A stretch of DNA of 64,000 nt, from assembly GCA_903929755.1 (NCBI GenBank), contig CAIYVZ010000061.1, forward strand, positions 1-64,000, given 5' to 3'. Below are positions 1-64,000 of the stretch, piece by piece. Position 1 is the first letter of the stretch, and every line of letters begins with the position of its first letter. Source of the stretch: an uncultured Acidobacteriia bacterium (GTDB lineage Bacteria > Acidobacteriota > Terriglobia > Bryobacterales > Bryobacteraceae). Under the pieces are notes generated by a model. That model was not told the origin of the DNA. It did not search any database and saw only the letters and a list, made by a program, of their open reading frames with translations. A program made the translations under genes and the position numbers.

Positions 1-275
1 AGCAAAAAACGGTCGCGGAACGGCAAATTCCCTTGACTCATGCCGATCACTGTTTCAGACTGAGAGAGTCCTGCGTCGCCGGGTTCGCAACTGATCGACA
101 TCAGATCGGACTGAGTGATCGACATCGTCGGAATACACATGTAGGTGGCCGCGAATGCGGTTCGCTTGTTGCCGTCCACAAACGGATGGTTCTGTGACAT
201 GCTTTCCCAAAGGGCGGCCGCCTCTTCGATCAGATCCGCGTAATATCCTGTTTGGGGTCGAAACAGGGCCGCTTC
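1..275 (-). pseudogene. doc: Doc/Fic toxin, C-terminal remnant
   Basis: Reading the minus strand from about 275 downwards gives EAALFRPQTGYYADLIEE and then the Fic/Doc active-site motif HPFVDGNKRTAFAATY, the core of death-on-curing toxins, which transfer phosphate to EF-Tu. The frame has no start codon: a stop lies just upstream in this frame. The missing N-terminus of the same family is found at 1530-1658 on the same strand, ending exactly where this piece begins (GLLE then AALFRPQ). After AATYM, near position 139, the sequence no longer resembles a Doc C-terminus, so the 3' end is probably replaced too. The piece runs off the window edge. I read it as one half of a split, dead toxin gene. 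Confidence 0.75.
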
Positions 276-638
276 AAATGGAGGGCGTTCGCTTTGCCAC
301 TGGGAAATTCAATGATGAAGTAGGACAAATTACGTGGAACACGAGTCCCGATGGTTGGGCGGGCGGCCTCGAATGCACATTTGCCAGCCATATCGTCGCT
401 GGCGTAATCGAGAGTAACCTTCCTCGCGATGCGAATGTAGTTGCGGAGTTCCGAGCTGCTGTGGACGTCCTCATTACAGGCTTTAATCATGTACGCGGTG
501 CGACGTACGCGTTAGTTCACGCGTTCCTTTGGGATAGGTTTGGACGCTGAAGAGGAGATTGCCATCGTTCGAAGGCCGTGGTGCGAGCCGGCTGTCGAGG
601 GATCGTACCAGGTTGCGTCCAGTCCGGGTGGGGCTGTT
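276..638. other. Non-coding part of the doc-disrupting insert
   Basis: This stretch lies between the broken doc gene and the 3' end of the PEP-CTERM gene. Open frames exist on both strands (for example 230-490 minus), but none resembles a family I know, and the minus-strand one overlaps doc codons in a different frame. I see no transposase, tRNA or clear terminal inverted repeat. Confidence 0.4.
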
Positions 639-1313
639 CTACTTGGGGGAGATTGTCCGCAGCCGCGCCGCGCCGGCGAGTAACGCAACTCCCACGCCGC
701 ACAGTACAATGCTGGCAGGCTCCGGAGCAGTCGCATCGAAGCTAACCGAATAGTCGGTTATATACCAATAGGTGTGATCTTGGGGCGTTTGACTGTCCAC
801 GAAATGGAGTATTCCGACGTTGTAGCCCACTCCAAAAGGATTTGCACCCGGCGGAGGAATCACGCCTGAGGATTGGAGGATGCCAATTTCATTCGTCGTC
901 TGACTGTTGATGAGATTGTACAGCGCGAACTGGCCATCGAAAAGGTTCCCCCCATAGGTGTCTTGGAGGCCTATTCCGTTGTAGATCCCAATAGCCGGAT
1001 TCGAGTAGCTGTAGAAGCCAGTATAAATGGACGATCCTGATGAATAGGTCTGACCGCCGACTTTGATGGTCGTGCTCACTGGCGTGTACTGAAATAGGCC
1101 GGCAAATGGTTCATTCCGCAAGACACTGTCCGGCAAAACCACTGTGTAGAGTACGGCATCTCCGTTGGCGGCAAATGCCGTTGTAGCAATCGGTCCGCTT
1201 GCGATCGAATTATCAACGACTCCCGTGTACTTAAAAGTTGCAGCAACGCCAAGGCTGCAGGCCACAGTCAAACCTAGGAACATCGTCCAAACGACACGCC
1301 GACTAAAATTCAC
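639..1313 (-). CDS. PEP-CTERM sorting domain secreted protein
   Basis: A 224-residue exported protein. Residues 1-25 form a signal peptide (RRVVWTMFLGLTVACSLGVAA). The body is rich in Gly, Ser, Thr, Tyr and Asn, as in surface or matrix proteins. The C-terminus has the PEP-CTERM layout: the motif APEPAS near residue 194, a hydrophobic helix (VLCGVGVALLAGAA) and a basic tail (RLRTISPK). In that system exosortase recognises the tail and removes it during export. The body has no domain I can name. The gene sits wholly inside the 1.28-kb segment that splits doc, which makes it a cargo gene or bystander of the insertion event. Confidence 0.8.
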   Translation of the reverse strand: MNFSRRVVWTMFLGLTVACSLGVAATFKYTGVVDNSIASGPIATTAFAANGDAVLYTVVLPDSVLRNEPFAGLFQYTPVSTTIKVGGQTYSSGSSIYTGFYSYSNPAIGIYNGIGLQDTYGGNLFDGQFALYNLINSQTTNEIGILQSSGVIPPPGANPFGVGYNVGILHFVDSQTPQDHTYWYITDYSVSFDATAPEPASIVLCGVGVALLAGAARLRTISPK

Positions 1314-1529
1314 AGTATTCTCCCAAAGGGGACGCCGAACCCTTGAATCGTGATTTTATCTTAATGTCCCCGTGTGCGCAAGGCCGGCAGCGGCCCCGCC
1401 CCACATTTAGTCCCTGTGGGGGCAGTATTCCGGAGAGAAGGAGTTTCAGACAAGGCACGAGCGGACTTATGTCCATGGGCTCTACGCACCGGCTGGCCGA
1501 CTTCTTAACGTCAACGTGCCCCCCGAGGT

Positions 1530-1658
1530 TCACGGCGGGATAGCACGCCGCTTGCCTTCGAGCAGTCCATAATCGCGAACGCCCGCAGAACCGCCGTAGC
1601 GCTCAATTTGGTCGGCATGCATCGCGAGGACTTCCGGCAGCGTGAGGTAATCTCGCAT
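1530..1658 (-). pseudogene. doc: Doc toxin, N-terminal remnant
   Basis: The ATG at 1658 lies 11 bases after the stop of the antitoxin gene, as expected for a toxin second in its operon. The first 34 residues (MRDYLTLPEVLAMHADQI, then ERYGGSAGVRDYGLLE) are a textbook Doc N-terminus. They are followed by GKRRAIPP and a stop that do not belong to the family. Homology ends at the Glu codon at 1557-1559. The continuation, AALFRPQTGYYADL, is found at about 272 on the same strand. The product would lack the Fic motif and cannot be active. Confidence 0.8.
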
Positions 1659-1669
1659 GCGCCAGTGCC

Positions 1670-1897
1670 CTATTGCGCGAGTTTCTTATACAGCTCACCG
1701 TATTTTTCGTGGCTGGCCAGATAGGCCTGCATCACGTGACGCCGGGGGCTGGCATTTTTTCGTTTCTCGATCAGATCGGCCAATGCTTCATCGACCAATG
1801 CCTGGAGCTGCCTCCCCTCCGTTTGCGCCATCACACGAAGGGTGGCAAGGATTTGTGGGTCAACCTGGGTCGCAAATTTTTCTCTGAGTTGTGCCAC
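1670..1897 (-). CDS. Antitoxin of the broken doc module (ribbon-helix-helix-like)
   Basis: A small protein of 75 residues if it starts at the GTG at 1897 (VAQLREKFATQVDPQILATL), which has an AGAGG about 7 bases upstream. A longer start at 1924 (MRYWCAEVF) is possible but less natural. The N-terminal half (DPQILATLRVMAQTEGRQLQ) looks like a ribbon-helix-helix or short helical DNA-binding segment. The charged C-terminus (YLASHEKYGELYKKLAQ) would be the toxin-binding tail. It precedes the doc N-terminus by 11 bases. With doc destroyed, it is an orphan antitoxin that may still act as a repressor or neutralise related toxins. Confidence 0.65.
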   Translation of the reverse strand: MAQLREKFATQVDPQILATLRVMAQTEGRQLQALVDEALADLIEKRKNASPRRHVMQAYLASHEKYGELYKKLAQ

Positions 1898-1958
1898 GAA
1901 GACCTCTGCGCACCAGTATCGCATTCATGACGCTTCATGATGGATGAACCTTGCCGGG

Positions 1959-2234
1959 TCAAACCAGTTCGAGTGATCGGATCCGGTGGCCAGTCACCAG
2001 ACTGTACGAAACGTCCGGGTAAAAATCTACTTCGTTTGGCCGCATGATCGTCCCGGCCTCGGGGTCCACGTTGACCTGGCCGAAATAATCGACGCTCTCC
2101 AACGGGGCGAAAACGCCGCCGCGGCCGACGACTCGTGTCTTAAAGTCCAACTGCCCTCTGGTACCGTCGGTGAAACTCAGTTCGAGGCGGTACTGCCCAA
2201 GGTGCCGGACGTGTGTGACTCTGGGAAACAGCAG
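1959..2234 (-). CDS. DUF2442 domain protein, start uncertain
   Basis: The frame gives RVTHVRHLGQYRLELSF, then TDGTRGQLDF, GGVFAPLESVDYFGQV and DPEAGTIMRPNEVDFYPD, the signature order of DUF2442, a small domain often found beside toxin-antitoxin-like genes. Its role is unknown. The family normally starts just before the RVT block. Here the codons before it are CTG CTG TTT CCC with no ATG or GTG, so either a CTG near 2234 is used or the start has been lost. A TTG at 2150 would give only 63 residues and cut off the first strands. The broken PIN toxin ends directly upstream, so a deletion may have taken both the PIN C-terminus and this start. Confidence 0.55.
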   Translation of the reverse strand: MLFPRVTHVRHLGQYRLELSFTDGTRGQLDFKTRVVGRGGVFAPLESVDYFGQVNVDPEAGTIMRPNEVDFYPDVSYSLVTGHRIRSLELV

Positions 2235-2275
2235 GTAACCTCTATTCCAGCGGCTCGATGCGAGCTATTGGCTGG

Positions 2276-2624
2276 TCATTCCCTGGCTGCGAGGCGGGCA
2301 TCGTATACCTGGACGCCGCACACCTGATGATCCTCCACCAACCTCCGCCACTCGGAATGGACTGCGGCCGAATCGGGAAGAAACGTGAGAAGTCTCTCAA
2401 TGGCACCAAGTTCACCGACAACGTCTGAAATCGAAAGGCCGAGGCCGTTTCTCTCCAGTGGACGGGTGGCAACACACCAGAACTCAGAGACGTTCTGCGG
2501 GCAGAAACCCACGGTTTCACCCCGCCGAAGAAGGGAAGGGACCGACCGGCTGGCGGCGTGGAAATGCGGATGTGTGGTTTGGACGATACGCAGCAAAACA
2601 TTTGGTATCCACCAAAACGGTCAT
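2276..2624 (-). pseudogene. VapC-like PIN-domain toxin, frameshifted and truncated
   Basis: The ATG at 2624-2622 overlaps the antitoxin stop, and the first codons read MTVLVDTK, the start of a PIN ribonuclease with its first acidic residue. After about seven codons the frame must change: the correct continuation (NVLLRIVQTTHPHFHAASR) is one base off, consistent with one extra A in the AAA run near 2608. The body continues with CPQNVSEFWCVATRPLERNG (PIN-like) and DHQVCGVQVYDARLAA. It then stops at RE where the family should carry its last acidic residues and a final strand. Both lesions point to an inactive toxin. In the intact family such proteins cleave tRNA or other RNA. Confidence 0.7.
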
Positions 2625-2872
2625 CAAAGGCCGCGGTCTTCATAGATTGCTTCCCGGCTCATCGCAGCGTCGGAAAGCACGACCGTCAATGTCTGGGTAC
2701 CGACCCACTGGTCAAAAGCCACCGCTTTGTCGTCCGGCGTCGCGGTAAGGGGTATCTCCGCCACTGCCGGGCGAACGAATGAAGCGACATACTCTTCCGG
2801 GGAAACACCCGTGGCACGAGCCTCGGATAACAGGCCAGCCTCGATCTCCGGTGTCAGGTTCAGTGTGATCAT
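2624..2872 (-). CDS. Antitoxin partner of the PIN toxin
   Basis: An 82-residue protein starting at the ATG at 2872 (MITLNLTPEIEAGLLSEARA). Residues 1-35 have the beta strand then two helices of a ribbon-helix-helix antitoxin (strand ITLNL, then TPEIEAGLL, then SPEEYVASFV). The charged C-terminus (SDAAMSREAIYEDRGL) is the likely toxin-binding part. Its stop overlaps the ATG of the PIN toxin gene (TGATG), the usual coupling of antitoxin to toxin. The frame is also open further upstream to 3151, but that extension is low-complexity and not family-like. Confidence 0.65.
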   Translation of the reverse strand: MITLNLTPEIEAGLLSEARATGVSPEEYVASFVRPAVAEIPLTATPDDKAVAFDQWVGTQTLTVVLSDAAMSREAIYEDRGL

Positions 2873-3107
2873 AACCTCTACGCAACCAGTATGAGCCTCG
2901 CCGAGTTCGCTCCAGCCGCATGAAACGCTGACGGCGCGGAGCCTGAAGTTGAACGGATTCAGCAGGAACATCAACCGCCAGACAGTCCCGCATACCCAGT
3001 TGCCGGCACGGCCGTGTCGATTGATCGAACTTTTCGCTATGAGGCCACCGAACATCGGTGGGGGAGCCACCCACGCGGCAACCCAACACGCAGGAAAAAC
3101 AGAAAAA

Positions 3108-3139
3108 GCCGGGACGCCCCACCAAAGGGACGTCCCGGC
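3108..3139 (-). terminator. Rho-independent terminator of the STAS operon
   Basis: A 9-bp perfect stem (GCCGGGACG pairing with CGTCCCGGC) with further C/G pairs inside is followed on the minus strand by TTTTTCTGTTTTTCC. It begins about 30 bases past the STAS gene stop. Confidence 0.85.
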
Positions 3140-3169
3140 CAGCAATTTCAACGAATCTATCGACGCAGT

Positions 3170-3514
3170 TTAGGCGAAGGCGCGGACAGCGTGCGCTTCT
3201 TCTTCGTGCACGTCGAACACAGTGTAGAGCTTCGTGATCTGCAACAGATCCTTCACTCGCTTCGTCAGGCCGAGCAGCTTGAGGGTGCCACCCGAGTTGG
3301 CGACGGACGTAAAGCCCGAAACCAGTTCGCCGATGCCGGAGCTGTCGATGTACGACACTTCGCTCAGGTTGAGCAGGATCTTCTTGTTGTTCTGCGCCAT
3401 CAGGTCTCGCAGACAGTCGCGCAGAGCGCTCGATCCTTCACCCAGCGTGATCCGCCCGGAAACATCGACTACGGAAACATCACCCACCTGTCGGGTATTC
3501 AGCTTAACGCTCAC
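3170..3514 (-). CDS. STAS-domain anti-sigma factor antagonist
   Basis: A 114-residue single-domain protein of the SpoIIAA/RsbV family. In partner switching these proteins bind the anti-sigma kinase and free the sigma factor, unless phosphorylated on a conserved serine. The motif YIDSSGIGEL at residues 55-64 places that serine at Ser58, in the same position as in the Bacillus proteins. The flanking strands (VSVVDVSGRITLG, KILLNLSEV) fit the STAS fold. It follows the kinase gene by 59 bases on the same strand and is closed by a strong terminator, so the two form a two-gene operon. No target sigma factor is adjacent. Confidence 0.92.
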   Translation of the reverse strand: MSVKLNTRQVGDVSVVDVSGRITLGEGSSALRDCLRDLMAQNNKKILLNLSEVSYIDSSGIGELVSGFTSVANSGGTLKLLGLTKRVKDLLQITKLYTVFDVHEEEAHAVRAFA

Positions 3515-3573
3515 TTCGGTTCTCCTTAATTCCTTTACTTTGCCGCTTCAATCGTGCCGCTTCACTCGCTGCT

Positions 3574-4023
3574 CTACTGCTGCGGCGGAACACTTTTTAC
3601 CAGCGTCACTTCCGTGCCCACCGGTACCGCTTTTCGAACCTTCACGTCGTCCATGAAGGCACCCATCAGGAACAAACCCCGTCCGGAATGCCGCAGAAGG
3701 TTATTTTCTTCTAAAGGATCCGGCACTTCCTTGATTTCGAAGCCCTCGCCCTGATCGACAATCCGAATTGTAAATTTCTCGCCAGCCTCTGGCTCACAAG
3801 AACGTGTCACACCGACATGGACAACCTTGTTCCGGTTGTACCGATTCCCGTGCACCACGGCATTCACCATGCATTCGCGAACCGACATCCCAATTCTGTG
3901 CTGCTCGTCTTCGTCGAAACCGACGTCGGCGGCCGCTTTCAAAATTACGGTCTCGGCTTCATCCACACTTTCAAGTGTGGATGGATAATCCTGGTCCAGC
4001 AGTGTCTGTAAGGTCGGTTCCAC
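3574..4023 (-). CDS. Anti-sigma factor serine kinase (RsbW-like ATPase)
   Basis: A 149-residue GHKL ATPase. The N box is RECMVNAVVHGNRYN (residues about 49-63), followed by the ATP-lid region IRIVDQGEGFEI and SGRGLFLMGAFMD. These are the hallmarks of RsbW/SpoIIAB-type kinases, which hold a sigma factor and phosphorylate the STAS antagonist encoded just downstream. The length fits a stand-alone kinase without extra sensor domains, so its input must come from elsewhere, probably a PP2C phosphatase outside the window. Confidence 0.9.
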   Translation of the reverse strand: MEPTLQTLLDQDYPSTLESVDEAETVILKAAADVGFDEDEQHRIGMSVRECMVNAVVHGNRYNRNKVVHVGVTRSCEPEAGEKFTIRIVDQGEGFEIKEVPDPLEENNLLRHSGRGLFLMGAFMDDVKVRKAVPVGTEVTLVKSVPPQQ

Positions 4024-4564
4024 GTGCTCTTAGGGCTCTTGCGGATCCCGCTCTGTTTTGGCGGATGGGGACACACAATGCAGCCGGGACGAAACGCCTA
4101 ACATAAGACGGGAGCGGTGCCAAAGTCAAGAAAAAATCGGATGAGGCCGCAGAAGGCCCTAACGGCAGGCTGGATTGCCCGCCTGGGGGAACGCGAGGAA
4201 GGGAATGGCGGCAGGCGCAAGAGTGAAAGTTCCCGCCGGGATGGTTACGGCTTTGAGCCTGCGGCTGACGTCGGGACTGAAATGGAGAGAGGTTCGGAGC
4301 CTGGCTTGAGGGCCTGATCGGCGACTTTAACAACGACTGGACACTACGCCTCACCGTTACGCGGCGCTTTGGCTTCGACGCCGGACTCACCAGCCGGCTC
4401 CGCATTCGTGACCGGAAAGCCGCGACGCCATCCACGCGGACCCTTGATTTCAATCAGCCGTGGCGGAAGCTTTCCACCGATGGGATTGACGGAGTGTCAG
4501 GCCCGCCTAAAGTTCTGGCCACGCACTTCTGGTAATTTCCAGAAGTCTCGCTATAATTTTCAGC
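4024..4564. other. Long intergenic region, possible decayed reading frame
   Basis: A 541-base gap between two oppositely oriented genes. A frame without a start codon is open from about 4272 to 4534 on the plus strand (…DFNNDWTLRLTVTRRFGFD…) and reads somewhat protein-like, but I cannot assign it and it may be chance in GC-rich DNA. The left end should hold the promoter of the anti-sigma operon; no clear boxes were seen. The right end holds the dyad and TATAAT described separately. Confidence 0.35.
4525..4557 (+). promoter_or_regulatory. Palindrome plus TATAAT just ahead of the cytochrome gene
   Basis: Positions 4525-4546 form a perfect dyad, ACTTCTGG - TAATTT - CCAGAAGT (8-bp arms, 6-base centre). 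Six bases further on is a consensus TATAAT (4552-4557), which ends 7 bases before the ATG at 4565. If this is the -10 box, transcription would start at or next to the start codon (a leaderless message), and the dyad would cover the -35 region as an operator. The dyad lacks a T-run, so it is unlikely to be a terminator. Confidence 0.5.
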
Positions 4565-5875
4565 ATGAAGCATGCGTTGCTTATTGTTTTCGCCGGCCTG
4601 TTCTCGCTGAATTTGACGGCTGCGGATCCGACGTTTTGGAAAGACGTTCAGCCGATTCTCCAAAATCGCTGCGTGGAGTGCCACCGGCCGGGGGAAATTG
4701 GCCCCATGCCACTCAGCACCTTCAAGGAAGCACGCCCGTGGGCTGCCTCTATAAAAGAGGCGGTGAAAACGCGCAAGATGCCGCCATGGTTCGCCGACCC
4801 CCATTTTGGGAAGTTTGGCAATGACCGTTCTTTGTCGGAACAAGAGATTTCGACCCTCTCCGCCTGGGCCGAAAAGGGCGCTCCCGAGGGCAACGCGAAG
4901 GACGCACCCACGCCACGTAAGTTCAATGATGGCTGGAACATAGATACGCCGGACCTGGTTCTGCAGATGCCGCAGCCGTTCAGGATCGGTGCGAAACAGA
5001 CCGTGGAGTACCAGTACATTGTTCTCCCTACCGGCTTCACCGAAGATAAATGGGTTCGGATGTCGGAGACGCGCCCCTCGGACCGTGCTGTGGTCCACCA
5101 CATGGTGGTCTTCGCCCGGGATCCGAAGTCCACCTGGTTGCGTGAAGCGAAACCCGGCGTACCATTTGTTCCCGACCAGCCAGGGAGCCAGATTAACATC
5201 GGCGGCGGCGGAAATGAGATCGTCGCTGTCTATACGCCCGGCATGGTGCCCGATATCTGGAAGCCGAATCAGGCGCGCCTCATCAAGGCAGGGTCCGACC
5301 TGGTCCTGCAGGTTCACTACACCGCCACCGGCAAGGACACGCAGGATCAGACCAAAGTCGGCATGGTTTTCTCGAAGCAGCCGCCCACGGAACGGATCAT
5401 CAGCACGCAGATCTCGAACGCGCGCTTCGCCATCCCCCCTGGAGACCCGAATTATGAGGTAAAGGCCAGTACCCGCATTGCGAATAACGTGAAGCTGCTC
5501 AGCTTCTTCCCGCACATGCACCTGCGGGGCAAAGATTACCAGTACAAGGCCATCTACCCGAACGGTGAGGAGAAGATCCTGCTGAAGGTTCCTGCTTACA
5601 ACTTCAACTGGCAGCTCGCGTACCGTCCGGCAGAAGAACTGGAACTTCCCGCCGGCACCCGGATTGAAGGGGTGGCGCATTTCGACAATTCCGCTAATAA
5701 TCCCGCCAACCCCGACTCCGCCGCTACCGTCAAATTCGGGGAACAGAGCTGGGAAGAGATGGCCATTGGCTTCATGGACATCGCGATTCCGGCCAACGTG
5801 GATCCTCGCGTGTATCTGCGCCCGGCACCGCCACAAGCTCCCCGGCCACCCGCACCCGCTGCCCCGCAGCTCTAA
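4565..5875 (+). CDS. Secreted cytochrome c fused to a copper monooxygenase-like domain
   Basis: A 436-residue exported protein. The signal peptide covers residues 1-20. Residues 21-110 are a small cytochrome c domain with a heme site CVECH at 36-40 and methionines downstream as possible axial ligand (MPLST, KMPPW). The rest resembles type II copper ascorbate-dependent monooxygenase domains (PHM-like), with the metal-binding style motifs VVHHMVVF near residue 180 and PHMHLRGKDY near 320. The tail is Pro/Ala rich (PAPPQAPRPPAPAAP). This fusion is common in acidobacteria and planctomycetes. The substrate is unknown. A periplasmic redox enzyme is the best guess. Confidence 0.8.
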   Translation: MKHALLIVFAGLFSLNLTAADPTFWKDVQPILQNRCVECHRPGEIGPMPLSTFKEARPWAASIKEAVKTRKMPPWFADPHFGKFGNDRSLSEQEISTLSAWAEKGAPEGNAKDAPTPRKFNDGWNIDTPDLVLQMPQPFRIGAKQTVEYQYIVLPTGFTEDKWVRMSETRPSDRAVVHHMVVFARDPKSTWLREAKPGVPFVPDQPGSQINIGGGGNEIVAVYTPGMVPDIWKPNQARLIKAGSDLVLQVHYTATGKDTQDQTKVGMVFSKQPPTERIISTQISNARFAIPPGDPNYEVKASTRIANNVKLLSFFPHMHLRGKDYQYKAIYPNGEEKILLKVPAYNFNWQLAYRPAEELELPAGTRIEGVAHFDNSANNPANPDSAATVKFGEQSWEEMAIGFMDIAIPANVDPRVYLRPAPPQAPRPPAPAAPQL

Positions 5876-5879
5876 ACCG

Positions 5880-6380
5880 ATGGAGCTGGAACCCTGGCTG
5901 CGCGGCTCTGTCCCGGATGTCGATCCGGTGATCTCCCACCTTCTGCGAGCCTCTCAACAGATCCGGGAGGATGCCGAGATGGCATCGCGACGCCTGACTC
6001 CTGCGCAGCTCTGGGCCCGACCCGAGATGATGAATCCGGTGGGGTTCCACCTGAAGCATTTGGCCGGCAGCACGCTCCGGTTGCTGACTTATTTGGAAGG
6101 CGGGGCACTTTCTCCTCAGCAACTTGCCGCCATTCCGCTGGAGAAATTCGGCGAGGAAGACGCCAGGCAACTGCTGGCTGCAATAAACGCCGCCTTTGGC
6201 CGGTATGACGAGGTTGTGCGCTCTCTGGAGCCCGCCCGGTTTTCGGATATCCGCGAGGTGGGGCGGGCAAGGGTCCCTGTCACGGCCATCAGCCTGGCCA
6301 TCCATATCGCGGAGCACGGCCACCGGCATGTGGGCCAGATTGTTAGCGCCTCAGCTTTCGCCCGGGCCACAGCGTTGTGA
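5880..6380 (+). CDS. DinB-family putative metal-dependent protein
   Basis: A 166-residue protein starting at the ATG at 5880, four bases after the previous stop. It shows the four-helix DinB layout with a metal triad: His in FHLKHLAGS (near residue 58) and His residues in HIAEHGHRHVGQI (near 140-150). DinB proteins are often thiol transferases or of unknown function. The last bases overlap the start of the next gene (GTGTGA), so it is translated together with the AlkD-like protein. A second, unrelated DinB protein lies at 62885-63349. Confidence 0.82.
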   Translation: MELEPWLRGSVPDVDPVISHLLRASQQIREDAEMASRRLTPAQLWARPEMMNPVGFHLKHLAGSTLRLLTYLEGGALSPQQLAAIPLEKFGEEDARQLLAAINAAFGRYDEVVRSLEPARFSDIREVGRARVPVTAISLAIHIAEHGHRHVGQIVSASAFARATAL

Positions 6381-7033
6381 ACAGGGCAGAAGCGCTGGTA
6401 GCCGAACTGCGCTCCCTGGGAGACCCCGCCGTAGTGGAAGGAAGAGCCCGCTTTGGCATCCGGCCCGAGGTGTCCGCCGGTGTCTCGGTTCCGAAACTGC
6501 GCGCCCTGGCCCGAAAACTCGGGCGCGATCAGGCCCTGGCCGAAGAACTGTGGGCAACCGGGCTTCACGAAGCCCGCCTGCTGGCCGCCTGCATCGCAGA
6601 TCCCGCCCGGATCACCAGTTCCACCATGGACCATTGGACACAGGATTTCTATTCCTGGGATGTCTGCGACAGTTGCTCGTGTGAGGTCTTCCATAAGACG
6701 CCGTTCGCCTGGCAGAAGATCTCCGAATGGGCGCAGAGCGAGGCGGAATTCGTTCGGCGGGCCGCCTTTTCCACTATCGCGGGCATCGCGGTCCACGACA
6801 AACGCGCGGATGACGCGACCTTCCTGGCCGCCATGCCGCTGATTGAGCAGTGCGCGTTCGATGCCCGTAACTTCGTGAAAAAGGCCGTCAATTGGGCGCT
6901 GCGGTCCATGGGGAAACGGAATCCGGTACTCCGCGCAGCCGCCATCGCCTGCGCGGAACGCATTCAGCAGCAGGGGACACCCTCCGCACGCTGGATCGCC
7001 GCCGACGCCCTGCACGAATTGCGCGTCCGGTAG
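6377..7033 (+). CDS. AlkD-like DNA alkylation repair protein
   Basis: A 218-residue all-helical protein starting with GTG at 6377 inside the stop of the DinB gene. The sequence VPKLRALARKLGRDQALAEELW and the later WDVCDSCSCEVF and FVRRAAFSTIAGIAVHDK match HEAT-repeat DNA glycosylases of the AlkC/AlkD group, which excise bulky or positively charged alkylated bases. Trp and Asp residues in HWTQDFYSWDVCD lie where AlkD holds its catalytic Asp and DNA-contacting aromatics. Coupling to a DinB gene would suit a small damage or detoxification operon, though this is inference. Confidence 0.82.
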   Translation: MNRAEALVAELRSLGDPAVVEGRARFGIRPEVSAGVSVPKLRALARKLGRDQALAEELWATGLHEARLLAACIADPARITSSTMDHWTQDFYSWDVCDSCSCEVFHKTPFAWQKISEWAQSEAEFVRRAAFSTIAGIAVHDKRADDATFLAAMPLIEQCAFDARNFVKKAVNWALRSMGKRNPVLRAAAIACAERIQQQGTPSARWIAADALHELRVR

Positions 7034-7123
7034 CGGATCCGTTCGGATTTCCAGTCCTGGTTCCGCAAAATGTTAATATTGAGTTTCCCTATATATATGC
7101 AGAACGCCTCCGCCTCCAGTGCC

Positions 7124-8383
7124 ATGTCTCGTCCCCTGTCGGACGTCGATCCCGCTATCTATGATCTGATTCGGAAAGAAACCGACCGGCAGAACGGCCA
7201 GATTGAGTTGATTGCCAGTGAGAATTTCACGTCCCATGCGATCCTCGAAGCCACGGGAAGCGTTTTCACCAACAAGTACGCCGAAGGCTACCCCGGCAAG
7301 CGCTACTACGGCGGCTGCGAGTATGCCGACGAAGTAGAAACCCTGGCGCGGGATCGTGCGAAACAGCTGTTCGGCGCCGAATACGTCAACGTGCAGCCGC
7401 ACTCCGGCTCGCAGGCCAATCAAGCGGCGTTCGCTTCGGTGCTGCAACCCGGCGACACCATCATGGGCCTGGACCTGGCTCACGGTGGCCACCTCACGCA
7501 CGGCCACAAGCTGAATTTTTCGGGCAAGACTTACAAGGTAGTCGGCTATCAGGTCCGCAAGGACGATGAGCGGATCGACTTCGATGCCATGGAGAAACTG
7601 GCCGACGAACACCGTCCCAAAATGATCATCGCGGGCGGCAGCGCCTACGCCCGGCAGTGGGATTTTGCCCGCTTCCGCAAGATTGCCGATTCGGTTGGCG
7701 CCCTGCTCCTGGTGGATATGGCGCATTTCTCGGGTCTGGTGGCGGCTGGTCTGCACTCGAACCCTTGCGAATACGCCGATATCGTCACTTCCACCACCCA
7801 CAAGACCCTGCGCGGACCCCGCTCCGGCATCATTTTGGCCCGCGCTCAGTATGGCGCGGCAATTGACCGAAATGTCTTCCCCGGCGCTCAGGGTGGCCCG
7901 CTGGTGCATGTGATTGCGGCGAAGGCCGTTTGTTTCCTGGAGGCTTTGAAGCCGGAATTCCGGAGCTATCAGCAGGCTGTGATTGATAACGCGCAGGCGT
8001 TGTCGGCCGGCATGACGGAAGAGGGATTCCGCGTCGTCTCAGGCGGTACCGATACGCACCTGCTGCTGGTGGACGTATTCTCGAAGGGCGTGAAGGGCAA
8101 AGAGGCCGAGGGCGCTCTGGATCTTGCCCGCATCACGGTCAACAAGAACGCCATCCCGTTCGATGTGAATCCGCCCCTCAACCCCAGCGGTATCCGGCTG
8201 GGCAGTCCGGCTGCAACCACCCGTGGCTTCGGCGTAGCCGAAATGCGCGAAGTGGCAGCCTGTATTTCTACCGTGATTGGCGGTATCGCCGCCGGTAAGA
8301 CCGACGAGGCCGTCTTAGAGGTTCGAAGCCGGGTGGAAGCTCTCACATCGCGCTTCCCGCTGTACTCCTGGCTCCGGGATTAG
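7124..8383 (+). CDS. glyA: Serine hydroxymethyltransferase
   Basis: Converts serine and tetrahydrofolate to glycine and methylene-tetrahydrofolate with PLP in the cytoplasm. The product is 419 residues if it starts at 7124 ([16 protein letters not shown]), the family's usual length and N-terminus. The frame is open to ATGs at 7097 and 7070, but those add an atypical hydrophobic leader. Recognisable motifs are [40 protein letters not shown], the PLP-lysine segment [11 protein letters not shown] and the C-terminal [17 protein letters not shown]. It is the first gene after the repair pair and probably has its own promoter in the AT-rich stretch near 7069-7096. Confidence 0.95.
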
Positions 8384-8401
8384 GCCAGCAGCCGTTTTCG
8401 C

Positions 8402-8446
8402 GAAGTGAAGTGGGGTGAAGTGAAGTGGGGTGAAGTGAGATGAGGT
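8402..8446 (+). repeat. 15-bp tandem repeat in the glyA-glycosyltransferase gap
   Basis: The unit GAAGTGAAGTGGGGT occurs twice without mismatch (8402-8416, 8417-8431), then a degenerate third copy (8432-8446) and more GAGGTGAGGTGA. The array ends directly before the GTG start at 8458, so it makes up the whole leader of that gene and supplies several Shine-Dalgarno-like GAGGTGA copies. Copy number could vary. Confidence 0.8.
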
Positions 8447-8457
8447 GAGGTGACGCC

Positions 8458-9603
8458 GTGAGAATTGCAGTAGACGTCCGGCGCATCGCTGACTTCGGGG
8501 TCGGCACCCATATCCGTAACCTGCTGAATGCTTTTGCGGAGCTTGAATCACCTCACCACTTTCAGTTGATTTGTTCTTCGGCGAACCGGGGTCAGTTCTC
8601 CCATCTTCCGAAGAATTTTCAAACGGTCATTTACGAGCGAAAAGATTCGGCCCGTCTGGATCATTTCGCTCTTCCGGCGCTGATCCGCAGCCTGAAGGTG
8701 GATCTGACCCATATCCCGATGCACCGGGTTCCGTGGTTTCTTCCAAAACCGTACGTGGTCACCATCCACGATCTGAGTAGTCTGTTCTACGATGAGGCGA
8801 AGGGCTGGCTCCACGAGGCGCACATTCGCAAGCTCAGGCACGGCCTGGAGCGCGCCGCGCGCATCATAGCCGTCTCCGGCGCCACCCAGCGTGACGTGAT
8901 GGAACTGGCGCCTTCCGCGGCGGGGCGCACCCGGATCATTTACAACGCTCCCGATCCTGTGTTCCTGGAGCGACGGGGGAATCCGTCTGACGCAGCCCGG
9001 GAACGCCACCGCATTCTGGAGCGCTACCAGATTCACTACCCGTTCCTGCTTTATGCCGGGTCCATCCGGCCGCAAAAGAATATTCCGCGGTTAATCGAGG
9101 CGTTTTCGGTGGCGCGGTCCTCGCTGGAAGGTCACCGCGGGTTCAAGGATCTGCGGCTGATCATTATCGGCGACGAGATTTCTCGTCACGCGTCGGTGCG
9201 CCGCGCCGTCATCCACAGCCGCGTGGAGCATTGCGTCCGCTTCCTGGGCTATGTTCCGTTCCAGGAACTGCGGGTGTTCCATGAACTGGCCACCGCATTC
9301 GTGTTCCCGTCTTTGTATGAAGGCTTCGGGCTGCCTCCGCTCGAGGCCATGGCTTCGGGGACCCCGGTGATTGCTTCCGCCGTCAGTTCGCTGCCCGAAG
9401 TGGTAGGCGGTGCGGCCATGCTGGTGAATCCGGAAAACGTTTTCGATATCGCCCGCGGCATTACCGACGTTCTGCTGAACAACAATTTGCGGGATTCCAT
9501 GATTGTGAAGGGCCGCAAACAGGCTGCCGGGTTCAGCTGGGCCCGCACAGCCAGAGAAGTGGCCGAAGTTTACCAGGAAGCGGCGATTCAGACCAAAGTC
9601 TGA
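8458..9603 (+). CDS. GT4-family glycosyltransferase
   Basis: A 381-residue GT-B glycosyltransferase. The N-terminal domain begins MRIAVDVRRIADFGVGTHIR, which is typical of acceptor-side Rossmann folds. The C-terminal domain contains LLYAGSIRPQKNIPRLIEAF and the donor-binding block FVFPSLYEGFGLPPLEAMASGTPVIAS with the E-x7-E pair seen in GT4 (mannosyl/glucosyl transferases). No signal peptide or membrane helix. The GTG start follows a repeat-rich leader. The acceptor is unknown. No other polysaccharide genes are adjacent, so a role in an exopolysaccharide or glycolipid is only a guess. Confidence 0.88.
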   Translation: MRIAVDVRRIADFGVGTHIRNLLNAFAELESPHHFQLICSSANRGQFSHLPKNFQTVIYERKDSARLDHFALPALIRSLKVDLTHIPMHRVPWFLPKPYVVTIHDLSSLFYDEAKGWLHEAHIRKLRHGLERAARIIAVSGATQRDVMELAPSAAGRTRIIYNAPDPVFLERRGNPSDAARERHRILERYQIHYPFLLYAGSIRPQKNIPRLIEAFSVARSSLEGHRGFKDLRLIIIGDEISRHASVRRAVIHSRVEHCVRFLGYVPFQELRVFHELATAFVFPSLYEGFGLPPLEAMASGTPVIASAVSSLPEVVGGAAMLVNPENVFDIARGITDVLLNNNLRDSMIVKGRKQAAGFSWARTAREVAEVYQEAAIQTKV

Positions 9604-9609
9604 CGCGCC

Positions 9610-10146
9610 CTAAATCAGCTTTTCCATTTCCGCTGTCAGCAAATCCAGCGTGAAACGGCCGGAGCGGTAGCTGCGGTGGTCCACAAAATGCCATTCCCCG
9701 CGTTCCCCGTCGGGACAGTAGAAGATGGATTTTTCTGAGACAAGGTGGCGGTCCAGCAGATCCTGGTTCAGCGCACGTACCGAGCCGTGAAGAATGTAAG
9801 GCTTACGGAAATCGTCGGTGGAGGTTGGTTCGCCGGTCCCCTCAAACTCCAGCATCAGCAGCCGCCCCCGCAGGTTGATCTGGATCAGATTGTGCCCAGG
9901 GTCACGGAAGCTTTCGGGCGAGAATACCGCCGGGTCAAGAACCAGGGCCGGAGCAGGGAGCCGGGAATTCACCTCATCCACAAACTCGCGGCAGAACTCG
10001 TGCAAAGCCACCGCGCCCGAGGCGCGCAGACGGTCGATCCGGGTATTTTCGTCGGCCTGGTGGCGATCACGTTCCCCAATCGCCTCAATCGCCGTCGCCA
10101 GCCGTTCCAGCCGGCCAGTTCGGCGCCGATTCCAGTTCACGGCCAT
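9610..10146 (-). CDS. Hypothetical protein, coupled to an HTH regulator
   Basis: A protein of 178 residues from the ATG at 10146 (MAVNWNRRRTGRLERLATA), or 181 from the ATG at 10155. I do not recognise the family. The N-terminal 60 residues are basic and helical. The middle alternates strands (HNLIQINLRGRLLMLEFEG) and the end is charged. It overlaps the 3' end of the upstream HTH gene by about 60 bases, so the two are co-translated. It converges tail to tail with the glycosyltransferase gene. Confidence 0.6.
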   Translation of the reverse strand: MAVNWNRRRTGRLERLATAIEAIGERDRHQADENTRIDRLRASGAVALHEFCREFVDEVNSRLPAPALVLDPAVFSPESFRDPGHNLIQINLRGRLLMLEFEGTGEPTSTDDFRKPYILHGSVRALNQDLLDRHLVSEKSIFYCPDGERGEWHFVDHRSYRSGRFTLDLLTAEMEKLI

Positions 10147-10780
10147 TCCAAACAATTCGTGCCCTCACCAGCTCTCGCAGATTTTGGGGGCCTGTCCCGA
10201 GGCGCTTCCATTCAAGCACCCCGCCCGACGGTGGTTCCACCGCCGACATTAACCCCGCCTTGCCTAGCTCTAGGTATCTTACCCGCAGGCCACCCGTGTC
10301 CGCTATGATCCAGCACCAGCCTCCGGGCGGGTTGAGCAAATGATCGGGATTCTGGTCGAGAAGGACCAGATCGTTGGCGCGAAACAGGCCGGGCAGGCCG
10401 GGGTCGGGCGCCAGGCGGGCGGCCAACGGCTCGGTTAGGTGCGCTGCCATGGATTTCGGGAGGGCCAGATAACCCCGGTGCAGGCCCAGGTCAGCATGGC
10501 TGCCGGGCCCGACTCGGTCACGAAGCAGCGGGATCGACCTGGTGCCAGGTTCGGCATCTCCCGGATTCCACCAGAGAATGTCGGGCACCGTGAGATCGAG
10601 GGCAATGAGCAGCTTATCAGCCGATTCCGGAGAGAGCTGGCGGATGCCTTTCAGGACATTGTGCAGGTGCGGCTGCGATATTCCCGCCACTTTGGCCAGA
10701 CGACGTTCAGTGGCCCGCCCGGAGTGAACATAGTGGCGGGCAATGGTAACAATCTGCCTTAGGAGTGCTTCGCAGCGCAA
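10085..10780 (-). CDS. HTH (XRE-like) transcriptional regulator
   Basis: A 231-residue protein with TTG as the apparent start at 10780. Residues 20-65 hold a helix-turn-helix (LAKVAGISQPHLHNVLKGIR, then QLSPESADKLLIALDL) of the XRE type. Residues 100-205 look like a separate beta-rich domain (LPGLFRANDLVLLDQNPDHL, WCWIIADTGGLRVRYLELG), resembling the S24/LexA-type peptidase fold of phage repressors, although I cannot place a certain Ser-Lys dyad. It probably regulates itself and the small gene that overlaps its 3' end. Confidence 0.65.
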   Translation of the reverse strand: MRCEALLRQIVTIARHYVHSGRATERRLAKVAGISQPHLHNVLKGIRQLSPESADKLLIALDLTVPDILWWNPGDAEPGTRSIPLLRDRVGPGSHADLGLHRGYLALPKSMAAHLTEPLAARLAPDPGLPGLFRANDLVLLDQNPDHLLNPPGGWCWIIADTGGLRVRYLELGKAGLMSAVEPPSGGVLEWKRLGTGPQNLRELVRARIVWNGRELESAPNWPAGTAGDGD

Positions 10781-10994
10781 ATTCAGAGCCTGGGAGTATT
10801 TCTGCTAGAAATAGGTCTAACACAAAACCCGCGCCACCTGGGCTCCAGTACCAATAGAACTGTTTGAAAACACGCACTTTATCAACAATCAGCGCATTCC
10901 AGAATTGAAACAAGTTTGAGTCCCCGCCGGAAACCAGTAAGATTCGAACATATATTGCGTGTCAATTATTTGACGGCACGCGAGGAGAATAAAC

Positions 10995-11585
10995 GTGGAA
11001 TTCAATTGGAATCGCTCTGAGGTTTTAGGTCTGGCGAAAGAAGCTTGCACACATTGCCATGGTTTAGGAATGCGGCAGGCAGAAGAAGGTTCGAGTGAAC
11101 CCTGTAACTGTGTATTAAGAAAGGTGTTTACCTCCTGCTTCCGGAAGTTCCGGGAGTGCGCGGAAAAAGCGAACCACCTGCCTGCCGTGCGTATGGAGCA
11201 CGTGGCAAAAGGGCGAGACCACCGGGCGACGTGGGGCATGAAATCGGAAGAATATATGGCCGATTTTTTCCTTGTTACGCGGCGGACTCTGGATGAGTTT
11301 GAGTTCCAGTTGTTTCGTTATCATTTCCTTCTGGGAGCGGACTGGAAGCTTTGCTGCCGCCGCTTGAAGATTGACCGGGGTCGCTTTTTTCATGCCGTAT
11401 ACCGGATCGAGCAGAAGCTGGGTCGGGTGTTTCGGGAGCTGCAACCGTATGCTCTCTTTCCGCTCGACGAGTACTTTGGCGGTTCCGTTGAGGGTTGGCG
11501 CGAACCCAACCGCAACGTGGTGGAGATGCGCTTTGGACCCAGGGGCGGCAGCGGTTTGCGGGTGCCCCTGAAAAAAGTGGCCTGA
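10995..11585 (+). CDS. Hypothetical protein with an N-terminal Cys cluster
   Basis: A 196-residue protein starting at the GTG at 10995, with GAGGAG 10 bases upstream. Residues 18-40 carry CTHCHGLGMRQ…EPCNC, a zinc-ribbon or DnaJ-like CxxCxG pattern. Residues 85-145 (RRTLDEFEFQLFRYHFLLGA, RRLKIDRGRFFHAVYRIEQK) look like a helix-turn-helix region similar to sigma-factor region 4 or phage regulators. The C-terminus is basic. I do not recognise a named family. A DNA- or RNA-binding regulator is plausible. It is monocistronic and closed by a strong terminator. Confidence 0.65.
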   Translation: MEFNWNRSEVLGLAKEACTHCHGLGMRQAEEGSSEPCNCVLRKVFTSCFRKFRECAEKANHLPAVRMEHVAKGRDHRATWGMKSEEYMADFFLVTRRTLDEFEFQLFRYHFLLGADWKLCCRRLKIDRGRFFHAVYRIEQKLGRVFRELQPYALFPLDEYFGGSVEGWREPNRNVVEMRFGPRGGSGLRVPLKKVA

Positions 11586-11605
11586 AGAGCAGCCTTCGGG
11601 GGGAG

Positions 11606-11637
11606 GGCGCAGCCAGGGTTTCGGCCCTGGCTGCGCC
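11606..11637 (+). terminator. Strong intrinsic terminator
   Basis: A perfect 13-bp stem, GGCGCAGCCAGGG with CCCTGGCTGCGCC, has a 6-base loop (TTTCGG) and is followed by TTTTCGTTTT. It ends transcription of the gene that stops at 11585. Confidence 0.93.
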
Positions 11638-11706
11638 TTTTCGTTTTGGGTTGGTTTTTATTTGCAGCGGCGGGAATAAGTTGGGCAAACGCGGGATAAT
11701 TCTCTT

Positions 11707-12372
11707 GTGCAAACGCTGGAACTGAAACACCGCCTGGCAACCAGGTGGACACACTGGGTCAACTTCCCGGTCCTGACGTTAATGATCATGAGCGGCTTGT
11801 GGATCTACTGGGCTTACGACCCCTACCGGATCGGGCTGGGGGACATTACCCTGGTCCACATGTTCCCCGACTGGTTCTATAAGGTTTCCGGGATAGACCG
11901 GAAACTGGCCTTTGGCATGGCCATCCATTTTGTGTTTGCGTGGCTCTTCATGATCAATGGCTTCGTTTATGCTGCTTATACGTTGTTCTCGGGTGAGTGG
12001 CGGGAGTTGGTGCCGGATGCAAAGTGCTTCAGCGAGGCGCTTGCGGTGGTGAAGCATGATTTGGGTCTGGGTCCCCTGCCTCCACAGGGTCGCTACAACG
12101 CGGCGCAGCGGATTACCTACTCGCTGATCATCGTTATGGGGTTCTGTAGTCTGCTGACCGGGCTGGCGATTTATAAACCGGTTCAGCTCTCGTGGCTGAC
12201 CACCCTTCTGGGCGGGTACCAGTGGGCGCGATTTGAGCATTTCTGGCTGACGATGGGGTATGTCGGCTTCTTTGGGATCCATATCGGCCAGGTGATTCGC
12301 GCTGGTTGGCCGAATTTCCGGGCCATGGTTTGCGGCTACGACTTAGCCAAGGGGGATAGTAATGCTCAGTAA
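11707..12372 (+). CDS. Cytochrome b membrane subunit
   Basis: A 221-residue integral membrane protein with GTG start and four or five helices (FPVLTLMIMSGLWIYWA; FGMAIHFVFAWLFMINGFVYA; YSLIIVMGFCSLLTGLAIY; HFWLTMGYVGFFGIHIGQVI). Histidines on these helices (HRLATRWTHW, AIHFVF, GIHIGQ) fit the di-heme b-type cytochromes of the thiosulfate reductase/hydrogenase gamma group. The gene overlaps the next one by 11 bases. The pair resembles membrane cytochrome b plus periplasmic molybdoenzyme systems, in which it would carry electrons between the quinone pool and its partner. Confidence 0.85.
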   Translation: MQTLELKHRLATRWTHWVNFPVLTLMIMSGLWIYWAYDPYRIGLGDITLVHMFPDWFYKVSGIDRKLAFGMAIHFVFAWLFMINGFVYAAYTLFSGEWRELVPDAKCFSEALAVVKHDLGLGPLPPQGRYNAAQRITYSLIIVMGFCSLLTGLAIYKPVQLSWLTTLLGGYQWARFEHFWLTMGYVGFFGIHIGQVIRAGWPNFRAMVCGYDLAKGDSNAQ

Positions 12373-13105
12373 TGAACAGGAATTGGCGCGCCGGACGCGG
12401 CGGGGCTTTCTCGCCCTCGGCGGCGGCGCGGTGGCCGGAATGGCTGGTCTTGGCTGGCTTTCGGCGGGCCCGATTGCGGAAGGCGACATTCCTGCCAATT
12501 TCCGGAAAGTACTGGGCCTGAACGAAAAGGCGATCCGATCGGCGCTCTACAGCAACGATCATCTGGCACCTGCCTTCCCTGCCTCCGCGATCGGCAAGAT
12601 CAAAGCCAATGGCGATGATGGTTTGGACGACGACGTGGAAGATGAGGACTGGCGTCTGGAAATCCAGCCGTACGGTGCCGACGACGTGACCCAAAAGCTG
12701 ACCATGGAGGATGTGAAATCTCTGCCCCACCACGAACAAATCATTGAGTTTAAGTGTGTGGAGGGCTGGAGCACTGTGACTCAGTTTGCTGGTGTGCGAC
12801 TGTCCGATTTCACGGCGAAGTTCTGTCCCGGATCTGAACGCGCGGCCTGTATCGGCATGCATACCCCGAATGAAGAATATTACGTCGGCATCGACATGCC
12901 CAGTGCGATGCATCCCCAGACGCTTCTGGCGTGGGAGATGAATTCCGAACCCCTGACTGACGAGCACGGTGCCCCGCTGCGGCTGGTGATCCCGGTCAAG
13001 TACGGCATCAAGAACATCAAGCGGATCGGCACAATCGAATACACCGATACCCGCCCTGACGATTACTGGGCCGAGCGTGGTTACGACTGGTACGCGGGTC
13101 TCTGA
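12362..13105 (+). CDS. Tat-exported molybdopterin oxidoreductase (sulfite oxidase-like)
   Basis: A 247-residue protein. The N-terminus has a twin-arginine signal ([17 protein letters not shown]). The mature part contains [19 protein letters not shown], in which the Cys of KCVEGWS is the molybdenum ligand of the sulfite oxidase/MsrP fold, and [31 protein letters not shown] at the end. There is no heme or dimerisation domain, as in MsrP-like and YedY-like enzymes. The start overlaps the cytochrome b gene, which is its likely electron partner. The substrate may be methionine sulfoxide or another oxidised compound. Confidence 0.88.
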
Positions 13106-13128
13106 GACCGGTTCGGTACGCTGGAAGC

Positions 13129-13899
13129 ATGGCTCTCACAATCGCCGGACGAACGTTTCAGTCGCGGCTGCTGATCGGTACGGGTAAGTACCGGAGTTTT
13201 CAGGAGATGGCACGTTGCCACGCGATCTCGGGCGCGGAGGTGGTCACGGTGGCTGTTCGCCGCGTCAACCTCACTGACAAGAGCAAAGAATCGCTCCTCG
13301 ACTACATCGACCGCACAAAGATGTTCATCCTGCCCAACACGGCGGGCTGCTACACGGCCGACGAAGCGATCCGCACGGCTCGCCTGGGCCGGGAAGTTGG
13401 TCTCTCGAACTGGGTGAAGCTGGAAGTGATCGGCGACGAGCGGACGCTCTTTCCAGATAACCAGGGCTTGTTGGAAGCCACCCGGGTGCTGGCAAAAGAG
13501 GGTTTCGTGGTGTTGCCTTACACGAACGACGACCTGGTGAATGCGCGCCGGTTGATTGACGCCGGGGCCGCCGCTGTAATGCCGCTCGCGGCGCCAATTG
13601 GGTCGGGTTTGGGCATCCAGAACACGACCAACCTGAGGATTATGCGAGAGATGATTACCGAGGTCCCGCTGATTGTGGATGCCGGGGTGGGGACGGCTTC
13701 AGATGCGGCGCTGGCCATGGAACTGGGAGCGGACGGAATCCTGATGAACACCGCCATCGCCGCCGCGCAGGACGCCGAGAAGATGGCGCTCGCCATGAAA
13801 TTGGGGGTTGAGGCGGGGAGACTGGCTTTTGAATCGGGCCGGATGGAGCGCAAACTCTACGCCAGCGCCAGTAGTCCCCTTTCGGGAATGATATCCTAG
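13129..13899 (+). CDS. thiG: Thiazole synthase ThiG
   Basis: Makes the thiazole phosphate of thiamine from DXP, dehydroglycine and ThiS thiocarboxylate. The 256-residue product has the family's typical length and motifs: [13 protein letters not shown] at the start, [16 protein letters not shown] with the Schiff-base lysine, [26 protein letters not shown] and [20 protein letters not shown]. No thiS, thiH or thiO is next to it. A ThiF/MoeB-like activator is encoded at 25341-26360. Confidence 0.95.
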
Positions 13900-13965
13900 A
13901 GGAAAGGCGTACTTTGCTCTTCTCTCTGTTTTTGGTTTCCACTCTCGTTTGGTCTTAACTCTATT

Positions 13966-15387
13966 TTGAAAATCGGATTTATTAGCCTCGGTTGCCCCAA
14001 GAACCTCGTGGACAGCGAGGTGATGATGGGCCAACTCACTTCCCGCGGGCATGAGCTCACCACCCATCCCGACCAGGCGGATGTCCTGGTCGTAAATACC
14101 TGCAGCTTTATTGACCCTGCCAAGAAAGAATCGATCGACACGATTCTGGAGATGGCGGAGTACAAGAAGATTGGCCGGGCGAAGCGTTTGGTGGTGGCGG
14201 GTTGCCTGGTGGAGCGCTATCGCGGGGATATCAAGGCCGATATGCCCGAAGTGGATGCCCTGATTGGCACCAACGAACTCGATAAGATCGGCGCTATCTG
14301 CGAAGGTATTGAAGAAGAGGTCGCAGAGCCGGAAAACGGCCTGTATTTGTATCACGATCTGACGCCGAGGGTCCTCGCGACGCCGCGCCACTTCGCTTAC
14401 ATGAAGATCGCGGAAGGTTGCGACCACCCGTGCACGTTCTGTGTGATCCCGCAGTATCGCGGCAAGTTCCGCAGCCGTCGTTTTGAATCGGTTGTCTCGG
14501 AAGCGACCAGGCTTTTCAGCCAGGGCGTAAGGGAAATCAACCTGATCGGGCAGGACACCACCTGCTACGGCGAGGATTTTGGCCTGAAAGACGGCCTGGC
14601 TGTGCTGCTTGGCCGCCTGGCTCAAATTGAGACCGAACAACAAAAATGGGTTCGTTTTCTCTACGCCTATCCGAACCGCGTTACCCAGAAATTGCTGGAC
14701 ACAATCGCCGAACACCGCGATCTGGTGAAGTATATCGATATGCCGCTGCAGCACGCCAGCGCCAACGTCCTGAAACGGATGAAGCGCGGCGCAAACGGCG
14801 ATATCTTTCTGAAACTGATCGAGAAGATCCGCAAAACCATCCCGGGCGTGGCGATCCGGACCAGCTTCATTGCTGGCTTCCCCGGCGAGACGCAAGAAGA
14901 TTTCGAAACGCTCTGCCAGTTCGTGGAAGCCGCGAAGTTCGACAATATGGGCGTTTTCGCCTACTCGGACGAAGACACCAGCAAAAGCTTTGAACTGGAC
15001 GCCAAGGTTGACGCGAAGGATATCAACAGCCGCAAACGCAAACTGATGTCGATTCAGCGGAAGATTTCGAAGGCACGGAACAAACTGTATCGTGGCCAGG
15101 AAGTTTCGGTTCTGGTGGAGGGCCCGTCTCCCGATACCGACCTGCTTTGGCAGGCGCGGATGTCGACGCAGGCTCCCGAAATTGACGGCTATGTGCTGAT
15201 TAACGACGTGGAAGGCGAAGCACCCGCGGCTGGCCAGATGCGCCGCCTGCTGATTACCGAAACCCATGATTACGACGTGATCGGGACTCTGCTGCCATCC
15301 ACCGAAGTGACGGCGGCGTTCCGGCCAACGCCCCTGATCCAGATCTCCTCTTCGCGTTCCTCCGAACTCGTCTCCGCACCAAGGTAG
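13966..15387 (+). CDS. rimO: Ribosomal protein S12 methylthiotransferase RimO
   Basis: A radical SAM enzyme that adds a methylthio group to Asp of ribosomal protein S12. The product is 473 residues, starting with TTG at 13966 (KIGFISLGCPKNLVDSE). The N-terminal MTTase domain has its three cluster cysteines (SLGCPKN, NTCSF, AGCLVERY). The radical SAM site is CDHPCTFCVIPQYRGKFRSR, and a TRAM domain fills the end (LYRGQEVSVLVEG). The last 20 residues are a loose extension. A yacG-pgpA pair follows after 12 bases, so these genes probably form one transcript. Confidence 0.95.
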   Translation: MKIGFISLGCPKNLVDSEVMMGQLTSRGHELTTHPDQADVLVVNTCSFIDPAKKESIDTILEMAEYKKIGRAKRLVVAGCLVERYRGDIKADMPEVDALIGTNELDKIGAICEGIEEEVAEPENGLYLYHDLTPRVLATPRHFAYMKIAEGCDHPCTFCVIPQYRGKFRSRRFESVVSEATRLFSQGVREINLIGQDTTCYGEDFGLKDGLAVLLGRLAQIETEQQKWVRFLYAYPNRVTQKLLDTIAEHRDLVKYIDMPLQHASANVLKRMKRGANGDIFLKLIEKIRKTIPGVAIRTSFIAGFPGETQEDFETLCQFVEAAKFDNMGVFAYSDEDTSKSFELDAKVDAKDINSRKRKLMSIQRKISKARNKLYRGQEVSVLVEGPSPDTDLLWQARMSTQAPEIDGYVLINDVEGEAPAAGQMRRLLITETHDYDVIGTLLPSTEVTAAFRPTPLIQISSSRSSELVSAPR

Positions 15388-15399
15388 GGATTTCAAACA

Positions 15400-15570
15400 G
15401 TGATTTGCCCGATCTGTAAAAAGTCAGTTACCCTGAAAGACCCCGAAGCGCCCTTCTGCAGCGAACGCTGCCGGATGCTTGACCTGGGAGCGTGGGCCTC
15501 TGGCGATTACATTATTTCCACAGAACCGATTTTGGACCTGGAGCAGTTTGACCGGGGCAATGGCGAATAA
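15400..15570 (+). CDS. yacG: DNA gyrase inhibitor/zinc protein YacG
   Basis: A 56-residue protein from the GTG at 15400. Four cysteines in the YacG pattern, CPIC near residue 3-6 and CSERC at 20-24, bind one zinc. They are followed by the family's RMLDLGAW…GDYIISTEP. E. coli YacG binds GyrB and inhibits gyrase. The stop overlaps the start of pgpA (AATGGCGAATAA), which shows coupling. Confidence 0.92.
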   Translation: MICPICKKSVTLKDPEAPFCSERCRMLDLGAWASGDYIISTEPILDLEQFDRGNGE

Positions 15571-16033
15571 ACGCACCCAACCCGCCTGGCTCTTTGGAAC
15601 CTTTTTCGGGGCGGGCTTTTCTCCCGTCGCCCCTGGAACGGCGGGCTCTCTGGCGGCAATTCTGATCGCCATCCCTTTGATTTATTTGGGCTTGCCCCCG
15701 TGGGGCTTCGCCGTATTGACGCTGGCATTCCTGTATCCGGGGATTGCAGCGGCAGGCACGGTCGCCATCGAGTCGGGACGGAAAGATCCCCAGATTGTGG
15801 TGGTGGATGAAGTCCTGGGACAATGGCTGACCCTGGCGGGTGCGTCACACCTGAATTGGCAGGCGCTGGTGTTGGGTTTCGTTCTGTTTCGATTATTCGA
15901 CATCCTGAAGCCCCCCCCGGTGCGTCAAATAGAGAGAATTCCCGGTGGCGCGGGAATCGTGCTGGACGATATTGGTGCCGGGGTGTATGCTGCTCTTGTC
16001 CTGGCCGCCGCAGGGTGGAAGAATCTCTATTAA
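15560..16033 (+). CDS. pgpA: Phosphatidylglycerophosphatase A
   Basis: A 157-residue membrane enzyme that removes phosphate from phosphatidylglycerophosphate to give phosphatidylglycerol. The start at 15560 lies inside yacG. Motifs are FGAGFSPVAPGTAGSL near the N-terminus, VVVDEVLGQW (acidic metal site) and RLFDILKPPPVRQIER, followed by GGAGIVLDDIGAG. Three or four hydrophobic helices are visible. Length and motif order match PgpA. Confidence 0.92.
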   Translation: MANKRTQPAWLFGTFFGAGFSPVAPGTAGSLAAILIAIPLIYLGLPPWGFAVLTLAFLYPGIAAAGTVAIESGRKDPQIVVVDEVLGQWLTLAGASHLNWQALVLGFVLFRLFDILKPPPVRQIERIPGGAGIVLDDIGAGVYAALVLAAAGWKNLY

Positions 16034-16067
16034 GTTTGTACCGAGTTCTGGTAAGAATCTGAAAACT

Positions 16068-17108
16068 ATGGCTGCTCGCAAAAAATTACCCTCACGCCCC
16101 AGCATTACAGGCGTAAACCCTGAAGCCGCGATTACAGGTGGCGAACTTTATATCCACGGCAACGGCCTGAGCGCCGGGTCGGAGACGTCGCGCCCCGTAG
16201 TGATGATCGGCGATGTGGCGGCGCATCCGATGATCGGCTCGGACTCTCTGCTGGTAGTGAAAGTTCCGGACGGCGCTTCGGCGGGCGATCTGGTGGTGGG
16301 CGAAGGCGAAGGCGCGAGCCAGGTCTGGAGCTGCGACATCGGCATCACCATCGCGGAGAACCTGCACCCCGTTACGAGCCCTGCCGTTGACACCTTTGGC
16401 AATATCTACACAACCTTCTCGGGTTCCCGCGGGCAGAAGGTCCCTGTCGCCGTTTACCGCATTGACCTGAATTTCAACCTCCGGCCGTTCCTGAATGACC
16501 TGATGAACGCCACCGCCATCGCGGTGGGCGCCGATGGACTGATCTATATCTCCAGCCGCTTCGACGGCATCGTCTATCAGGTAACCCCAGCGGGCAATAT
16601 GAGCGTTTTCGTGGAGGGCATGGGGGTTGCGACCGGCATGTGCTTCGACGAACAGGGCAATTTGTACGTGGGCGACCGGTCCGGAACCATTTTCAAGGTG
16701 GAACCGAACCGTCAGATTTATGTGTACGCTACGCTGGAGCCGTCAATCTCGGCGTATCACCTGGCGTGGGGACCGGATCAGCATCTGTATGTGACCGGGC
16801 CGACAACCTCCAGCTACGATTCGGTGTACCGTATTGCCTCAAACGGGGATGTGGAAACGTTCTATCGTGGCCTGGGTCGGCCGCAGGGCATGACCTTTGA
16901 CGTGGACGGGAATCTGTACGTGGCGGCTTCGTGGGCCGGACGCAAGGGCGTGATGAAGATTACGCCGACCAGAGAGGTTTCACATTTCCTTTCGGGCCCC
17001 GGCATTGTAGGTCTGGCGTTTCTACCTTCACGCGCCATGATTGTGGCGACGACGAACGCGATCCACCGGGTGGACGTGGGCGTTCGCGGCTACCAGACGA
17101 CGGTCTAA
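16068..17108 (+). CDS. IPT/TIG plus NHL-type beta-propeller protein
   Basis: A 346-residue protein. Residues 10-95 look like an IPT/TIG immunoglobulin-like fold (PSITGVNPEAAITGGELYIH; then DLVVGEGEG). Residues 105-340 are repeated propeller blades of the NHL/SMP-30 type (AIAVGADGLIYISSRFDGIV; TGMCFDEQGNLYVGDRSGTI; QGMTFDVDGNLYVAASWAG). I see no classical signal peptide: the N-terminus is basic (MAARKKLPSR). It may bind a ligand or polymer. No catalytic motif is evident. It sits between pgpA and cinA in the same direction. Confidence 0.75.
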   Translation: MAARKKLPSRPSITGVNPEAAITGGELYIHGNGLSAGSETSRPVVMIGDVAAHPMIGSDSLLVVKVPDGASAGDLVVGEGEGASQVWSCDIGITIAENLHPVTSPAVDTFGNIYTTFSGSRGQKVPVAVYRIDLNFNLRPFLNDLMNATAIAVGADGLIYISSRFDGIVYQVTPAGNMSVFVEGMGVATGMCFDEQGNLYVGDRSGTIFKVEPNRQIYVYATLEPSISAYHLAWGPDQHLYVTGPTTSSYDSVYRIASNGDVETFYRGLGRPQGMTFDVDGNLYVAASWAGRKGVMKITPTREVSHFLSGPGIVGLAFLPSRAMIVATTNAIHRVDVGVRGYQTTV

Positions 17109-17123
17109 CCTTAGGCAACCAAA

Positions 17124-18359
17124 ATGAAGAACGCCGAGATCATTGCAGTCGGGTCGGAGATGCTGACTCCGACTCGTGTGGATACGAATTCTCTGTGGCT
17201 GACCGACAAGCTGAATAATCTTGGCGTGGAAGTGGTGGCTAAGTACGTGATTGGCGACGATCGGGAACGGCTCTCCCTGACGGTCCGCCAGGCGCTGGCT
17301 TCTTCCGATTTTGTGTTGATTTCGGGAGGCCTGGGCCCGACGGAAGACGACGTGACCCGCGATTCCGTAGCGCTGGCTCTGTCTCGGGAGCAGGAGTTCC
17401 ACGCGCCGATTTCCGATGCCATTGAAGCACGGTTTCGGAAGATGAACCGGGTGATGCCGGAGATCAACAAGCGGCAGGCGATGGTGATTCAGGGGGCCGA
17501 GATCCTTTCCAACGACCGAGGTACGGCGCCAGGGCAATGGATCGAGGTGGGCGGCAAGGTGGTAGTGATCCTGCCCGGGCCTCCGCACGAACTGAAATCG
17601 ATGTTTGAGCGCGAATGTCTGCCGCGGCTGGAACAATTGCTGCCTAAGGTGGCGATTCGGACTCTGGAGTTGCGGATTTCGGGGATGTCGGAGTCGGAAC
17701 TGGACCAGACGATCTCTCCGATCTACAAGAAGTACGATAATCCGGTAACGACGGTGCTGGCGCATAACGGCGACATGCAGGTCCATTTCCGCGCTCGCTG
17801 CCAGACAGTGGAAGCGGCGGAAGCGCTGCTCGCCGAGGTAGGCACGCAAGTAGATGCGGTTCTGGGTGAACGAATTTACTCGCGAACCGGTAAGCCCCTG
17901 GAAAGGGTGATCGGTGAGAAGTTGGTTTCTAAGGGCCAGACTCTCGTGGTTGCGGAAAGCGCCACTGGCGGTGGCCTCGCGGAACGGATTACCAGTACGC
18001 CGGGAAGTTCCGCTTACTTTGTGGGTGGTTTCGTAACGTATACGCGCCGGATGAAGACGCTGTTTCTGGGGGTTCCGGAAGAACTACTGGCGCAGCATGG
18101 AGCCGTGAGTAAAGAGACGGCTCAAGCCATGGCGGAAGGTGCCAGAGCGAAGACCGGGGCTGACTGGGCGCTGGCCATCACGGGCAACGCAGGCCCGACA
18201 ACGGACGGCGACGAAGCTCCGGTGGGAACCATTTACGTTGCCTTGGCGGGGCCCGAAGGCACGGAAGTAAATCACAGGGTGTGGGCGGCGAATGACCGGC
18301 AGCGCGTGCGGGCGTTTGCCGGACAGATGGCGCTGGACATGTTGAACCGGAAGCTGTAG
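17124..18359 (+). CDS. cinA: CinA-family protein (NMN amidase)
   Basis: A 411-residue two-domain protein. Residues 1-170 are the MoCF-like/COG1058 domain (AEIIAVGSEMLTPTRVDTNS, LISGGLGPTEDDVTRD, VVVILPGPPHELKSMFE). Residues 255-411 are the CinA C-terminal nicotinamide-nucleotide amidohydrolase domain (LVVAESATGGGLAERITSTP, YTRRMKTLFLGVPEELL, ALAITGNAGPTTDGDEAPVG). In other bacteria it recycles NMN, and in Gram-positives it is linked to competence. Full length with no lesion. Confidence 0.95.
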   Translation: MKNAEIIAVGSEMLTPTRVDTNSLWLTDKLNNLGVEVVAKYVIGDDRERLSLTVRQALASSDFVLISGGLGPTEDDVTRDSVALALSREQEFHAPISDAIEARFRKMNRVMPEINKRQAMVIQGAEILSNDRGTAPGQWIEVGGKVVVILPGPPHELKSMFERECLPRLEQLLPKVAIRTLELRISGMSESELDQTISPIYKKYDNPVTTVLAHNGDMQVHFRARCQTVEAAEALLAEVGTQVDAVLGERIYSRTGKPLERVIGEKLVSKGQTLVVAESATGGGLAERITSTPGSSAYFVGGFVTYTRRMKTLFLGVPEELLAQHGAVSKETAQAMAEGARAKTGADWALAITGNAGPTTDGDEAPVGTIYVALAGPEGTEVNHRVWAANDRQRVRAFAGQMALDMLNRKL

Positions 18360-18377
18360 TGGCTATTTCCCGTTCCT

Positions 18378-18409
18378 GGGTTTAGGGTTTTTTGGGTTTA
18401 GCGTTTTTT
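18378..18409. repeat. 16-bp near-perfect tandem duplication
   Basis: GGGTTTAGGGTTTTTT is followed directly by GGGTTTAGCGTTTTTT (one mismatch). The duplication spans the stop codon of the small minus-strand gene at 18398-18586 and may have created or moved its 3' end. Confidence 0.75.
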
Positions 18410-18586
18410 GGTTTTATCCAGGTCGAGACGGGTAATGATGACGTTGTCGTCCGCGTTCAGTTCCCTGGTGCCGTCTTCAAGGAAGCCGGTGTCGCCTTCT
18501 TCGCCTAAGAGCCACCAGCGGAACAGGGCGACCCCAAGGACAAAAAACGGCGCGCTGACGACAATGATGATCGCTGTGTGGTCCAT
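18398..18586 (-). CDS. Small single-helix membrane protein
   Basis: A 62-residue frame with one clear transmembrane helix at residues 5-26 (AIIIVVSAPFFVLGVALFRW) and an acidic, then basic, cytoplasmic tail (GDTGFLEDGTRELNADDN, LDLDKTKKR). No family recognised and no strong Shine-Dalgarno sequence seen. The amino-acid composition is protein-like. The 3' end falls in a tandem duplication. Confidence 0.5.
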   Translation of the reverse strand: MDHTAIIIVVSAPFFVLGVALFRWWLLGEEGDTGFLEDGTRELNADDNVIITRLDLDKTKKR

Positions 18587-18640
18587 AGAAAATCAAATCG
18601 CGATAGACCGGCTGATTGTAACGCACAAAAGAGCACGCAC

Positions 18641-18674
18641 GAAGGCGGCCGGACTGTGAGGTCCGGCCGCCTTC
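18641..18674 (-). terminator. Hairpin after the TonB receptor gene
   Basis: A perfect 14-bp stem (GAAGGCGGCCGGAC with GTCCGGCCGCCTTC) has a 6-base loop. On the minus strand it is followed by a short CTCTTTT. It lies 32 bases past the receptor's stop. The T-run is weak, but the stem is strong. Confidence 0.75.
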
Positions 18675-18705
18675 CGTTGTGAGGATGTAGCTTGTCAGGC
18701 CCCGA

Positions 18706-21700
18706 TCAGAAGTCGTAACGCAGGGCAAGCTGCATCGTTCTGGAGGATCCGGAACTCGTTTGCGTTCCCAGCGTCTGGCTGAACTTGCCGAATGTTGCGG
18801 GCGTGTTGATGTTCAGGTTGGCCGCTGCGAAACCGAAGTTGGTGTGGTTGAACAGATTGTAGGCTTCGGCCCGGAACTGGACAGCGCTCTTCTCGGTAAC
18901 GCGGAATTTCTTGACGAGCGATGCGTCGGTCTCGTAGAAACCCGGATTCCGGAAGACGTTGCGACCCGAATTGCCGATCTGGAAGGCGTCAGGATAACCA
19001 AACTGGGCTACCTGAGCGGGGGTAAAGTAGTAGACGCCGTCGCCACGGGGTTCGACAACTCCGATGTTACGGTCGGTGCCGCTGTAGTTGGCGTAACTAC
19101 TGCCAACGCCGCTGACAGCTGTGGTGGCACGCTGTGAGCTAACGGAGAACGGTTGACCGGACTGGGCAATCTGTAACGCTCCAACCTGCCAGCCACCGAT
19201 CATGGTGTCGAGCAAGCGGGGCATGTTGCCGCCGAACTTCTGGCCCCGGCCAAACGGGACAGTGTAGAAAGCGGTCGCGTTGAGGGAGTGCGGCCGGTCG
19301 AAATCGCTGCGAGCGCGATTCAGGCTCAGGTTGTAGCTATCGATGGGAGTGGTGAAACCATTACCTTCCGCTGAGATATTGTCCATGCTCTTGGACCAGG
19401 TATAGTTGACCCCGAACTGAATGGCACCGGCGGTGCGGCGGAGACTCATCTGCAGGGAGTGGTAGTTGGAGCGGCCATTATTCGTTCCTGCAACAACCTG
19501 AGTGAACTGCGGGTAGTTGCGGAAATAATAGTTTGAGACTCCGGCATTGGCGTATCTGGAGTTGTTAGCCGAGTTGCCTGTGACATCGAGAGTGTTGACG
19601 ATGGTACCCACACGGCCCTGTGAAATATTGGTGGCCCCAACGGTGCTGATCGCGCTGGCGGCGGTGCCATAGAGCCGCACAAACAGGTTGTTGGCGGAAA
19701 CGTTAGCGGGTGTATTCAGGTTGGCGGCGAGTTCGCGGAAGTCGGTCTGGAACGCGCCATAGATGCGGGGCTGGTTCACGTCGACATCCATGAAGAGTTT
19801 CACGCCGCTGTTTGCGACGTAACCGGCCTGGAGAATCAGGTTGCGGGCGAGTTCGCGCTGCACATTGAGCGCCCAGCTCATGACATATCCCGACTTGAGA
19901 TCCGGATTTGCCAGGTAGAGGCTGGTAGAGCGAGTGGTTGGCAAAGTCAGCAGAGGAGCCGCAGGCTGTGCCGGGAGCGGATACTTATCGCTGTAGCGAA
20001 TATCCGACCCGCTTGTTTGGTTAGGGAAGGTCTGGGTATTGGCAGAGAAGCCAGGCGTTGCCGCATCGATGCTGTTGAAGGCTGCGCCGACAGTGCGATC
20101 GTAGAAAACGCCCCAGTTGCCGCGAATAGCCGTCTTGCCGTCACCCCTGGGATCGTACGCGAAGCCGATACGGGGCGCGATGTTGTTCCAGTCGGTGCTA
20201 TAGAGCTTGGCCTTCGGAACCACGGTCAGGTTGGACGAGGTGTAGCCAAGGCCGACCTTAGATGCCTGGTCGATGGCACCCTGGAAGCCGTCGCGCTCAT
20301 AGGGAACGCCAAAATACTCGTACCGGACGCCGAGGTTGAGAGTCAGGTTCCGCGTAACGCGCCAGTCGTCCTGGAAGAAGTAACCGCCTTCATGCAGGAT
20401 GTAATTGCGAACTTTGGGCTGACCGGAGGGGAGGTAGGTGGTGAGATCGCTGAAGTAAGTCTGGATGACGCGGTCTACGCGGCCCAGAACATCGTTATAT
20501 AGGGAATCGAAAGTGGAACGCTGCGTGGTAGACAGACCTGCCGGGCCAATTGTGGCGGGAACCGAGTTTCCATTCCCCGTACCGAAAGTCACGTTCGGGT
20601 AAACGCCCGCGCCGGAACCGGCGTAGTTGTAGCCGTATTGCGTGGTGAGGCGAATGTTGGCGCCCCCTTTAAAAGTGTGGTTACCTCGAACCATGGTGAC
20701 GTTGTCGGTAATATCATTTACCGGAGAGTTGCGGCCCTGAGTGAAGCCGCAATTGACGATGTCCGTGACCAGGTTGGTGGAAATGCAGGGACCTGCGGGG
20801 CGAGCCGGGCGATTGAACGCCACGGACGCACTCTGGTGCCCAATAGTGAATTCGTTGATCAGGGTCGGCGTGATGGTCCAGTTATCGCCAATCGCGAAGC
20901 CCCAACGGGTTCCGCCCTGAGAGCCCTGCGGCTGGCCGGGGAAGGTAGCGTCGGCGCTGTTCAGGTTATCCGTGGACTCAGTCTTGAACCAACTCCAGCG
21001 CATGAAAGCGACATTCTTTGTGTTGATGTGATAGTCACCGCGGATAGTGAACTGATCGTTGACGGCCTTGACGGGGTTGTTGAAACGGAAACCCGCCGTG
21101 TTGAGGCCATCGCCAACGTCGAAGTTGTTGGCCGTGGGAACACCGGCGTTGATCTTAGCGATGATCGGGTCCGGACCGACTTTGCGGGGGTCCGCCTGAC
21201 CGAAATTGTAGCTTTGGATGTTGCCGGCCGCGTCCTTCCAGCGGAAGATCCCGGTTTTAGCCGTTTCGGTATAGACGGTACGGTTACGGATAACTTCCTG
21301 CTGGGTACGACCACCCTGGTAGTTGCCGAAGATGAAGAATTTATTCTTCATAACGGGGCCACCGAATGAGGCGCCGAACGTATTCTGGATCAGCTTGGGA
21401 ACCGTGCCACCGGACTGGTTATTGAAAAAGTCGTTGGCATTCAGCGCAGTGTTGCGCAGGAAGTCGTAGGCGTTGCCGTGGAACTGGTTGGTGCCCGACT
21501 TGGTGATCAGTTCGACCTGACCACCTGCGCTGCGGCCGAATTCTGCCTTGCCACCCGCAGTTACGACGCGAAATTCGGCTACGGAGTCGCTGTTGTTGGC
21601 GGTGAGCGAGAGACCGAGGCGAGGTACCAGGGAGTCATTGACGTCAACACCATCGAGCTTGGAATTGTTGCTGCCCTGGCGGAGACCGTTGATGTGGGAG

Positions 21701-22296
21701 AAGGTGGAATCCTGGCCGGCGCGGACATCGATCTGAACGCCCGGCTGGAAAATAGCGAGGGCGATGGGAGAGCGACCGAGTTGGGGGAGAACCTCAATAT
21801 CGCGCAACATGACGGCGCTGGATACCTGCGAATCAGTGGTCTGTACCGTGGTGGCGCTGGCTTCAACGTTGACCGTCTCGGAAGTCTGGCCGATTTCGAG
21901 GTTGATGACCTGCGTTACCGTGCCGCTGACTGCGAGTTCAATACTCTTGACTACGGTTTTCCGAAAGCCACCCGCTTCGGCGGTAAGCGTGTAGATGCCC
22001 GGCGCGAGGCTGGGAAATACGAAACTGCCGGTGGGATCGGACGTGACTTCGGCACGAGACTGGGTGTTGTCGTTCAAGGCTTCGACGTGAGCGTTTGGAA
22101 CGACGGAGCCTGTTGGATCCTGAACGGTGCCCGAAAGCCGGGCGTTGGTGGATTGGGCCAGGGCGGATATCGCAAACGCGACGACCGCGAGAGTGGCGAT
22201 GATGGCCCGATTTGGGGTGGTTCGCTGTTGTGATACGAGGCCTGCTGGTAAGCATTGGCCGAATCGAGCCAAAAGCTCGGATGCGAAGATCTTCAT
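18706..22296 (-). CDS. Oar-like TonB-dependent receptor with regulatory-like domain
   Basis: A 1196-residue outer-membrane protein. After a signal peptide ending near SALAQ (about residue 48) comes a carboxypeptidase-regulatory-like beta-sandwich (SGTVQDPTGSVVPNAHVEAL; FVFPSLAPGIYTLTAEAGGF). It is followed by a plug region (VLPQLGRSPIALAIFQPGVQ; LDGVDVNDS) and a long beta-barrel that ends in aromatic LQLALRYDF, as barrels require. This layout is the acidobacterial Oar/TonB group, present in many copies per genome, that takes up large carbohydrates or other polymers. It has its own leader region (22297-22484) between two terminators, so it is monocistronic. Confidence 0.92.
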   Translation of the reverse strand: MKIFASELLARFGQCLPAGLVSQQRTTPNRAIIATLAVVAFAISALAQSTNARLSGTVQDPTGSVVPNAHVEALNDNTQSRAEVTSDPTGSFVFPSLAPGIYTLTAEAGGFRKTVVKSIELAVSGTVTQVINLEIGQTSETVNVEASATTVQTTDSQVSSAVMLRDIEVLPQLGRSPIALAIFQPGVQIDVRAGQDSTFSHINGLRQGSNNSKLDGVDVNDSLVPRLGLSLTANNSDSVAEFRVVTAGGKAEFGRSAGGQVELITKSGTNQFHGNAYDFLRNTALNANDFFNNQSGGTVPKLIQNTFGASFGGPVMKNKFFIFGNYQGGRTQQEVIRNRTVYTETAKTGIFRWKDAAGNIQSYNFGQADPRKVGPDPIIAKINAGVPTANNFDVGDGLNTAGFRFNNPVKAVNDQFTIRGDYHINTKNVAFMRWSWFKTESTDNLNSADATFPGQPQGSQGGTRWGFAIGDNWTITPTLINEFTIGHQSASVAFNRPARPAGPCISTNLVTDIVNCGFTQGRNSPVNDITDNVTMVRGNHTFKGGANIRLTTQYGYNYAGSGAGVYPNVTFGTGNGNSVPATIGPAGLSTTQRSTFDSLYNDVLGRVDRVIQTYFSDLTTYLPSGQPKVRNYILHEGGYFFQDDWRVTRNLTLNLGVRYEYFGVPYERDGFQGAIDQASKVGLGYTSSNLTVVPKAKLYSTDWNNIAPRIGFAYDPRGDGKTAIRGNWGVFYDRTVGAAFNSIDAATPGFSANTQTFPNQTSGSDIRYSDKYPLPAQPAAPLLTLPTTRSTSLYLANPDLKSGYVMSWALNVQRELARNLILQAGYVANSGVKLFMDVDVNQPRIYGAFQTDFRELAANLNTPANVSANNLFVRLYGTAASAISTVGATNISQGRVGTIVNTLDVTGNSANNSRYANAGVSNYYFRNYPQFTQVVAGTNNGRSNYHSLQMSLRRTAGAIQFGVNYTWSKSMDNISAEGNGFTTPIDSYNLSLNRARSDFDRPHSLNATAFYTVPFGRGQKFGGNMPRLLDTMIGGWQVGALQIAQSGQPFSVSSQRATTAVSGVGSSYANYSGTDRNIGVVEPRGDGVYYFTPAQVAQFGYPDAFQIGNSGRNVFRNPGFYETDASLVKKFRVTEKSAVQFRAEAYNLFNHTNFGFAAANLNINTPATFGKFSQTLGTQTSSGSSRTMQLALRYDF

Positions 22297-22484
22297 TTGT
22301 AGAGATTCCCTCGAAAAATTTGCACTGCCCGATGAAAGCTATTTGACAACAAGGGTAGAACAATCGGGGAGTCAAGTAAATGGGGGTGGCCATTGATAAT
22401 TTCAAGGTGCCCCATAAGAAAAATAGTTGCCAAACTGCGAAGATAAGGTACCATTCGTACCGGAAGTTCCCCGAATAAAAAATA

Positions 22485-22516
22485 AAGGCCCCAGATGCCA
22501 ACCAGCATGGGGCCTT
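22485..22516 (-). terminator. Intrinsic terminator after the FG-GAP gene
   Basis: AAGGCCCC pairs with GGGGCCTT (8 bp, loop of 16). On the minus strand it is followed by TATTTTTTATT. It separates the FG-GAP gene from the TonB receptor gene. Confidence 0.8.
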
Positions 22517-22546
22517 GATTTTAGATGATGATGAGGGCTCGGGTTG

Positions 22547-24499
22547 CTATTTCTTCCAGGCGCCCTTTTTCCCCCAGAAAACAAACGTTCCCCGGTTGAC
22601 GGAGGTAACTATGTCGATAGCTCCGTCCTTATTTAAGTCTGTCGCAATCAGGTGGGAGCCTGCCCCCGAACGATTGTGGATGAGTTCCGGGACGAATTCG
22701 GCACCGCCGGGCGCTTTCGGATTCCGGACGGTGCGGTAGACATAAAGGACAGCGGCTCCATAGGGGTCGGGGTCGGTATAGCTTTCGAGGTGGGCCCAGT
22801 GGCGCTTGCCGACGATGAAATCCGGGATTCCGTCGCCGTCGATATCGGCAAACGTAGATCCGTGAGGTTCGGAGAAGGTGACCCCGCCGGCATTTTTCGT
22901 CCACTGGTCACCCATGATGGCGTGCTCGACGAAGGTACCGTCTTTCTTCTGTTCAAACCAACTGATGCCCCAGAGGTGGGCCTGGAGGGTGGTAACGATG
23001 TCGGCAAGACCGTCGCCATTCACGTCGTAGACGGCCATTTCCGCCCCCCCGGCGCCGAAATTGGCGGGGTGGAACTTCCAGGGGCCTTCCGGTGTTGTCC
23101 CGGATGCTCCCTTGGGCGGGTGTTCGAACCAGCCGGCAGGCGCCACGATATCCATGCGGCCGTCCCCATTCACATCGCCCGCCCCGAGACCGTGGATGTT
23201 GACCGGAACCGCGTCGGGACCAGTGGGGGAGGAAACGGCGTGGACGGTCCAGGGCCCGGTGGGGTTGGCCGGATCAGGTTTGGCGTAGGCGTAGACACCG
23301 CCACCTCCGTAGACGATGGCGGGCTTGCCGTCGCCATCCATATCACGCTGCAGAACAATCTCGGTGGTGACCGAAGGCATGACCGGAAAACGGTCCCAGC
23401 GGCGGGATTCACCTTTGGGATTGATGTAGAGGTACATGGGGCGGCTGTCGGCGGCGAGAATGTCGGGCCAGCCATCGCCGTTGAAATCGGCCGCGAAGAT
23501 GACCATGGCCTGGGGGTAGGTAGTGCTGGGGTTGTAAGTATTGGCCGAGGTGAATTCGTGGCGCTCGGTGTATTGGGGGCCGAGGTAGTAGAAGGGGCCG
23601 GAGACGATGTCGGGGATGCCGTCGTGGTTGATGTCGGCGGCGGCAGCGGACCAGCCGTAGTCGAAATCGCTGAGGCGCTGCATGCGGAAGTGGCTGGAGA
23701 CCTGTTCTTCTGGCTCAATTTTGGGCTGAAGGTCGCGGGTGGAGACGTCTTTGAAGCGGACCTCGCCGGTGCCGCCTACGTAGAGAGCGATGGGGCCATA
23801 GCCGTTCTGATCGTCCGTAGTGTCCCCGCCGGGAAAACCCTGGGCTCCGTTGAGGACGGGCCGGACGATGTTGGCGTCGAGGCGAACTTCGAGGGTGTTC
23901 CAGTCGGCCTTGAGAGACGGGCCACCACGACCGGGACCGCCAGGACCGGCGGGCCCACGGCCTCGTCCACCACCAGCAGCTGCCGCGGGGGCTGGGCCGC
24001 GACCGGCGCGAGCCGGGGCGAAACCGGGGACGGGGGGATTCTGCTGGGTAGCCTGTTCGGCAAAACGATATTGGCCGCCAGCGGGTTTCAGGCGTTCGCG
24101 AGCGGTTTCTACTCCCTGGGCGTCGAGCTTGACGGCGTAGGTGGCAAGTTCGCCTTCGGTAAGCGATACATAGACGCCCTGCAACCCGGTTGCGGTCTTC
24201 TGCATGCGCATCAGAACACCGGTTTTGCAACCGGGGGCGCAGCGGAAGGAGCCGAAGAAGGCCGCGTCCTGCAGCGATTTGTCGAGGACGAGCCAGCCTC
24301 CGGAAGCCGCTTTGGGCGTACCCACGAGCTCCCCATTTTCGGCCTTCCAGTCGGCCTGGCCAACGGTTTTCAACGTGCCGAGGGCAGAACCTTTGAAGGT
24401 CCAGTCGGGGGCAAAGGTGTTGGGGGCGGCGGCGTAAAGGGCGGAGAAGATGGCCAGGGCGGCAGGGGTGGCAACCATCAAAGTTCGTTTCAGGGACAT
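22547..24499 (-). CDS. Secreted FG-GAP/VCBS repeat protein with DUF1080-like N-terminus
   Basis: A 650-residue exported protein. The signal peptide is at residues 1-25. Residues 28-250 resemble a DUF1080/concanavalin-like domain (WTFKGSALGTLKTVGQADW; CAPGCKTGVLMRMQ) interrupted by a low-complexity Gly/Ala/Pro/Arg linker near residues 165-200. Residues 275-640 are FG-GAP/VCBS repeats with calcium-loop motifs (DINHDGIPDIVSGPF, DFNGDGWPDILAAD, DMDGDGKPAIVYGGG, DVNGDGRMDIVAPAGW, DVNGDGLADIVTT, DIDGDGIPDFIVGKR, DLNKDGAIDIVTS), a seven-bladed integrin-like propeller. The same architecture recurs at 43911-45761. Extracellular carbohydrate binding or processing is likely. Confidence 0.82.
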   Translation of the reverse strand: MSLKRTLMVATPAALAIFSALYAAAPNTFAPDWTFKGSALGTLKTVGQADWKAENGELVGTPKAASGGWLVLDKSLQDAAFFGSFRCAPGCKTGVLMRMQKTATGLQGVYVSLTEGELATYAVKLDAQGVETARERLKPAGGQYRFAEQATQQNPPVPGFAPARAGRGPAPAAAAGGGRGRGPAGPGGPGRGGPSLKADWNTLEVRLDANIVRPVLNGAQGFPGGDTTDDQNGYGPIALYVGGTGEVRFKDVSTRDLQPKIEPEEQVSSHFRMQRLSDFDYGWSAAAADINHDGIPDIVSGPFYYLGPQYTERHEFTSANTYNPSTTYPQAMVIFAADFNGDGWPDILAADSRPMYLYINPKGESRRWDRFPVMPSVTTEIVLQRDMDGDGKPAIVYGGGGVYAYAKPDPANPTGPWTVHAVSSPTGPDAVPVNIHGLGAGDVNGDGRMDIVAPAGWFEHPPKGASGTTPEGPWKFHPANFGAGGAEMAVYDVNGDGLADIVTTLQAHLWGISWFEQKKDGTFVEHAIMGDQWTKNAGGVTFSEPHGSTFADIDGDGIPDFIVGKRHWAHLESYTDPDPYGAAVLYVYRTVRNPKAPGGAEFVPELIHNRSGAGSHLIATDLNKDGAIDIVTSVNRGTFVFWGKKGAWKK

Positions 24500-24557
24500 C
24501 AGCGTGTAAGCTCCGTCAGGAAGCTTATCACTTTCCAGACGGGGTTTAACCTGGATT

Positions 24558-24911
24558 TTAGGACGGTGTCTTAAGAATTGCTTTCACGGCGTCGAGACAG
24601 AGGACAGCGACGTGCTTCGATTCGTTGGAGAGGCCCCCCACCGCGTTCTCAACATCGTCTTTCGTCAGGGCGAGGAGCGCGGCTTTATCGCGCCCGAGCA
24701 GGAGTTCTGTCAGCGCGGACCCGGCGGCGATGGAGGCGGTACAACCGCGAGCCTTGTAGCGGGCTTCCGTTATGCAGCCCTCTTCAGAACGGACGGCAAG
24801 GCGGAGAATATCGCCGCAGATCGGGTTGGAGACCTCGACGGTGACGGCGGGGGGGGGAAGTTCACCCACGTTTCGGGGATTGCTGAAGTGCTCGATCAGT
24901 TCGGGACTCAT
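24558..24911 (-). CDS. NifU/IscU-like iron-sulfur scaffold protein
   Basis: A 117-residue protein starting at 24911 (MSPELIEHFSNPRNVGELPP). The three scaffold cysteines are visible: SNPICGD (Cys32), ARGCTAS (Cys57) and VLCLDA (Cys105). In this family they build a transient Fe-S cluster for delivery to apoproteins. The Asp after the first Cys (CGD) is also conserved. The frame is open further upstream, but that part is antisense to the NUDIX gene. It is divergent from the NUDIX gene with about 50 bases between starts. Confidence 0.88.
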   Translation of the reverse strand: MSPELIEHFSNPRNVGELPPPAVTVEVSNPICGDILRLAVRSEEGCITEARYKARGCTASIAAGSALTELLLGRDKAALLALTKDDVENAVGGLSNESKHVAVLCLDAVKAILKTPS

Positions 24912-24963
24912 AGTTGTGGCTCGCTGCCAGCCATTGTAGGGTGTGGGGGGAGAATTAGAGTAC

Positions 24964-25344
24964 ATGACAACGGTTGTGGCTGGAATCCTGGAGCGGGACG
25001 GGCGGATCTTGATCTGCCAGCGGAAGGCGGACCAGGCGCATCCTTTGAAATGGGAGTTCCCGGGCGGCAAGGTGGAAGCGGGGGAGGAACCGGCGGCGGC
25101 GCTGCAGCGGGAGTTGAATGAAGAGCTGGGGATTGAGGCTGGTTCGGTGCGGGAAGTGGCGCGGTACGAGTTCGCGTACCCCGAGAAGAAGCCGATTTTG
25201 CTGATCTTTCTGGCGGCGGCAGATTGGGCCGGGGAGATAGAGAACCGAATCTTCAACCGGATGGTTTGGGAAGAGAAAGCCCGGTTGGCGGAGTACGATT
25301 TCCTGGAAGGCGACATTCCGTTCCTGAAGATGGGGTTACTTTGA
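24964..25344 (+). CDS. MutT-like NUDIX hydrolase
   Basis: A 126-residue protein. The ATG at 24964 gives MTTVVAGILERDGRILICQR, the normal MutT start. The NUDIX box is complete: GGKVEAGEEPAAALQRELNE followed by ELGI, with the E-x7-RELxEE core. MutT-type enzymes clean the nucleotide pool by hydrolysing 8-oxo-dGTP or similar. The stop overlaps the start of the ThiF/MoeB gene (TTTGAGC), so both are translated together. Confidence 0.9.
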   Translation: MTTVVAGILERDGRILICQRKADQAHPLKWEFPGGKVEAGEEPAAALQRELNEELGIEAGSVREVARYEFAYPEKKPILLIFLAAADWAGEIENRIFNRMVWEEKARLAEYDFLEGDIPFLKMGLL

Positions 25345-26360
25345 GCACGAATTCGGAGCGTTATTCGCGGCAGACGCGCTTTCTTCCCTTTGGGGAGGCC
25401 GGACAGGCTCGCCTGGCCCAGGCACGGGCGGTGATTGTGGGATGCGGAGCTTTAGGGACCGCACAGGCGGCACTGCTGGCGCGGGCGGGCGTGGGGAAGT
25501 TGCGGCTGATTGACCGCGATTACGTGGAGGAGAGCAATCTGCAGCGCCAGGTTCTGTACACCGAGGCGGATGCGGCGGCGGCGCTCCCGAAGGCCGAGGC
25601 GGCTCGGCGACATCTGGCAGCAGCAAATTCGGGGATCGAGATTGAGGCTGTGATCTCCGATTTGAATCCGCGCGAGGCCGAGGATCTGCTGGAAGGCGCG
25701 GATGTGATTCTGGACGGGACAGACAACTTCGAAACGCGGTATCTGATAAACGACTACGCGGTTCGCGAGGATATTCCGTGGATCTACGGGGCGGCGGTGG
25801 GGAGTTATGGGATTGCCATGCCGGTCCTGCCTGGAGAAACGGCCTGTTTCCGATGTGTTTATCCGGAGCCGCCGACCGGCGCGCAGCCGACGTGCGAGAC
25901 GGCGGGGGTTCTGGGACCGATCACCAGCCTGATTGGGGCGGTTCAGGCGATGGAGGCTTTAAAAATTCTGGCCGGGAAACGGGAAATGGTTCGCCGGAAG
26001 ATTCTGCGGGCCGATTTATGGAACGGGCCGATACGAGAGATCGACATGCCTTTGCGGGACAAGGAGTGCCCCACGTGCGGCCGGGGCGAGTTTCCGTGGC
26101 TGGATGGCGAGTTTCGGGCACCGGTTAGCCTTTGTGGGCGGAATGCGGTGCAGATTCATGAGAAGCGCCGGCCCCTGGATCTAGCGGCGCTGGCGGGTCG
26201 ATTGGGAGGTCTGGGAGAGATTCGGGCGAATGAATTCGCGTTGCGGTTGCTGGACGGGGAGTTCGAAGTGACGTTCTTCGCGGATGGGCGCGCGATTATT
26301 AAGGGCACCACAGATGTGGGCGTGGCACGAAGCGTTTACTCCCGGTACGTAGGGAATTAG
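25341..26360 (+). CDS. ThiF/MoeB-family adenylyltransferase
   Basis: A 339-residue E1-like enzyme starting at the TTG at 25341 (STNSERYSRQTRFLPFGE). It has the nucleotide site VIVGCGALGTAQAALLARAG, the metal/ATP contact DRDYVEESNLQRQ, DGTDNFETRYLINDY and zinc-type cysteines (CFRCVYPE, CPTCGRG). Members adenylate the C-terminal glycine of ThiS or MoaD in thiamine or molybdopterin synthesis. Since thiG and a molybdoenzyme are both in this window, either role fits. The last 90 residues are a variable extension. Confidence 0.9.
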   Translation: MSTNSERYSRQTRFLPFGEAGQARLAQARAVIVGCGALGTAQAALLARAGVGKLRLIDRDYVEESNLQRQVLYTEADAAAALPKAEAARRHLAAANSGIEIEAVISDLNPREAEDLLEGADVILDGTDNFETRYLINDYAVREDIPWIYGAAVGSYGIAMPVLPGETACFRCVYPEPPTGAQPTCETAGVLGPITSLIGAVQAMEALKILAGKREMVRRKILRADLWNGPIREIDMPLRDKECPTCGRGEFPWLDGEFRAPVSLCGRNAVQIHEKRRPLDLAALAGRLGGLGEIRANEFALRLLDGEFEVTFFADGRAIIKGTTDVGVARSVYSRYVGN

Positions 26361-27881
26361 TTAGAACTTGATAGAGGAATCGGCTGAGAACTTCTTGAAG
26401 TTCTTAAAATCAACCACGTTGCGGTTGCAGGCCGACTGACCACTCATGCAGGCCATATTGATGCTTTGGCGGGGCAGGAGATAGCGCTTGCCTTCGATAT
26501 CGGCATACCCGTATTCCAGGGTGGATTCGGCCTTATCGTAGGCGAAACCCTTCGGCACGTCGAGCGCTTCCTGTTCCACGCGGAGCGTCTTGTGGGTATC
26601 GCGGTCGATCCAGATCATACCCTTGTACGCGGGGGCGTAATCACGTCCGCTGGGCGCGCGAAGCACCCAGTGGGAGTTCTTTTGGGCAACCGTGTAGGTG
26701 TACACGAGCGCGGGGCGGCCGGCAACCCGGTCCTGCCCGTATTGCTTAAATACGGCCGCGGTGGAGGGCAACATGATGTCTTCCAGGGTGACCTGAAATT
26801 CCCCCGTCGACCAGGAACCGGAGTTTTCCGGATGCTGGGTGGGAACCCCGTTCACGCGGATGTTCTTGTATTCTTCCTTGCCATCCACGGAGGAGACTTC
26901 CGCCGTTACGATGTCGATTTGGCGCCAGTTGTTGTTGAACCGGCTGCCCTGGAAGCGGGTGGTGGACTGCTCGGCAACGAAATTGGGCAGGCCGGCGGTG
27001 TATTCGGCGGCGGCTTCGCGGGCATCGGCGATGACGTCGTCGTCACCCGCAATGGCGGCTCGGGTGGGACGTGGAGCTTCCGCTTCTGCCTTGGTCGGCT
27101 CTGTCCGGGCGGGTTCCACTTTCGATTCTTTCGCAGTTTCGCGAGCCGTTTCAGGGGCGGCTGTCGATTCCGGCTGGCGGTGCATGGTGGGGCGTTCGGA
27201 ATCCGGCTCATCCGCCTCGGTTGCTTCATAGGCGGCGGCTTCGGTGGTGGAGTGCGATTTTCCCAGATCGCCGGCGGTGGGCGCGGAGATTTTGGCCGCG
27301 TCAACAGGAACTCCGGCGGCTTCCCGCTCGGCAGGGCTTCCGGCCCGGATCAAAGTGGCGTGGATAGCGGTTTCGGGGTCGTCGGGGCTGGTATCGACGG
27401 AGAGACGGTCACCCGGCTTCAGCAGGGAATCGCGAACCGGTTTGCCGTCTTTGCCCCGGAATTCGGTTTTGGCGATAAGACGGAAGCGGAGAACGCGGGA
27501 ACCGGAGGTCTGGAGCAGAAGCTCTTTTTCGGTAATCTTGCGAAGAGTACCGTCAATGGACTGGACGGTTACCTTCGTCACCGTACTGCTGCCATCCTTA
27601 CCCTTACGTTTGGGAAGGTGGATGCCGGGGATGCCGATGGGAATCCCCATGGGACCGGAGACAGTGCCGGGCGGGTATTGACCACCCTGGGGGTATTGGC
27701 CGCCTTGCGGATATTGACCGCCCTGTGGATACTGACCGCCTTGCGGGTATTGACCGCCCTGGGGGTATTGACCACCTTGCGGATACTGGCCGCCCGGGTA
27801 CTGCCCCCCATACTGAGAGAAGGCGCAGGGAATGGCGGCCAGGAAACAGACTGCGGCAAAGGATCGGACTACTGTCGTCAT
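26361..27881 (-). CDS. Secreted protein with GGQYPQ repeats
   Basis: A 506-residue exported protein with a signal peptide (residues 1-22). Residues 30-71 are seven hexapeptide repeats of GGQYPQ, an unstructured and possibly sticky Gly/Gln/Tyr/Pro segment. Residues 95-190 include a DUF5666-like beta domain (VTVQSIDGTLRKITEKELLL; RLSVDTSPDDPETAIHATLI). Residues 205-290 are a charged, Glu/Ala/Pro-rich linker. The C-terminal 210 residues form a globular domain (NFVAEQSTTRFQ; WIDRDTHKTLRVEQEALDVP; YLLPRQSINMAC) seen in acidobacterial secreted proteins of unknown role. Likely cell-surface or periplasmic. Confidence 0.7.
   Translation of the reverse strand: MTTVVRSFAAVCFLAAIPCAFSQYGGQYPGGQYPQGGQYPQGGQYPQGGQYPQGGQYPQGGQYPQGGQYPPGTVSGPMGIPIGIPGIHLPKRKGKDGSSTVTKVTVQSIDGTLRKITEKELLLQTSGSRVLRFRLIAKTEFRGKDGKPVRDSLLKPGDRLSVDTSPDDPETAIHATLIRAGSPAEREAAGVPVDAAKISAPTAGDLGKSHSTTEAAAYEATEADEPDSERPTMHRQPESTAAPETARETAKESKVEPARTEPTKAEAEAPRPTRAAIAGDDDVIADAREAAAEYTAGLPNFVAEQSTTRFQGSRFNNNWRQIDIVTAEVSSVDGKEEYKNIRVNGVPTQHPENSGSWSTGEFQVTLEDIMLPSTAAVFKQYGQDRVAGRPALVYTYTVAQKNSHWVLRAPSGRDYAPAYKGMIWIDRDTHKTLRVEQEALDVPKGFAYDKAESTLEYGYADIEGKRYLLPRQSINMACMSGQSACNRNVVDFKNFKKFSADSSIKF
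27669..27794 (-). repeat. Seven 18-bp in-frame repeats (GGQYPQ)
   Basis: Seven tandem 18-bp units encode GGQYPQ, with synonymous differences between copies (GGG/TGG/TGC variants), so the array is old enough to have diverged at third positions but is kept in frame. Copy number may vary between strains. Confidence 0.85.
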
Positions 27882-28035
27882 GTTTGAAAGATCACTACTA
27901 TGCTACGCCTGTTTGGGGCGGAGTGTTACGAGGAATCTGCCTCCGCCACGTATCCAGGGTGTAAAACTGTTGTAAAAAGGACTCGACCGTCTCCGAGACG
28001 CAGCATCTTCGTGTCGGATACGCGGTAAAATCGCC

Positions 28036-28716
28036 ATGCCAGTGCAAACGATCCTAGTAATTGATGACGACGAAAGCCTCCGCGACACGATTGGTGTTTT
28101 GCTGGAGACGGAAGGCTTCCGCGCGATTCTCGCAGCGGACGGGCGCAGCGGTCTGGACCAGGCGGTGATGTCGAAGCCGGCACTGATTGTGACCGATCTG
28201 CGACTGCCCGATTTCAGCGGGGTGGAGGTGTGTAAGCGCCTTCGTACGTCCGGAGTGCAGACGCCAATCATTGTTTTAAGTGCGATTGGCGAAGAAATCG
28301 ACAAGGTTCTGCTGCTGGAGATCGGCGCTGACGATTATATTGTGAAGCCGTTCGGGACGCGGGAATTCCTGGCTCGGGTGCGGGCGGTGTTGCGCCGTTC
28401 GCCATCGGAACCGCACAAGGTGCTGGCCTTTAGCGACGTGGAAGTGGACCTGGAGCGCCGGATTGTCCGCAAGAAGGGCAATGACATCAAGTTCACGCCG
28501 GCGGAGTACAACCTGCTGACGTTCTTCCTGCAAAATCCGGATCGTCCGCTTTCCCGGGACATGATTCTGAACTCGGTGTGGGGTTACGAGTCGTTCCCGA
28601 ACACGCGAACCGTGGATGCGCATGTGGTTCGGTTGCGGCAAAAGCTGGAAACCGACGCGAACACGCCTCGGCACTTTATTACGCTCCACAAGGTGGGATA
28701 CCGATTCCTGCCGTAA
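28036..28716 (+). CDS. OmpR-family response regulator
   Basis: A 226-residue two-domain regulator. Receiver: ILVIDDDESLRDTIGVLL with acidic pocket, phospho-acceptor Asp54 in LIVTDLRLPDFSG, and Lys in DDYIVKPFGTREFLARV. The C-terminal winged helix includes DVEVDLERRIVRKKGNDIKF, LLTFFLQNPDRPLSRDMILN and RTVDAHVVRLRQKLE. It opens a five-gene operon that ends in a sensor histidine kinase, its probable partner. It is read divergently from the GGQYPQ gene. Confidence 0.93.
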   Translation: MPVQTILVIDDDESLRDTIGVLLETEGFRAILAADGRSGLDQAVMSKPALIVTDLRLPDFSGVEVCKRLRTSGVQTPIIVLSAIGEEIDKVLLLEIGADDYIVKPFGTREFLARVRAVLRRSPSEPHKVLAFSDVEVDLERRIVRKKGNDIKFTPAEYNLLTFFLQNPDRPLSRDMILNSVWGYESFPNTRTVDAHVVRLRQKLETDANTPRHFITLHKVGYRFLP

Positions 28717-28723
28717 TGCTCGC

Positions 28724-29098
28724 ATGCCCCGAATTATTTTGATCGTCGAAGACAGCGAGGCCTGCGCCGAAACGCTGCAAATAGCTCTGGAGACTATGGC
28801 CGGGCTGGAGACCCGCAGCGTTCGGGGGGTAATAGAAGCCCTGTCGGTGATGGCGGATACCTCGCACGAAGTAGCTGCTGTGGTGACGGATTTGCACATG
28901 CGGAAGCAGGACGGCTTTGAGCTGATCGGCCAGTTACGGGATGACCCGCGTTATGCGGCGGTGCCTGTTTTGATGGTGAGCGGTGACAGTGATCCGCAAC
29001 TCCCGCAAAGGGCGCTGAAGCAGGGCGCGAACGCGTTCTTCGGCAAACCCTATTCTCCAGCGGCGGTGCGCCGTACACTGGAGAAAATGTTATGTTGA
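28724..29098 (+). CDS. Single-domain response regulator
   Basis: A 124-residue receiver-only protein, ATG at 28724, eight bases after the previous stop. It has ILIVEDSEACAETLQIA, Asp56 in AVVTDLHMRKQDGFE, and Lys in NAFFGKPYSPAAV. With no output domain it could act as a phosphate sink, a phosphorelay intermediate or by protein contacts. Its 3' end overlaps the porin-like gene by seven bases. Confidence 0.9.
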   Translation: MPRIILIVEDSEACAETLQIALETMAGLETRSVRGVIEALSVMADTSHEVAAVVTDLHMRKQDGFELIGQLRDDPRYAAVPVLMVSGDSDPQLPQRALKQGANAFFGKPYSPAAVRRTLEKMLC

Positions 29099-30471
29099 AG
29101 CGCTATCTGGTGCCGGTGGCTTTGTTCAGTGTCCTGATCACCCACAGCTTGCCGGCCCAAACCAACCAAACGGCGACGGCGTCCAGTTCCGTGGCTGCAA
29201 TTCTGGAGCGGCTGGACCATCTGGAAAAGCAGAATCTGGAATTGCAGGATGAGATCCGGAAGCTGCGGCAGGAACTCGCCCTGACGAATCAGACAGGCGT
29301 GACGACTGCGGCTGCAGTGCCGGCACCACCGTCTGTTGAGGAGCGCCTGGACATTCAGGAAACCCGGACGGCGGAGCTGGCGCAATCGAAACTGGATACG
29401 TCGCAAAGGATGCCCGTGGAGTTGACCGGAATGCTGGTCTTCAACGCCTTCAGCAACGGTAAGTTTGGGGGGACGCTGCAGAATCCGATTACGGCGGCGC
29501 TGACGCGCGGCCAGGCGAATGTGGGCGGAACGTTCCGCCAGACGGTATTGGGACTTCGCTTTCACGGACCCGCTTTGCCGGGTGGCGGCAAGGCTGAGGG
29601 TTCGTTCTACATGGATTTTTGGGGTGGCGTGGCCGCTCCCAACGGCAATTTGTTCCGGATTCGGCTGGCGACAATTGACCTGATGTGGAAGAACACCACC
29701 ATTACGGCGGGTCAGGATAAGCCGATTGTGGCTCCACGAGAGCCTTCGACGCTGGCGCAGATTGGGCTTGCACCGCTGACGGGTGCCGGCAATCTGTGGG
29801 ACTGGCAGCCGCAGGTAAGAATTCAGCAGCGGTTCAAGTTTTCCGAATCGACCGGCGTGCGAGCGGAAGCCGGAGTTTTCCAAACTCTGGAAGTTACGTC
29901 GGGAAGTACGCCCGCCGCAGCAGTTGCCACGCTGGAAAAGGCGCGGCCCGGCTGGGAAGGCCGGCTGAATTTTTTTCAGGGGAACGACGACCGCGGGTTT
30001 CAAATTGCGCCCGGCTTCCATTTCTCCACGAGCCATATTCTGGGCGGGTCGGCACCGTCAAAACTGTTCACTTTGGACTGGAGCGCGAAACCGATTAAGC
30101 AGTTCGAGTTCACCGGCGCTTTCTTCCGGGGACAAAACGCGGCGGGCCTGGGTGGCTTACGGCAGGGCTTCACGGTATTGGCGGGAAATCGGGTGATCCC
30201 GATTCACACGACCGGTATGTGGGGGCAATTTACCTATTTCGCCACCCCGAAGCTTTCTTTCCACGCTTATGGCGGAGGGGAATTGAACCGCACCCTGGAT
30301 TTGCTGAACGGGAACATCCGGCAGAATATGATCTACGCGGGAAACGTGATTTATAAACTGGCTCCCAACGTTCTGGCGGCGATAGAAGCTTCGCAGAACC
30401 GTACGCTTTACATGAATAACGGATTACGGCTGAACAACCACTATGACCTGGCGCTTGCTTACCTGTTTTAG
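29092..30471 (+). CDS. Outer-membrane porin-like beta-barrel protein
   Basis: A 459-residue exported protein. The signal peptide covers residues 1-22, followed by a coiled coil (AAILERLDHLEKQNLELQDE) typical of trimeric porins' N-terminal helices. A beta-barrel of alternating strands ends in YDLALAYLF with C-terminal Phe, the outer-membrane insertion signal. Similarity is to the DcaP/phosphate-selective porin style of acidobacteria (QTVLGLRFHGPALPG; ATIDLMWKNTTITAGQDKP). It sits between a response regulator and a cupredoxin-like gene, so its cargo may be a metal ion or small solute linked to that operon. Confidence 0.78.
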   Translation: MLKRYLVPVALFSVLITHSLPAQTNQTATASSSVAAILERLDHLEKQNLELQDEIRKLRQELALTNQTGVTTAAAVPAPPSVEERLDIQETRTAELAQSKLDTSQRMPVELTGMLVFNAFSNGKFGGTLQNPITAALTRGQANVGGTFRQTVLGLRFHGPALPGGGKAEGSFYMDFWGGVAAPNGNLFRIRLATIDLMWKNTTITAGQDKPIVAPREPSTLAQIGLAPLTGAGNLWDWQPQVRIQQRFKFSESTGVRAEAGVFQTLEVTSGSTPAAAVATLEKARPGWEGRLNFFQGNDDRGFQIAPGFHFSTSHILGGSAPSKLFTLDWSAKPIKQFEFTGAFFRGQNAAGLGGLRQGFTVLAGNRVIPIHTTGMWGQFTYFATPKLSFHAYGGGELNRTLDLLNGNIRQNMIYAGNVIYKLAPNVLAAIEASQNRTLYMNNGLRLNNHYDLALAYLF

Positions 30472-31150
30472 CCTGATGGCGGCGACTCTGTCGGGAGCTT
30501 CGGTTTCGGGCCTGGTACAACTGCGCGACTCACGCGCGGCCGCCGTGGTGAAGCGACGGGACTTTTCCGGCATTGTAGTTTCGTTGCGACCCCTCAATGC
30601 CCCCGCCATGGCAGCATCCCCTGCCCATGTGCAGATGACGCAGCGCAATAAGACGTTCTCCCCACATATTCTTTCGGTGATGGCGGGTTCTGTAGTCGAT
30701 TTCCCGAATTTCGACCCGATCTTCCATAACGCGTTTTCCAGCTATAACGGCCAGATCTTCGATGTGGGTCTGTATCCGCCGGGGACCAGCCGCTCAGTGA
30801 AGTTCAGCAAACCTGGCGTGGTCCGCGTCTTCTGCAATATTCACCCCACCATGAGCGCGGTGGTTCTGGTGCTGAATACGCAGTACTTCACCACCACGCT
30901 GAAAGATGGCAGTTGGGCTCTGGAGGTACCTCCCGGCACGTATGAACTCAACGTGTTCCACGAAAGAGCCACCGACCAGGCTTTGCAGGCTCTGACGCAG
31001 AAGGTAACGGTGACCGGGGAGGGGCATAAGCTGCCGCCCATCGGCGTTTCTGAGGCGGGCTATCTCTCCACCCCCCACAAAGACAAGTACGGCAAGGACT
31101 ACGGGCCACCTTCCGACGACAAAATCATTTACCCCGGCGTGAGGAACTGA
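30443..31150 (+). CDS. Secreted cupredoxin-like protein
   Basis: A 235-residue exported protein (signal peptide to about residue 19) that overlaps the porin gene by 29 bases. It has a plastocyanin-like copper site: an early His in DPIFHNAFSSYNG and then CNIHPTMSAVVLVL, giving the His, Cys, His, Met set in the right order. A carboxypeptidase-regulatory-like beta-sandwich follows (GSWALEVPPGTYELNVFHE). Proteins of this type carry electrons or hold copper in the periplasm. Its place in a two-component operon suggests the system senses or handles copper or redox state. Confidence 0.78.
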   Translation: MTWRLLTCFSLMAATLSGASVSGLVQLRDSRAAAVVKRRDFSGIVVSLRPLNAPAMAASPAHVQMTQRNKTFSPHILSVMAGSVVDFPNFDPIFHNAFSSYNGQIFDVGLYPPGTSRSVKFSKPGVVRVFCNIHPTMSAVVLVLNTQYFTTTLKDGSWALEVPPGTYELNVFHERATDQALQALTQKVTVTGEGHKLPPIGVSEAGYLSTPHKDKYGKDYGPPSDDKIIYPGVRN

Positions 31151-31153
31151 CCA

Positions 31154-32902
31154 ATGCGGCGATTTTCTCTGGTATGGAAAATCAGCCTGTCTACTGCCGC
31201 TGCGCTCCTGCTGTTGCTGATTGTGGCCGGGCATTTCGTGCAGGATCAGACCGAGGCTGCGCTGGAACGCAACCTGGACGCGGAACTGGAAAACAGCTTC
31301 AAGGCGTACGAATCCCTTTGGAGTGCCCGCACAGAAATGCTCCGGTCTGTGAGTCTGGTGCTGAGTACCATGTCGGACGTGCGCGCGGCGTTCCGCACGA
31401 ATGACCGCGCCACCATTCAGGACACGGTGGATGAGATGTGGAAGAGAATTTCCCTCTCCGACGCTCTGTTTTTTGTGACGGACGGCAAGGGTGACGTGGT
31501 GGCCGGCGCGGGCGGCAGGCAGTTTGCACGCAATCTGGACGTAGTCCGAGATGCTTTGCCGCACTTTCCCGCGCAGTCAACCGGCTTTTCCACTCAGGAA
31601 GGCCGGCTGTATGAGTTCGTGGTGACGCCAGTTTATGTCCAGACCGAAAGTTCTCTGGGGCTATTGAACGTTCTGGTAACGGGTTTCCCAGTAGGGGATG
31701 GCGTTGCGAAAGAGTTGAAGGCGCAGACCGGCGGCAGCGACTTCGTCTTCCTGCAAGGGTCGAAACCTGTGGCGACTACTCTGTCCACGGAAGATACGAC
31801 GCGGATCGCCATGCAGTACCGGCGGGGAACCGGCTTGCGGCATCTGGATCTGGGCGACCGGGAGTATGCGGTGCTGGGGACGCCTCTGCGCAATCTGGCG
31901 GGAACGCAGGGCGGCGATTTGCTGATTGTTCATAACTTCGACGCGATTCGGCGGGACATCGATTCGCTGCGCCTGAAGTTGGGCGTCACCTGGTTGCTGG
32001 CCACGTTGGTTGGTCTGGCGATTACGGTGCTTCTGGCCCGACGCACGCTGAAGCCGATTCAGGAACTGGACCAGGCAGCGGCGCGGATTACAGAACAGAA
32101 GTACGAGGCCCGCGTGACGGAGGGGGATGACGATGAACTGGGGCGCCTGGCGCGGACCTTCAACGCGATGTGCCGTTCCATTCAGGATGCGCGCGAAGAG
32201 TTGATCCAGCAGGAACGAATTTCCACGATTGGGCGGCTTTCCAGCTCCATCGTACATGATCTGCGAAATCCGCTGGCGTCGATTTACGGCGGCGCGGAGA
32301 TGATGATCGACGGGGACCTGAACCCGGCGCAGATGCAGCGGATTGCGGGCAACATTTATCGGTCTTCCAGGGTTATTAAGGACATGCTGCAGCAGTTGGT
32401 GGATGTCTCGCGCGGCCGAACCGAGGCGGCTGAAGCGAGCCGTTTGAGTGACCTGGTGGGGGCAGCGGTAGATGCGCAGATCTCGAATGCAGATAACCAG
32501 GGCGTGGAGATCCGGGTCAATATCGACCCGCGCCTGGAAGTGACCGTGGAACCGGGACGGATGGAGCGGGTTTTTTCGAATCTGATCGGCAACGCCATTG
32601 AGGCGATGCAGGACGGCGGAATTATCGACATCTGCGCAGATGCGACACCGGGAGGGGTGGTGATTCGGGTGGATGATGATGGCCCTGGCATCCCGCTGGC
32701 AGTTCGGCAGCGTCTTTTCCAGCCGTTTGTGACATCGGGTAAGAACGGCCTGGGGCTGGGGCTGGCACTGTCACGCCAAACCGTGCTGGACCATGGCGGC
32801 GAAATCTGGGTGGATGAAGTGGCGGGCCGTGGGGCCCATTTCCGTTTGCGGTTGCCGGGCGAACTCGCAGTAGCGGTTCCGGCAGCGGCAACCAGTGTGT
32901 GA
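31154..32902 (+). CDS. Membrane sensor histidine kinase
   Basis: A 582-residue kinase. TM1 spans residues about 9-28; a periplasmic sensor of about 245 residues resembles Cache folds (FFVTDGKGDVVAGAGGRQF; YEFVVTPVYVQTESSLGLLN). TM2 is near 278-295 and HAMP about 296-350. The dimerisation helix carries His368 in SSSIVHDLRNPLASI. The ATPase domain has the N, G1 and G2 boxes (NLIGNAIEAM; DDDGPGIP; GKNGLGLGLALSRQ). It closes the operon and should phosphorylate the OmpR-type regulator. The wiring to the lone receiver is unknown. Confidence 0.92.
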   Translation: MRRFSLVWKISLSTAAALLLLLIVAGHFVQDQTEAALERNLDAELENSFKAYESLWSARTEMLRSVSLVLSTMSDVRAAFRTNDRATIQDTVDEMWKRISLSDALFFVTDGKGDVVAGAGGRQFARNLDVVRDALPHFPAQSTGFSTQEGRLYEFVVTPVYVQTESSLGLLNVLVTGFPVGDGVAKELKAQTGGSDFVFLQGSKPVATTLSTEDTTRIAMQYRRGTGLRHLDLGDREYAVLGTPLRNLAGTQGGDLLIVHNFDAIRRDIDSLRLKLGVTWLLATLVGLAITVLLARRTLKPIQELDQAAARITEQKYEARVTEGDDDELGRLARTFNAMCRSIQDAREELIQQERISTIGRLSSSIVHDLRNPLASIYGGAEMMIDGDLNPAQMQRIAGNIYRSSRVIKDMLQQLVDVSRGRTEAAEASRLSDLVGAAVDAQISNADNQGVEIRVNIDPRLEVTVEPGRMERVFSNLIGNAIEAMQDGGIIDICADATPGGVVIRVDDDGPGIPLAVRQRLFQPFVTSGKNGLGLGLALSRQTVLDHGGEIWVDEVAGRGAHFRLRLPGELAVAVPAAATSV

Positions 32903-32914
32903 ACATAATGGAGC

Positions 32915-33793
32915 GTGCGACAAGCCCTTCGGAATCTTCCGTTTCTGTTACGGCGCACACTGTTTGCCTCCATTGACGACGGCCTTTTCGGTATCGCCAA
33001 AGGCGCGGCCTATTCGGCGTTGTTGTCGTTCTTCCCGATCCTGACGTCGGTCGCCGTCATTTTGGTGCAAACGGGCGCGAAGTACGTTCAGGACAATATC
33101 GCCCGTTTCCTGTCACGCGTGCTGCCGCCGGGAACGGAAACCGTGGTTCTGGAGCAATTTCGGGTGCAGGGTAAAAAACCTGGCGCGCTGCTGGTAGTGG
33201 CGTTTCTGTTTTCGCTTTGGGCGGCGTCGAGCGTGGTGAAGAGCCTGATTGACGGCTTTAATTCGGCGTATCGGGTGCCGCGGAATCGGTCGATGGGTGG
33301 GCACATCGGGATTGGCCTGCTGCTGGTGATTTTTGCGGGCCTGCCTTTGCTGGGGGCATCGTCGCTGATTCTTTTCGGCAACGCGATTGAGACGGGCGTG
33401 ATGAAGTTGTTGCGCGTTGACCCGCTTCTGCATCCTCTGGAGGGCTGGCTTCGCCTGATCTCGCAGGTGGGGCGGTACGGGGTGGCATTCGGCGCCACGT
33501 GCACCCTGATGGCGATGCTCTATTACTATGGGCCGTATCGCAAACAGCGGTGGAAGGCGGTGTGGCCGGGCGCCTTCCTGGCGACGATTCTGTGGCTGCT
33601 GGCGACCCTGGGTTTCGGGTGGTACGTGCGGAATATTTCGAATTACAACTTGTTATACGGAAGCGTCGGCACCAGTATCGCGCTGCTTTCGTGGATGTAT
33701 ATATTGGCGCTGATCGCTCTGTTCGGTTGCGAGTTTAATGCCGAGAGCGAACGGATGCGTCATGCGCTGGAGGCGCTGGAATCAAACAAATGA
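32915..33793 (+). CDS. YihY/BrkB-family membrane protein
   Basis: A 292-residue inner-membrane protein, GTG start at 32915. Six hydrophobic helices are visible (AAYSALLSFFPILTSVAVIL; LLVVAFLFSLWAASSVVKSL; IGIGLLLVIFAGLPLLGASS; FGATCTLMAMLYYYGP; PGAFLATILWLLATLGFGWY; SIALLSWMYILALIALFGCE). The motifs AAYSALLSFFP and SWMYILALIALFGCEFNAE match the YihY/UPF0761 family, once called ribonuclease BN. Function is uncertain. The 3' end overlaps the next gene by four bases. Confidence 0.9.
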   Translation: MRQALRNLPFLLRRTLFASIDDGLFGIAKGAAYSALLSFFPILTSVAVILVQTGAKYVQDNIARFLSRVLPPGTETVVLEQFRVQGKKPGALLVVAFLFSLWAASSVVKSLIDGFNSAYRVPRNRSMGGHIGIGLLLVIFAGLPLLGASSLILFGNAIETGVMKLLRVDPLLHPLEGWLRLISQVGRYGVAFGATCTLMAMLYYYGPYRKQRWKAVWPGAFLATILWLLATLGFGWYVRNISNYNLLYGSVGTSIALLSWMYILALIALFGCEFNAESERMRHALEALESNK

Positions 33794-35103
33794 GAACTTT
33801 TTCGGTCTGTTTACTGGCTCTGGCCGGTGGGATCTGCACTTTGGCGCAGACGCCTGGCAAGCATTGGGTTGCGACGTGGGGCGCGTCTCAACAGCTTTAT
33901 CGGGCGACCGCTCCGGGACGCGGCGCTGCTGCTCCGACTCCCACACCTGCCCCCGCTCCGGCACCTGCGGCAGCGGGCCGTGGTCCGGCGCGACGCTTCC
34001 CGATTCCTCCACCCCTGGCGACGCTGCACAACCAGACCGTCCGCATGGTGGCGCACACCAGTATTGGGGGTTCGTCGATACGAATCCGGCTGCAGAACGC
34101 TTTGGGCGCTCCCACAGTGGCGATTGGCTCGGCCCGTTTGGCGTTGCGCACCAAGGGTTCCGCGATTAACCCCGCTTCAGACCGCACGCTGACGTTCAGT
34201 GGCAGCGGCACCGCCACTCTGTACGGTGGCGCGACGCTGGTGAGTGATCCTGTAAATCTGAACGTGCCCGCTCTGGCCGATGTGGCCGTCAGCGTGTACC
34301 TGCCCGGCGACACCGGAGTCCCGGCGAATCATTTGTTCGCGCTGCACACCACCTGGCTTTCAGCGGAAGGCGACCAAACGGCGGCGGCGGAGATCACTGG
34401 GGGCGAAACCCGGGAATCCTACTACTGGCTGGCGGGTATCGATGTAATGGCTCCTGCGTCGGCGGGCACGGTGGTGACGTTCGGAGATTCGATTACGGAC
34501 GGGGACCAGTCGTCAAACGAGACGAACAGCATGTGGCCGGCGATTTTGGCGGCGCGGCTGCAGAAGAACAAAGCGACCGCCGGTATTGGCGTGGTGAATG
34601 CGGGCATTTCGGGAAATCGTGTTCTGGGCGATAATCAGAGCGCGCTGGCAAGGCTGGATCATGATGTCTTGAGCCATCCGGGCGTCCGATGGATCGCGAT
34701 TATGGAAGGGATTAACGACATCACGGGCGGTTCCCGCGGGCTGCCCAATGTCCCGCAGATCAAGGCCGAGATGCTGATTGCGGCGTACAAACAGATCATC
34801 AACACGGCACATACGCGCGGGATTCAGGTGATTGGCTGCACCATGACGCCGTACGGTGGCGCCACTCCGTTCAACGAGTATGGGGAGAGCGTGCGCAGCG
34901 CCGTAAACCAGTGGATTCGGTCGGGCGGCGGCTTTGATGCCGTGATTGACTTCGACGCGGCCACCAGAGACCCGAAGGACCCGCTGCGCTTCCGAGCGGA
35001 AGCCGATTCCCCGGATATGCTGCACCCCGGCGACGCGGGTTATAAGCTGATGGGCGAGGCTGTTGACCTCTCGATATTCACCCGCTCCGGCAAGAAAAAG
35101 TAA
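33790..35103 (+). CDS. Secreted SGNH/GDSL hydrolase
   Basis: A 437-residue esterase-like protein with a signal peptide (residues 1-19) and a Pro/Ala/Gly-rich insert (residues 46-68). An N-terminal beta-sandwich domain fills about residues 75-215. The catalytic SGNH domain then begins with VVTFGDSITDGDQSS (block I, Ser nucleophile), followed by NAGISGNRV (Gly), IMEGINDITGG (block III Asn) and DMLHPGDAGY (catalytic Asp-x-x-His). This matches rhamnogalacturonan acetylesterase-like/GDSL lipases. It is probably extracellular and acts on esterified polysaccharide. Confidence 0.9.
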   Translation: MRTFSVCLLALAGGICTLAQTPGKHWVATWGASQQLYRATAPGRGAAAPTPTPAPAPAPAAAGRGPARRFPIPPPLATLHNQTVRMVAHTSIGGSSIRIRLQNALGAPTVAIGSARLALRTKGSAINPASDRTLTFSGSGTATLYGGATLVSDPVNLNVPALADVAVSVYLPGDTGVPANHLFALHTTWLSAEGDQTAAAEITGGETRESYYWLAGIDVMAPASAGTVVTFGDSITDGDQSSNETNSMWPAILAARLQKNKATAGIGVVNAGISGNRVLGDNQSALARLDHDVLSHPGVRWIAIMEGINDITGGSRGLPNVPQIKAEMLIAAYKQIINTAHTRGIQVIGCTMTPYGGATPFNEYGESVRSAVNQWIRSGGGFDAVIDFDAATRDPKDPLRFRAEADSPDMLHPGDAGYKLMGEAVDLSIFTRSGKKK

Positions 35104-35117
35104 CCCAAGGAAACCTT

Positions 35118-35576
35118 ATGCTGAAGAAATTTCTGATTGCACTACCCGCGCTCGCCCTGTACGCAGCAGCTCCCGCTGGCTTTAACGAATGGACGGCCGC
35201 CGACCTGAAGGCGAAATCCGCCCAGCTGAAGGGCTCCATGAAGAACGGCCTGGCCAGCGAGACCGTCGCCAACTGGGGCACGCACCAGCTTGTGGTGATT
35301 CACCGCGAAAAGAGCGGGCAGTCGGAATTCCACGAGAAACAGGCCGACGTAATTGTGGTGCGGCACGGTTCCGGCACAATTTTGATTGGCGGCAAGATGG
35401 TGGGCGGCAAGGCTACAGGTCCGGGCGAGATCCGCGGCGATTCCATTGAGGGCGGGGAAGCCCACGAACTGAAGGAAGGCACCATTATGCACGTGCCGCC
35501 GCAGACCGCGCATCAGGTGGTGTTGAAGGCCGGACAGACCATCGACTACGTGGCGATTAAGGCCGACGGCCAGTAG
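35118..35576 (+). CDS. Secreted cupin-domain protein
   Basis: A 152-residue exported protein with a signal peptide (residues 1-20). The cupin barrel shows HREKSGQSEFHEKQADVIVV in the first metal motif (His, His, Glu region) and IMHVPPQTAHQVVLKAGQTI as the second motif with its His. It is a small metal-binding enzyme or sensor of unknown substrate. It follows the SGNH hydrolase by 14 bases, so the two probably form an operon. Confidence 0.82.
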   Translation: MLKKFLIALPALALYAAAPAGFNEWTAADLKAKSAQLKGSMKNGLASETVANWGTHQLVVIHREKSGQSEFHEKQADVIVVRHGSGTILIGGKMVGGKATGPGEIRGDSIEGGEAHELKEGTIMHVPPQTAHQVVLKAGQTIDYVAIKADGQ

Positions 35577-35596
35577 GCCGGAAGTCGAGTCTGGCC

Positions 35597-36925
35597 TCAG
35601 GCCACCCTTCTGCGCATGTCCTTTGCGATGGTTCTTGAGCCGCCCAGGAGCACAGCGGCCAGCAGGACGGAGAGCACCGGCATGATGAACATGGCTTGCT
35701 GCAGGCCAATGGCTTTGAAGGCTTCGGTGACGACGGGCGAGCCTGCGGCTTCGGCTGCGCGGTGAGCCATCACATCACTGACTTTTCCTGTGAGAACCGG
35801 ACCGAAGGAAGCGCCGCAGAGGTACATGGCCAGGAAGTATACCGCCATGGCGATCCCTCGCAAAGAGGGCGCCACAATGTCCTGGATGGACGAATAAACG
35901 AAGCCATAGTAGGCGCAGAGCGTGCCGTAGAAGATGGTGAGAGCCATAACGGCGGCAACGATATTGCCGGAGGCGACTCCCCACCAGGCCATGGGTGCGC
36001 CGAACAGCGCGAAGGCGGCGGCGCAGACCATGCGGGCGTTGGCGCGCTTGTGCACCACCTTGTCACCCAGCCAGCCTGCGATGAGGCTTCCGGAAAGACC
36101 CCCGACCAGGTAGGCGATGCCGGTGAGAGTGCCGGACTGCGCCACGCTCACATGGTGGATCCGGCTGAGAAACGCGGGCAGGAAGCTGGAGAGGGCGTAC
36201 ATGTTGAAGTTCAGCAGGGCTCCGGAGGCCACAATCCACCAGAAAGTGGGGATGGTGAGGAATTCGCGCCAGGAGCGTTTGGCGTTGTCCTTGCGGGCTT
36301 CGGCGGCGCCACGGATCGGCTCGCGCAGCATCAGCAAGAGGGGGATGAGGAGGACGGCCGGGGCAGCCGCGATGACCATGGCCTGCCGCCAGCCGAAGGC
36401 CTGCGCGATAGGGCCGCTGATGAAGTTGGTAAGCGCGGCACCGACAGGCACTCCTGCCATGAAGAGTGCCAGCGGGCGGGCTCGCTTGTGGGCGGGGAAG
36501 AGGTCACCGATCCAGCCTGTTGCGGCGGGCGCGACCGCGGCTTCGCCGATGGCAAAACCGAGGCGGCTGAACATGAGCAGCATGTAGGAGGTGGCGAAAG
36601 CGGCGAGCCCGGTAAGGACGCTCCAGACCGCCACGCCCCCGGCCAGCAGTTTTCTGCGACTCCAGCGGTCCGCCAGACTCCCCAGCGGAACGCCGACGAT
36701 CGCGTAGAGCCAAATGAAGACGGAACTCAGAAGACCAAGTTGTGTGTCACTGAGATGGAACTCGCGGCGGATGGGTTCAGCGAGGACGCCCAGAATATAA
36801 CGGTCGTAAAAATTCAGAATGTTGATGGCGATGAGAACCGCAAGGGCAACATTCGCGGACTTGTTCGCCGACTGCTTCGCTGGCTGGTGGCTTCTGACTT
36901 CTCCGACGCTGGAGGGCATCGGCAA
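35597..36925 (-). CDS. MFS transporter (spinster-like)
   Basis: A 442-residue protein with 12 hydrophobic helices. The first loop between helices 2 and 3 has the MFS signature (GSLADRWSRRKLLAGG). The start ALAVLIAINILNFYDRYILG resembles the spinster/hexuronate (ACS) subfamily. The substrate cannot be told from sequence; organic anions or sphingolipid-like molecules are known for relatives. It is seven bases from rpiB on the same strand and likely co-transcribed. Confidence 0.88.
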   Translation of the reverse strand: MPMPSSVGEVRSHQPAKQSANKSANVALAVLIAINILNFYDRYILGVLAEPIRREFHLSDTQLGLLSSVFIWLYAIVGVPLGSLADRWSRRKLLAGGVAVWSVLTGLAAFATSYMLLMFSRLGFAIGEAAVAPAATGWIGDLFPAHKRARPLALFMAGVPVGAALTNFISGPIAQAFGWRQAMVIAAAPAVLLIPLLLMLREPIRGAAEARKDNAKRSWREFLTIPTFWWIVASGALLNFNMYALSSFLPAFLSRIHHVSVAQSGTLTGIAYLVGGLSGSLIAGWLGDKVVHKRANARMVCAAAFALFGAPMAWWGVASGNIVAAVMALTIFYGTLCAYYGFVYSSIQDIVAPSLRGIAMAVYFLAMYLCGASFGPVLTGKVSDVMAHRAAEAAGSPVVTEAFKAIGLQQAMFIMPVLSVLLAAVLLGGSRTIAKDMRRRVA

Positions 36926-36931
36926 ATGCTA

Positions 36932-37378
36932 TCACAAACGGTCGTCGAGAGCTTGAACTTTACGAAGTCGCCGCAGATGGCGCTCTTCGTTGGTGAATTC
37001 CGCGCCCACAAAAGCCCGGGCGAGTTCCATCCCGGTGGCGGTACCGATGACGCGACCGCCCAGCACGAGAACGTTCATATCGTCATGCTCTACGCCCTGG
37101 TGTGCGGAGTAGACATCGTGGCAGAGTCCGGCGCGAATGCCGTGCAGTTTGTTCGCCGCGACGGAAGCGCCGACACCCGAGCCGCAGAAGAGAATGCCGC
37201 GGTCGGCGGTGCCATTCAGAACCGCACGGCCAACTTTGGCCGCATAGTCCGGGTAGTCTACGGGCTCGGAAGTGTATGTCCCCACGTCGATCACTTCGTG
37301 GCCGAGACTACACAGGTCCTTTGCGATGGTGTTCTTGAGTTCCAGTCCGGCGTGATCGGACCCTATAGCAATCTTCAT
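36932..37378 (-). CDS. rpiB: Ribose 5-phosphate isomerase B
   Basis: A 148-residue enzyme interconverting ribose 5-phosphate and ribulose 5-phosphate (or allose 6-phosphate). The motifs are [49 protein letters not shown] with the catalytic Cys, and [11 protein letters not shown]. Length and order match RpiB/LacAB. Seven bases separate it from the downstream MFS gene. Confidence 0.95.
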
Positions 37379-37522
37379 GGCGCTCTTGAATTATCTCGCA
37401 GATACCGCAGTGGCGAGTTACCCGGCGATTGTTAACACCTCCGGTGTCAATCGCCTGCGGAATGCGCGACAATGTTGCGGAGTGCGGTTTTGCGAAAAAA
37501 GGGCCGCGTCGGGAGAGCTTTC

Positions 37523-38491
37523 ATGAGCAAACGCTTGTTGGCGATGTGTGGATTCGTGGCGGTGTTGACTGCCGCATTTTTTGCCGCGGGGGGTAGCGCG
37601 GAACCGAATCAGGTGACGAAAATCGCCGACGGTGTCTGGTTCCGCGAGGGCGACATCAAGGGGCAGGGTCACTGCAACAACACCATCATTGAGATGAAGG
37701 ATTACCTGGTGGTGGTGGATGCCAACTTCCCCAGCGGCGCGCGGGCCGTACTGGCCGACGCGAAGAAGCTCTCCCCCAAGCCCGTGAAGTACGTCTTCAT
37801 CACGCACCACCACGGCGACCACGACTACGGCAGCGCGGTCTGGACCGAAGCGGGTGCCACAACGTTCGCCTACAAGGGTGTGGCCGAGGAACTGGGCCGC
37901 TATGAACCAACGCGCTGGCAGGACACGGCCAAGACGCGGAAAGACGTTGGCGAGCTGAACCGGAATGCGCCGGAGATGCCGAAGGAGACGTTCGATAAGT
38001 CGCCGTACATCCTGAAGGACGAAACGCGGGAGATTCGCTTCTACCACCTCGGCTGGGCACATACGCGCGGGGATGGCTTCGCGTGGCTGCCGAAGGAACG
38101 CGTGCTGGCTTCGGGCGACGCGGGCGTGAATGGCGCGTTCAACTATACGGCCGACGCCAATATTGGGAACTGGCCGAAAGTGATGGAAGCGGCCCTGAAG
38201 CTGAATCCGCTGCATGTTCTGCCCGGCCACGGCGGCCCCGGTGGCCCAGAGATCCTGAAGGGTCAGGCGGGTTTTATGAAGGACTTGCTGAAGACGGTCT
38301 CCGCGGAAGTGAAGAAGGGGAAGAAGCTGGAAGACCTGGTCACTATGAAGAATGGCGCGCCGTCAGCCACTTCCATCACGCTGCCCGACGATGTGAAAAA
38401 CTGGGTTGGCGGCTCCCTGCCCGTGCAGGTGGCGGACGCGTACCGCGAGGTTTCGCAGAAGCAGCCGAACGGGGCCATTCCCCACAAGTAA
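37523..38491 (+). CDS. Secreted metallo-beta-lactamase-fold hydrolase
   Basis: A 322-residue protein. The ATG at 37523 (MSKRLLAMCGFVAVLTAAFF) gives a clean signal peptide; the frame also opens at 37472. The zinc motif THHHGDHDYG is followed by LGWAHTRGDG, SGDAGVNG and LPGHGG, the ordered metal-ligand set of MBL-fold enzymes. The shape resembles quinoprotein relay/SoxH-like or lactonase members rather than true antibiotic lactamases. The substrate is unknown. Confidence 0.88.
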   Translation: MSKRLLAMCGFVAVLTAAFFAAGGSAEPNQVTKIADGVWFREGDIKGQGHCNNTIIEMKDYLVVVDANFPSGARAVLADAKKLSPKPVKYVFITHHHGDHDYGSAVWTEAGATTFAYKGVAEELGRYEPTRWQDTAKTRKDVGELNRNAPEMPKETFDKSPYILKDETREIRFYHLGWAHTRGDGFAWLPKERVLASGDAGVNGAFNYTADANIGNWPKVMEAALKLNPLHVLPGHGGPGGPEILKGQAGFMKDLLKTVSAEVKKGKKLEDLVTMKNGAPSATSITLPDDVKNWVGGSLPVQVADAYREVSQKQPNGAIPHK

Positions 38492-38510
38492 ACCGGAGAC
38501 CCAAAACGCT

Positions 38511-38900
38511 TTGCGCCCACTCAGACTGTTGTTGAAGCTTTACAGTTATGCGGTAAACATCGCCGTGGCGTTGGCCTCACTGGCCATGTCGGCGGTAATT
38601 CTGCGAACGAAGAACCCGACGCTTCATCTGGGCTGGCTTCCGTGGTCGGGCGAAGATCTGGGGTCAATTCTGGCGGCAGTTGGGGTGGCCGGAGTGGCGG
38701 TGGTCTTGTTGTCGGTGGCCGGACGTTTGCAGTGGCTGCTGGTCCTGTTTTCGCTGGCGGTGCTGTGGCTGGTGGTCCGCGGGTTATTCTTCTCACCCTG
38801 GCAATTTGCGGGCTCGGCAGAATTCACGCAGGCGCTCTGGATTTCCGGTGCCCTGCTTTTGTCTGTGATCGGTGCCGTACCCGTCGGTAAGAAGACCTGA
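38511..38900 (+). CDS. Small integral membrane protein
   Basis: A 129-residue protein from the TTG at 38511, 19 bases after the MBL gene. It has four hydrophobic helices (VNIAVALASLAMSAVILR; GSILAAVGVAGVAVVLLSVA; WLLVLFSLAVLWLVVRGLFF; ALWISGALLLSVIGAVPVG). No family recognised. It may be co-transcribed with the hydrolase. Confidence 0.6.
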   Translation: MRPLRLLLKLYSYAVNIAVALASLAMSAVILRTKNPTLHLGWLPWSGEDLGSILAAVGVAGVAVVLLSVAGRLQWLLVLFSLAVLWLVVRGLFFSPWQFAGSAEFTQALWISGALLLSVIGAVPVGKKT

Positions 38901-39053
38901 ATTCAGCCTTGACGACGGCGAAAACATGTTTGACGAATCCAGCCATTTAGCCACGGTGGCAGTGGATCTTTACGTGGTGCCCGCAAATACCTAAACCGCT
39001 ACCCAAATGTTGCCGATATGGGAGGGTGTATGCTTAACGTTAATATGGACCTG

Positions 39054-39644
39054 TTATCGCTGGAAGACCAACGAAAAGACTGGGCATCCTTGGGGGACGC
39101 TCGCCTTGCCGACTTCGTGAACAATCCCGGCGTCCAGGGCCTCATCGGCACCCAGGGTCTTAGCCTCAAGGAAGAAAGTATCAATTGTCCCCTGAGTCAG
39201 CTTCGTCCTTTCGGCTACAATACCACCGATTCGTTTTTCATCGCTTTCCACCGACGCTAAGTTCTCTCGGAGGGATTTGCGCTCGAAAGACTGGGGAGCT
39301 TGGGTTTGCAGGCTCACGCCGTGAAACATGAACGTCGTGTGGTTGCAAGCCAACCTTCGTTCTCCAGCGAGAAAGACAATATTCGCGATCGAGTTGACGC
39401 TTCCGATATTGTGCGTGGTTAGGTGAATAGGAAGAGAGCGGAGGTAATGATGCAGGGCTATGCCATCCGAGACCGATCCTCCCGGAGAAGAAAGCATCAG
39501 GTAAATCGCGGCGTGACCTCTGTTAACGAGGTCGCTTGTCAGCCCCATGAGGGCTTCGACAGTTTTCGGCACTATTTCTGCTATAAAGTTGACGTGCGCC
39601 GTTGGGATTGTCATCTGAGGCAAAGTTTGCTGCATTGGTGTCAT
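39054..39644 (-). CDS. ClpP-like serine protease
   Basis: A 196-residue protein if started at the ATG at 39644 (MTPMQQTLPQ), which has CGGAG upstream; ATGs at 39674 and 39737 are possible. The ClpP/crotonase-type fold is marked by LSSPGGSVSDGIALHHYLRS (residues 51-70), the serine segment SVNSIANIVFLAG (Ser85) and FMFHG (His108), with an Asp near TIDTFFLEA and the end ALDAGIVHEV. The serine neighbourhood differs from housekeeping ClpP, so this is a diverged accessory member. It is last in the HicA-HicB-SecB-like run, 168 bases after the chaperone. It may degrade the antitoxin or be an independent passenger. Confidence 0.8.
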   Translation of the reverse strand: MTPMQQTLPQMTIPTAHVNFIAEIVPKTVEALMGLTSDLVNRGHAAIYLMLSSPGGSVSDGIALHHYLRSLPIHLTTHNIGSVNSIANIVFLAGERRLACNHTTFMFHGVSLQTQAPQSFERKSLRENLASVESDEKRIGGIVAERTKLTQGTIDTFFLEAKTLGADEALDAGIVHEVGKASVPQGCPVFSLVFQR

Positions 39645-39812
39645 AGCGTCGTCTCCGTTGTAAATGTTCCCCATGGGATTGCTCGGAAATAGCGAATAGC
39701 AACCGAGCGCCCGAACCCGAACTTCTGGCCCAAACACCCCAGAGGTTCACCACCACCGGCGGGTTGGGCGGTGACGGAATAGTCCGCCCCCCCATCATCA
39801 TGTTCCTCAGAC

Positions 39813-40358
39813 CTAAGCCTTGTCTTCCTTCGGCAGCGAAAGCTCTAACGGAGTCGAAACCACGGCCTTCTGCTTCCGCGATTGCTTTTTTACCATCCTT
39901 TCGGATGAACCCGTTGTGAGGGGAGATACGATAGTCGGAATACTCATTTGGCCGCTCAAGGTAAAGAAGAGTTGCCGGGCGTGAGGAACAAGAATGAGTC
40001 TCAGCTCATTGCTGATGAAGCGTTCAGCGTACTTCTCGGAAGGCTCGACCTTTGCATGCATATGAACCTGGAAGACACATTCCATTCTGAGCGGAGGGGC
40101 CGCTTCTAGCGACTCCGCTATCAATAGCTCAAAGTCCCCTTCAGCATCAAAACTCCGCTCACTGAAATCAGTAAGCCGGTACTTGTGGGTGAATGTCCTA
40201 GCCGTCTCCTTGAGCGAAAAAAATGCCCGCCGATCAATGTCACACCGGCAGCTTTTTAGGGCCAGTCCTATGAGTTCCAACCCTTGGACGAAAGCGTCGT
40301 ATTCGGCATCGTACGGTAGGGGCGACCTCGGTAGGCTAGTGTTCTTTTTCGTAGTCAT
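39813..40358 (-). CDS. SecB-like chaperone of a toxin-antitoxin-chaperone operon
   Basis: A 181-residue protein. The middle shows alternating strands (GDFELLIAES; RMECVFQVHMHAKVEPSEKY) and then AERFISNELRLILVPHARQL, FFTLSGQMSIPTIVSPL. This mirrors the end of SecB, where the chain reads LFPYARE…L…GFPPL…P. No signal peptide. The last 30 residues are basic and probably disordered. SecB-like proteins beside HigBA, HicAB or MqsRA form TAC systems, in which the chaperone protects the antitoxin. Here it overlaps the HicB-like gene by 23 bases and follows HicA. The assignment rests on pattern and context, not on an alignment. Confidence 0.65.
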   Translation of the reverse strand: MTTKKNTSLPRSPLPYDAEYDAFVQGLELIGLALKSCRCDIDRRAFFSLKETARTFTHKYRLTDFSERSFDAEGDFELLIAESLEAAPPLRMECVFQVHMHAKVEPSEKYAERFISNELRLILVPHARQLFFTLSGQMSIPTIVSPLTTGSSERMVKKQSRKQKAVVSTPLELSLPKEDKA

Positions 40359-40926
40359 GGCAGTTAACCTCCGAGTACGGGGTCATCATCATCGCTGTGA
40401 TCCCTGAAAGATGTTGAGTTATGCCGCCCCGGTGGATCTGCGCACCACCGATACGCCACGGGCTCTCATTCTCGCCCCACATCCCTGCCGGGGCCGCAGA
40501 TGCAGAAGCCGCGAATCGACCAGCGTACGCGATCAGGCTATCGTCGACGCATTTCTGCATCACTTTACTTCCCACCGATTCAGAGAGAATCGATGTCACC
40601 AACTGGTTGAGGCTCACTTCCTCCTGCTCCGCTCTTTCCGAAAGCTTCTTATGCAGACTACGCGGAACGCGTTGCACCCACTTGCCGCTCGGCAGTGGAG
40701 TGTCTTCCTTCGGAAGCGGGATTGGCTCTCCGGAATCGAGGCAGTCCAGGATCCACAGTTCCTGTATTCTCTTCAGACTTAAGATCGCCTCGCTTTCGTC
40801 TTTTCCGTGGGCTACGCAGCCCTGGAGTTCTTCGATTCGGCCAACGAAGTCTCCATCCTCGTCTCGCTTCAGGACTATCGTGTAAGGAAGCCCCATGTAA
40901 TACGCGGAATTGTTATTACTCTTCAT
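40336..40926 (-). CDS. hicB: HicB-like antitoxin with long C-terminal extension
   Basis: A 196-residue protein. Residues 14-60 are the partly degraded RNase H-like HicB fold (YTIVLKRDEDGDFVGRIEEL, GCVAHGKDESEAILSLKRIQ). Residues 80-120 look like a ribbon-helix-helix or arc-type DNA-binding domain (GKWVQRVPRSLHKKLSERAE, VSLNQLVTSILSESVGS). Residues 121-196 are extra compared with usual HicB proteins and include GMWGENESPWRIGG, an aromatic patch like the chaperone-addiction segment of TAC antitoxins. The start overlaps hicA by 11 bases and the end overlaps the SecB-like gene by 23. It should repress the operon through the palindrome at 41218. Confidence 0.78.
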   Translation of the reverse strand: MKSNNNSAYYMGLPYTIVLKRDEDGDFVGRIEELQGCVAHGKDESEAILSLKRIQELWILDCLDSGEPIPLPKEDTPLPSGKWVQRVPRSLHKKLSERAEQEEVSLNQLVTSILSESVGSKVMQKCVDDSLIAYAGRFAASASAAPAGMWGENESPWRIGGAQIHRGGITQHLSGITAMMMTPYSEVNCHDYEKEH

Positions 40927-41188
40927 ATAGGTCTAGGTCTATCATTACGCCAATGAAATCATCAACATAGCAGCGCTTGATCTGGCTACTACCAGGATTG
41001 TGTTCACAGACTCCGAACCGCTTATTGCCCACCCTGAACAACAAGTGCCCAGTCCCACTTTCTTTGGTCAGGTAACCGTTTCGGCCTAAGTTGCTCACAA
41101 CCCACCGGATGTCCTCAACGGTGACGTTCTTGCGGTTGCCCTCCGCGATTGCCCGGATTCTTGCCTTGATTCGCCTGATGTCTGCCAT
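40916..41188 (-). CDS. hicA: HicA-like mRNA interferase toxin
   Basis: A 90-residue protein. The C-terminal 50 residues have the double-stranded-RNA-binding-like HicA layout: LGRNGYLTKESGTGHLLFRV with the catalytic-type His, then KRFGVCEHNPGSS and the terminal helix YVDDFIGVMIDLDLYEE. Typical HicA proteins are 60-90 residues and cleave mRNA. It is the first gene of the operon, so toxin comes before antitoxin as in classical hicAB. It is somewhat diverged and an alignment would help. Confidence 0.7.
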   Translation of the reverse strand: MADIRRIKARIRAIAEGNRKNVTVEDIRWVVSNLGRNGYLTKESGTGHLLFRVGNKRFGVCEHNPGSSQIKRCYVDDFIGVMIDLDLYEE

Positions 41189-41217
41189 TAGCGACGTTCC
41201 ATGTGCCCATGCTTATT

Positions 41218-41237
41218 TGATACTACAGATAGTATCA
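41218..41237. promoter_or_regulatory. Palindromic operator before hicA
   Basis: TGATACTA-CAGA-TAGTATCA is a perfect 8-bp inverted repeat with a 4-base centre, 29 bases upstream of the hicA start codon. In TA operons the antitoxin, alone or with the toxin, binds such a dyad. It lies in an AT-rich stretch unlike the GC-rich flanks. Confidence 0.8.
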
Positions 41238-41353
41238 TACTGCAAGAAGAAAATGTCCATATGAACAGTTTGTATATTAAATGTTTTGCAGAGCCCACCG
41301 GAAACCGCAGGGAAGAGTCTTGACAAAGGCGAATAAAGGGCGAAAATAGAGCG

Positions 41354-42328
41354 ATGCTGTCCGGTGTTCATTCCGAACCGGACCTGACTGGTATTGCGCG
41401 TCTTGCCGCCGAAAGTGACTTGCTGGAAGCCCGGCGGGTGGTTCGTTATTTCGAGATCGATACCCGCAGCGCGTTGAACCGTGTCAGGTCCGGCATGCCC
41501 TTTACCTATAGCCTCAATCCCTACCGGGGTTGTGAATTTGGCTGCAAGTACTGCTATGCGCGGTATACGCACGAGTTCATGGAGCTTCGGGAGAGCGAAG
41601 ACTTCGAAAACAAGATCTATGCGAAGCGGAATCTGGTGCCGATTCTGGCAGGTGAACTGAGGAAGGTCCGCCCGGGCGAGATCATTGCCATCGGCACGGC
41701 GACAGACCCCTACCAGCCGGCAGAACGGCGGTTTGGCCGGACGCGGGCAATTCTGGAAATGCTGGCCGGGCACCGCGGGCTTTCGGTATCGGTGACGACG
41801 AAGTCCGACCTGATCCGGCGGGATGTGGCTTTGCTGGCGAAAGTGGCCGAGCACAACACGGTGACCGTCAACATGACGATTACGACGCTGGATGTTTCGC
41901 TGGCCCGCGAACTGGAACCGAAAGCGCCGCGCCCGGATTTGCGATTACGGGCGGTGCGGGATCTGGCGGACGGCGGGATCCATGTCGGCGTGTTTCCGAA
42001 TCCGATTATGCCGCTGATTACCGACCAGGAAGCGCGACTGAATGGTCTGGCGAAGGCCGCCCGGGAACATGGCGCACGATACTTCGGGGGCGGCCCGTTG
42101 TTCCTGACCGCCTCCACGCAGAGGGTGTTCTTTCCGTTCGTGGCGAAACGCTACCCGCAACTGCTGCGGCGATATCGGGAACGGTATGAAAATGACGCTT
42201 ATCTGAAGGGCCCGTATCTGGACATGCTGCGGGCGCGGCTGGCGCGGGTTCGTGCGGCGCACGGTCTGGCGGCTGCTCCCACGATGCGGCAGCAGCCCAC
42301 TGACGAAGCGCAGGGCCGACTTTTCTGA
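41354..42328 (+). CDS. Radical SAM protein of the SPL family
   Basis: A 324-residue protein. The motif NPYRGCEFGCKYCYARYTHEF supplies the three cluster cysteines in CxxxCxxC form. IAIGTATDPYQPAERRFGRTR and VTTKSDLIRRD are typical of spore photoproduct lyase-like radical SAM proteins (COG1533), found widely in non-sporulating bacteria. Their substrates are not known, although a DNA or RNA repair role is often suggested. It is read divergently from the HicAB operon with about 165 bases between the starts. Confidence 0.88.
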   Translation: MLSGVHSEPDLTGIARLAAESDLLEARRVVRYFEIDTRSALNRVRSGMPFTYSLNPYRGCEFGCKYCYARYTHEFMELRESEDFENKIYAKRNLVPILAGELRKVRPGEIIAIGTATDPYQPAERRFGRTRAILEMLAGHRGLSVSVTTKSDLIRRDVALLAKVAEHNTVTVNMTITTLDVSLARELEPKAPRPDLRLRAVRDLADGGIHVGVFPNPIMPLITDQEARLNGLAKAAREHGARYFGGGPLFLTASTQRVFFPFVAKRYPQLLRRYRERYENDAYLKGPYLDMLRARLARVRAAHGLAAAPTMRQQPTDEAQGRLF

Positions 42329-42362
42329 GCGCCACCGGCCTTGTCCTGTACCATGGCACCTG

Positions 42363-43904
42363 ATGAAACCGTTTATTGTTCTGCTCCTCCTCGCCGCCTC
42401 GGCACACTCCGCAACGCTGGACGTTCAGACCGTCGGCGCGAAGGGTGACGGGAAAACGCAGGACCGCGATGCCATCAACAAGGCCATTGAGACGGTGGCG
42501 GCTTCCGGGGGAGGCACGGTTTCCTTTCCCGCGGGCAGGTATCTGACAGGCTCCATCCACCTGCGCAGCAACATCACGCTCCAGCTGGACCGCGGAGCCG
42601 TGATTGAAGCCTCCACCGACCCCGCCGCCTGGGATGCGCCGGAACCGAACGAGAGCAATGGGTATCAGGATGCCGGCCACTCCCACTGGCACAATGCGCT
42701 GATCTGGGGCGAGAACCTGGAGAACGTCGCCATCATCGGCGGCGGGCGGCTGGACGGGACCAAGGGTCTGACGCGCGGGGAGCGCGGGAACGACAAAGCG
42801 ATTGCGCTGAAACTGAGCCACAACGTGACGCTGCGGGATTTCTCGATTCTGAATGGCGGACACTTCGCGATTCTGGCCACGGGCGTGGACAACCTGACGC
42901 TCGACAACCTCCTCATCGACACCAATCGCGACGCAGTCGATATCGATTCCTGCCGCAATGTGCGGATCTCGAACTCCAGCTTCAACGCGCCGAACGATGA
43001 CGCCATCACGCTGAAGGGCACCCACGCGCTGGGCTATGCCCGGGCCTCAGAAAACATCACCATCACCAATTCTCTGGTGAGCGGCTATGACGTTGGCTCG
43101 CTTCTGGACGGCACTTTCAAGCGAACGGTGGAGCGCGCTCCGGATCGCGACGGCCCTACAGGAAGGATCAAGATTGGCACCGAATCTGAGGGCGATTTCC
43201 GCAATATTACCATTTCGAACATTGTGTTCGACCGGTCGCGCGGTCTGGCTTTTGAATCGGTGGACGGCTCCAATATTGAGGACGTGACCGTTTCGAACAT
43301 CACGATGCGGCAAGTCTCCAACGCGCCGTTTTTTATACGGCTGGGCAGCCGGATGCGGGCTCCGAAGGATGTGGCGGTGGGCAGCATCCGGCGCATCAGT
43401 ATCTCGGGCGTGAATGTGTTTGACGCCGACCCGCGCTATGCCTCCATCATCAGTGGCATTCCGGGACACGACGTGGAGGATATCCGGTTTTCCAACATCC
43501 GTATCGTCTATCGGGGCGGCCTGTCGCTCGATCAGGTGGCAAAGCAGCCGTCCGATGTGGTGAATACGTTCTTCTTTCGAGCAACCGGTGGTGTTCCGCC
43601 GCGTGAGCCCTTCGCCACGCCGGAGCGCGAGAAGGAATACCCGGAGCCCTCTATGTTTGGCCTGATTCCTGCGTGGGGACTGTTTATCCGGCACGCGAAG
43701 GGCGTGGAGTTCGAGGGTGTGCAGATGTCCACCATGAAGCCGGACAGCAGGCCTGCAATCGTCATCGATCAGGCGAATGACATCCGCTTTCGCAATGTGA
43801 GGTTGGCAGAACAGCCGGGCAAGGCGGGGTATGTCGCGCTCAACGCGAGCGGGATTCAGGTGGACGGGAAGGCCATCGAGTCAGGGCCACGGCGCGAGTT
43901 CTGA
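42363..43904 (+). CDS. Secreted glycoside hydrolase family 28 (polygalacturonase-like)
   Basis: A 513-residue exported enzyme; the start at 42363 gives a clean signal peptide (MKPFIVLLLLAASAHSA). The parallel beta-helix begins VQTVGAKGDGKTQDRDAINK and SFPAGRYLTGSIHLRSNITL. Family 28 blocks are seen at IDTNRDAVDIDSC, APNDDAITLKGT and TGRIKIGTES, with the acidic pair in NDDA and the RIK element. It should cleave alpha-linked galacturonan or a related pectin-like polymer outside the cell. Confidence 0.88.
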   Translation: MKPFIVLLLLAASAHSATLDVQTVGAKGDGKTQDRDAINKAIETVAASGGGTVSFPAGRYLTGSIHLRSNITLQLDRGAVIEASTDPAAWDAPEPNESNGYQDAGHSHWHNALIWGENLENVAIIGGGRLDGTKGLTRGERGNDKAIALKLSHNVTLRDFSILNGGHFAILATGVDNLTLDNLLIDTNRDAVDIDSCRNVRISNSSFNAPNDDAITLKGTHALGYARASENITITNSLVSGYDVGSLLDGTFKRTVERAPDRDGPTGRIKIGTESEGDFRNITISNIVFDRSRGLAFESVDGSNIEDVTVSNITMRQVSNAPFFIRLGSRMRAPKDVAVGSIRRISISGVNVFDADPRYASIISGIPGHDVEDIRFSNIRIVYRGGLSLDQVAKQPSDVVNTFFFRATGGVPPREPFATPEREKEYPEPSMFGLIPAWGLFIRHAKGVEFEGVQMSTMKPDSRPAIVIDQANDIRFRNVRLAEQPGKAGYVALNASGIQVDGKAIESGPRREF

Positions 43905-43910
43905 AAGGCC

Positions 43911-45761
43911 TCACTTTTTGATCTGGTTCAAAAAGACGAAGGCACCCTTGCGCTGGGCGGTGAGGACATCGGGCTTGCCGTCTCCGTTCATATCCACCAC
44001 GGCAATTTGCGTCCCCACGGCGGAGAAGTTGTTGATCATGCGCGGAAACCACTCCACCTTGCCGCCTTTTCGGGACAGCTTGAACCAGTACATGACGGCG
44101 GGCTGATCCAGGTCGTTTTCCGGGTACTCAATCCCGTGAGACCACCAGCGCTTGCCGGTGACGATATCCTTCAGGCCATCGCCATCCATATCCACCAGCG
44201 CGATGGCGTGCAGCTCTGAGAACGCGACGCTTTTGTCGGTTTCCTCCCAGCTCTTGCGCTCGTCGGCGGATGCGGTGTCGGCATCCATGATCATGTGGGT
44301 GATGAACGAGATTGTGCCGTCCGCAGCCTTCTTTTGCTCAAACCAGGCGAGGCCGGGGCCATGCGAGAACATGCTGCTGATCACGTCCGGCAGGCCATCG
44401 CCATTCACATCGTACGCGTAGATATCGGAGCCGCGCACGAAGGGGTCCGTGCCACGTCCGAAGGGAACGGTGTGGAATTCCCAGGTGCCACTGGCCGCAC
44501 CGGCGGCGGGCTGCTGAAACCACCCCGCGCCGCAGAGAATATCCACGCGCCCATCGCCGTTGATATCGGCCGCGCCCATCCCGTGGCCACCCCACGAGCC
44601 CTTGGTGGAGACGGCGTGGAAGACCCAGGGTTTGGTCGGGTCAGCCGGATCGGGCTTCGCGTAGCCGAGAACACGGTCGGGGTCGCGGCCATGCGTGAGC
44701 AGCAGTTCGGGCTTGCCGTCCCCGTCCACATCGATCAGTTGTGTGGTTTCGGAAGAGACGTCCTTCGCCACCTCGTACTCGTCCCAATGGCGCGATTCAC
44801 CTCTTGGGTTGATGTAGAGGTAGGCGCCCTGGAAGTTGATTTTCAGGTTGTCGGGCCAGCCATCGCCATTGAAATCATACACATAGTTCAGGAAAGAGTC
44901 GGTATAGGTGCCGTGCTGGCCGGGGCCCCCGAAGTTGTAGGTCTGCGGGGGGTAGATTTCGAGGGTGCGGCGGAAGTCGGGGCCAAGGTAGGCGAAAGGT
45001 CCGGAGACCACGTCCATCACGCCGTCATGATTCACATCTCCGACGGCGATGCCCTCGGCGTAAAAACGATCAGTCAGCTGGATCTTTTTGAAGTCCGCGC
45101 TGGTGATTTCAGCAGGCAGACCCATGGTTGGCCGGGTGAGATCGGTCAGCATCAGGTCTTTGAACTTCGCCTCGCCGCCCGCAATCCGCAGGGCGATTTG
45201 GCCATAACGGGGACCTTCATCCTTTGGTGCGACGCCGCCACCCTTCGGCGGGTCCGCGAGGATTTCGGCCCGAACGGTCATCCGAAGCTGCTTCCAGCCG
45301 TTGCCCGCATCAGTGACGGTGGCGAAACTGTTGCGCGCCTTCGGAGCAGCCAGGAACTTGCGGTCCGTGAGGTTCCCGTTGGCATCCAGCGCGGCCCGAT
45401 AAACCGTCTGCGCATCTTTGCCGCCCAGCGGCACGTAGATGCCGGTGGCTCCGGACTTGCGCAGGATCAGGCCGGCGTCGCAGCCATCGCACTGGTAATT
45501 GAATCGCAGGATGAAATCTTCATAGCCCCGATCGAGCGTGAGCCAGCCTGCCCCGCCCTTGGCGGACGCGGCGATAGCCCCACCGGTCGCGCGCCAGTCG
45601 GCGGTGCCGGAAGTCTTCCAGCCATTCAGATTCGTGCCATTGAAGAGGGTCCGGGTATCGGCGTGATCGGCGGCGGGGAGCAGCAGGACGAGTGAGCCTG
45701 CAAGAATTGCACCTGAGCGAAAAACTCTGTTTGCGCGTGTCATAAGTCGGATCGGAATCAA
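43911..45761 (-). CDS. Secreted FG-GAP/VCBS repeat protein, second copy of the type
   Basis: A 616-residue exported protein built like the one at 22547-24499. Residues 35-200 are a DUF1080-like domain (FNGTNLNGWKTSGTADWRAT; CDGCDAGLILRKSG). Residues 225-610 are FG-GAP repeats (DVNHDGVMDVVSGPF, DFNGDGWPDNLKINF, DVDGDGKPELLLTHG, DINGDGRVDILCGAGWF, DVNGDGLPDVISS, DMDGDGLKDIVTGKRW, DMNGDGKPDVLTAQR). The two share the blade order and phrases such as GPFAYLGP/GPFYYLGP and YINPRGESRHWD/YINPKGESRRWD. It lies opposite the GH28 gene, tail to tail, suggesting carbohydrate work. Confidence 0.82.
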   Translation of the reverse strand: MIPIRLMTRANRVFRSGAILAGSLVLLLPAADHADTRTLFNGTNLNGWKTSGTADWRATGGAIAASAKGGAGWLTLDRGYEDFILRFNYQCDGCDAGLILRKSGATGIYVPLGGKDAQTVYRAALDANGNLTDRKFLAAPKARNSFATVTDAGNGWKQLRMTVRAEILADPPKGGGVAPKDEGPRYGQIALRIAGGEAKFKDLMLTDLTRPTMGLPAEITSADFKKIQLTDRFYAEGIAVGDVNHDGVMDVVSGPFAYLGPDFRRTLEIYPPQTYNFGGPGQHGTYTDSFLNYVYDFNGDGWPDNLKINFQGAYLYINPRGESRHWDEYEVAKDVSSETTQLIDVDGDGKPELLLTHGRDPDRVLGYAKPDPADPTKPWVFHAVSTKGSWGGHGMGAADINGDGRVDILCGAGWFQQPAAGAASGTWEFHTVPFGRGTDPFVRGSDIYAYDVNGDGLPDVISSMFSHGPGLAWFEQKKAADGTISFITHMIMDADTASADERKSWEETDKSVAFSELHAIALVDMDGDGLKDIVTGKRWWSHGIEYPENDLDQPAVMYWFKLSRKGGKVEWFPRMINNFSAVGTQIAVVDMNGDGKPDVLTAQRKGAFVFLNQIKK

Positions 45762-45849
45762 TATATAACGTTTTAGATTTTGGTGCGCGGTGGCAAACCT
45801 TACAAAAGTATGACGCTCCGCCCCCCCTCAGCGGTGCCATAGTCAAGGC

Positions 45850-47280
45850 ATGAGTCTCCCTGCTACAGGTTTGCCAAAAATCATTCAAGGCGGTATGGGT
45901 GTTGGAGTTTCAAATTGGCGTTTGGCGCGCGCGGTTTCAAAAACCGGCCAGCTGGGCGTAGTTTCAGGTACGGCGCTCGATCAGGTGCTTGCCCGCCGCC
46001 TGCAGGATGGCGACCCGGACGGCGACATCCGGCGCGCCCTGAACGCGTTCCCGGTTCCTGAGATGGCGGACCGGATCTGGAACGAGCTCTATATCCCGGA
46101 CGGGAAGTCCGCCACGGCTTCGTATAAACAACTGCCCATGCCCACGCGCGATGCCTCGCGGGAGACGCTGGAGCTTTATATCGTCAGCAACTTCGTGGAA
46201 GTTTGGCTGGCACGGGAAGGTCATTCGAACCCCGTCGGCATTAATTATCTGGAGAAACTACAGATTCCTCATCTCGCTTCCATCTATGGCGCGATGCTGG
46301 CAGGTGTGGGGTATGTGCTGATGGGCGCGGGGATTCCGTCGCGCATTCCCGGCGTTTTGGACCATTTCGTGAACCACGAACCGGCCGATTATCCTCTGCA
46401 GGTAAGTGGCGCGACCGAGGCTGATGACACGCTGCTGACCTTCGACCCCCTCGATTTCGTCCCCGCTGGCCTCCCCCCTCTCAAACGGCCGCGTTTTCTG
46501 GCCATCATCGCCTCCAACGTTCTGGCGGTTAGCCTGTTGCGCCGTTCGAATGGGAAGGTGGATGGCTTTGTGGTTGAGGGCGCCGTGGCTGGGGGGCATA
46601 ATGCCCCTCCCCGCGGGCAGCTACAGCTAAGCGAGGTCGGCGAGCCCATTTACACGGAGCGCGACGTGGTGGATCTGGCCAAACTGCGGACCCTGGGCGT
46701 ACCTTTCTGGCTGGCTGGCGGCTATGGGTCCCCGGGCAAGCTGCAGGAGGCGCTGAATGAGGGAGCAGCGGGCATTCAGGTGGGTACCGCTTTTGCGTTC
46801 TGTGAGGAATCCGGCCTGCGCCCCGATTTCCGGCAGCAGGTTCTGGGCCAGGTTCGCAGCGGCGACGCGAGGATCTTCACTGATCCGTTCGCCTCACCCA
46901 CCGGCTTTCCGTTCAAGGTGGCCATTCTTCCTGGCACCGCTTCCGAAAGTTCCGTCTACAGCTCGCGCCCCCGCGTCTGCGACCTTGGCTACCTCCGCGA
47001 GGCCTACAAAACTGAATCCGGCAAGATCGGCTATCGTTGCCCCGGCGAACCCGTATCGGTATACGAGGCCAAGGGGGGGAAGACCGAAAATGCATGGGGC
47101 CGGAAGTGCCTTTGCAACGGTTTGATGGCGAATATCGGGCTGCAGCAGGTACGCGCCGGGAAGCATGTGGAACCTGGGTTGCTGACTGCGGGAGACGACC
47201 TGGTTGCTCTCGAAACCTTCCTGCCGATGCATGGCGTGGATTACACGGCAGCCGACGTCATTCATCGCCTGACCCGGTAA
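45850..47280 (+). CDS. Nitronate monooxygenase/2-nitropropane dioxygenase-like
   Basis: A 476-residue FMN enzyme, longer than the usual 320-380. The start KIIQGGMGVGVSNWRLARAV, the middle DGFVVEGAVAGGHNAPPRG with the catalytic-region His, and WLAGGYGSPGKLQEALNEGA followed by GIQVGTAFAFCEESG match the NMO/PfaD-type TIM barrel. The C-terminal 110 residues carry several cysteines (RVCDLGYL, YRCPGE, GRKCLCNG). The protein may be an enoyl-reductase-like or nitronate-oxidising enzyme; the sequence does not decide. Confidence 0.85.
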   Translation: MSLPATGLPKIIQGGMGVGVSNWRLARAVSKTGQLGVVSGTALDQVLARRLQDGDPDGDIRRALNAFPVPEMADRIWNELYIPDGKSATASYKQLPMPTRDASRETLELYIVSNFVEVWLAREGHSNPVGINYLEKLQIPHLASIYGAMLAGVGYVLMGAGIPSRIPGVLDHFVNHEPADYPLQVSGATEADDTLLTFDPLDFVPAGLPPLKRPRFLAIIASNVLAVSLLRRSNGKVDGFVVEGAVAGGHNAPPRGQLQLSEVGEPIYTERDVVDLAKLRTLGVPFWLAGGYGSPGKLQEALNEGAAGIQVGTAFAFCEESGLRPDFRQQVLGQVRSGDARIFTDPFASPTGFPFKVAILPGTASESSVYSSRPRVCDLGYLREAYKTESGKIGYRCPGEPVSVYEAKGGKTENAWGRKCLCNGLMANIGLQQVRAGKHVEPGLLTAGDDLVALETFLPMHGVDYTAADVIHRLTR

Positions 47281-47308
47281 GACCCACAAGGGGAGTAGGA
47301 TAGCTCTG

Positions 47309-47920
47309 ATGCGACTTTTGCTCCCCTGCCTTCTCTTCGCCACCACCCTTTTTGCGCAAACGGCCCGGATGCCCCAGCTGAAACTGGAGGACACGGCGGG
47401 CGACCAGCGTGCGCTCGCCGAGCAGATGATGAAGCAGACCCGCTCCGGCCTGACCGGGCCCTTCAACCCGATGCTGCGGAGCCCGGAAATGTCGAAGCCC
47501 CTGATGGACCTCTACCTGTATCTCCGGTACAAGACCGCCCTGCCCCGGGGCCTGGTGGAATTGGCTATTCTGATCACCGGACGGGAGTGGAACGCTGGCT
47601 TCGAGTGGTTCATGCACTACCCGATCGCGAAGACGGAAGGGTTATCGGACGACCTGCTGAAGCAGCTTCGGGATGGCGGCAAACCTGCCCCGATGAAGCC
47701 CGAAGAGGCGGTGGTTTACGACTTCGCAACCGAACTCCTCCGCACCCATAACGTCAGTGACGCCACGTACCAGAAAGCGCTCACGCTCTTTGGGGAGAAG
47801 AACCTGGTGGATCTGACGTCGCTGATTGCGACCTATTCCAGCTACGCCGCACTGCTGAACGTCAACAAACTGCTGATACCCGCCGGTGGCGTGCCCATGC
47901 AGTACTTCCCGGCGAAATAG
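47309..47920 (+). CDS. Carboxymuconolactone decarboxylase-like secreted protein
   Basis: A 203-residue protein with a signal peptide (residues 1-16, MRLLLPCLLFATTLFA). The helical core includes YLRYKTALPRGLVELAILIT and REWNAGFEWFMHYPIAKTEG, the carboxymuconolactone decarboxylase/AhpD fold with a His in the active region. The usual AhpD CxxC pair is absent, so peroxidase activity is unlikely. It is 28 bases after the nitronate monooxygenase gene. Confidence 0.8.
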   Translation: MRLLLPCLLFATTLFAQTARMPQLKLEDTAGDQRALAEQMMKQTRSGLTGPFNPMLRSPEMSKPLMDLYLYLRYKTALPRGLVELAILITGREWNAGFEWFMHYPIAKTEGLSDDLLKQLRDGGKPAPMKPEEAVVYDFATELLRTHNVSDATYQKALTLFGEKNLVDLTSLIATYSSYAALLNVNKLLIPAGGVPMQYFPAK

Positions 47921-49597
47921 CTACTCCGGCAACCCAAAAACGAAGAGGCTCAGCCCGGCCATCACCGCCACATACTGCTTGCCGCCTGCTTCGAACGTCA
48001 TGGGGCTGTTCAGCATCTGCGCGCCCAGATTGCGCTTCCACAGCAGTTCCCCGGTCCGGGCGTTCAGAACCTGCATGTACCCCTCGCGGCCCCCGGTGAA
48101 CAGCAGATCGGACGCCGTCGTCACCGCACCCACGTCGGTCACGTCCGTCATTTTGAACTTCCACTTCGCCTCGCCCGTTGCGGGGTCCAACGCCACCATG
48201 GCGCCGTGACCGGCCGCCTCCGTCCAGTCGTTGATGGGACCGCGCCGCAGATTTGGCACGCCCGCCGCGTTTGGAATCCCCTTCTTCGGGTCATCCACAG
48301 AAGGTACGAACGGCCCAAAACCACCGCCGCCGAAGCCAGTCCCTTCCTTGTAGACAACCGGAATCTGCGTAAACAGGATCCCCTGCTCCTCCCAAATCGA
48401 GAAGTACATCAGCCCCGTTCGTGGACTGAATGACGGCGAATACCAGTTGGTGCCGCCCTGCAGCCCCGGATAGGTTGGCAGACCCTGCGGCTGCGGCGTC
48501 TGAATCGGTCTCCCGTTCGCGTCAAAACCACTCATCCAGTTGACCTTCACAAATGGCTTCCCCAGCAGGAACTTGCCGGTGGTGCGGTCCAGTACATAGA
48601 AATTCCCGTTGCGATTGGCCCACAGCATCGCCTTCACGGGCTTGCCCTGAAACTGAATATCGGCCAGCACTGGAACCTGCACGGCGTCATAGTCGTAACG
48701 GTCGCCGGGCGTGAACTGATAGTGCCAGCGAAGTTTACCGGTGTCGGTGTCGAGCGCCACTACCGAAGCCGTGTAGAGATTGTCGCCGGGGCGCTGCGTC
48801 GGGTTGTAGTCCGGCCCGGCGTTGCCTGTGCCCCAATAGGTCAGGTTCGTGGCGGGGTCATAAGATCCGGTTACCCACACCGACCCTCCGCCGTGCTTCC
48901 AGGCGTCGGGGTCGCAGTAGTCTTTGGAACCGGAGGGCGAATCCGGAGGGCAGGGCAGCCAGGTTTCATGGCCAGGTTCGCCGGGCCCCGGCACCGTGTA
49001 GAAGCGCCATAGCTCTTTACCGGTCTCCGCACTGTACGCGGCAATAAAGCCGCGAACGCCCCACTCGCCGCCCCCAACGCCAACAATCACTTTGTCCTTC
49101 ACCACCAATGGGGCCACGGTAATGGAATACCCGGCCTTCGCTTCGGCGACGCGCGTTTTCCAAAGCAGATGCCCGTTGTGCCGGTCAATCGCCACCAGAC
49201 TCGCGTCCAGGGTGCCCATAAACAGCGAATCACCCAGCACGCCCAGGCCGCGATTATTCGCGCCACAACAGACGCGCGGGTCTTCCTGATTGTTATACCG
49301 ATAGCTCCAGAACACGCGACCGGTAGCGGCATCCAAAGCCACCACGTCATTCGGCCTCTGCGTGATGTACATCACGCCATCCAGCACCAGCGGAGTCGCC
49401 TCCCAGCTCCCCGCCACGGGCGACTGGTATACCCACGAAAGCGCCAGGTTCTTCACGTTCGCCGGAGTAATCTTCGCCAGCGTGCTGTAGCGGTGACTCG
49501 CATGGTCGCCGTTGTACGTTGTCCAGTTGGCACTTTGCGCCGCCATCCACCCGGCCGCCAGCGCAGTCGCCAATAAATATCGCCGAAGCATCATCAC
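47921..49597 (-). CDS. PQQ-dependent dehydrogenase, lanthanide-type motif
   Basis: A 558-residue periplasmic alcohol dehydrogenase-like eight-bladed propeller. Signal peptide residues 1-22. The adjacent cysteines VCCGANNRG (residues 110-111) form the typical vicinal disulfide near PQQ. The motif TPGDRYDYDAVQ places the catalytic Asp at about 302 and a second Asp two residues later (304). That second Asp marks XoxF-type lanthanide enzymes, whereas calcium MxaF has Ala there. Trp-docking blades (ALDAATGRVFWSYRYN; IDRHNGHLLWKTRVAEA) are visible. It overlaps the cytochrome c gene by four bases (ATGA). Confidence 0.88.
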   Translation of the reverse strand: MMMLRRYLLATALAAGWMAAQSANWTTYNGDHASHRYSTLAKITPANVKNLALSWVYQSPVAGSWEATPLVLDGVMYITQRPNDVVALDAATGRVFWSYRYNNQEDPRVCCGANNRGLGVLGDSLFMGTLDASLVAIDRHNGHLLWKTRVAEAKAGYSITVAPLVVKDKVIVGVGGGEWGVRGFIAAYSAETGKELWRFYTVPGPGEPGHETWLPCPPDSPSGSKDYCDPDAWKHGGGSVWVTGSYDPATNLTYWGTGNAGPDYNPTQRPGDNLYTASVVALDTDTGKLRWHYQFTPGDRYDYDAVQVPVLADIQFQGKPVKAMLWANRNGNFYVLDRTTGKFLLGKPFVKVNWMSGFDANGRPIQTPQPQGLPTYPGLQGGTNWYSPSFSPRTGLMYFSIWEEQGILFTQIPVVYKEGTGFGGGGFGPFVPSVDDPKKGIPNAAGVPNLRRGPINDWTEAAGHGAMVALDPATGEAKWKFKMTDVTDVGAVTTASDLLFTGGREGYMQVLNARTGELLWKRNLGAQMLNSPMTFEAGGKQYVAVMAGLSLFVFGLPE

Positions 49598-50382
49598 AGA
49601 TTCCCTTTCAGCGACAGCATGTAGGCCACCAGATCCGCCAGTTCATCGGGCTTCAGTTCGCCTTTATAGCTCGTCATGGCGGACTTCGTGGAAACCTTGA
49701 ATTCTTTCAGGTTTGCCTTGGAGAATGACTGCAAATGGCCCTCGCCATCCGTCATCTGGACCGTGTACGTGTCCTCATTGAGGCGCCGTCCGTCCACGGC
49801 TTTGCCCTCGCGGGTCACCACGTGTACGGGGCGGTTGATCGGCAGCAGTTGCCCGTTCGGATCCACCAGAACTCTCTCGAAATACCCCGCACTGCGCAGC
49901 GTCCCGATGTCACTCAGATCCGGACCCTTGCGGCTGCCCTTCCCCTTCACGCGATGGCAACTCTGGCATGCGCCCCTGCCCTCAAAGACAGCGCGACCCC
50001 GGTCCGCATCCCCGGGCTTCAGCGCCCCTCGGTCGATTGAGTTCATGTTGCGCAGCCACGCCACCAGCCCGGTCAGATCCGCATTATCAAAGCGAAAGGG
50101 AGGCATGCCCGCCGTGGGAAAGCCATTGGTGATCACCATCTTGAGCTGGCCATCGGTGGTAGCGCTGCGAAACCTTCCGCTCGCCAGATTGACGCCGCTC
50201 ACGCCCGCACCGTTCGCGCCATGGCAACGGTCGCACTGCTCGGCGTACAAGCGCGCGCCATATTCAATATCGGCCCTGGGGTAAGCCTCGGGATGCTCCT
50301 GCATCACGGGTTTTTGGGCAATCGCTGCAAGCGCCAGTCCCAGCGCAGAAGCCCCAAGTTGAAGTATTTTGTTTATCCGCAA
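49594..50382 (-). CDS. Diheme cytochrome c, partner of the PQQ dehydrogenase
   Basis: A 262-residue exported protein with signal peptide (residues 1-22). Two class I heme sites are present: CDRCHGANGAGVSGVNLA near residue 50, with Met in AGMPPFRFDN, and CQSCHRVKGKGSRKGPDLSD near residue 138. It precedes and overlaps the PQQ dehydrogenase gene, so it should be the electron acceptor. No Cys-containing lipobox is present. Confidence 0.9.
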   Translation of the reverse strand: MRINKILQLGASALGLALAAIAQKPVMQEHPEAYPRADIEYGARLYAEQCDRCHGANGAGVSGVNLASGRFRSATTDGQLKMVITNGFPTAGMPPFRFDNADLTGLVAWLRNMNSIDRGALKPGDADRGRAVFEGRGACQSCHRVKGKGSRKGPDLSDIGTLRSAGYFERVLVDPNGQLLPINRPVHVVTREGKAVDGRRLNEDTYTVQMTDGEGHLQSFSKANLKEFKVSTKSAMTSYKGELKPDELADLVAYMLSLKGNL

Positions 50383-50487
50383 GCTGCGGCAAAGTTTATC
50401 AGATTTCGCGCACTGAGGAAGCCGCGAACCCTGAACCCCGGTGGTTCGCTACCGCGGGAACAGGGTTCGCAGAATCATCCTGAACAC

Positions 50488-51519
50488 TTATCTTGCAACG
50501 GTCAGAATTGTGAACGAACCATCTACCAGCGGACCACGGCCGGCACGGCCACCAGGCTGCGCGGGTGCCGGGGCGGGTCCATACTCAGCGCTGATCAGCA
50601 GAATTCGGCCCGTCTTGTTGTCCAGCGCCATCGTCTTCGCGCCCGGCATCGTATCCAAAGTCTGCGCCACGGCGAAACTGGTGGGGCTGGTCTCTTTGAT
50701 GATGGTCAGGGTGCCGTCACCGTTGGAGCTGAACGCTTCCATGGTCTTCGCATTGAAGGCCGCGCCGTCGGTGCCCATGCCGAGAGGCAGAGTGGTCACC
50801 ACTTTGCCGTCGGCCGCGTTTACCACCACCATGTTTTTCGGGTTCCGGCAGGTGGCGAACAACAGGTTGTTCTTCACGTCGATGGCCAGCCCGGCGCACG
50901 TGCCGCCTTTGCCTGCGATGTCGTAATGCGCAGTAACTTTCATGGTCTTCGCATCCACCACAGCGATGTTGTCTTTGTCTTCAACGTCGATGTAAATATG
51001 GCCCTTGCCATCGGTCACAGCCTGTTCCGGGGCACCTTCCAGATCGATGGTGCCGAGGACTGCGCCGTCTTTCGCGTCAAGAACGGTCACGGTGGGAGCG
51101 CGATGGCTCAGGATGTAGATGCGGTCGTTGAACGGATCCCACAGGCTGCCGTCCGGGCCACCTTCCACATCAATCTTCTTGATCACAGCGAGCGTCTTCG
51201 TGTCGAACATCACCACAGGCTTGCTGGTCGTGAAGGCGTGGCCGGACTTGCTGGAAATAGCCACCCCGCGCGCCGCGACATCTTGAATCTCACCTTCCGA
51301 GACCAGCGTATCCAGATTGAAAACGCTGATGCGCGCGCCCATGCCGGAGCGGGCAATGTAGAGCCTGCGACCCGCTTCATCGGCATTGACATAGTCAAAC
51401 CCGCCGGCGCCTCCAACTTTAGTCTTCTTCACAACGGAGTAAGGTCCGGTTGCCTGTGCGTTGGCGGCCACTACGGCGAGCAGGGCAGCGGCGAAAATCG
51501 TAAGGGTACGGCGGTTCAT
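50488..51519 (-). CDS. YncE-like beta-propeller protein
   Basis: A 343-residue exported protein starting at 51519 (MNRRTLTIFAAALLAVVAANA), which has a clear signal peptide. The blades repeat phrases such as FDYVNADEAGRRLYIARSG, VLDAKDGAVLGTIDLEGAPE and VVNAADGKVVTTLPLGMGTD, the YVTN/NHL family of seven-bladed propellers. The end is Ala/Pro/Gly rich. It sits near the PQQ dehydrogenase-cytochrome pair, but a 105-base gap separates them. Function unknown; surface or periplasmic sensor-like proteins are common. Confidence 0.8.
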   Translation of the reverse strand: MNRRTLTIFAAALLAVVAANAQATGPYSVVKKTKVGGAGGFDYVNADEAGRRLYIARSGMGARISVFNLDTLVSEGEIQDVAARGVAISSKSGHAFTTSKPVVMFDTKTLAVIKKIDVEGGPDGSLWDPFNDRIYILSHRAPTVTVLDAKDGAVLGTIDLEGAPEQAVTDGKGHIYIDVEDKDNIAVVDAKTMKVTAHYDIAGKGGTCAGLAIDVKNNLLFATCRNPKNMVVVNAADGKVVTTLPLGMGTDGAAFNAKTMEAFSSNGDGTLTIIKETSPTSFAVAQTLDTMPGAKTMALDNKTGRILLISAEYGPAPAPAQPGGRAGRGPLVDGSFTILTVAR

Positions 51520-51580
51520 TCTATTTCCTTGTCTGTAAGCCACAGTAAGTGGAAGTATACAGTTTTAGGAAGACATCCCG

Positions 51581-52963
51581 ATGACAAAGCTGATTTTCGC
51601 AGCGACTGCGCTCTCCCTTGCACTCCTCGCCCAAGGCCCCAATACCCCGAACCTGACGGACGTGCAAGCCGCCGCCGTTGCTCAAATCAATGCGGGCCTC
51701 GCGCCGCAAAATGAAGCGGCAGCAGCGGCGCGGACGGCCCTGCTGAACGCGTCGTTTGGTGAGCCAGCCGCCATCCCGGCAAAGACCGATGCGCTGCGAG
51801 CGGCCGAACTCGCCCTGGCCACCGCCCGCGCCGAGGCCTTCGCCAAACTGCAGAGCTCCCCTGACAAGCTCGCGCCCAATCAAGCCGCCGGCTTTGGACG
51901 TGGAGGAGGCCGCGGAGGCCAGGGCGGGAATCGCGCCTTCGGCACCGGCGGCACCATCCCCCACATCACCCGGGCTCAGATGGACGCGCTCACAGACCTG
52001 GCCAACCAGATTCTTCCGCTCACCCGCGCCGCCACCGAGGCGCGCACTGCCCTTAGTGCCGCTTCCGTCACCGAGCCTCGCAATAATGCTGCCCTCAAGG
52101 CCGCAGCCGACAGCCTCAAAGCGGCGGAACTGAAGATCGCAACCACCCGGGCCGCTGCCTTCGGCAAAATTCAGGCCTCCCGTAACAAACTTACGCCCGA
52201 ACAACTAACAGCCTTCGTCGCCCTTGGAGGTTCCTTCGCCAACTTCGCCTTCACGCTGCCCCAACCTCTCAACTTCCCCGAGCATGATGGCTTCGTTTCC
52301 ATCTTCGACGGCAAGACGCTGAAGGGCTGGGATGGCAATCCGAAATTCTGGCGCGTGGAAGATGGCGCACTTGTGGGTGAATCGACCCCGCAGAACCCAA
52401 GCGGCAACAGCTACATCGTCTACCGCGACATGGAGGCGAAGGACTTCACGCTCAAGTTCGAAATCAAGGTGGAAGGCACGGGCGGCAGCGGCTTCCAGTA
52501 CCGCAGCCGGACCGGTAGTCCGTGGCTCGCCAACATCCCCGACAACGTAACGGCCAATGTCGGGCCGGTGAATCTGAACTGGATGATGACTGGCCCCCAG
52601 GCCGATTTCTGGCCCAGTTCCGCAGACTGGACCGGCCAGTTCTATTCGGAAAATACCCCCATGCGGATCCTCGCCTGGCGCGGCCAGGTGGTGGAAGGTT
52701 CCGGCATGGCACGCAAGCAACTGATGGGCAACATTGGGGACCGCAAGCAGCTCAATTCGTTCGTGAAAATGAACGACTGGAACGAGTACAGCGTGATTGC
52801 CCGCGGCGGAACCTGCATGCATATCCTGAATGGGCAACTCATGGCCGTAATGGTGGATGACGACCCGAACTCGTCCAATAACCAGAGCGGTTTCTTCGGC
52901 ATCGAAATTGAAGCCACCACTAAGGTTTCGGTTCGTAACATGTGGGTAAAAAAGATTAACTAA
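51581..52963 (+). CDS. Secreted DUF1080 (3-keto-disaccharide hydrolase-like) protein
   Basis: A 460-residue protein with a signal peptide (residues 1-17). Residues 20-210 are Ala-rich helices with a repeated pattern (AEAFAKLQSSPDKLAP and AAAFGKIQASRNKLTP), interrupted by a Gly/Arg linker. The C-terminal 220 residues are the DUF1080 domain: FVSIFDGKTLKGWDGNPKFW, EVEDGALVGEST-like segments, GSGFQYRSRTG and VRNMWVKKIN. Members hydrolyse 3-keto-glycosides. The helical half has two imperfect copies and may be a coiled-coil stalk. Confidence 0.82.
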   Translation: MTKLIFAATALSLALLAQGPNTPNLTDVQAAAVAQINAGLAPQNEAAAAARTALLNASFGEPAAIPAKTDALRAAELALATARAEAFAKLQSSPDKLAPNQAAGFGRGGGRGGQGGNRAFGTGGTIPHITRAQMDALTDLANQILPLTRAATEARTALSAASVTEPRNNAALKAAADSLKAAELKIATTRAAAFGKIQASRNKLTPEQLTAFVALGGSFANFAFTLPQPLNFPEHDGFVSIFDGKTLKGWDGNPKFWRVEDGALVGESTPQNPSGNSYIVYRDMEAKDFTLKFEIKVEGTGGSGFQYRSRTGSPWLANIPDNVTANVGPVNLNWMMTGPQADFWPSSADWTGQFYSENTPMRILAWRGQVVEGSGMARKQLMGNIGDRKQLNSFVKMNDWNEYSVIARGGTCMHILNGQLMAVMVDDDPNSSNNQSGFFGIEIEATTKVSVRNMWVKKIN

Positions 52964-53041
52964 CTTGCGCGTTACATGAGGGGATTGCATTTGCGCTGTA
53001 AGGAGAGTATGTTGAGTCCGGCCTAAAAAAGGAGGATCTCC

Positions 53042-53473
53042 ATGCGGTACCTTGGGATCTCACTCGTTTGCATTTTCGGGTTTCTGACCTCTGCTCAAGC
53101 TCAGGAGGCCAAACCCAACTTCTCGGGCAAGTGGCAACTGAACACTTCGAAGAGCCAAACCCCCACCGGCAAGGCTTCTGTCTCAAGCCTGGCCATTGAA
53201 CACAAAGACCCCTCGATTCACATCGTCAAGACCACGTCGGCGGGTAAAACTCAGGAGTTCACCTGTACCACTAAGGGGAGTGACTGCGATGCCAAAGCTT
53301 ATAAGGCCTCGCTTTGGTATGACGCAAAATCGCTGGTGGAAATGGATGTGAGCGACGATCAGGTTTTGAAGATCAGCATGTCTCTCAGCGACGACGGAAA
53401 GACGCTGACAGCAGAGGTAACCTACCTCTCTCCCCACGCCGAAAAAGACACGCTGGTTTTCGATAAGAACTAG
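53042..53473 (+). CDS. Small secreted lipocalin-like protein
   Basis: A 143-residue exported protein with a strong Shine-Dalgarno sequence (AAAAGGAGGAT) and signal peptide (residues 1-20). The FSGKWQLNTSKSQ opening is typical of acidobacterial lipocalin-like proteins. Two cysteines (FTCTTKGSDCDAKA) may form a disulfide. Beta-rich throughout (LVEMDVSDDQVLKISMSLSD). No function can be assigned. Confidence 0.75.
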   Translation: MRYLGISLVCIFGFLTSAQAQEAKPNFSGKWQLNTSKSQTPTGKASVSSLAIEHKDPSIHIVKTTSAGKTQEFTCTTKGSDCDAKAYKASLWYDAKSLVEMDVSDDQVLKISMSLSDDGKTLTAEVTYLSPHAEKDTLVFDKN

Positions 53474-53551
53474 GCCCAACAACATGGATACGTTTGGCCC
53501 CCCGCATGCACTCACCTGAGTAGCAGGAGGTAAGCTATGATGGCTGCCGAC

Positions 53552-56026
53552 CTACGGTACCCATCCAACATAAACCTGGAATGGTGCCCAGTAGAACGGC
53601 TTGGCGTATGCACCACCAGCGGTATGGATCAGTTCCAGTTTGGCGGCCCGGAGCGCCTCGGGCGGGGAGTTCCCCGCCGCGATCTGGCTATACAAGCCAC
53701 CCATCAGTTGGGCGGTGGAACGGTCACTTACGTCCCAAAGTCCCGCAATCACATTGTGTGCCCCGGCCCGCAGAAAGGCCCAGGTGAAACCGACCATACC
53801 TTCGCCCGCCCAGGTCTTGCCACCTGCGCTCCGGCACGCCGAGATAGTGACCAGTTCAGCGGTGAGCGGTATCGCCATAACGTCGCGAGCCAACAGCCTG
53901 CGCTTTTCCGGCACGCCCGCCAGGATGACCGCTGAATCCAGGGGAGTCTGCCGGTTTGCTGCGGCATGTGCCGCAAAGTGGATGTAGCCGAATCTCTTTG
54001 GCTGTGCGATCGTGTACGCCGCGGGCGTGGCCGAATCACCCTGAAGCAGCAGGGTTCCGGGTCCGCCCACGCTCTTCGCCACGGCCGCGATCTCCTGCCC
54101 GGCAAATTCGAGCACCGGATACTGAGGTGTCCCGCCCGCCACGTTCCCCATTGCCAGAAGCCCCGAAGCCTGCTTCACGCCAGCCGCCCGGTGTCTACCC
54201 GCCAGATAGTTCAGGGAGGGAACCACTGAGACAGTCGCATCTTCCAGCCAAAACTGACCCGGCGCACCGGCCTTGGGCAGAGCTTCCAAATTGAATGAAT
54301 ACAGATCCTGATCGGGTACCACCACAAAGCGGCCCGGCCCGGTGACACCAGGCGCGAGCAGGATTTCGTACAAACGCCGCCCTGCTTGGCCGGCAACCTC
54401 CAGAGGATTGCGGCCACTGGTGATGACGGCCCGGTAGTTCTCAATCAGGTCCCGAATTTGGGCGCGCGCCGGGAGCTCATGAATCTGGATACTGTCCGGA
54501 TGAACCACCCACAGATAGGATTTCTGCGGCCCCAGCAAGTACTCAAACAGGACCGCCTTCATGCGCCGCGACAGAGCTTTGTAGTCGGCCGCCGTGAAGT
54601 TCTTCGCCCCCGCCGCCCCGCCGCTGCGTTCTTCCAGCAGACGAGCCCTGCTGGCATCCGCCACCTCCAGCGCCTTCTCCGGTTGCTTTCCGGCGATCAG
54701 GAATTCCACATAATCGCGGTGGAAGCGAATCAGGCTGGCCAGATATGAAACCTTGTAATCATCCTTCACCAGCTTCTGGCGGCTGGCTTCAATCATCCGG
54801 AGCGTATTACGGAATTCGGTCTCCGCCTCACGCGACCGGCCCTCCCGCACATTCAGGCGGGCCAGTCCGGCATGGGCTTCGAGCAAAGCCGAAGGGTCGT
54901 CACCGGAACTGCTCAGCGTGGTCCGAAACAAACGTCGGGCCTCGGCTATATCGCCCCGACCTTCAGCCACCCGTCCGGCGTTTACGGCCAGCATCAAACC
55001 CCACTGGTTGTCGCCGGCAGTCCGCAGCGTCTTCGCCGCTTCCGCGTTGTACCGCGCGGCGTCATCCCACTTCCCCAGCTCCACCGAGGTGGCCGCTAAA
55101 TTCGCCAGCCACAGGCCCGCACGGCCTGAATTTCCGACGGCGCGCGCCAGCTCCAGCGCTCGCAGATATCCCTGTTCCGCTGCCGCATAATCGCCCCGCT
55201 CAAACGGCACGTTGGCGGCATTACCCAGCCAGATTTGCTGACTATTGCGATTACCCGTCTTCGCAAAACTATCCTGGGTGATCCGGTAGTGAAGCTGGGC
55301 GTTGTCATAGTCGCCCAAGCCCCAATAGCAACTGGCCAGATTGCCGTGATTCCGCGCCACCGACTCTGCCGCGCCTAGTTCCGTGAACAGCGCAATCGTC
55401 TTTTCCAGCCACGGAATCGCCTCTTCGCAGCGTTGCGCGGCCTGCAGCAGAAACCCAATGTTGCCAACAGCGTTTGCCGCAAGATACGCATCGTGCAGGC
55501 GCTGCGCCGTCTCCGCGACACTCTGGAATGCCTCGCGGGCATCGTCATACTTACCCTGCCGGAGCAACAGCAGTCCTGTGCGGAACCGGGCTTCGGCGGC
55601 AAGGTTTTCCGCGCCGGTTACCCGCGCGATCTCCGCCGCACTCGCAAACTCCTGACCCGCTTCCTGATCGCGCCGCTGCTGGTAGTGGATGCGCCCGCGC
55701 AGCACATGTAACCGCCCCTGAATCTCCCCACCCTCGGGGGCAGGTTCGAAACGCCCCAGCAGAGCTTCCGCCTCGGGAACCTTTCGCTGACCCAGCAAAG
55801 TATCGGCCACCAGCAGGCGAAACTTCCATCGCTCCGCGGTCGACCCCTTCTGCTCCGCGCGAGCCAAACCCGCCCTGGCAGCCGCAAGAGCGGGCTCGAA
55901 GTGTTCACTGTAAAGCAGATGCTGCGCCGCGCTGTATTCTGCGTCAGGTGAAGCGGGCGCAGTGCCCCTCTGGCCAGAGGAGCAGGCCACCAGGAGGAGA
56001 ACCATCAGCGCGGCAGGGAGGCGCAT
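53552..56026 (-). CDS. TPR-CHAT domain lipoprotein (caspase-like peptidase)
   Basis: An 824-residue protein. The N-terminus is a lipoprotein signal (LMVLLLVACSSG, Cys15 in the lipobox LVAC), so the protein should be membrane-anchored in the cell envelope. Residues 30-450 are TPR-type repeats (AEARFRTGLLLLRQGKYDDA; ARNHGNLASCYWGLGDYDNA; WLANLAATSVELGKWDDAAR). Residues 540-820 are a CHAT domain. It has the His in YIHFAAHAAANRQTPLDSAV and the Cys in LVTISACRSAGGKTWAGEGM, which form the caspase-like dyad. CHAT-TPR proteins are proteases in several defence and signalling systems. It lies 50-odd bases from the unknown gene at 56079. Confidence 0.88.
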   Translation of the reverse strand: MRLPAALMVLLLVACSSGQRGTAPASPDAEYSAAQHLLYSEHFEPALAAARAGLARAEQKGSTAERWKFRLLVADTLLGQRKVPEAEALLGRFEPAPEGGEIQGRLHVLRGRIHYQQRRDQEAGQEFASAAEIARVTGAENLAAEARFRTGLLLLRQGKYDDAREAFQSVAETAQRLHDAYLAANAVGNIGFLLQAAQRCEEAIPWLEKTIALFTELGAAESVARNHGNLASCYWGLGDYDNAQLHYRITQDSFAKTGNRNSQQIWLGNAANVPFERGDYAAAEQGYLRALELARAVGNSGRAGLWLANLAATSVELGKWDDAARYNAEAAKTLRTAGDNQWGLMLAVNAGRVAEGRGDIAEARRLFRTTLSSSGDDPSALLEAHAGLARLNVREGRSREAETEFRNTLRMIEASRQKLVKDDYKVSYLASLIRFHRDYVEFLIAGKQPEKALEVADASRARLLEERSGGAAGAKNFTAADYKALSRRMKAVLFEYLLGPQKSYLWVVHPDSIQIHELPARAQIRDLIENYRAVITSGRNPLEVAGQAGRRLYEILLAPGVTGPGRFVVVPDQDLYSFNLEALPKAGAPGQFWLEDATVSVVPSLNYLAGRHRAAGVKQASGLLAMGNVAGGTPQYPVLEFAGQEIAAVAKSVGGPGTLLLQGDSATPAAYTIAQPKRFGYIHFAAHAAANRQTPLDSAVILAGVPEKRRLLARDVMAIPLTAELVTISACRSAGGKTWAGEGMVGFTWAFLRAGAHNVIAGLWDVSDRSTAQLMGGLYSQIAAGNSPPEALRAAKLELIHTAGGAYAKPFYWAPFQVYVGWVP

Positions 56027-56078
56027 CAGCTACTAATGATCGCAGCCCTGAGCGCATTTCGTTTCATGCCCCTGCGGC

Positions 56079-56885
56079 CTACTCGCCGTTCGGTTCGCCG
56101 CCGTCACCCACGCTCAGGCACATCATCCTGCCCTTGTAGGGGCAATCAAAGCTGATCTGCAGCATGTTGATCACGCGCGTTGCCGGAGACAAAACCAGTT
56201 CCGCCAGCCGAATGGTTCCGAAACCCGGGACATGAATGATATGCCCCCAGGCCTCGAGCCCTCCCGTTTCGGGCACCAGCGACCGGACCAGCGAGAGGCG
56301 CTCCGGCATTTGGCCCGCGCTGCCGCCACTCGGAAGCCAGCGCTGAATCTTCGCCGGCACGTCAGAAGAGTGACGCATCGCCGCGCGGTCCATCAGGTTC
56401 CGCACGTCATCGTTATCCTTGTAGGCCCCGCAGAGCGTGGAATGGGTGTCGTACTTATCGAAGAGATCGGTTGCCAGATCCACCTTCACCGGGATCCCCG
56501 CAATCCGCAGATTCTCAAACCGCGTTCCAAGCAACCGCACCGAGTTCTGGCCCACGGCCGGAGAATAGGTGGACACCAGATTCGCTACAATTCGATCGGC
56601 CGTCACCATCCCCATAATGTTGAGGCCTTCCACACTGGCCTTCAGATGCGTGGCAGCCGACCACTCGCCGGTCTTGCAATCACACTCGGAACCCGACACT
56701 TCACTCGCGGCAAGGTGAAACCGGAGCAGGTCGCGACATTCGAAATTGGTTACGCGCGCAGTTCCCCTGCCCCCGATAGCCGGCAGCGCGGTTGCCGCCT
56801 GAACTTCTATCGTTTCTAAGAAGGGCTGGGTGATCTGGCCGGCAACGCCAATGGCATATCCGTGGAATCGAAAACGGCTGGACAC
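56079..56885 (-). CDS. Unknown protein in the CHAT/sigma cluster
   Basis: A 268-residue protein I do not recognise. It has no signal peptide and no membrane helix. It starts MSSRFRFHGYAIGVAGQITQPF. Cysteines are scattered (NFECRDLL, CDCKTGEW, DCPYKGRMMC). The middle (RIVANLVSTY, RFENLRIAGIPVKVDLATDL) is beta-like, as in bacterial contractile or ligand-binding folds. It sits between the CHAT lipoprotein and an anti-sigma factor, all on the minus strand. Presence of the same set in other genomes would help to place it. Confidence 0.55.
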   Translation of the reverse strand: MSSRFRFHGYAIGVAGQITQPFLETIEVQAATALPAIGGRGTARVTNFECRDLLRFHLAASEVSGSECDCKTGEWSAATHLKASVEGLNIMGMVTADRIVANLVSTYSPAVGQNSVRLLGTRFENLRIAGIPVKVDLATDLFDKYDTHSTLCGAYKDNDDVRNLMDRAAMRHSSDVPAKIQRWLPSGGSAGQMPERLSLVRSLVPETGGLEAWGHIIHVPGFGTIRLAELVLSPATRVINMLQISFDCPYKGRMMCLSVGDGGEPNGE

Positions 56886-56916
56886 AATGAATTACCTCAA
56901 TGGTGAATATACCCGA

Positions 56917-57576
56917 TTATCTGAATCGGAGTGTGAAGGAAAATATGGAGATATTGCGGTCGCCTTCCGGACCACGCAGCACCAGTTGGTAGTCGCCCCC
57001 GCTCAAGCGCTTCGTCGGCACAAGAATGGTGATGGGCTGGCCGGGCGCCGGAGCCTCGGCAGGAAGCGTAAACAGCGCAGTGCCCCCAACCTGAAGCTCG
57101 CAGTTGTAGCGGGCAAAATGTGCATCCGGGGGAACATCCACAGCGAGTGCAAACGCCGCAGCACCCGTGGGCACTTCCACCACCGTCGCCTCGCCTCTTG
57201 ACGCCCCAATCAACTGGAACGCCGGCAGAACACGCGGTGCATTCAGCTTTGGAATTACGACAGTACCCTGGTAAACCGCCACCATGGCCAGTGCCAGCGA
57301 GGTAGCGGGCAGCAGCATGCCACCCCAGGTCCAACGAATCCCGAGCCGCTCCCATAATGCCGGGCGCACCACTTCCCGCGGCATCTCCCGCAGAACTTCC
57401 TGCGCATTCACGATAAATAACTGGCCCGCTTCCACCGCCGCCGCGCACTCTTCGCACTCGAAGTAATGGCGCTCGAACTCTTCCGATTCCGCAGCGCTCA
57501 ACTCTTTCAGCAGGTAGCGATCCACCCACCGTTCCTTTACAGCTGTCGCATGATCGAGTGGAGCTGAATTATGCAT
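56917..57576 (-). CDS. Anti-sigma factor with zinc-finger motif
   Basis: A 219-residue protein. The N-terminal HYFECEECAAAVEAG holds the ZAS motif His-x3-Cys-x2-Cys (His37, Cys41, Cys44), which grips an ECF sigma factor in the cytoplasm. One membrane helix at about residues 85-105 (MLLPATSLALAMVAVYQGTV) leads to a beta-sandwich periplasmic sensor (GAAAFALAVDVPPDAHFARY; GGDYQLVLRGPEGDRNISIF). It overlaps the ECF sigma gene by eight bases, so it is its direct partner. Confidence 0.9.
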   Translation of the reverse strand: MHNSAPLDHATAVKERWVDRYLLKELSAAESEEFERHYFECEECAAAVEAGQLFIVNAQEVLREMPREVVRPALWERLGIRWTWGGMLLPATSLALAMVAVYQGTVVIPKLNAPRVLPAFQLIGASRGEATVVEVPTGAAAFALAVDVPPDAHFARYNCELQVGGTALFTLPAEAPAPGQPITILVPTKRLSGGDYQLVLRGPEGDRNISIFSFTLRFR

Positions 57577-58171
57577 GTCGCCCCCCGGCAGCCATCAGGC
57601 CGCGCTTGTCCTCACCGGAAATTGCGGATTTGAACTTCTGGCGCGCCCGATACAGCAACACCCGCAGATACGACCGGTCCACATTGAACTCTCGGCAAAC
57701 GGAGTCTTTGTTCTCCTCATCCAGGAAGACCCGCCGCAGCAGTTGACGATCTTTGTCCGACAACTCTTCCAGCAACCTGCGGACCCTCGCCTTTCGCTCC
57801 GTTGTCACCATCTGGCGTTCCGGATCCATGCCTCGATCGACAGGCCCTGGATGGTCGTCTGCCAGTTGATCATGTCGCGTATGCGCCCGGAGGAACTCCA
57901 TGGCCACGTTATGGCTGGTCGAATAAACGAAGCCCGGCAGACTGCCAGGGTTATCCAGCGTCTTGCCGGCCCGAAAGTAGGCAAGCGTGCGCAGGAAGGT
58001 CTCCTGGAACGCATCCTGCACCAGTTCCGGAGACTTCAAACGTGCCCGCAGTTTCACGCGGACCGGCCGGGAAAAATGCGCCACAAGGTGATCTTCCACC
58101 TCAGGGTTTCGGTCTCTGAGGGCTTCCAGATAGCTCGTATTGAAGGAGCTTGTGTCGAACAGACTTGTCAC
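57569..58171 (-). CDS. ECF sigma factor (RpoE-like)
   Basis: A sigma-70 family protein of 200 residues from the GTG at 58171 (TSLFDTSSFNTSYLEALRDR); the frame is open to 58273 but that extension is Pro/Ala rich. Region 2 has LVQDAFQETFLRTLAYF, and region 4 has LLEELSDKDRQLLRRVFLDE and VCREFNVDRSYLRVLLYRAR. It is controlled by the membrane anti-sigma factor encoded immediately after it. It is divergent from the RiPP-like operon at 58459, which makes that operon a candidate target. Confidence 0.88.
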   Translation of the reverse strand: MTSLFDTSSFNTSYLEALRDRNPEVEDHLVAHFSRPVRVKLRARLKSPELVQDAFQETFLRTLAYFRAGKTLDNPGSLPGFVYSTSHNVAMEFLRAHTRHDQLADDHPGPVDRGMDPERQMVTTERKARVRRLLEELSDKDRQLLRRVFLDEENKDSVCREFNVDRSYLRVLLYRARQKFKSAISGEDKRGLMAAGGRHA

Positions 58172-58458
58172 CGTCCCGTGAACCGAGCATAACAAAAGGT
58201 TGGGGGGATGTGGGGCGCGCGGGGCCTGCTCCGCATACCCACCGATATTTACTGTCATTACGCTCGAAATCATCGCAGTCCGGAAGCTCCTGAAGTGTCA
58301 TTAGTGTTTGGCGAATGAGAACCGTTTCATAAAAACAGCGAGAAAAAATATTTGAAACGCTCTTCCCCGTGGTTGCACTTCACCAGGCGAGTTGGCCAAC
58401 TCAAACCGAATGTAGTCTGACTTCAAAACCGTAAGGCTTATCCAAGGAGAGTTTCACC

Positions 58459-58902
58459 ATGACGTTCAAAGTAAAAGACCTGATGATCGAGCTGAGCCAG
58501 CCCGGCGCAGCTTGCCATCCCACCTTTGTCTGTGCCTGCACGCATATCACGCACGTCACGTGCGGTTTCTGCAGCTTCGCTCACACCATCTGTCACTTGG
58601 GCTGCAGTCTCGCGCAGCCGTCATTCTGCCAGCATGGCTCCATCACCGTCACCATCACGTGCCCTGGCACTCTGGTGACCGACACCTCACCCATCATCCA
58701 AACCCTTCCGCAGGTCAACGGAGCGGCCCTGGGCAACTTGAAGAACCAGTTGAAAGAGGCTCTCGCGGCGGCCGAAAAACAGGAGGCAGCGGAGGCGAAC
58801 GCCCTGCAGGTGCAGACGGTAGCCGACGCTGAACTGCTGGAAAAGAAGCTCGGTGAAGCACTCGAAGAAGTCCGCGCCCGCAAGGCCCAGCTCAAGAAGT
58901 AG
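58459..58902 (+). CDS. Cys/His/Thr-rich small protein, candidate RiPP precursor
   Basis: A 147-residue protein with a strong Shine-Dalgarno (AAGGAG at 58444-58449). Residues 1-17 (MTFKVKDLMIELSQPGA) resemble a short leader. Residues 18-70 hold nine cysteines (19, 25, 27, 35, 38, 45, 49, 57, 68) among many Thr, Ser and His (CACTHITHVTCGFC; AHTICHLGCS). Residues 85-147 are a charged Ala/Glu/Lys/Leu helix that looks like a coiled coil. The gene heads an operon with a HopA1-like and a kinase-LanC protein, which would phosphorylate and eliminate Ser/Thr and close thioether rings. A metal-binding or structural role is the alternative. Confidence 0.7.
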   Translation: MTFKVKDLMIELSQPGAACHPTFVCACTHITHVTCGFCSFAHTICHLGCSLAQPSFCQHGSITVTITCPGTLVTDTSPIIQTLPQVNGAALGNLKNQLKEALAAAEKQEAAEANALQVQTVADAELLEKKLGEALEEVRARKAQLKK

Positions 58903-58939
58903 AAAGTAAATGACGCCGGAAAGCACAGGAAGGCCCGCC

Positions 58940-60154
58940 ATGACGACCACACGCACAAAGCCCGCTATAGATCAGGCCCTCAGGCTGAAGTACGTTCTGG
59001 ACGGGACCTTCCGTGCCAACCCGGACTATCAACTCATCGCTCTCGATCAACTCCCCGCAGACCAGCGCGAGCTCTTTGCCGCGCTCAGCGATAACCCCGA
59101 TAATTACGGCGTTCTGATGCCGCGGGAAGCGTCGGGCCTGCCCCTGAAATCCGCTTGCCGCGATACCGCACGGCTGTTCCTGGCACTACAGGAACCTGCG
59201 GCGCTCCCGGCCTTCGCCACCACAGGCCCGGGCGAAAACAACAATCAGGGCATCGCGCAGCTTGTCCTCGACGGCATTCTGCAGCTTTCTCATCACGGCG
59301 AGATGCTCAGCGGACCCGCAGCTTACGCTGCCGTTTGTGCCGCTTCCGGGCACGCGGATGCCACCAGCGGCATCGCCCAACTCTCTCGCGAAGCGCTGCT
59401 CTATGCGCAATCCCTGCCATTCACGGAAGCGGGCATGCTTTCAGCCAGGCTCTATAGCTATGGCCGCCTCCCCGTAACCGGTTCGTGGAAACGCCGCTTT
59501 CCCCATGAGGGAGCGGTCAGCCGGGCCCTTGGAGTGGATCCCGGCGGCAAGAACGCCTTGCGCCTCTCCGCCCACTGGAAGTCGCTGCCTCCCGAGCCCG
59601 ACAACGATGGCTGGCTCTTCTGGCAATCGCGAACGCCCTCCACCACTGAGCCCCTCGCCGCCTGTAAGCTCTACCTGAGCCCGCATCCCGACTATCTGGC
59701 CCCGGCTTTCGAAGCTATGGTGCCGGCCCTCGAAGCCTCACACGCCAACGCTTTCAAAGTAGGTAAGGATTTGAACGGCGTGCTCCGTTCCGACAAGATG
59801 ATCGCCTATTTCTCCCGCCTGGAACAACTGCACGCGGCCGCCGACCGAATCCTGGACACTCTCGCGGGCTGCCCCGCCCAGGGCGTACCGTTTACCTGCC
59901 AGATCGAGACTCCCCTGGTCTCCTGGGGCTCCGATCCGGTTACTGAAACCGGCGTTCCGCCCTGGCTGGCGCGCCAAAGCTGGCGACTCTGGATCACCAA
60001 TCGTCTCGCCGTTTCGCTCATTGCCGCCAGGCAGCAACCCAACCCCCACGGCCGCGAGCCCTGGCACTTTGCCCTGGACCGCCTGCGCCTCGAAGGCGTC
60101 AACACCGACACCTGGAGTCCGCTCCAAAACCGCTCAACTCAGAAGGAGAAATAA
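58940..60154 (+). CDS. HopA1-like protein, candidate phospho-Ser/Thr lyase
   Basis: A 404-residue protein from the ATG at 58940, which has AGGAAGG eight bases upstream; an in-frame ATG at 58910 has a poorer site. The order LYSYGRLPVTGSW, WLFWQSRTP, KLYLSPHPDYLAPAFEAMVP, AFKVGKDLNGVLRSDKMIAY, LVSWGSDP and SWRLWITNRL matches the bacterial HopA1 (LxmY/TvaD-like) family. In class V lanthipeptide and thioamitide pathways such proteins remove phosphate from phospho-Ser/Thr to give dehydro residues. It follows the candidate precursor by 37 bases and precedes the kinase-cyclase by one base. Confidence 0.8.
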   Translation: MTTTRTKPAIDQALRLKYVLDGTFRANPDYQLIALDQLPADQRELFAALSDNPDNYGVLMPREASGLPLKSACRDTARLFLALQEPAALPAFATTGPGENNNQGIAQLVLDGILQLSHHGEMLSGPAAYAAVCAASGHADATSGIAQLSREALLYAQSLPFTEAGMLSARLYSYGRLPVTGSWKRRFPHEGAVSRALGVDPGGKNALRLSAHWKSLPPEPDNDGWLFWQSRTPSTTEPLAACKLYLSPHPDYLAPAFEAMVPALEASHANAFKVGKDLNGVLRSDKMIAYFSRLEQLHAAADRILDTLAGCPAQGVPFTCQIETPLVSWGSDPVTETGVPPWLARQSWRLWITNRLAVSLIAARQQPNPHGREPWHFALDRLRLEGVNTDTWSPLQNRSTQKEK

Positions 60155-60155
60155 C

Positions 60156-62501
60156 ATGCAAGGTCTCGTCGTTCTGCCCGAAGATGTTCAAATCGTTCCG
60201 CTCTCCGAAATGTCCGCCCAGGTCCGCGACCAGGTCTCCGGTGAGGACAGCGACTTCGCGCTCACCCGCCCACGTTCGCGAGTTCCCTCCAAGGTGATTG
60301 ACGCGAACTCCGCCACGCTGCTCCGCCAGTTCCGCACGCCGAAGACAATTGTCGAGGGCCTGCTGGCGTTCAGCCGGGAGATTAAGGCCACGCCGTCGGA
60401 AGTGCTCGACGACGCCTATCCCCTCATCGAGAGCTGCCTGCTTGCCCGTATCCTCGTTGAGCCCGGCGTGGACTCAGAGAAGATCGCCGCCGCCTTCGCG
60501 GCAGGGGAGACCATAGCGGGCCACACCGTGATACGGCCAATTCAGGCCCTGATCGATTCTGAAGTCTACCAGGTGAGCACGCCCTCCGGCCGCCACGCGG
60601 CGTTGAAAATCACCACCGTGAACGGCACGGCCACCACGAAGCCGCTGCTGGAGAAAGAGGCCTGCCACCTGACCCGTATTGGCGGCGCTCCCTCCCCCAT
60701 GCTGCTCCAGACCGGAGTCCTGGCGGACCAGCGCCAGTACCTTATCACCGAGTGGTTCCCTGGAGACGACGCTGAGACCGTCGCGCGCAACTTCCGCGAG
60801 CAGAACACGCCCGAGGCGGCAAAGGATCTGGCTGAAATTTGCGCCGATATTCTGGAGGGCTACGCCACGCTCCACGAGCGCGGCATCCTGCACGGCGACG
60901 TGCACCCCCGCAACGTGCTCGTTTCGCCCACCGGCGAAGTTCGCATCATCGATTTAGGCATCGCTTCGGAAATCGGGGCTCCCGTCAGCCGGACCTCCAG
61001 AGCCGGGGTCCCGTTTTTCTTTGACCCCGAATACGCCTCGGCGGTCCGGTCTGGTCGCCGCCCGCCTCTGCCCAACCAGGCCAGTGAACAGTATGGTGTC
61101 GCGGCGCTCGTGTACTCGCTTCTCTGCGGAAAGCACTACGTTGATTTCTCGTGGGATAAAGACGAGTTGCTGCGTCAGATTGCGGAAGACAAACCCATGC
61201 CGTTCCAGCGGCGCGGGGCGGACCGCTTTGCCTCTGTCGAAACCGTGGTCCTGCAGGCTCTTAGTAAGGATCCGGCCGACCGCTTCGGGGCAATGCGCGA
61301 CTTCGCTACTGCTTTTTGTCAGGCGCTGCGGCGTAATGCAGGCATTCCCGTTCCGGCGCCTTCCGAAGGCCGCGAGGCAGGTAAACTGCTGGCGCGGGTT
61401 CTGAACCTAATGGGCGATCCGAACCGCCCCCTCACCGGCCCCGGCCCCGCGTCCCCCCTCGCGTCCGTAACCTATGGCTACGCCGGAATTGCCTGTGCCG
61501 CATACCGCATCGCCTGCGCGAAGGACGATTCCCGGCTCCTCTCGCTGGCCGATGCGTGGGCCGAACGAGCTGCAGTCACCCGCGGCGACAACGCGTTCTA
61601 CAACGAAGGCATTCAGATCACCCCCGAAGTTGTGGGAAGGGTTTCGCCGTATCACACAGCCAGCGGAATTTCCACGGTTCAGGCTTTTATCGCGAGCGCC
61701 CGAGGTGATGGCCGAAGCATGGAAGCAGCCCTCAACGCCTTCCTCAGGCAGACCATGGCGGAGTGCGATAACCCCGACCTCACCCTGGGCACCGCCAGTA
61801 TCCTGCTGGCTCTGACGCTTCTAATGGAAACCTGCGACGCCGGCGACTCGGACATTTTGCTCGCGCGGGGAAACGAACTTCAGGCCGCCGTGAACAGCGT
61901 GCTCGAAGACCCCTCCTCCACCATCTCTTACCTGGGCATCGCGCACGGCTGGGCCGGTCTGCTCTACGCGTCTCTCCGCTGGTCGGGGCTCGCGCAGACC
62001 GCCCCCACCGAAGCCGTCCGGCGCCGTCTCAGGGAACTTGCCAGCCAGGCAATACCGACCCGCCGCGGGGCCCGCTGGCCAGTGCAATCAACAGCCGGCT
62101 CCCTTGCCCTCTCCGGCTGGTGCAACGGAAGCGCCGGGTATGCCCATCTATGGACGCTGGCCCACAAGACCTTCGCCGAGGCACAATACCTGGACCTTGC
62201 CCAACGCGCTGCCATGGACGCGTATGAAGGCACCGGCGGAGGCTATGGCCTCTGTTGCGGCTATGCCGGACAGGCCTACGCGCAGCTAAGCCTCTACAAA
62301 CACACCGGAGACTTCGTCTGGCTCCACCAGGCCCGCACGCTCGCCGAAAAAGCCGCAACCGCAGCCAACATGGCGCACCGCCAGGGTATCGAAGGCCTGC
62401 CCTTTAGCCTCTATAAAGGTGACATTGGCGTGGCCGTTCTTGTCGCCGACCTGGACCGGCCCGAACTCGCTGCCATGCCCTTCTTCGAATCGGCCTCTTA
62501 G
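60156..62501 (+). CDS. Protein kinase-LanC fusion, lanthipeptide synthetase-like
   Basis: A 781-residue two-part enzyme, ATG at 60156 with AAGGAG upstream. After an N-terminal region (1-120), residues 121-395 are a Ser/Thr kinase-like domain: Lys151 in AALKITT, HGDVHPRN (Asp248) and DLG (Asp266) where kinases have DFG. Residues 435-781 are a LanC-type alpha/alpha barrel with AHGWAG (His597), GWCNGSAG (Cys656) and GLCCGYAGQ (Cys700-Cys701). The CCG replaces the usual CHG, as in the ProcM-like group with three zinc cysteines. No separate OspF-like lyase is seen; the preceding HopA1-like protein may supply that step. Confidence 0.82.
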   Translation: MQGLVVLPEDVQIVPLSEMSAQVRDQVSGEDSDFALTRPRSRVPSKVIDANSATLLRQFRTPKTIVEGLLAFSREIKATPSEVLDDAYPLIESCLLARILVEPGVDSEKIAAAFAAGETIAGHTVIRPIQALIDSEVYQVSTPSGRHAALKITTVNGTATTKPLLEKEACHLTRIGGAPSPMLLQTGVLADQRQYLITEWFPGDDAETVARNFREQNTPEAAKDLAEICADILEGYATLHERGILHGDVHPRNVLVSPTGEVRIIDLGIASEIGAPVSRTSRAGVPFFFDPEYASAVRSGRRPPLPNQASEQYGVAALVYSLLCGKHYVDFSWDKDELLRQIAEDKPMPFQRRGADRFASVETVVLQALSKDPADRFGAMRDFATAFCQALRRNAGIPVPAPSEGREAGKLLARVLNLMGDPNRPLTGPGPASPLASVTYGYAGIACAAYRIACAKDDSRLLSLADAWAERAAVTRGDNAFYNEGIQITPEVVGRVSPYHTASGISTVQAFIASARGDGRSMEAALNAFLRQTMAECDNPDLTLGTASILLALTLLMETCDAGDSDILLARGNELQAAVNSVLEDPSSTISYLGIAHGWAGLLYASLRWSGLAQTAPTEAVRRRLRELASQAIPTRRGARWPVQSTAGSLALSGWCNGSAGYAHLWTLAHKTFAEAQYLDLAQRAAMDAYEGTGGGYGLCCGYAGQAYAQLSLYKHTGDFVWLHQARTLAEKAATAANMAHRQGIEGLPFSLYKGDIGVAVLVADLDRPELAAMPFFESAS

Positions 62502-62879
62502 CTATTCGATTGGAAGTCCGGAAACCTTCAGCGCCCGCCAGCCACCCTTCAGGGAGATCGCGTTGGTGTAGCCCATGATCCGCAGGTTGTCGGCCGAGAT
62601 AGCGGATCTGGACCCGCCACCGCAGGTGAGCACCAGCTTGGTGTTCTTGTCGGGATACTTCGCTTCGATGTCGCGCTCAATCACGCCCTTGCTTAAGTGG
62701 ACCGCGCCCTCCACATGGCCCGCTGCGAACTCGCTCTCTTCCCGAACGTCAATTAAAGCGTGCGGGTCATGGGCAGCCACCATCGCCTTGTACCGCTCAA
62801 TATCAATCTCGGAAATGCGTGTTTTCGCGGCGTCTACAAGGGCGACAAAGCCGGGGTTGGGCACTTGGGGAGCGGACAT
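62502..62879 (-). CDS. Rhodanese-domain protein
   Basis: A 125-residue single rhodanese domain. ALIDVREESEFAAGHVEGAV is the N-terminal signature and LVLTCGGGSRSAISADNL holds the catalytic loop with Cys in CGGGSRS. Single-domain rhodaneses move sulfane sulfur. The gene converges with the kinase-LanC gene end to end with no gap, so it is not part of that operon. It is six bases from the DinB gene upstream. Confidence 0.9.
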   Translation of the reverse strand: MSAPQVPNPGFVALVDAAKTRISEIDIERYKAMVAAHDPHALIDVREESEFAAGHVEGAVHLSKGVIERDIEAKYPDKNTKLVLTCGGGSRSAISADNLRIMGYTNAISLKGGWRALKVSGLPIE

Positions 62880-62884
62880 ACCTC

Positions 62885-63349
62885 CTATTGTCCCTGTTCC
62901 CGATACCAGACAATCAAATCCGTAGCCGGAGGAGCAAATCCAGCCGCCCGCAATTTCGCGGCCACCTGCCCCCGGTGGTAGCTCCCGTGATTCACCACAT
63001 GCAACACGATCTGCCAGGCTGGCATCTGAAACGGTTCACCCTTCTGGTTTCGATGGGGAATCGTCACCTCAAAATCTTCCGTATCCATTGACCATGCCAG
63101 CCATTTCGCATGAATCTCCCGGAGCGCCGCCAGCAACTCCCCGATCGTCCCCGGCGCGGTGTACTGCGTAATCAGTGCTGCTTCGTTACCCAAAACCCGA
63201 TCGAACCACACCACTTCAACCAGATATATGTGCTGCAGCGTGGTCAAACTCTCCGGCAGATGCTGCGCGACCGCCTCGGCTATTCGTTCATCGGCCCAGA
63301 CCATGAACGTGAGGTGCTGACGGCATAGATCGGTACAGGAAGGAGGCAT
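62885..63349 (-). CDS. DinB-family protein
   Basis: A 154-residue four-helix protein of the DinB/YfiT superfamily. The start MPPSCTDLCRQHLTFMVWAD and the later FEVTIPHRNQKGEPFQMPAW and VLHVVNHGSYHRGQVAAKLR carry the metal-binding His residues (H in QHIYLVE, HVVNHGSYH). It is unlike the DinB gene at 5880. Co-directional with the rhodanese gene and likely in one transcript. Confidence 0.88.
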   Translation of the reverse strand: MPPSCTDLCRQHLTFMVWADERIAEAVAQHLPESLTTLQHIYLVEVVWFDRVLGNEAALITQYTAPGTIGELLAALREIHAKWLAWSMDTEDFEVTIPHRNQKGEPFQMPAWQIVLHVVNHGSYHRGQVAAKLRAAGFAPPATDLIVWYREQGQ

Positions 63350-63394
63350 GAGCCCATTCTATAGATTTCAGACGGGTCTGCTAACGTGAAACTA

Positions 63395-64000
63395 ATGTTG
63401 AAAAACTTTACTGATCTCACCGGCCGGGTTGCCGTCGTCATCGGAGGTACCTCCGGGATCGGTCGAGCCCTCTCGCTCGGCCTTGCGCAGGCAGGAGCCG
63501 ATGTCGTCGCCACCGGACGCCGCGAGGCGCTCGTCCAGGAACTCACCGGTCTGATCACCGCCGAAGGCCGCCAGTCGCTCGCCCACACCGTCGATGTGGC
63601 CAGCCGCGCCTCCATCGACGCCCTCCGCGACGCTGTCCTCGCCAAATTCGGTCACGTCGATGTGCTCGTCAACGTCGCCGGCCAGACCAAACGTACCCCG
63701 TCCAAAGATGTTCCCGAGCCTGAGTGGAACCAGATCATGGACATCAATCTGAACGGCACCTTCCGCGCCTGCCAGTCTTTTTATGAGCCCCTGCGAGCCA
63801 GTGGCCGCGCCCGCATCATCAACATCGCTTCACTCTCTTCTTACGTCGGCCTGTTCGAAGTAGCCGCATACGCCGCCTCCAAGTCGGCTGTCCTCTCGCT
63901 CACGAAAACCCTCGCAGTCGAATGGTCCCGGCACGGCATCAATGTAAACGCCATTGCTCCCGGCGTCTTCCGCACCGACCTGAACGCCGCGCTCCTCGAC
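63395..64000 (+). CDS. Short-chain dehydrogenase/reductase, 3' end outside window
   Basis: Residues 1-202 of a classical SDR (ATG at 63395; an in-frame GTG at 63386 is also possible). The NAD(P) site is VVIGGTSGIGRALSLGLAQA, and the catalytic set includes NVAGQTKRT, Ser in NIASLSSYVG, and the Tyr-x3-Lys in AYAASKSAVLSLT. The end of the window cuts the substrate-binding loop. The probable activity is 3-oxoacyl or sugar alcohol oxidoreduction. Confidence 0.9.
   Translation, partial: MLKNFTDLTGRVAVVIGGTSGIGRALSLGLAQAGADVVATGRREALVQELTGLITAEGRQSLAHTVDVASRASIDALRDAVLAKFGHVDVLVNVAGQTKRTPSKDVPEPEWNQIMDINLNGTFRACQSFYEPLRASGRARIINIASLSSYVGLFEVAAYAASKSAVLSLTKTLAVEWSRHGINVNAIAPGVFRTDLNAALLD

What the first reader, a model, noticed from the sequence alone, without database searches (positions are those of the whole stretch)
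58459..62501. Candidate new lanthipeptide-type pathway: HopA1-like lyase plus kinase-LanC fusion
Seen: a Cys/Ser/Thr-rich small protein, a HopA1-like protein and a kinase joined to a LanC cyclase, in that order, spaced 37 and 1 bases. Known: class III/IV synthetases fuse lyase, kinase and cyclase; class V uses separate kinase and HopA1-like lyase and no LanC. Inference: here the lyase is separate as in class V, but kinase and zinc cyclase are fused as in class IV, an intermediate arrangement that may be a distinct class.
Basis: partly seen in the sequence, partly recalled or inferred. Interest (0 to 1): 0.9.

Follow-up and report, generated by a model that had tools for sequence, protein, structure and literature searches.

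The report
Split lanthipeptide synthetase with leader-binding domain
A three-gene unit in a soil bacterium looks like a two-protein machine that builds sulphur-bridged rings into a small cysteine-rich protein, in an arrangement that matches none of the lanthipeptide synthetase classes I compared it with.

Summary
Window 58459-62501 (+) encodes a Cys/Ser/Thr-rich 147-aa protein, a lyase with the HopA1/LanY fold, and a kinase-LanC fusion; gaps 37 (to the likely ATG at 58940) and 1 base. The lyase has no Pfam hit of its own, but its AlphaFold model matches LxmY, HopA1, class III lyase domains and SpvC/OspF, and profile comparison agrees. The LanC part has a Cys-Cys-Cys ("CCG") zinc site, invariant in 36 of 36 aligned members. 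The kinase-LanC protein starts with a PqqD/RRE-like domain (profile evidence), although class II-V enzymes are said to have no identifiable RRE (PMC10604976, passages). The lyase is followed by RRE-kinase(-LanC) in 46 of 46 contigs labelled to 12 phyla. A precursor-like ORF with a KDL-type N-terminal motif lies upstream in 38 of 42 loci. In four loci without zinc ligands the precursor has 0-1 Cys, against 2-33 in the other 34. Most likely a two-component lanthipeptide synthetase outside classes I-VI, with an unusual precursor: leader motif, core, C-terminal helix. Chemistry, product fate and role are untested.

The parts
58459..58902 (+). Precursor-like protein, 147 aa: N-terminal motif, Cys/Ser/Thr-rich core, C-terminal helix-like part
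   Evidence: relatives; dN 0.28 / dS 1.52 against the G016 copy
58459..58497 (+). Putative leader strand, aa 1-13 (MTFKVKDLMIELS)
   Evidence: motif found in 38 of 42 upstream regions
58498..58674 (+). Putative core, aa 14-72: 9 Cys, 13 Ser/Thr, no Lys/Arg/Asp/Glu
   Evidence: 52% identity to the G016 copy against 77% and 72% for the two ends
58675..58899 (+). C-terminal follower-like part, aa 73-147, no Cys; helix inferred from composition and likeness to relatives
   Evidence: repeated with motif and core in the Paenibacillus precursor
58940..60154 (+). Stand-alone phospho-Ser/Thr lyase, HopA1/LanY fold (404 aa; alternative start 58910)
   Evidence: K253, Y255, K283, R293, Y300 invariant in 45 aligned (numbering from 58910)
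59015..59224 (+). N-terminal domain of the lyase, related by profile to the N-terminal domain of the kinase-LanC protein
   Evidence: hhalign 91.8%, 65 columns, score 40.65; best of 100 shuffles 22.6; no direct match to PqqD
60156..62501 (+). RRE-kinase-LanC fusion, 781 aa
60156..60500 (+). PqqD/RRE-like domain, about aa 1-115
   Evidence: hhalign 93.6% over 53 columns, aa 48-100, score 39.7; best of 100 shuffles 16.6; predicted beta-alpha-beta-beta-alpha-alpha-alpha
60561..61295 (+). Ser/Thr protein kinase domain, aa 136-380, with K151, E168, D248, N253, D266
61470..62486 (+). LanC cyclase domain, aa 439-777; zinc ligands C656 (62121-62123), C700-C701 (62253-62258); H597

Best explanation
A two-component lanthipeptide synthetase and its substrate. 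The kinase domain phosphorylates Ser/Thr in the core of the 147-aa precursor. The separate HopA1/LanY-type lyase removes phosphate to give dehydroalanine/dehydrobutyrine. The zinc LanC domain, with three Cys ligands, adds core Cys thiols to make (methyl)lanthionine rings. The RRE-like domain at the start of the kinase-LanC protein binds the precursor's N-terminal FKVKDLMI strand; the lyase carries a related N-terminal domain, so it may dock on the precursor or on the same complex. Shown here by computation: domains, catalytic residues, conserved gene order, precursor family, and near-absence of Cys where the zinc site is lost. Inferred: the reactions, the RRE-leader contact, and the role of the C-terminal helix as a follower.
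For: Lyase fold: LxmY 9dk3_B E 2.4e-7, HopA1, SalKC/CuvL/ThurKC, SpvC/OspF; 16 of 16 hits at E <= 1e-3 belong to this superfamily. Lyase profile against HopA1 score 49.6-65.7 (best of 60 shuffles 18.7-19.2) and against RamC_N 39.0-41.5 (22.0-24.9), two stretches each. Residue spacing K283-R293-Y300 (10, 17) equals K219-R229-Y236 of CaoY (PMC9486802 passages). Kinase and LanC; catalytic residues and C656, C700, C701 invariant in 36 of 36. RRE. Gene pair in 53 of 53 loci scanned; LanC unseen in 7 of 53, five at contig ends, plus L060 and L063. Lyase stop to first RRE codon 5-54 bases in 43 of 45. Precursors in 38 of 42. Cys 0-1 in 4 of 4 loci without zinc ligands, against 2-33 in 34.
Against: No biochemistry. 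The lyase has Tyr (Y255) where OspF/LanKC have the catalytic His, and the window copy has no Pfam hit. The RRE call is by profile and predicted secondary structure only: 53 columns at 9% identity, and in Pfam PqqD matches 2 of 38 (best 0.12) while unrelated families score better, e.g. PF25004 in 5 (best 0.0015). No transporter family matches two or more of 109 neighbours, so export is unexplained. Four of 42 loci have no motif ORF. The Cys/zinc link rests on about 1-2 independent losses. On the Cupriavidus plasmid the full kinase-LanC gene lies on the strand opposite to the lyase.
Confidence: 0.75

Rival explanations
1. A divergent class IV (LanL) system whose lyase simply split off; no separate class. 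Chemistry and recognition are as in LanL.
For: The kinase-LanC part scores best with NCBIfam class IV LanL (1.6e-42; 36 of 36 members match). A genome survey sorts LanC + Pkinase proteins into class III/IV (PMC7268733, passages).
Against: 145.8 bits against a cut-off of 650; LanC group 100/100 apart from the sampled others (2-4 class IV-like rows only); lyase nearer to HopA1/LanY than to RamC_N profiles; RRE-like domain where LanL has its lyase.
Confidence: 0.12
2. The enzymes dehydrate and cyclise, but the product is a large modified protein that keeps its C-terminal helix and is not a small secreted peptide. (A variant of the best explanation; the two overlap.)
For: Precursors of 66-282 aa, many with a helix-like end; no transporter family in two or more of 109 neighbours, peptidase-like hits only S33 in 2 and M14 in 1 of those shown; one precursor found in the window genome.
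Confidence: 0.35
3. Ser/Thr of the precursor are phosphorylated and dehydrated, but LanC does not close rings; it adds another thiol (as LanCL proteins do) or is regulatory.
For: LanCL1/LanCL2 are among the best solved matches of the LanC part.
Against: Precursor Cys are plentiful where the zinc site is kept and nearly absent where it is lost.
Confidence: 0.08
4. The Cys-rich protein is a chance neighbour and not the substrate.
For: Four of 42 loci lack a motif ORF.
Against: 38 of 42 have one upstream, against 0 of 67 other places; two copies in L021 and in L059.
Confidence: 0.04

Closest known systems
Class V lanthipeptide dehydratase (LanK + LanY, e.g. LxmKY, CaoKY)
   Same: Lyase on its own polypeptide; best fold match is LxmY; same residue spacing as CaoY
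   Different: Kinase is Pkinase-type rather than APH-type and is fused to a zinc LanC; Lys at the position of CaoY Arg187; RRE-like domain; long precursor with a C-terminal helix-like part
Class IV synthetase LanL
   Same: Ser/Thr kinase joined to a zinc LanC
   Different: No lyase domain in the chain, RRE-like domain in its place, CCG zinc site, separate LanC group
Class III synthetase LanKC (ThurKC, CuvL)
   Same: Lyase, kinase and LanC-fold parts; fold matches to both proteins
   Different: Zinc site present; lyase separate
ProcM-type class II LanM (CCG motif)
   Same: CCG zinc motif, linked to substrate tolerance (PMC10027976, passages)
   Different: No LanM dehydratase domain found in the window protein; only one precursor found in the window genome

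Membership tests
Class V lanthipeptide synthetase | Stand-alone HopA1-like lyase (LanY) | tested here: met
   Fold and profile; the window protein has no Pfam HopA1 hit
Class V lanthipeptide synthetase | Separate APH-type kinase (LanK, PF01636) | tested here: not met
   Pkinase 70.8 bits over aa 136-380; APH 35.1 bits is above its cut-off of 23.2, but its best stretch is 30 residues; kinase fused to LanC
Class IV LanL | Lyase, kinase and cyclase in one chain | tested here: not met
   Lyase is a separate gene
Class IV LanL | Zinc-binding LanC domain | tested here: met
   Ligand residues C656, C700, C701 invariant in 36 of 36; Cys replaces the usual His; metal itself not tested
Class IV LanL | NCBIfam NF038150 cut-off of 650 bits | tested here: not met
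   145.8 bits
Class III LanKC | Cyclase without zinc ligands, lyase in the same chain | tested here: not met
Class VI (Streptococcus) | One synthetase with a kinase and truncated lyase and cyclase domains (as described in PMC10676316, passages) | tested here: not met
   LanC match spans 8-348 of 350 profile positions and the lyase is separate
HopA1/OspF/LanY lyase superfamily | Fold and catalytic Lys/Tyr | tested here: met
PqqD / RRE | Strands followed by three helices, PqqD profile similarity | tested here: met
   Pfam PqqD itself only 2 of 38 at 0.12 or worse
PqqD / RRE | Binds a RiPP leader peptide | not testable with these tools
   no binding data
Lanthipeptide | (Methyl)lanthionine in the product | not testable with these tools
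   needs mass spectrometry

The most novel reading that the evidence does not exclude
A widespread class of lanthipeptide biosynthesis outside I-VI: a two-protein synthetase in which both proteins carry homologous recognition domains, acting on precursors read from both ends (N-terminal strand and C-terminal helix) to make large multi-ring proteins that are not trimmed to small peptides; some lineages have lost the cyclase and make dehydrated, ring-free products.
Probability: 0.35. Interest if true: 0.87.

Novelty: new variant of a known kind. Interest (0 to 1): 0.74.

Why it matters
If true, it adds a lanthipeptide synthetase architecture found in contigs labelled to 12 phyla. It gives a kinase-type synthetase with an identifiable leader-binding domain, and a natural series (cyclase intact or lost) for testing how ring formation shapes precursor evolution. 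A survey that sorts LanC + kinase proteins as class III/IV and apparently considers precursors of 30-120 aa only (PMC7268733, passages) would not see its 147-aa precursor.

Tried and rejected
Led nowhere: viral-contig scans, no relative confirmed. Pfam and NCBIfam with the window lyase and a PDB-sequence search with 45 lyases (one hit, E 1.2), no significant match; fold and profile comparison were needed. Direct match of the lyase's N-terminal domain to PqqD, none; it is related only to the kinase-LanC N-terminal domain. Search for a second precursor in the genome (E <= 1), none; a short motif could be missed. Neighbour tally: no transporter family in two or more of 109 ORFs; peptidase-like S33 in 2, M14 in 1; the lists show 25 of 132 and 25 of 539 families. 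A contractile-injection link was considered because G016 has a tail-sheath gene beside the precursor; its Pfam family was not among the hits of the window proteins scanned, and not all window ORFs were scanned. Class I and II were set aside because no LanB or LanM dehydratase match appeared among the ten proteins scanned.

Rows left out: kinase-LanC alignment A3 used 35 of 40 listed locus sequences plus the window; left out L020 (near copy), L023 (contig end), L035 (broken frame), L057 and L058 (degenerate LanC). Not listed at all: L018, L027, L043, L050 (contig ends), L060, L063 (no LanC match). Lyase alignment A4 left out L018 and L063; the tree included L063. Neighbours: 137 nearest ORFs were listed from 41 of 45 loci, ORFs over 900 aa dropped by the script, and I dropped 28 more by hand (precursors and close copies, chiefly), leaving 109. 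Of the 34 precursors counted as cyclase intact, L023, L027, L043, L050 (contig ends) and L035 (broken frame) have a LanC that is not fully verified. In one search the class labels of the reference rows were mine, by LanL score; two rows that I called class III (L135, L138) carry a W-C-H-G site and fall with a LanL row, so they may be class IV-like. One search scored only 2 candidates per genome in the rows shown, so its tally is a lower bound.
Full report
WHAT IS THERE. Window 58459-62501 (+) holds three adjacent genes. Gene 1 encodes 147 aa. Gene 2 encodes 414 aa from 58910, or 404 aa from the better-placed ATG at 58940. Gene 3 encodes 781 aa. The gaps are 37 bases (to 58940) and 1 base. Gene 3 matches LANC_like (7e-30, aa 439-777) and Pkinase (1.5e-19, aa 136-380) in Pfam. 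It matches the class IV synthetase model of NCBIfam only far below its cut-off: 145.8 of 650 bits. Gene 2 has no Pfam hit of its own.

THE LYASE. A pattern scan of the genome-contig collection with an alignment of six relatives returned 46 loci. With 44 of them aligned, the AlphaFold2 model of the window protein has mean pLDDT 89.4. Its best PDB match is LxmY of the lexapeptide dehydratase complex (E 2.4e-7), followed by HopA1 effectors, class III synthetases, SpvC and OspF; 16 of 16 matches at E <= 0.001 belong to this superfamily. hhalign against four PF17914 sequences scores 49.6 and 65.7 for two choices of stretch (best of 60 shuffles 18.7 and 19.2), and against six RamC_N lyase domains 39.0 and 41.5 (22.0 and 24.9). 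Pfam alone is weak: 5 of 45 members hit HopA1, best 6.6e-4, and an unrelated family hits 4 at 0.0022 or worse. Invariant residues in 45 sequences include K253, Y255, K283, R293 and Y300. The spacing K283-R293 (10) and K283-Y300 (17) is that of CaoY K219-R229-Y236 (residue numbers from passages of PMC9486802). In the alignments, K253 stands where class III lyases have Lys and PF17914 members have Arg; Y255 stands where class III lyases have His. So the lyase resembles LanY most, with one LanKC/OspF-like residue.

THE KINASE-LANC PROTEIN. Its model has mean pLDDT 91.0 and matches ThurKC, LanCL1/2 and PknB. In 36 of 36 aligned members (35 of 40 listed locus sequences plus the window) the kinase residues K151, E168, D248, N253, D266 and the LanC residues H597, C656, C700, C701 are invariant, and CCG is present in 36 of 36. 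The usual Cys-His pair is Cys-Cys, the CCG motif that in class II enzymes goes with substrate tolerance (passages of PMC10027976). In a LanC tree of 64 rows the 36 form one group (100/100), apart from 9 rows that I labelled class III, 2 class IV, 4 LanM and 12 LanC. One further unlabelled kinase-LanC row (L122) falls inside the group. The bootstrap had not fully settled, and two rows labelled class III may be class IV-like.

AN RRE-LIKE DOMAIN. The first 119 aa, aligned over 38 members, match 29 PqqD domains at 93.6% probability over 53 columns (aa 48-100, 9% identity), score 39.7, against 16.6 for the best of 100 column shuffles. The predicted secondary structure, with three strands and three helices after a first short helix, fits. 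Plain Pfam finds PqqD in only 2 of 38 members (best 0.12), below several unrelated families (best 0.0015). PMC10604976 (passages) states that none of the class II-V polypeptides contains an identifiable RRE. The lyase's N-terminal domain aligns with this domain over 65 columns (91.8%, score 40.65, best of 100 shuffles 22.6) but not with PqqD directly. So the two proteins appear to share a recognition domain.

CONSERVATION. LanC went unseen in 7: five at contig ends, and L060 and L063; it is fragmentary in L057 and L058. Lyase stop to first RRE codon is 5-54 bases in 43 of 45. The records are labelled Acidobacteriota, Armatimonadota, Gemmatimonadota, Chloroflexota, Vulcanimicrobiota, Nitrososphaerota, Actinomycetota, Pseudomonadota, Myxococcota, Bacteroidota, Verrucomicrobiota and Elusimicrobiota; many are MAGs, so single labels may be wrong. 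Two of 72,556 plasmid records carry the lyase. In Paenibacillus peoriae it is annotated hypothetical protein and its partner lanthionine synthetase LanC family protein. In Cupriavidus oxalaticus the arrangement differs: an RRE-like start follows the lyase, while a full kinase-LanC gene lies on the other strand. In the window's own group it is rare: lyase in 2 of 151 relatives, kinase-LanC at E <= 1e-30 in 6 of 396 phylum genomes (a lower bound), own genome included in both.

THE PRECURSORS. Of 45 loci (L019-L063), 42 have at least 300 bases upstream; 38 of these carry an ORF whose first 17 aa match a KDL-type motif, against 0.9 expected, 0 antisense and 0 of 67 other places. L039, L042, L053 and L062 have none. 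Many share the plan motif, variable Cys/Ser/Thr core, C-terminal helix-like part; some short ones (for example L043, L061) do not show the last part. Cores include repeats such as CYASGG (L010) and CTDCTTQQFSICGTSP (L048). The Paenibacillus precursor, read by eye, has three motif-core-helix units after a first helix, which supports reading them as one module. In the window the core (aa 14-72) has 9 Cys and 13 Ser/Thr and no Lys, Arg, Asp or Glu. Against the G016 copy it is 52% identical, the ends 77% and 72%; overall dN/dS is 0.28/1.52.

A NATURAL TEST. In L057, L058, L060 and L063 the LanC part is degenerate and no zinc-ligand motif is found. Their precursors keep the motif and have 1, 1, 1 and 0 Cys, against 2-33 (median 8) in the other 34 (Mann-Whitney p 6e-4). 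Three of the four are one clade and the quick lyase tree needs 2 changes, with long branches meeting, so this is about one to two independent events.

MECHANISM. Most likely: the RRE-like domain holds the N-terminal strand of the precursor; the kinase phosphorylates core Ser/Thr; the separate lyase eliminates phosphate; the CCG zinc site activates core Cys to close (methyl)lanthionine rings. The fate of the product is open: no transporter family matches two or more of 109 neighbouring ORFs.

AGAINST THE KNOWN CLASSES. Class III/IV have the lyase in the same chain and class III lacks zinc ligands (PMC10604976, PMC9486802, passages). Class V has an APH-type kinase and a separate or missing cyclase, with a Vb subgroup that has one (PMC12328550, passages). 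Class VI has a kinase with truncated lyase and cyclase domains (PMC10676316, passages). None fits. Ten searches of the open-access library (two of them returned no paper at all) showed no description of this arrangement in the listings and passages that I saw. I read no paper whole, and most subscription papers are not held, so novelty is likely but not proven.

Noticed in passing
window 56917-58273: Divergent ECF sigma factor and anti-sigma-like genes beside the trio; homologues also lie upstream in G016 (L015), so they may regulate it.
   Followed up: partly
L015 3029-4400: Tail-sheath gene (Phage_sheath_1C 2.6e-15 in the second of two overlapping frames) between the precursor and the sigma factor in G016; the window has the sigma factor directly beside the precursor.
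   Followed up: partly
L057, L058, L060, L063: Variants with a LanC part lacking zinc-ligand motifs and precursors almost without Cys, in Nitrosomonas, Neoroseomonas and Cellulomonas.
   Followed up: yes
L168 5011-5763: Paenibacillus peoriae plasmid precursor with three repeated motif-core-helix units.
   Followed up: partly
L169 2250-10518: Cupriavidus oxalaticus plasmid: a LanB-like long ORF (recognised by eye) upstream, an RRE-like start fused to an unrelated ORF after the lyase, and a full kinase-LanC gene on the opposite strand.
   Followed up: no
L023, ORF ending 90 bases before the lyase match: Precursor with 33 Cys in a CTACSACT-like repeat core.
   Followed up: no
window 53552-56885: Large TPR-CHAT protein (53552-56026) and a choice-of-anchor P protein (56079-56885) near the trio; role unknown.
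   Followed up: no
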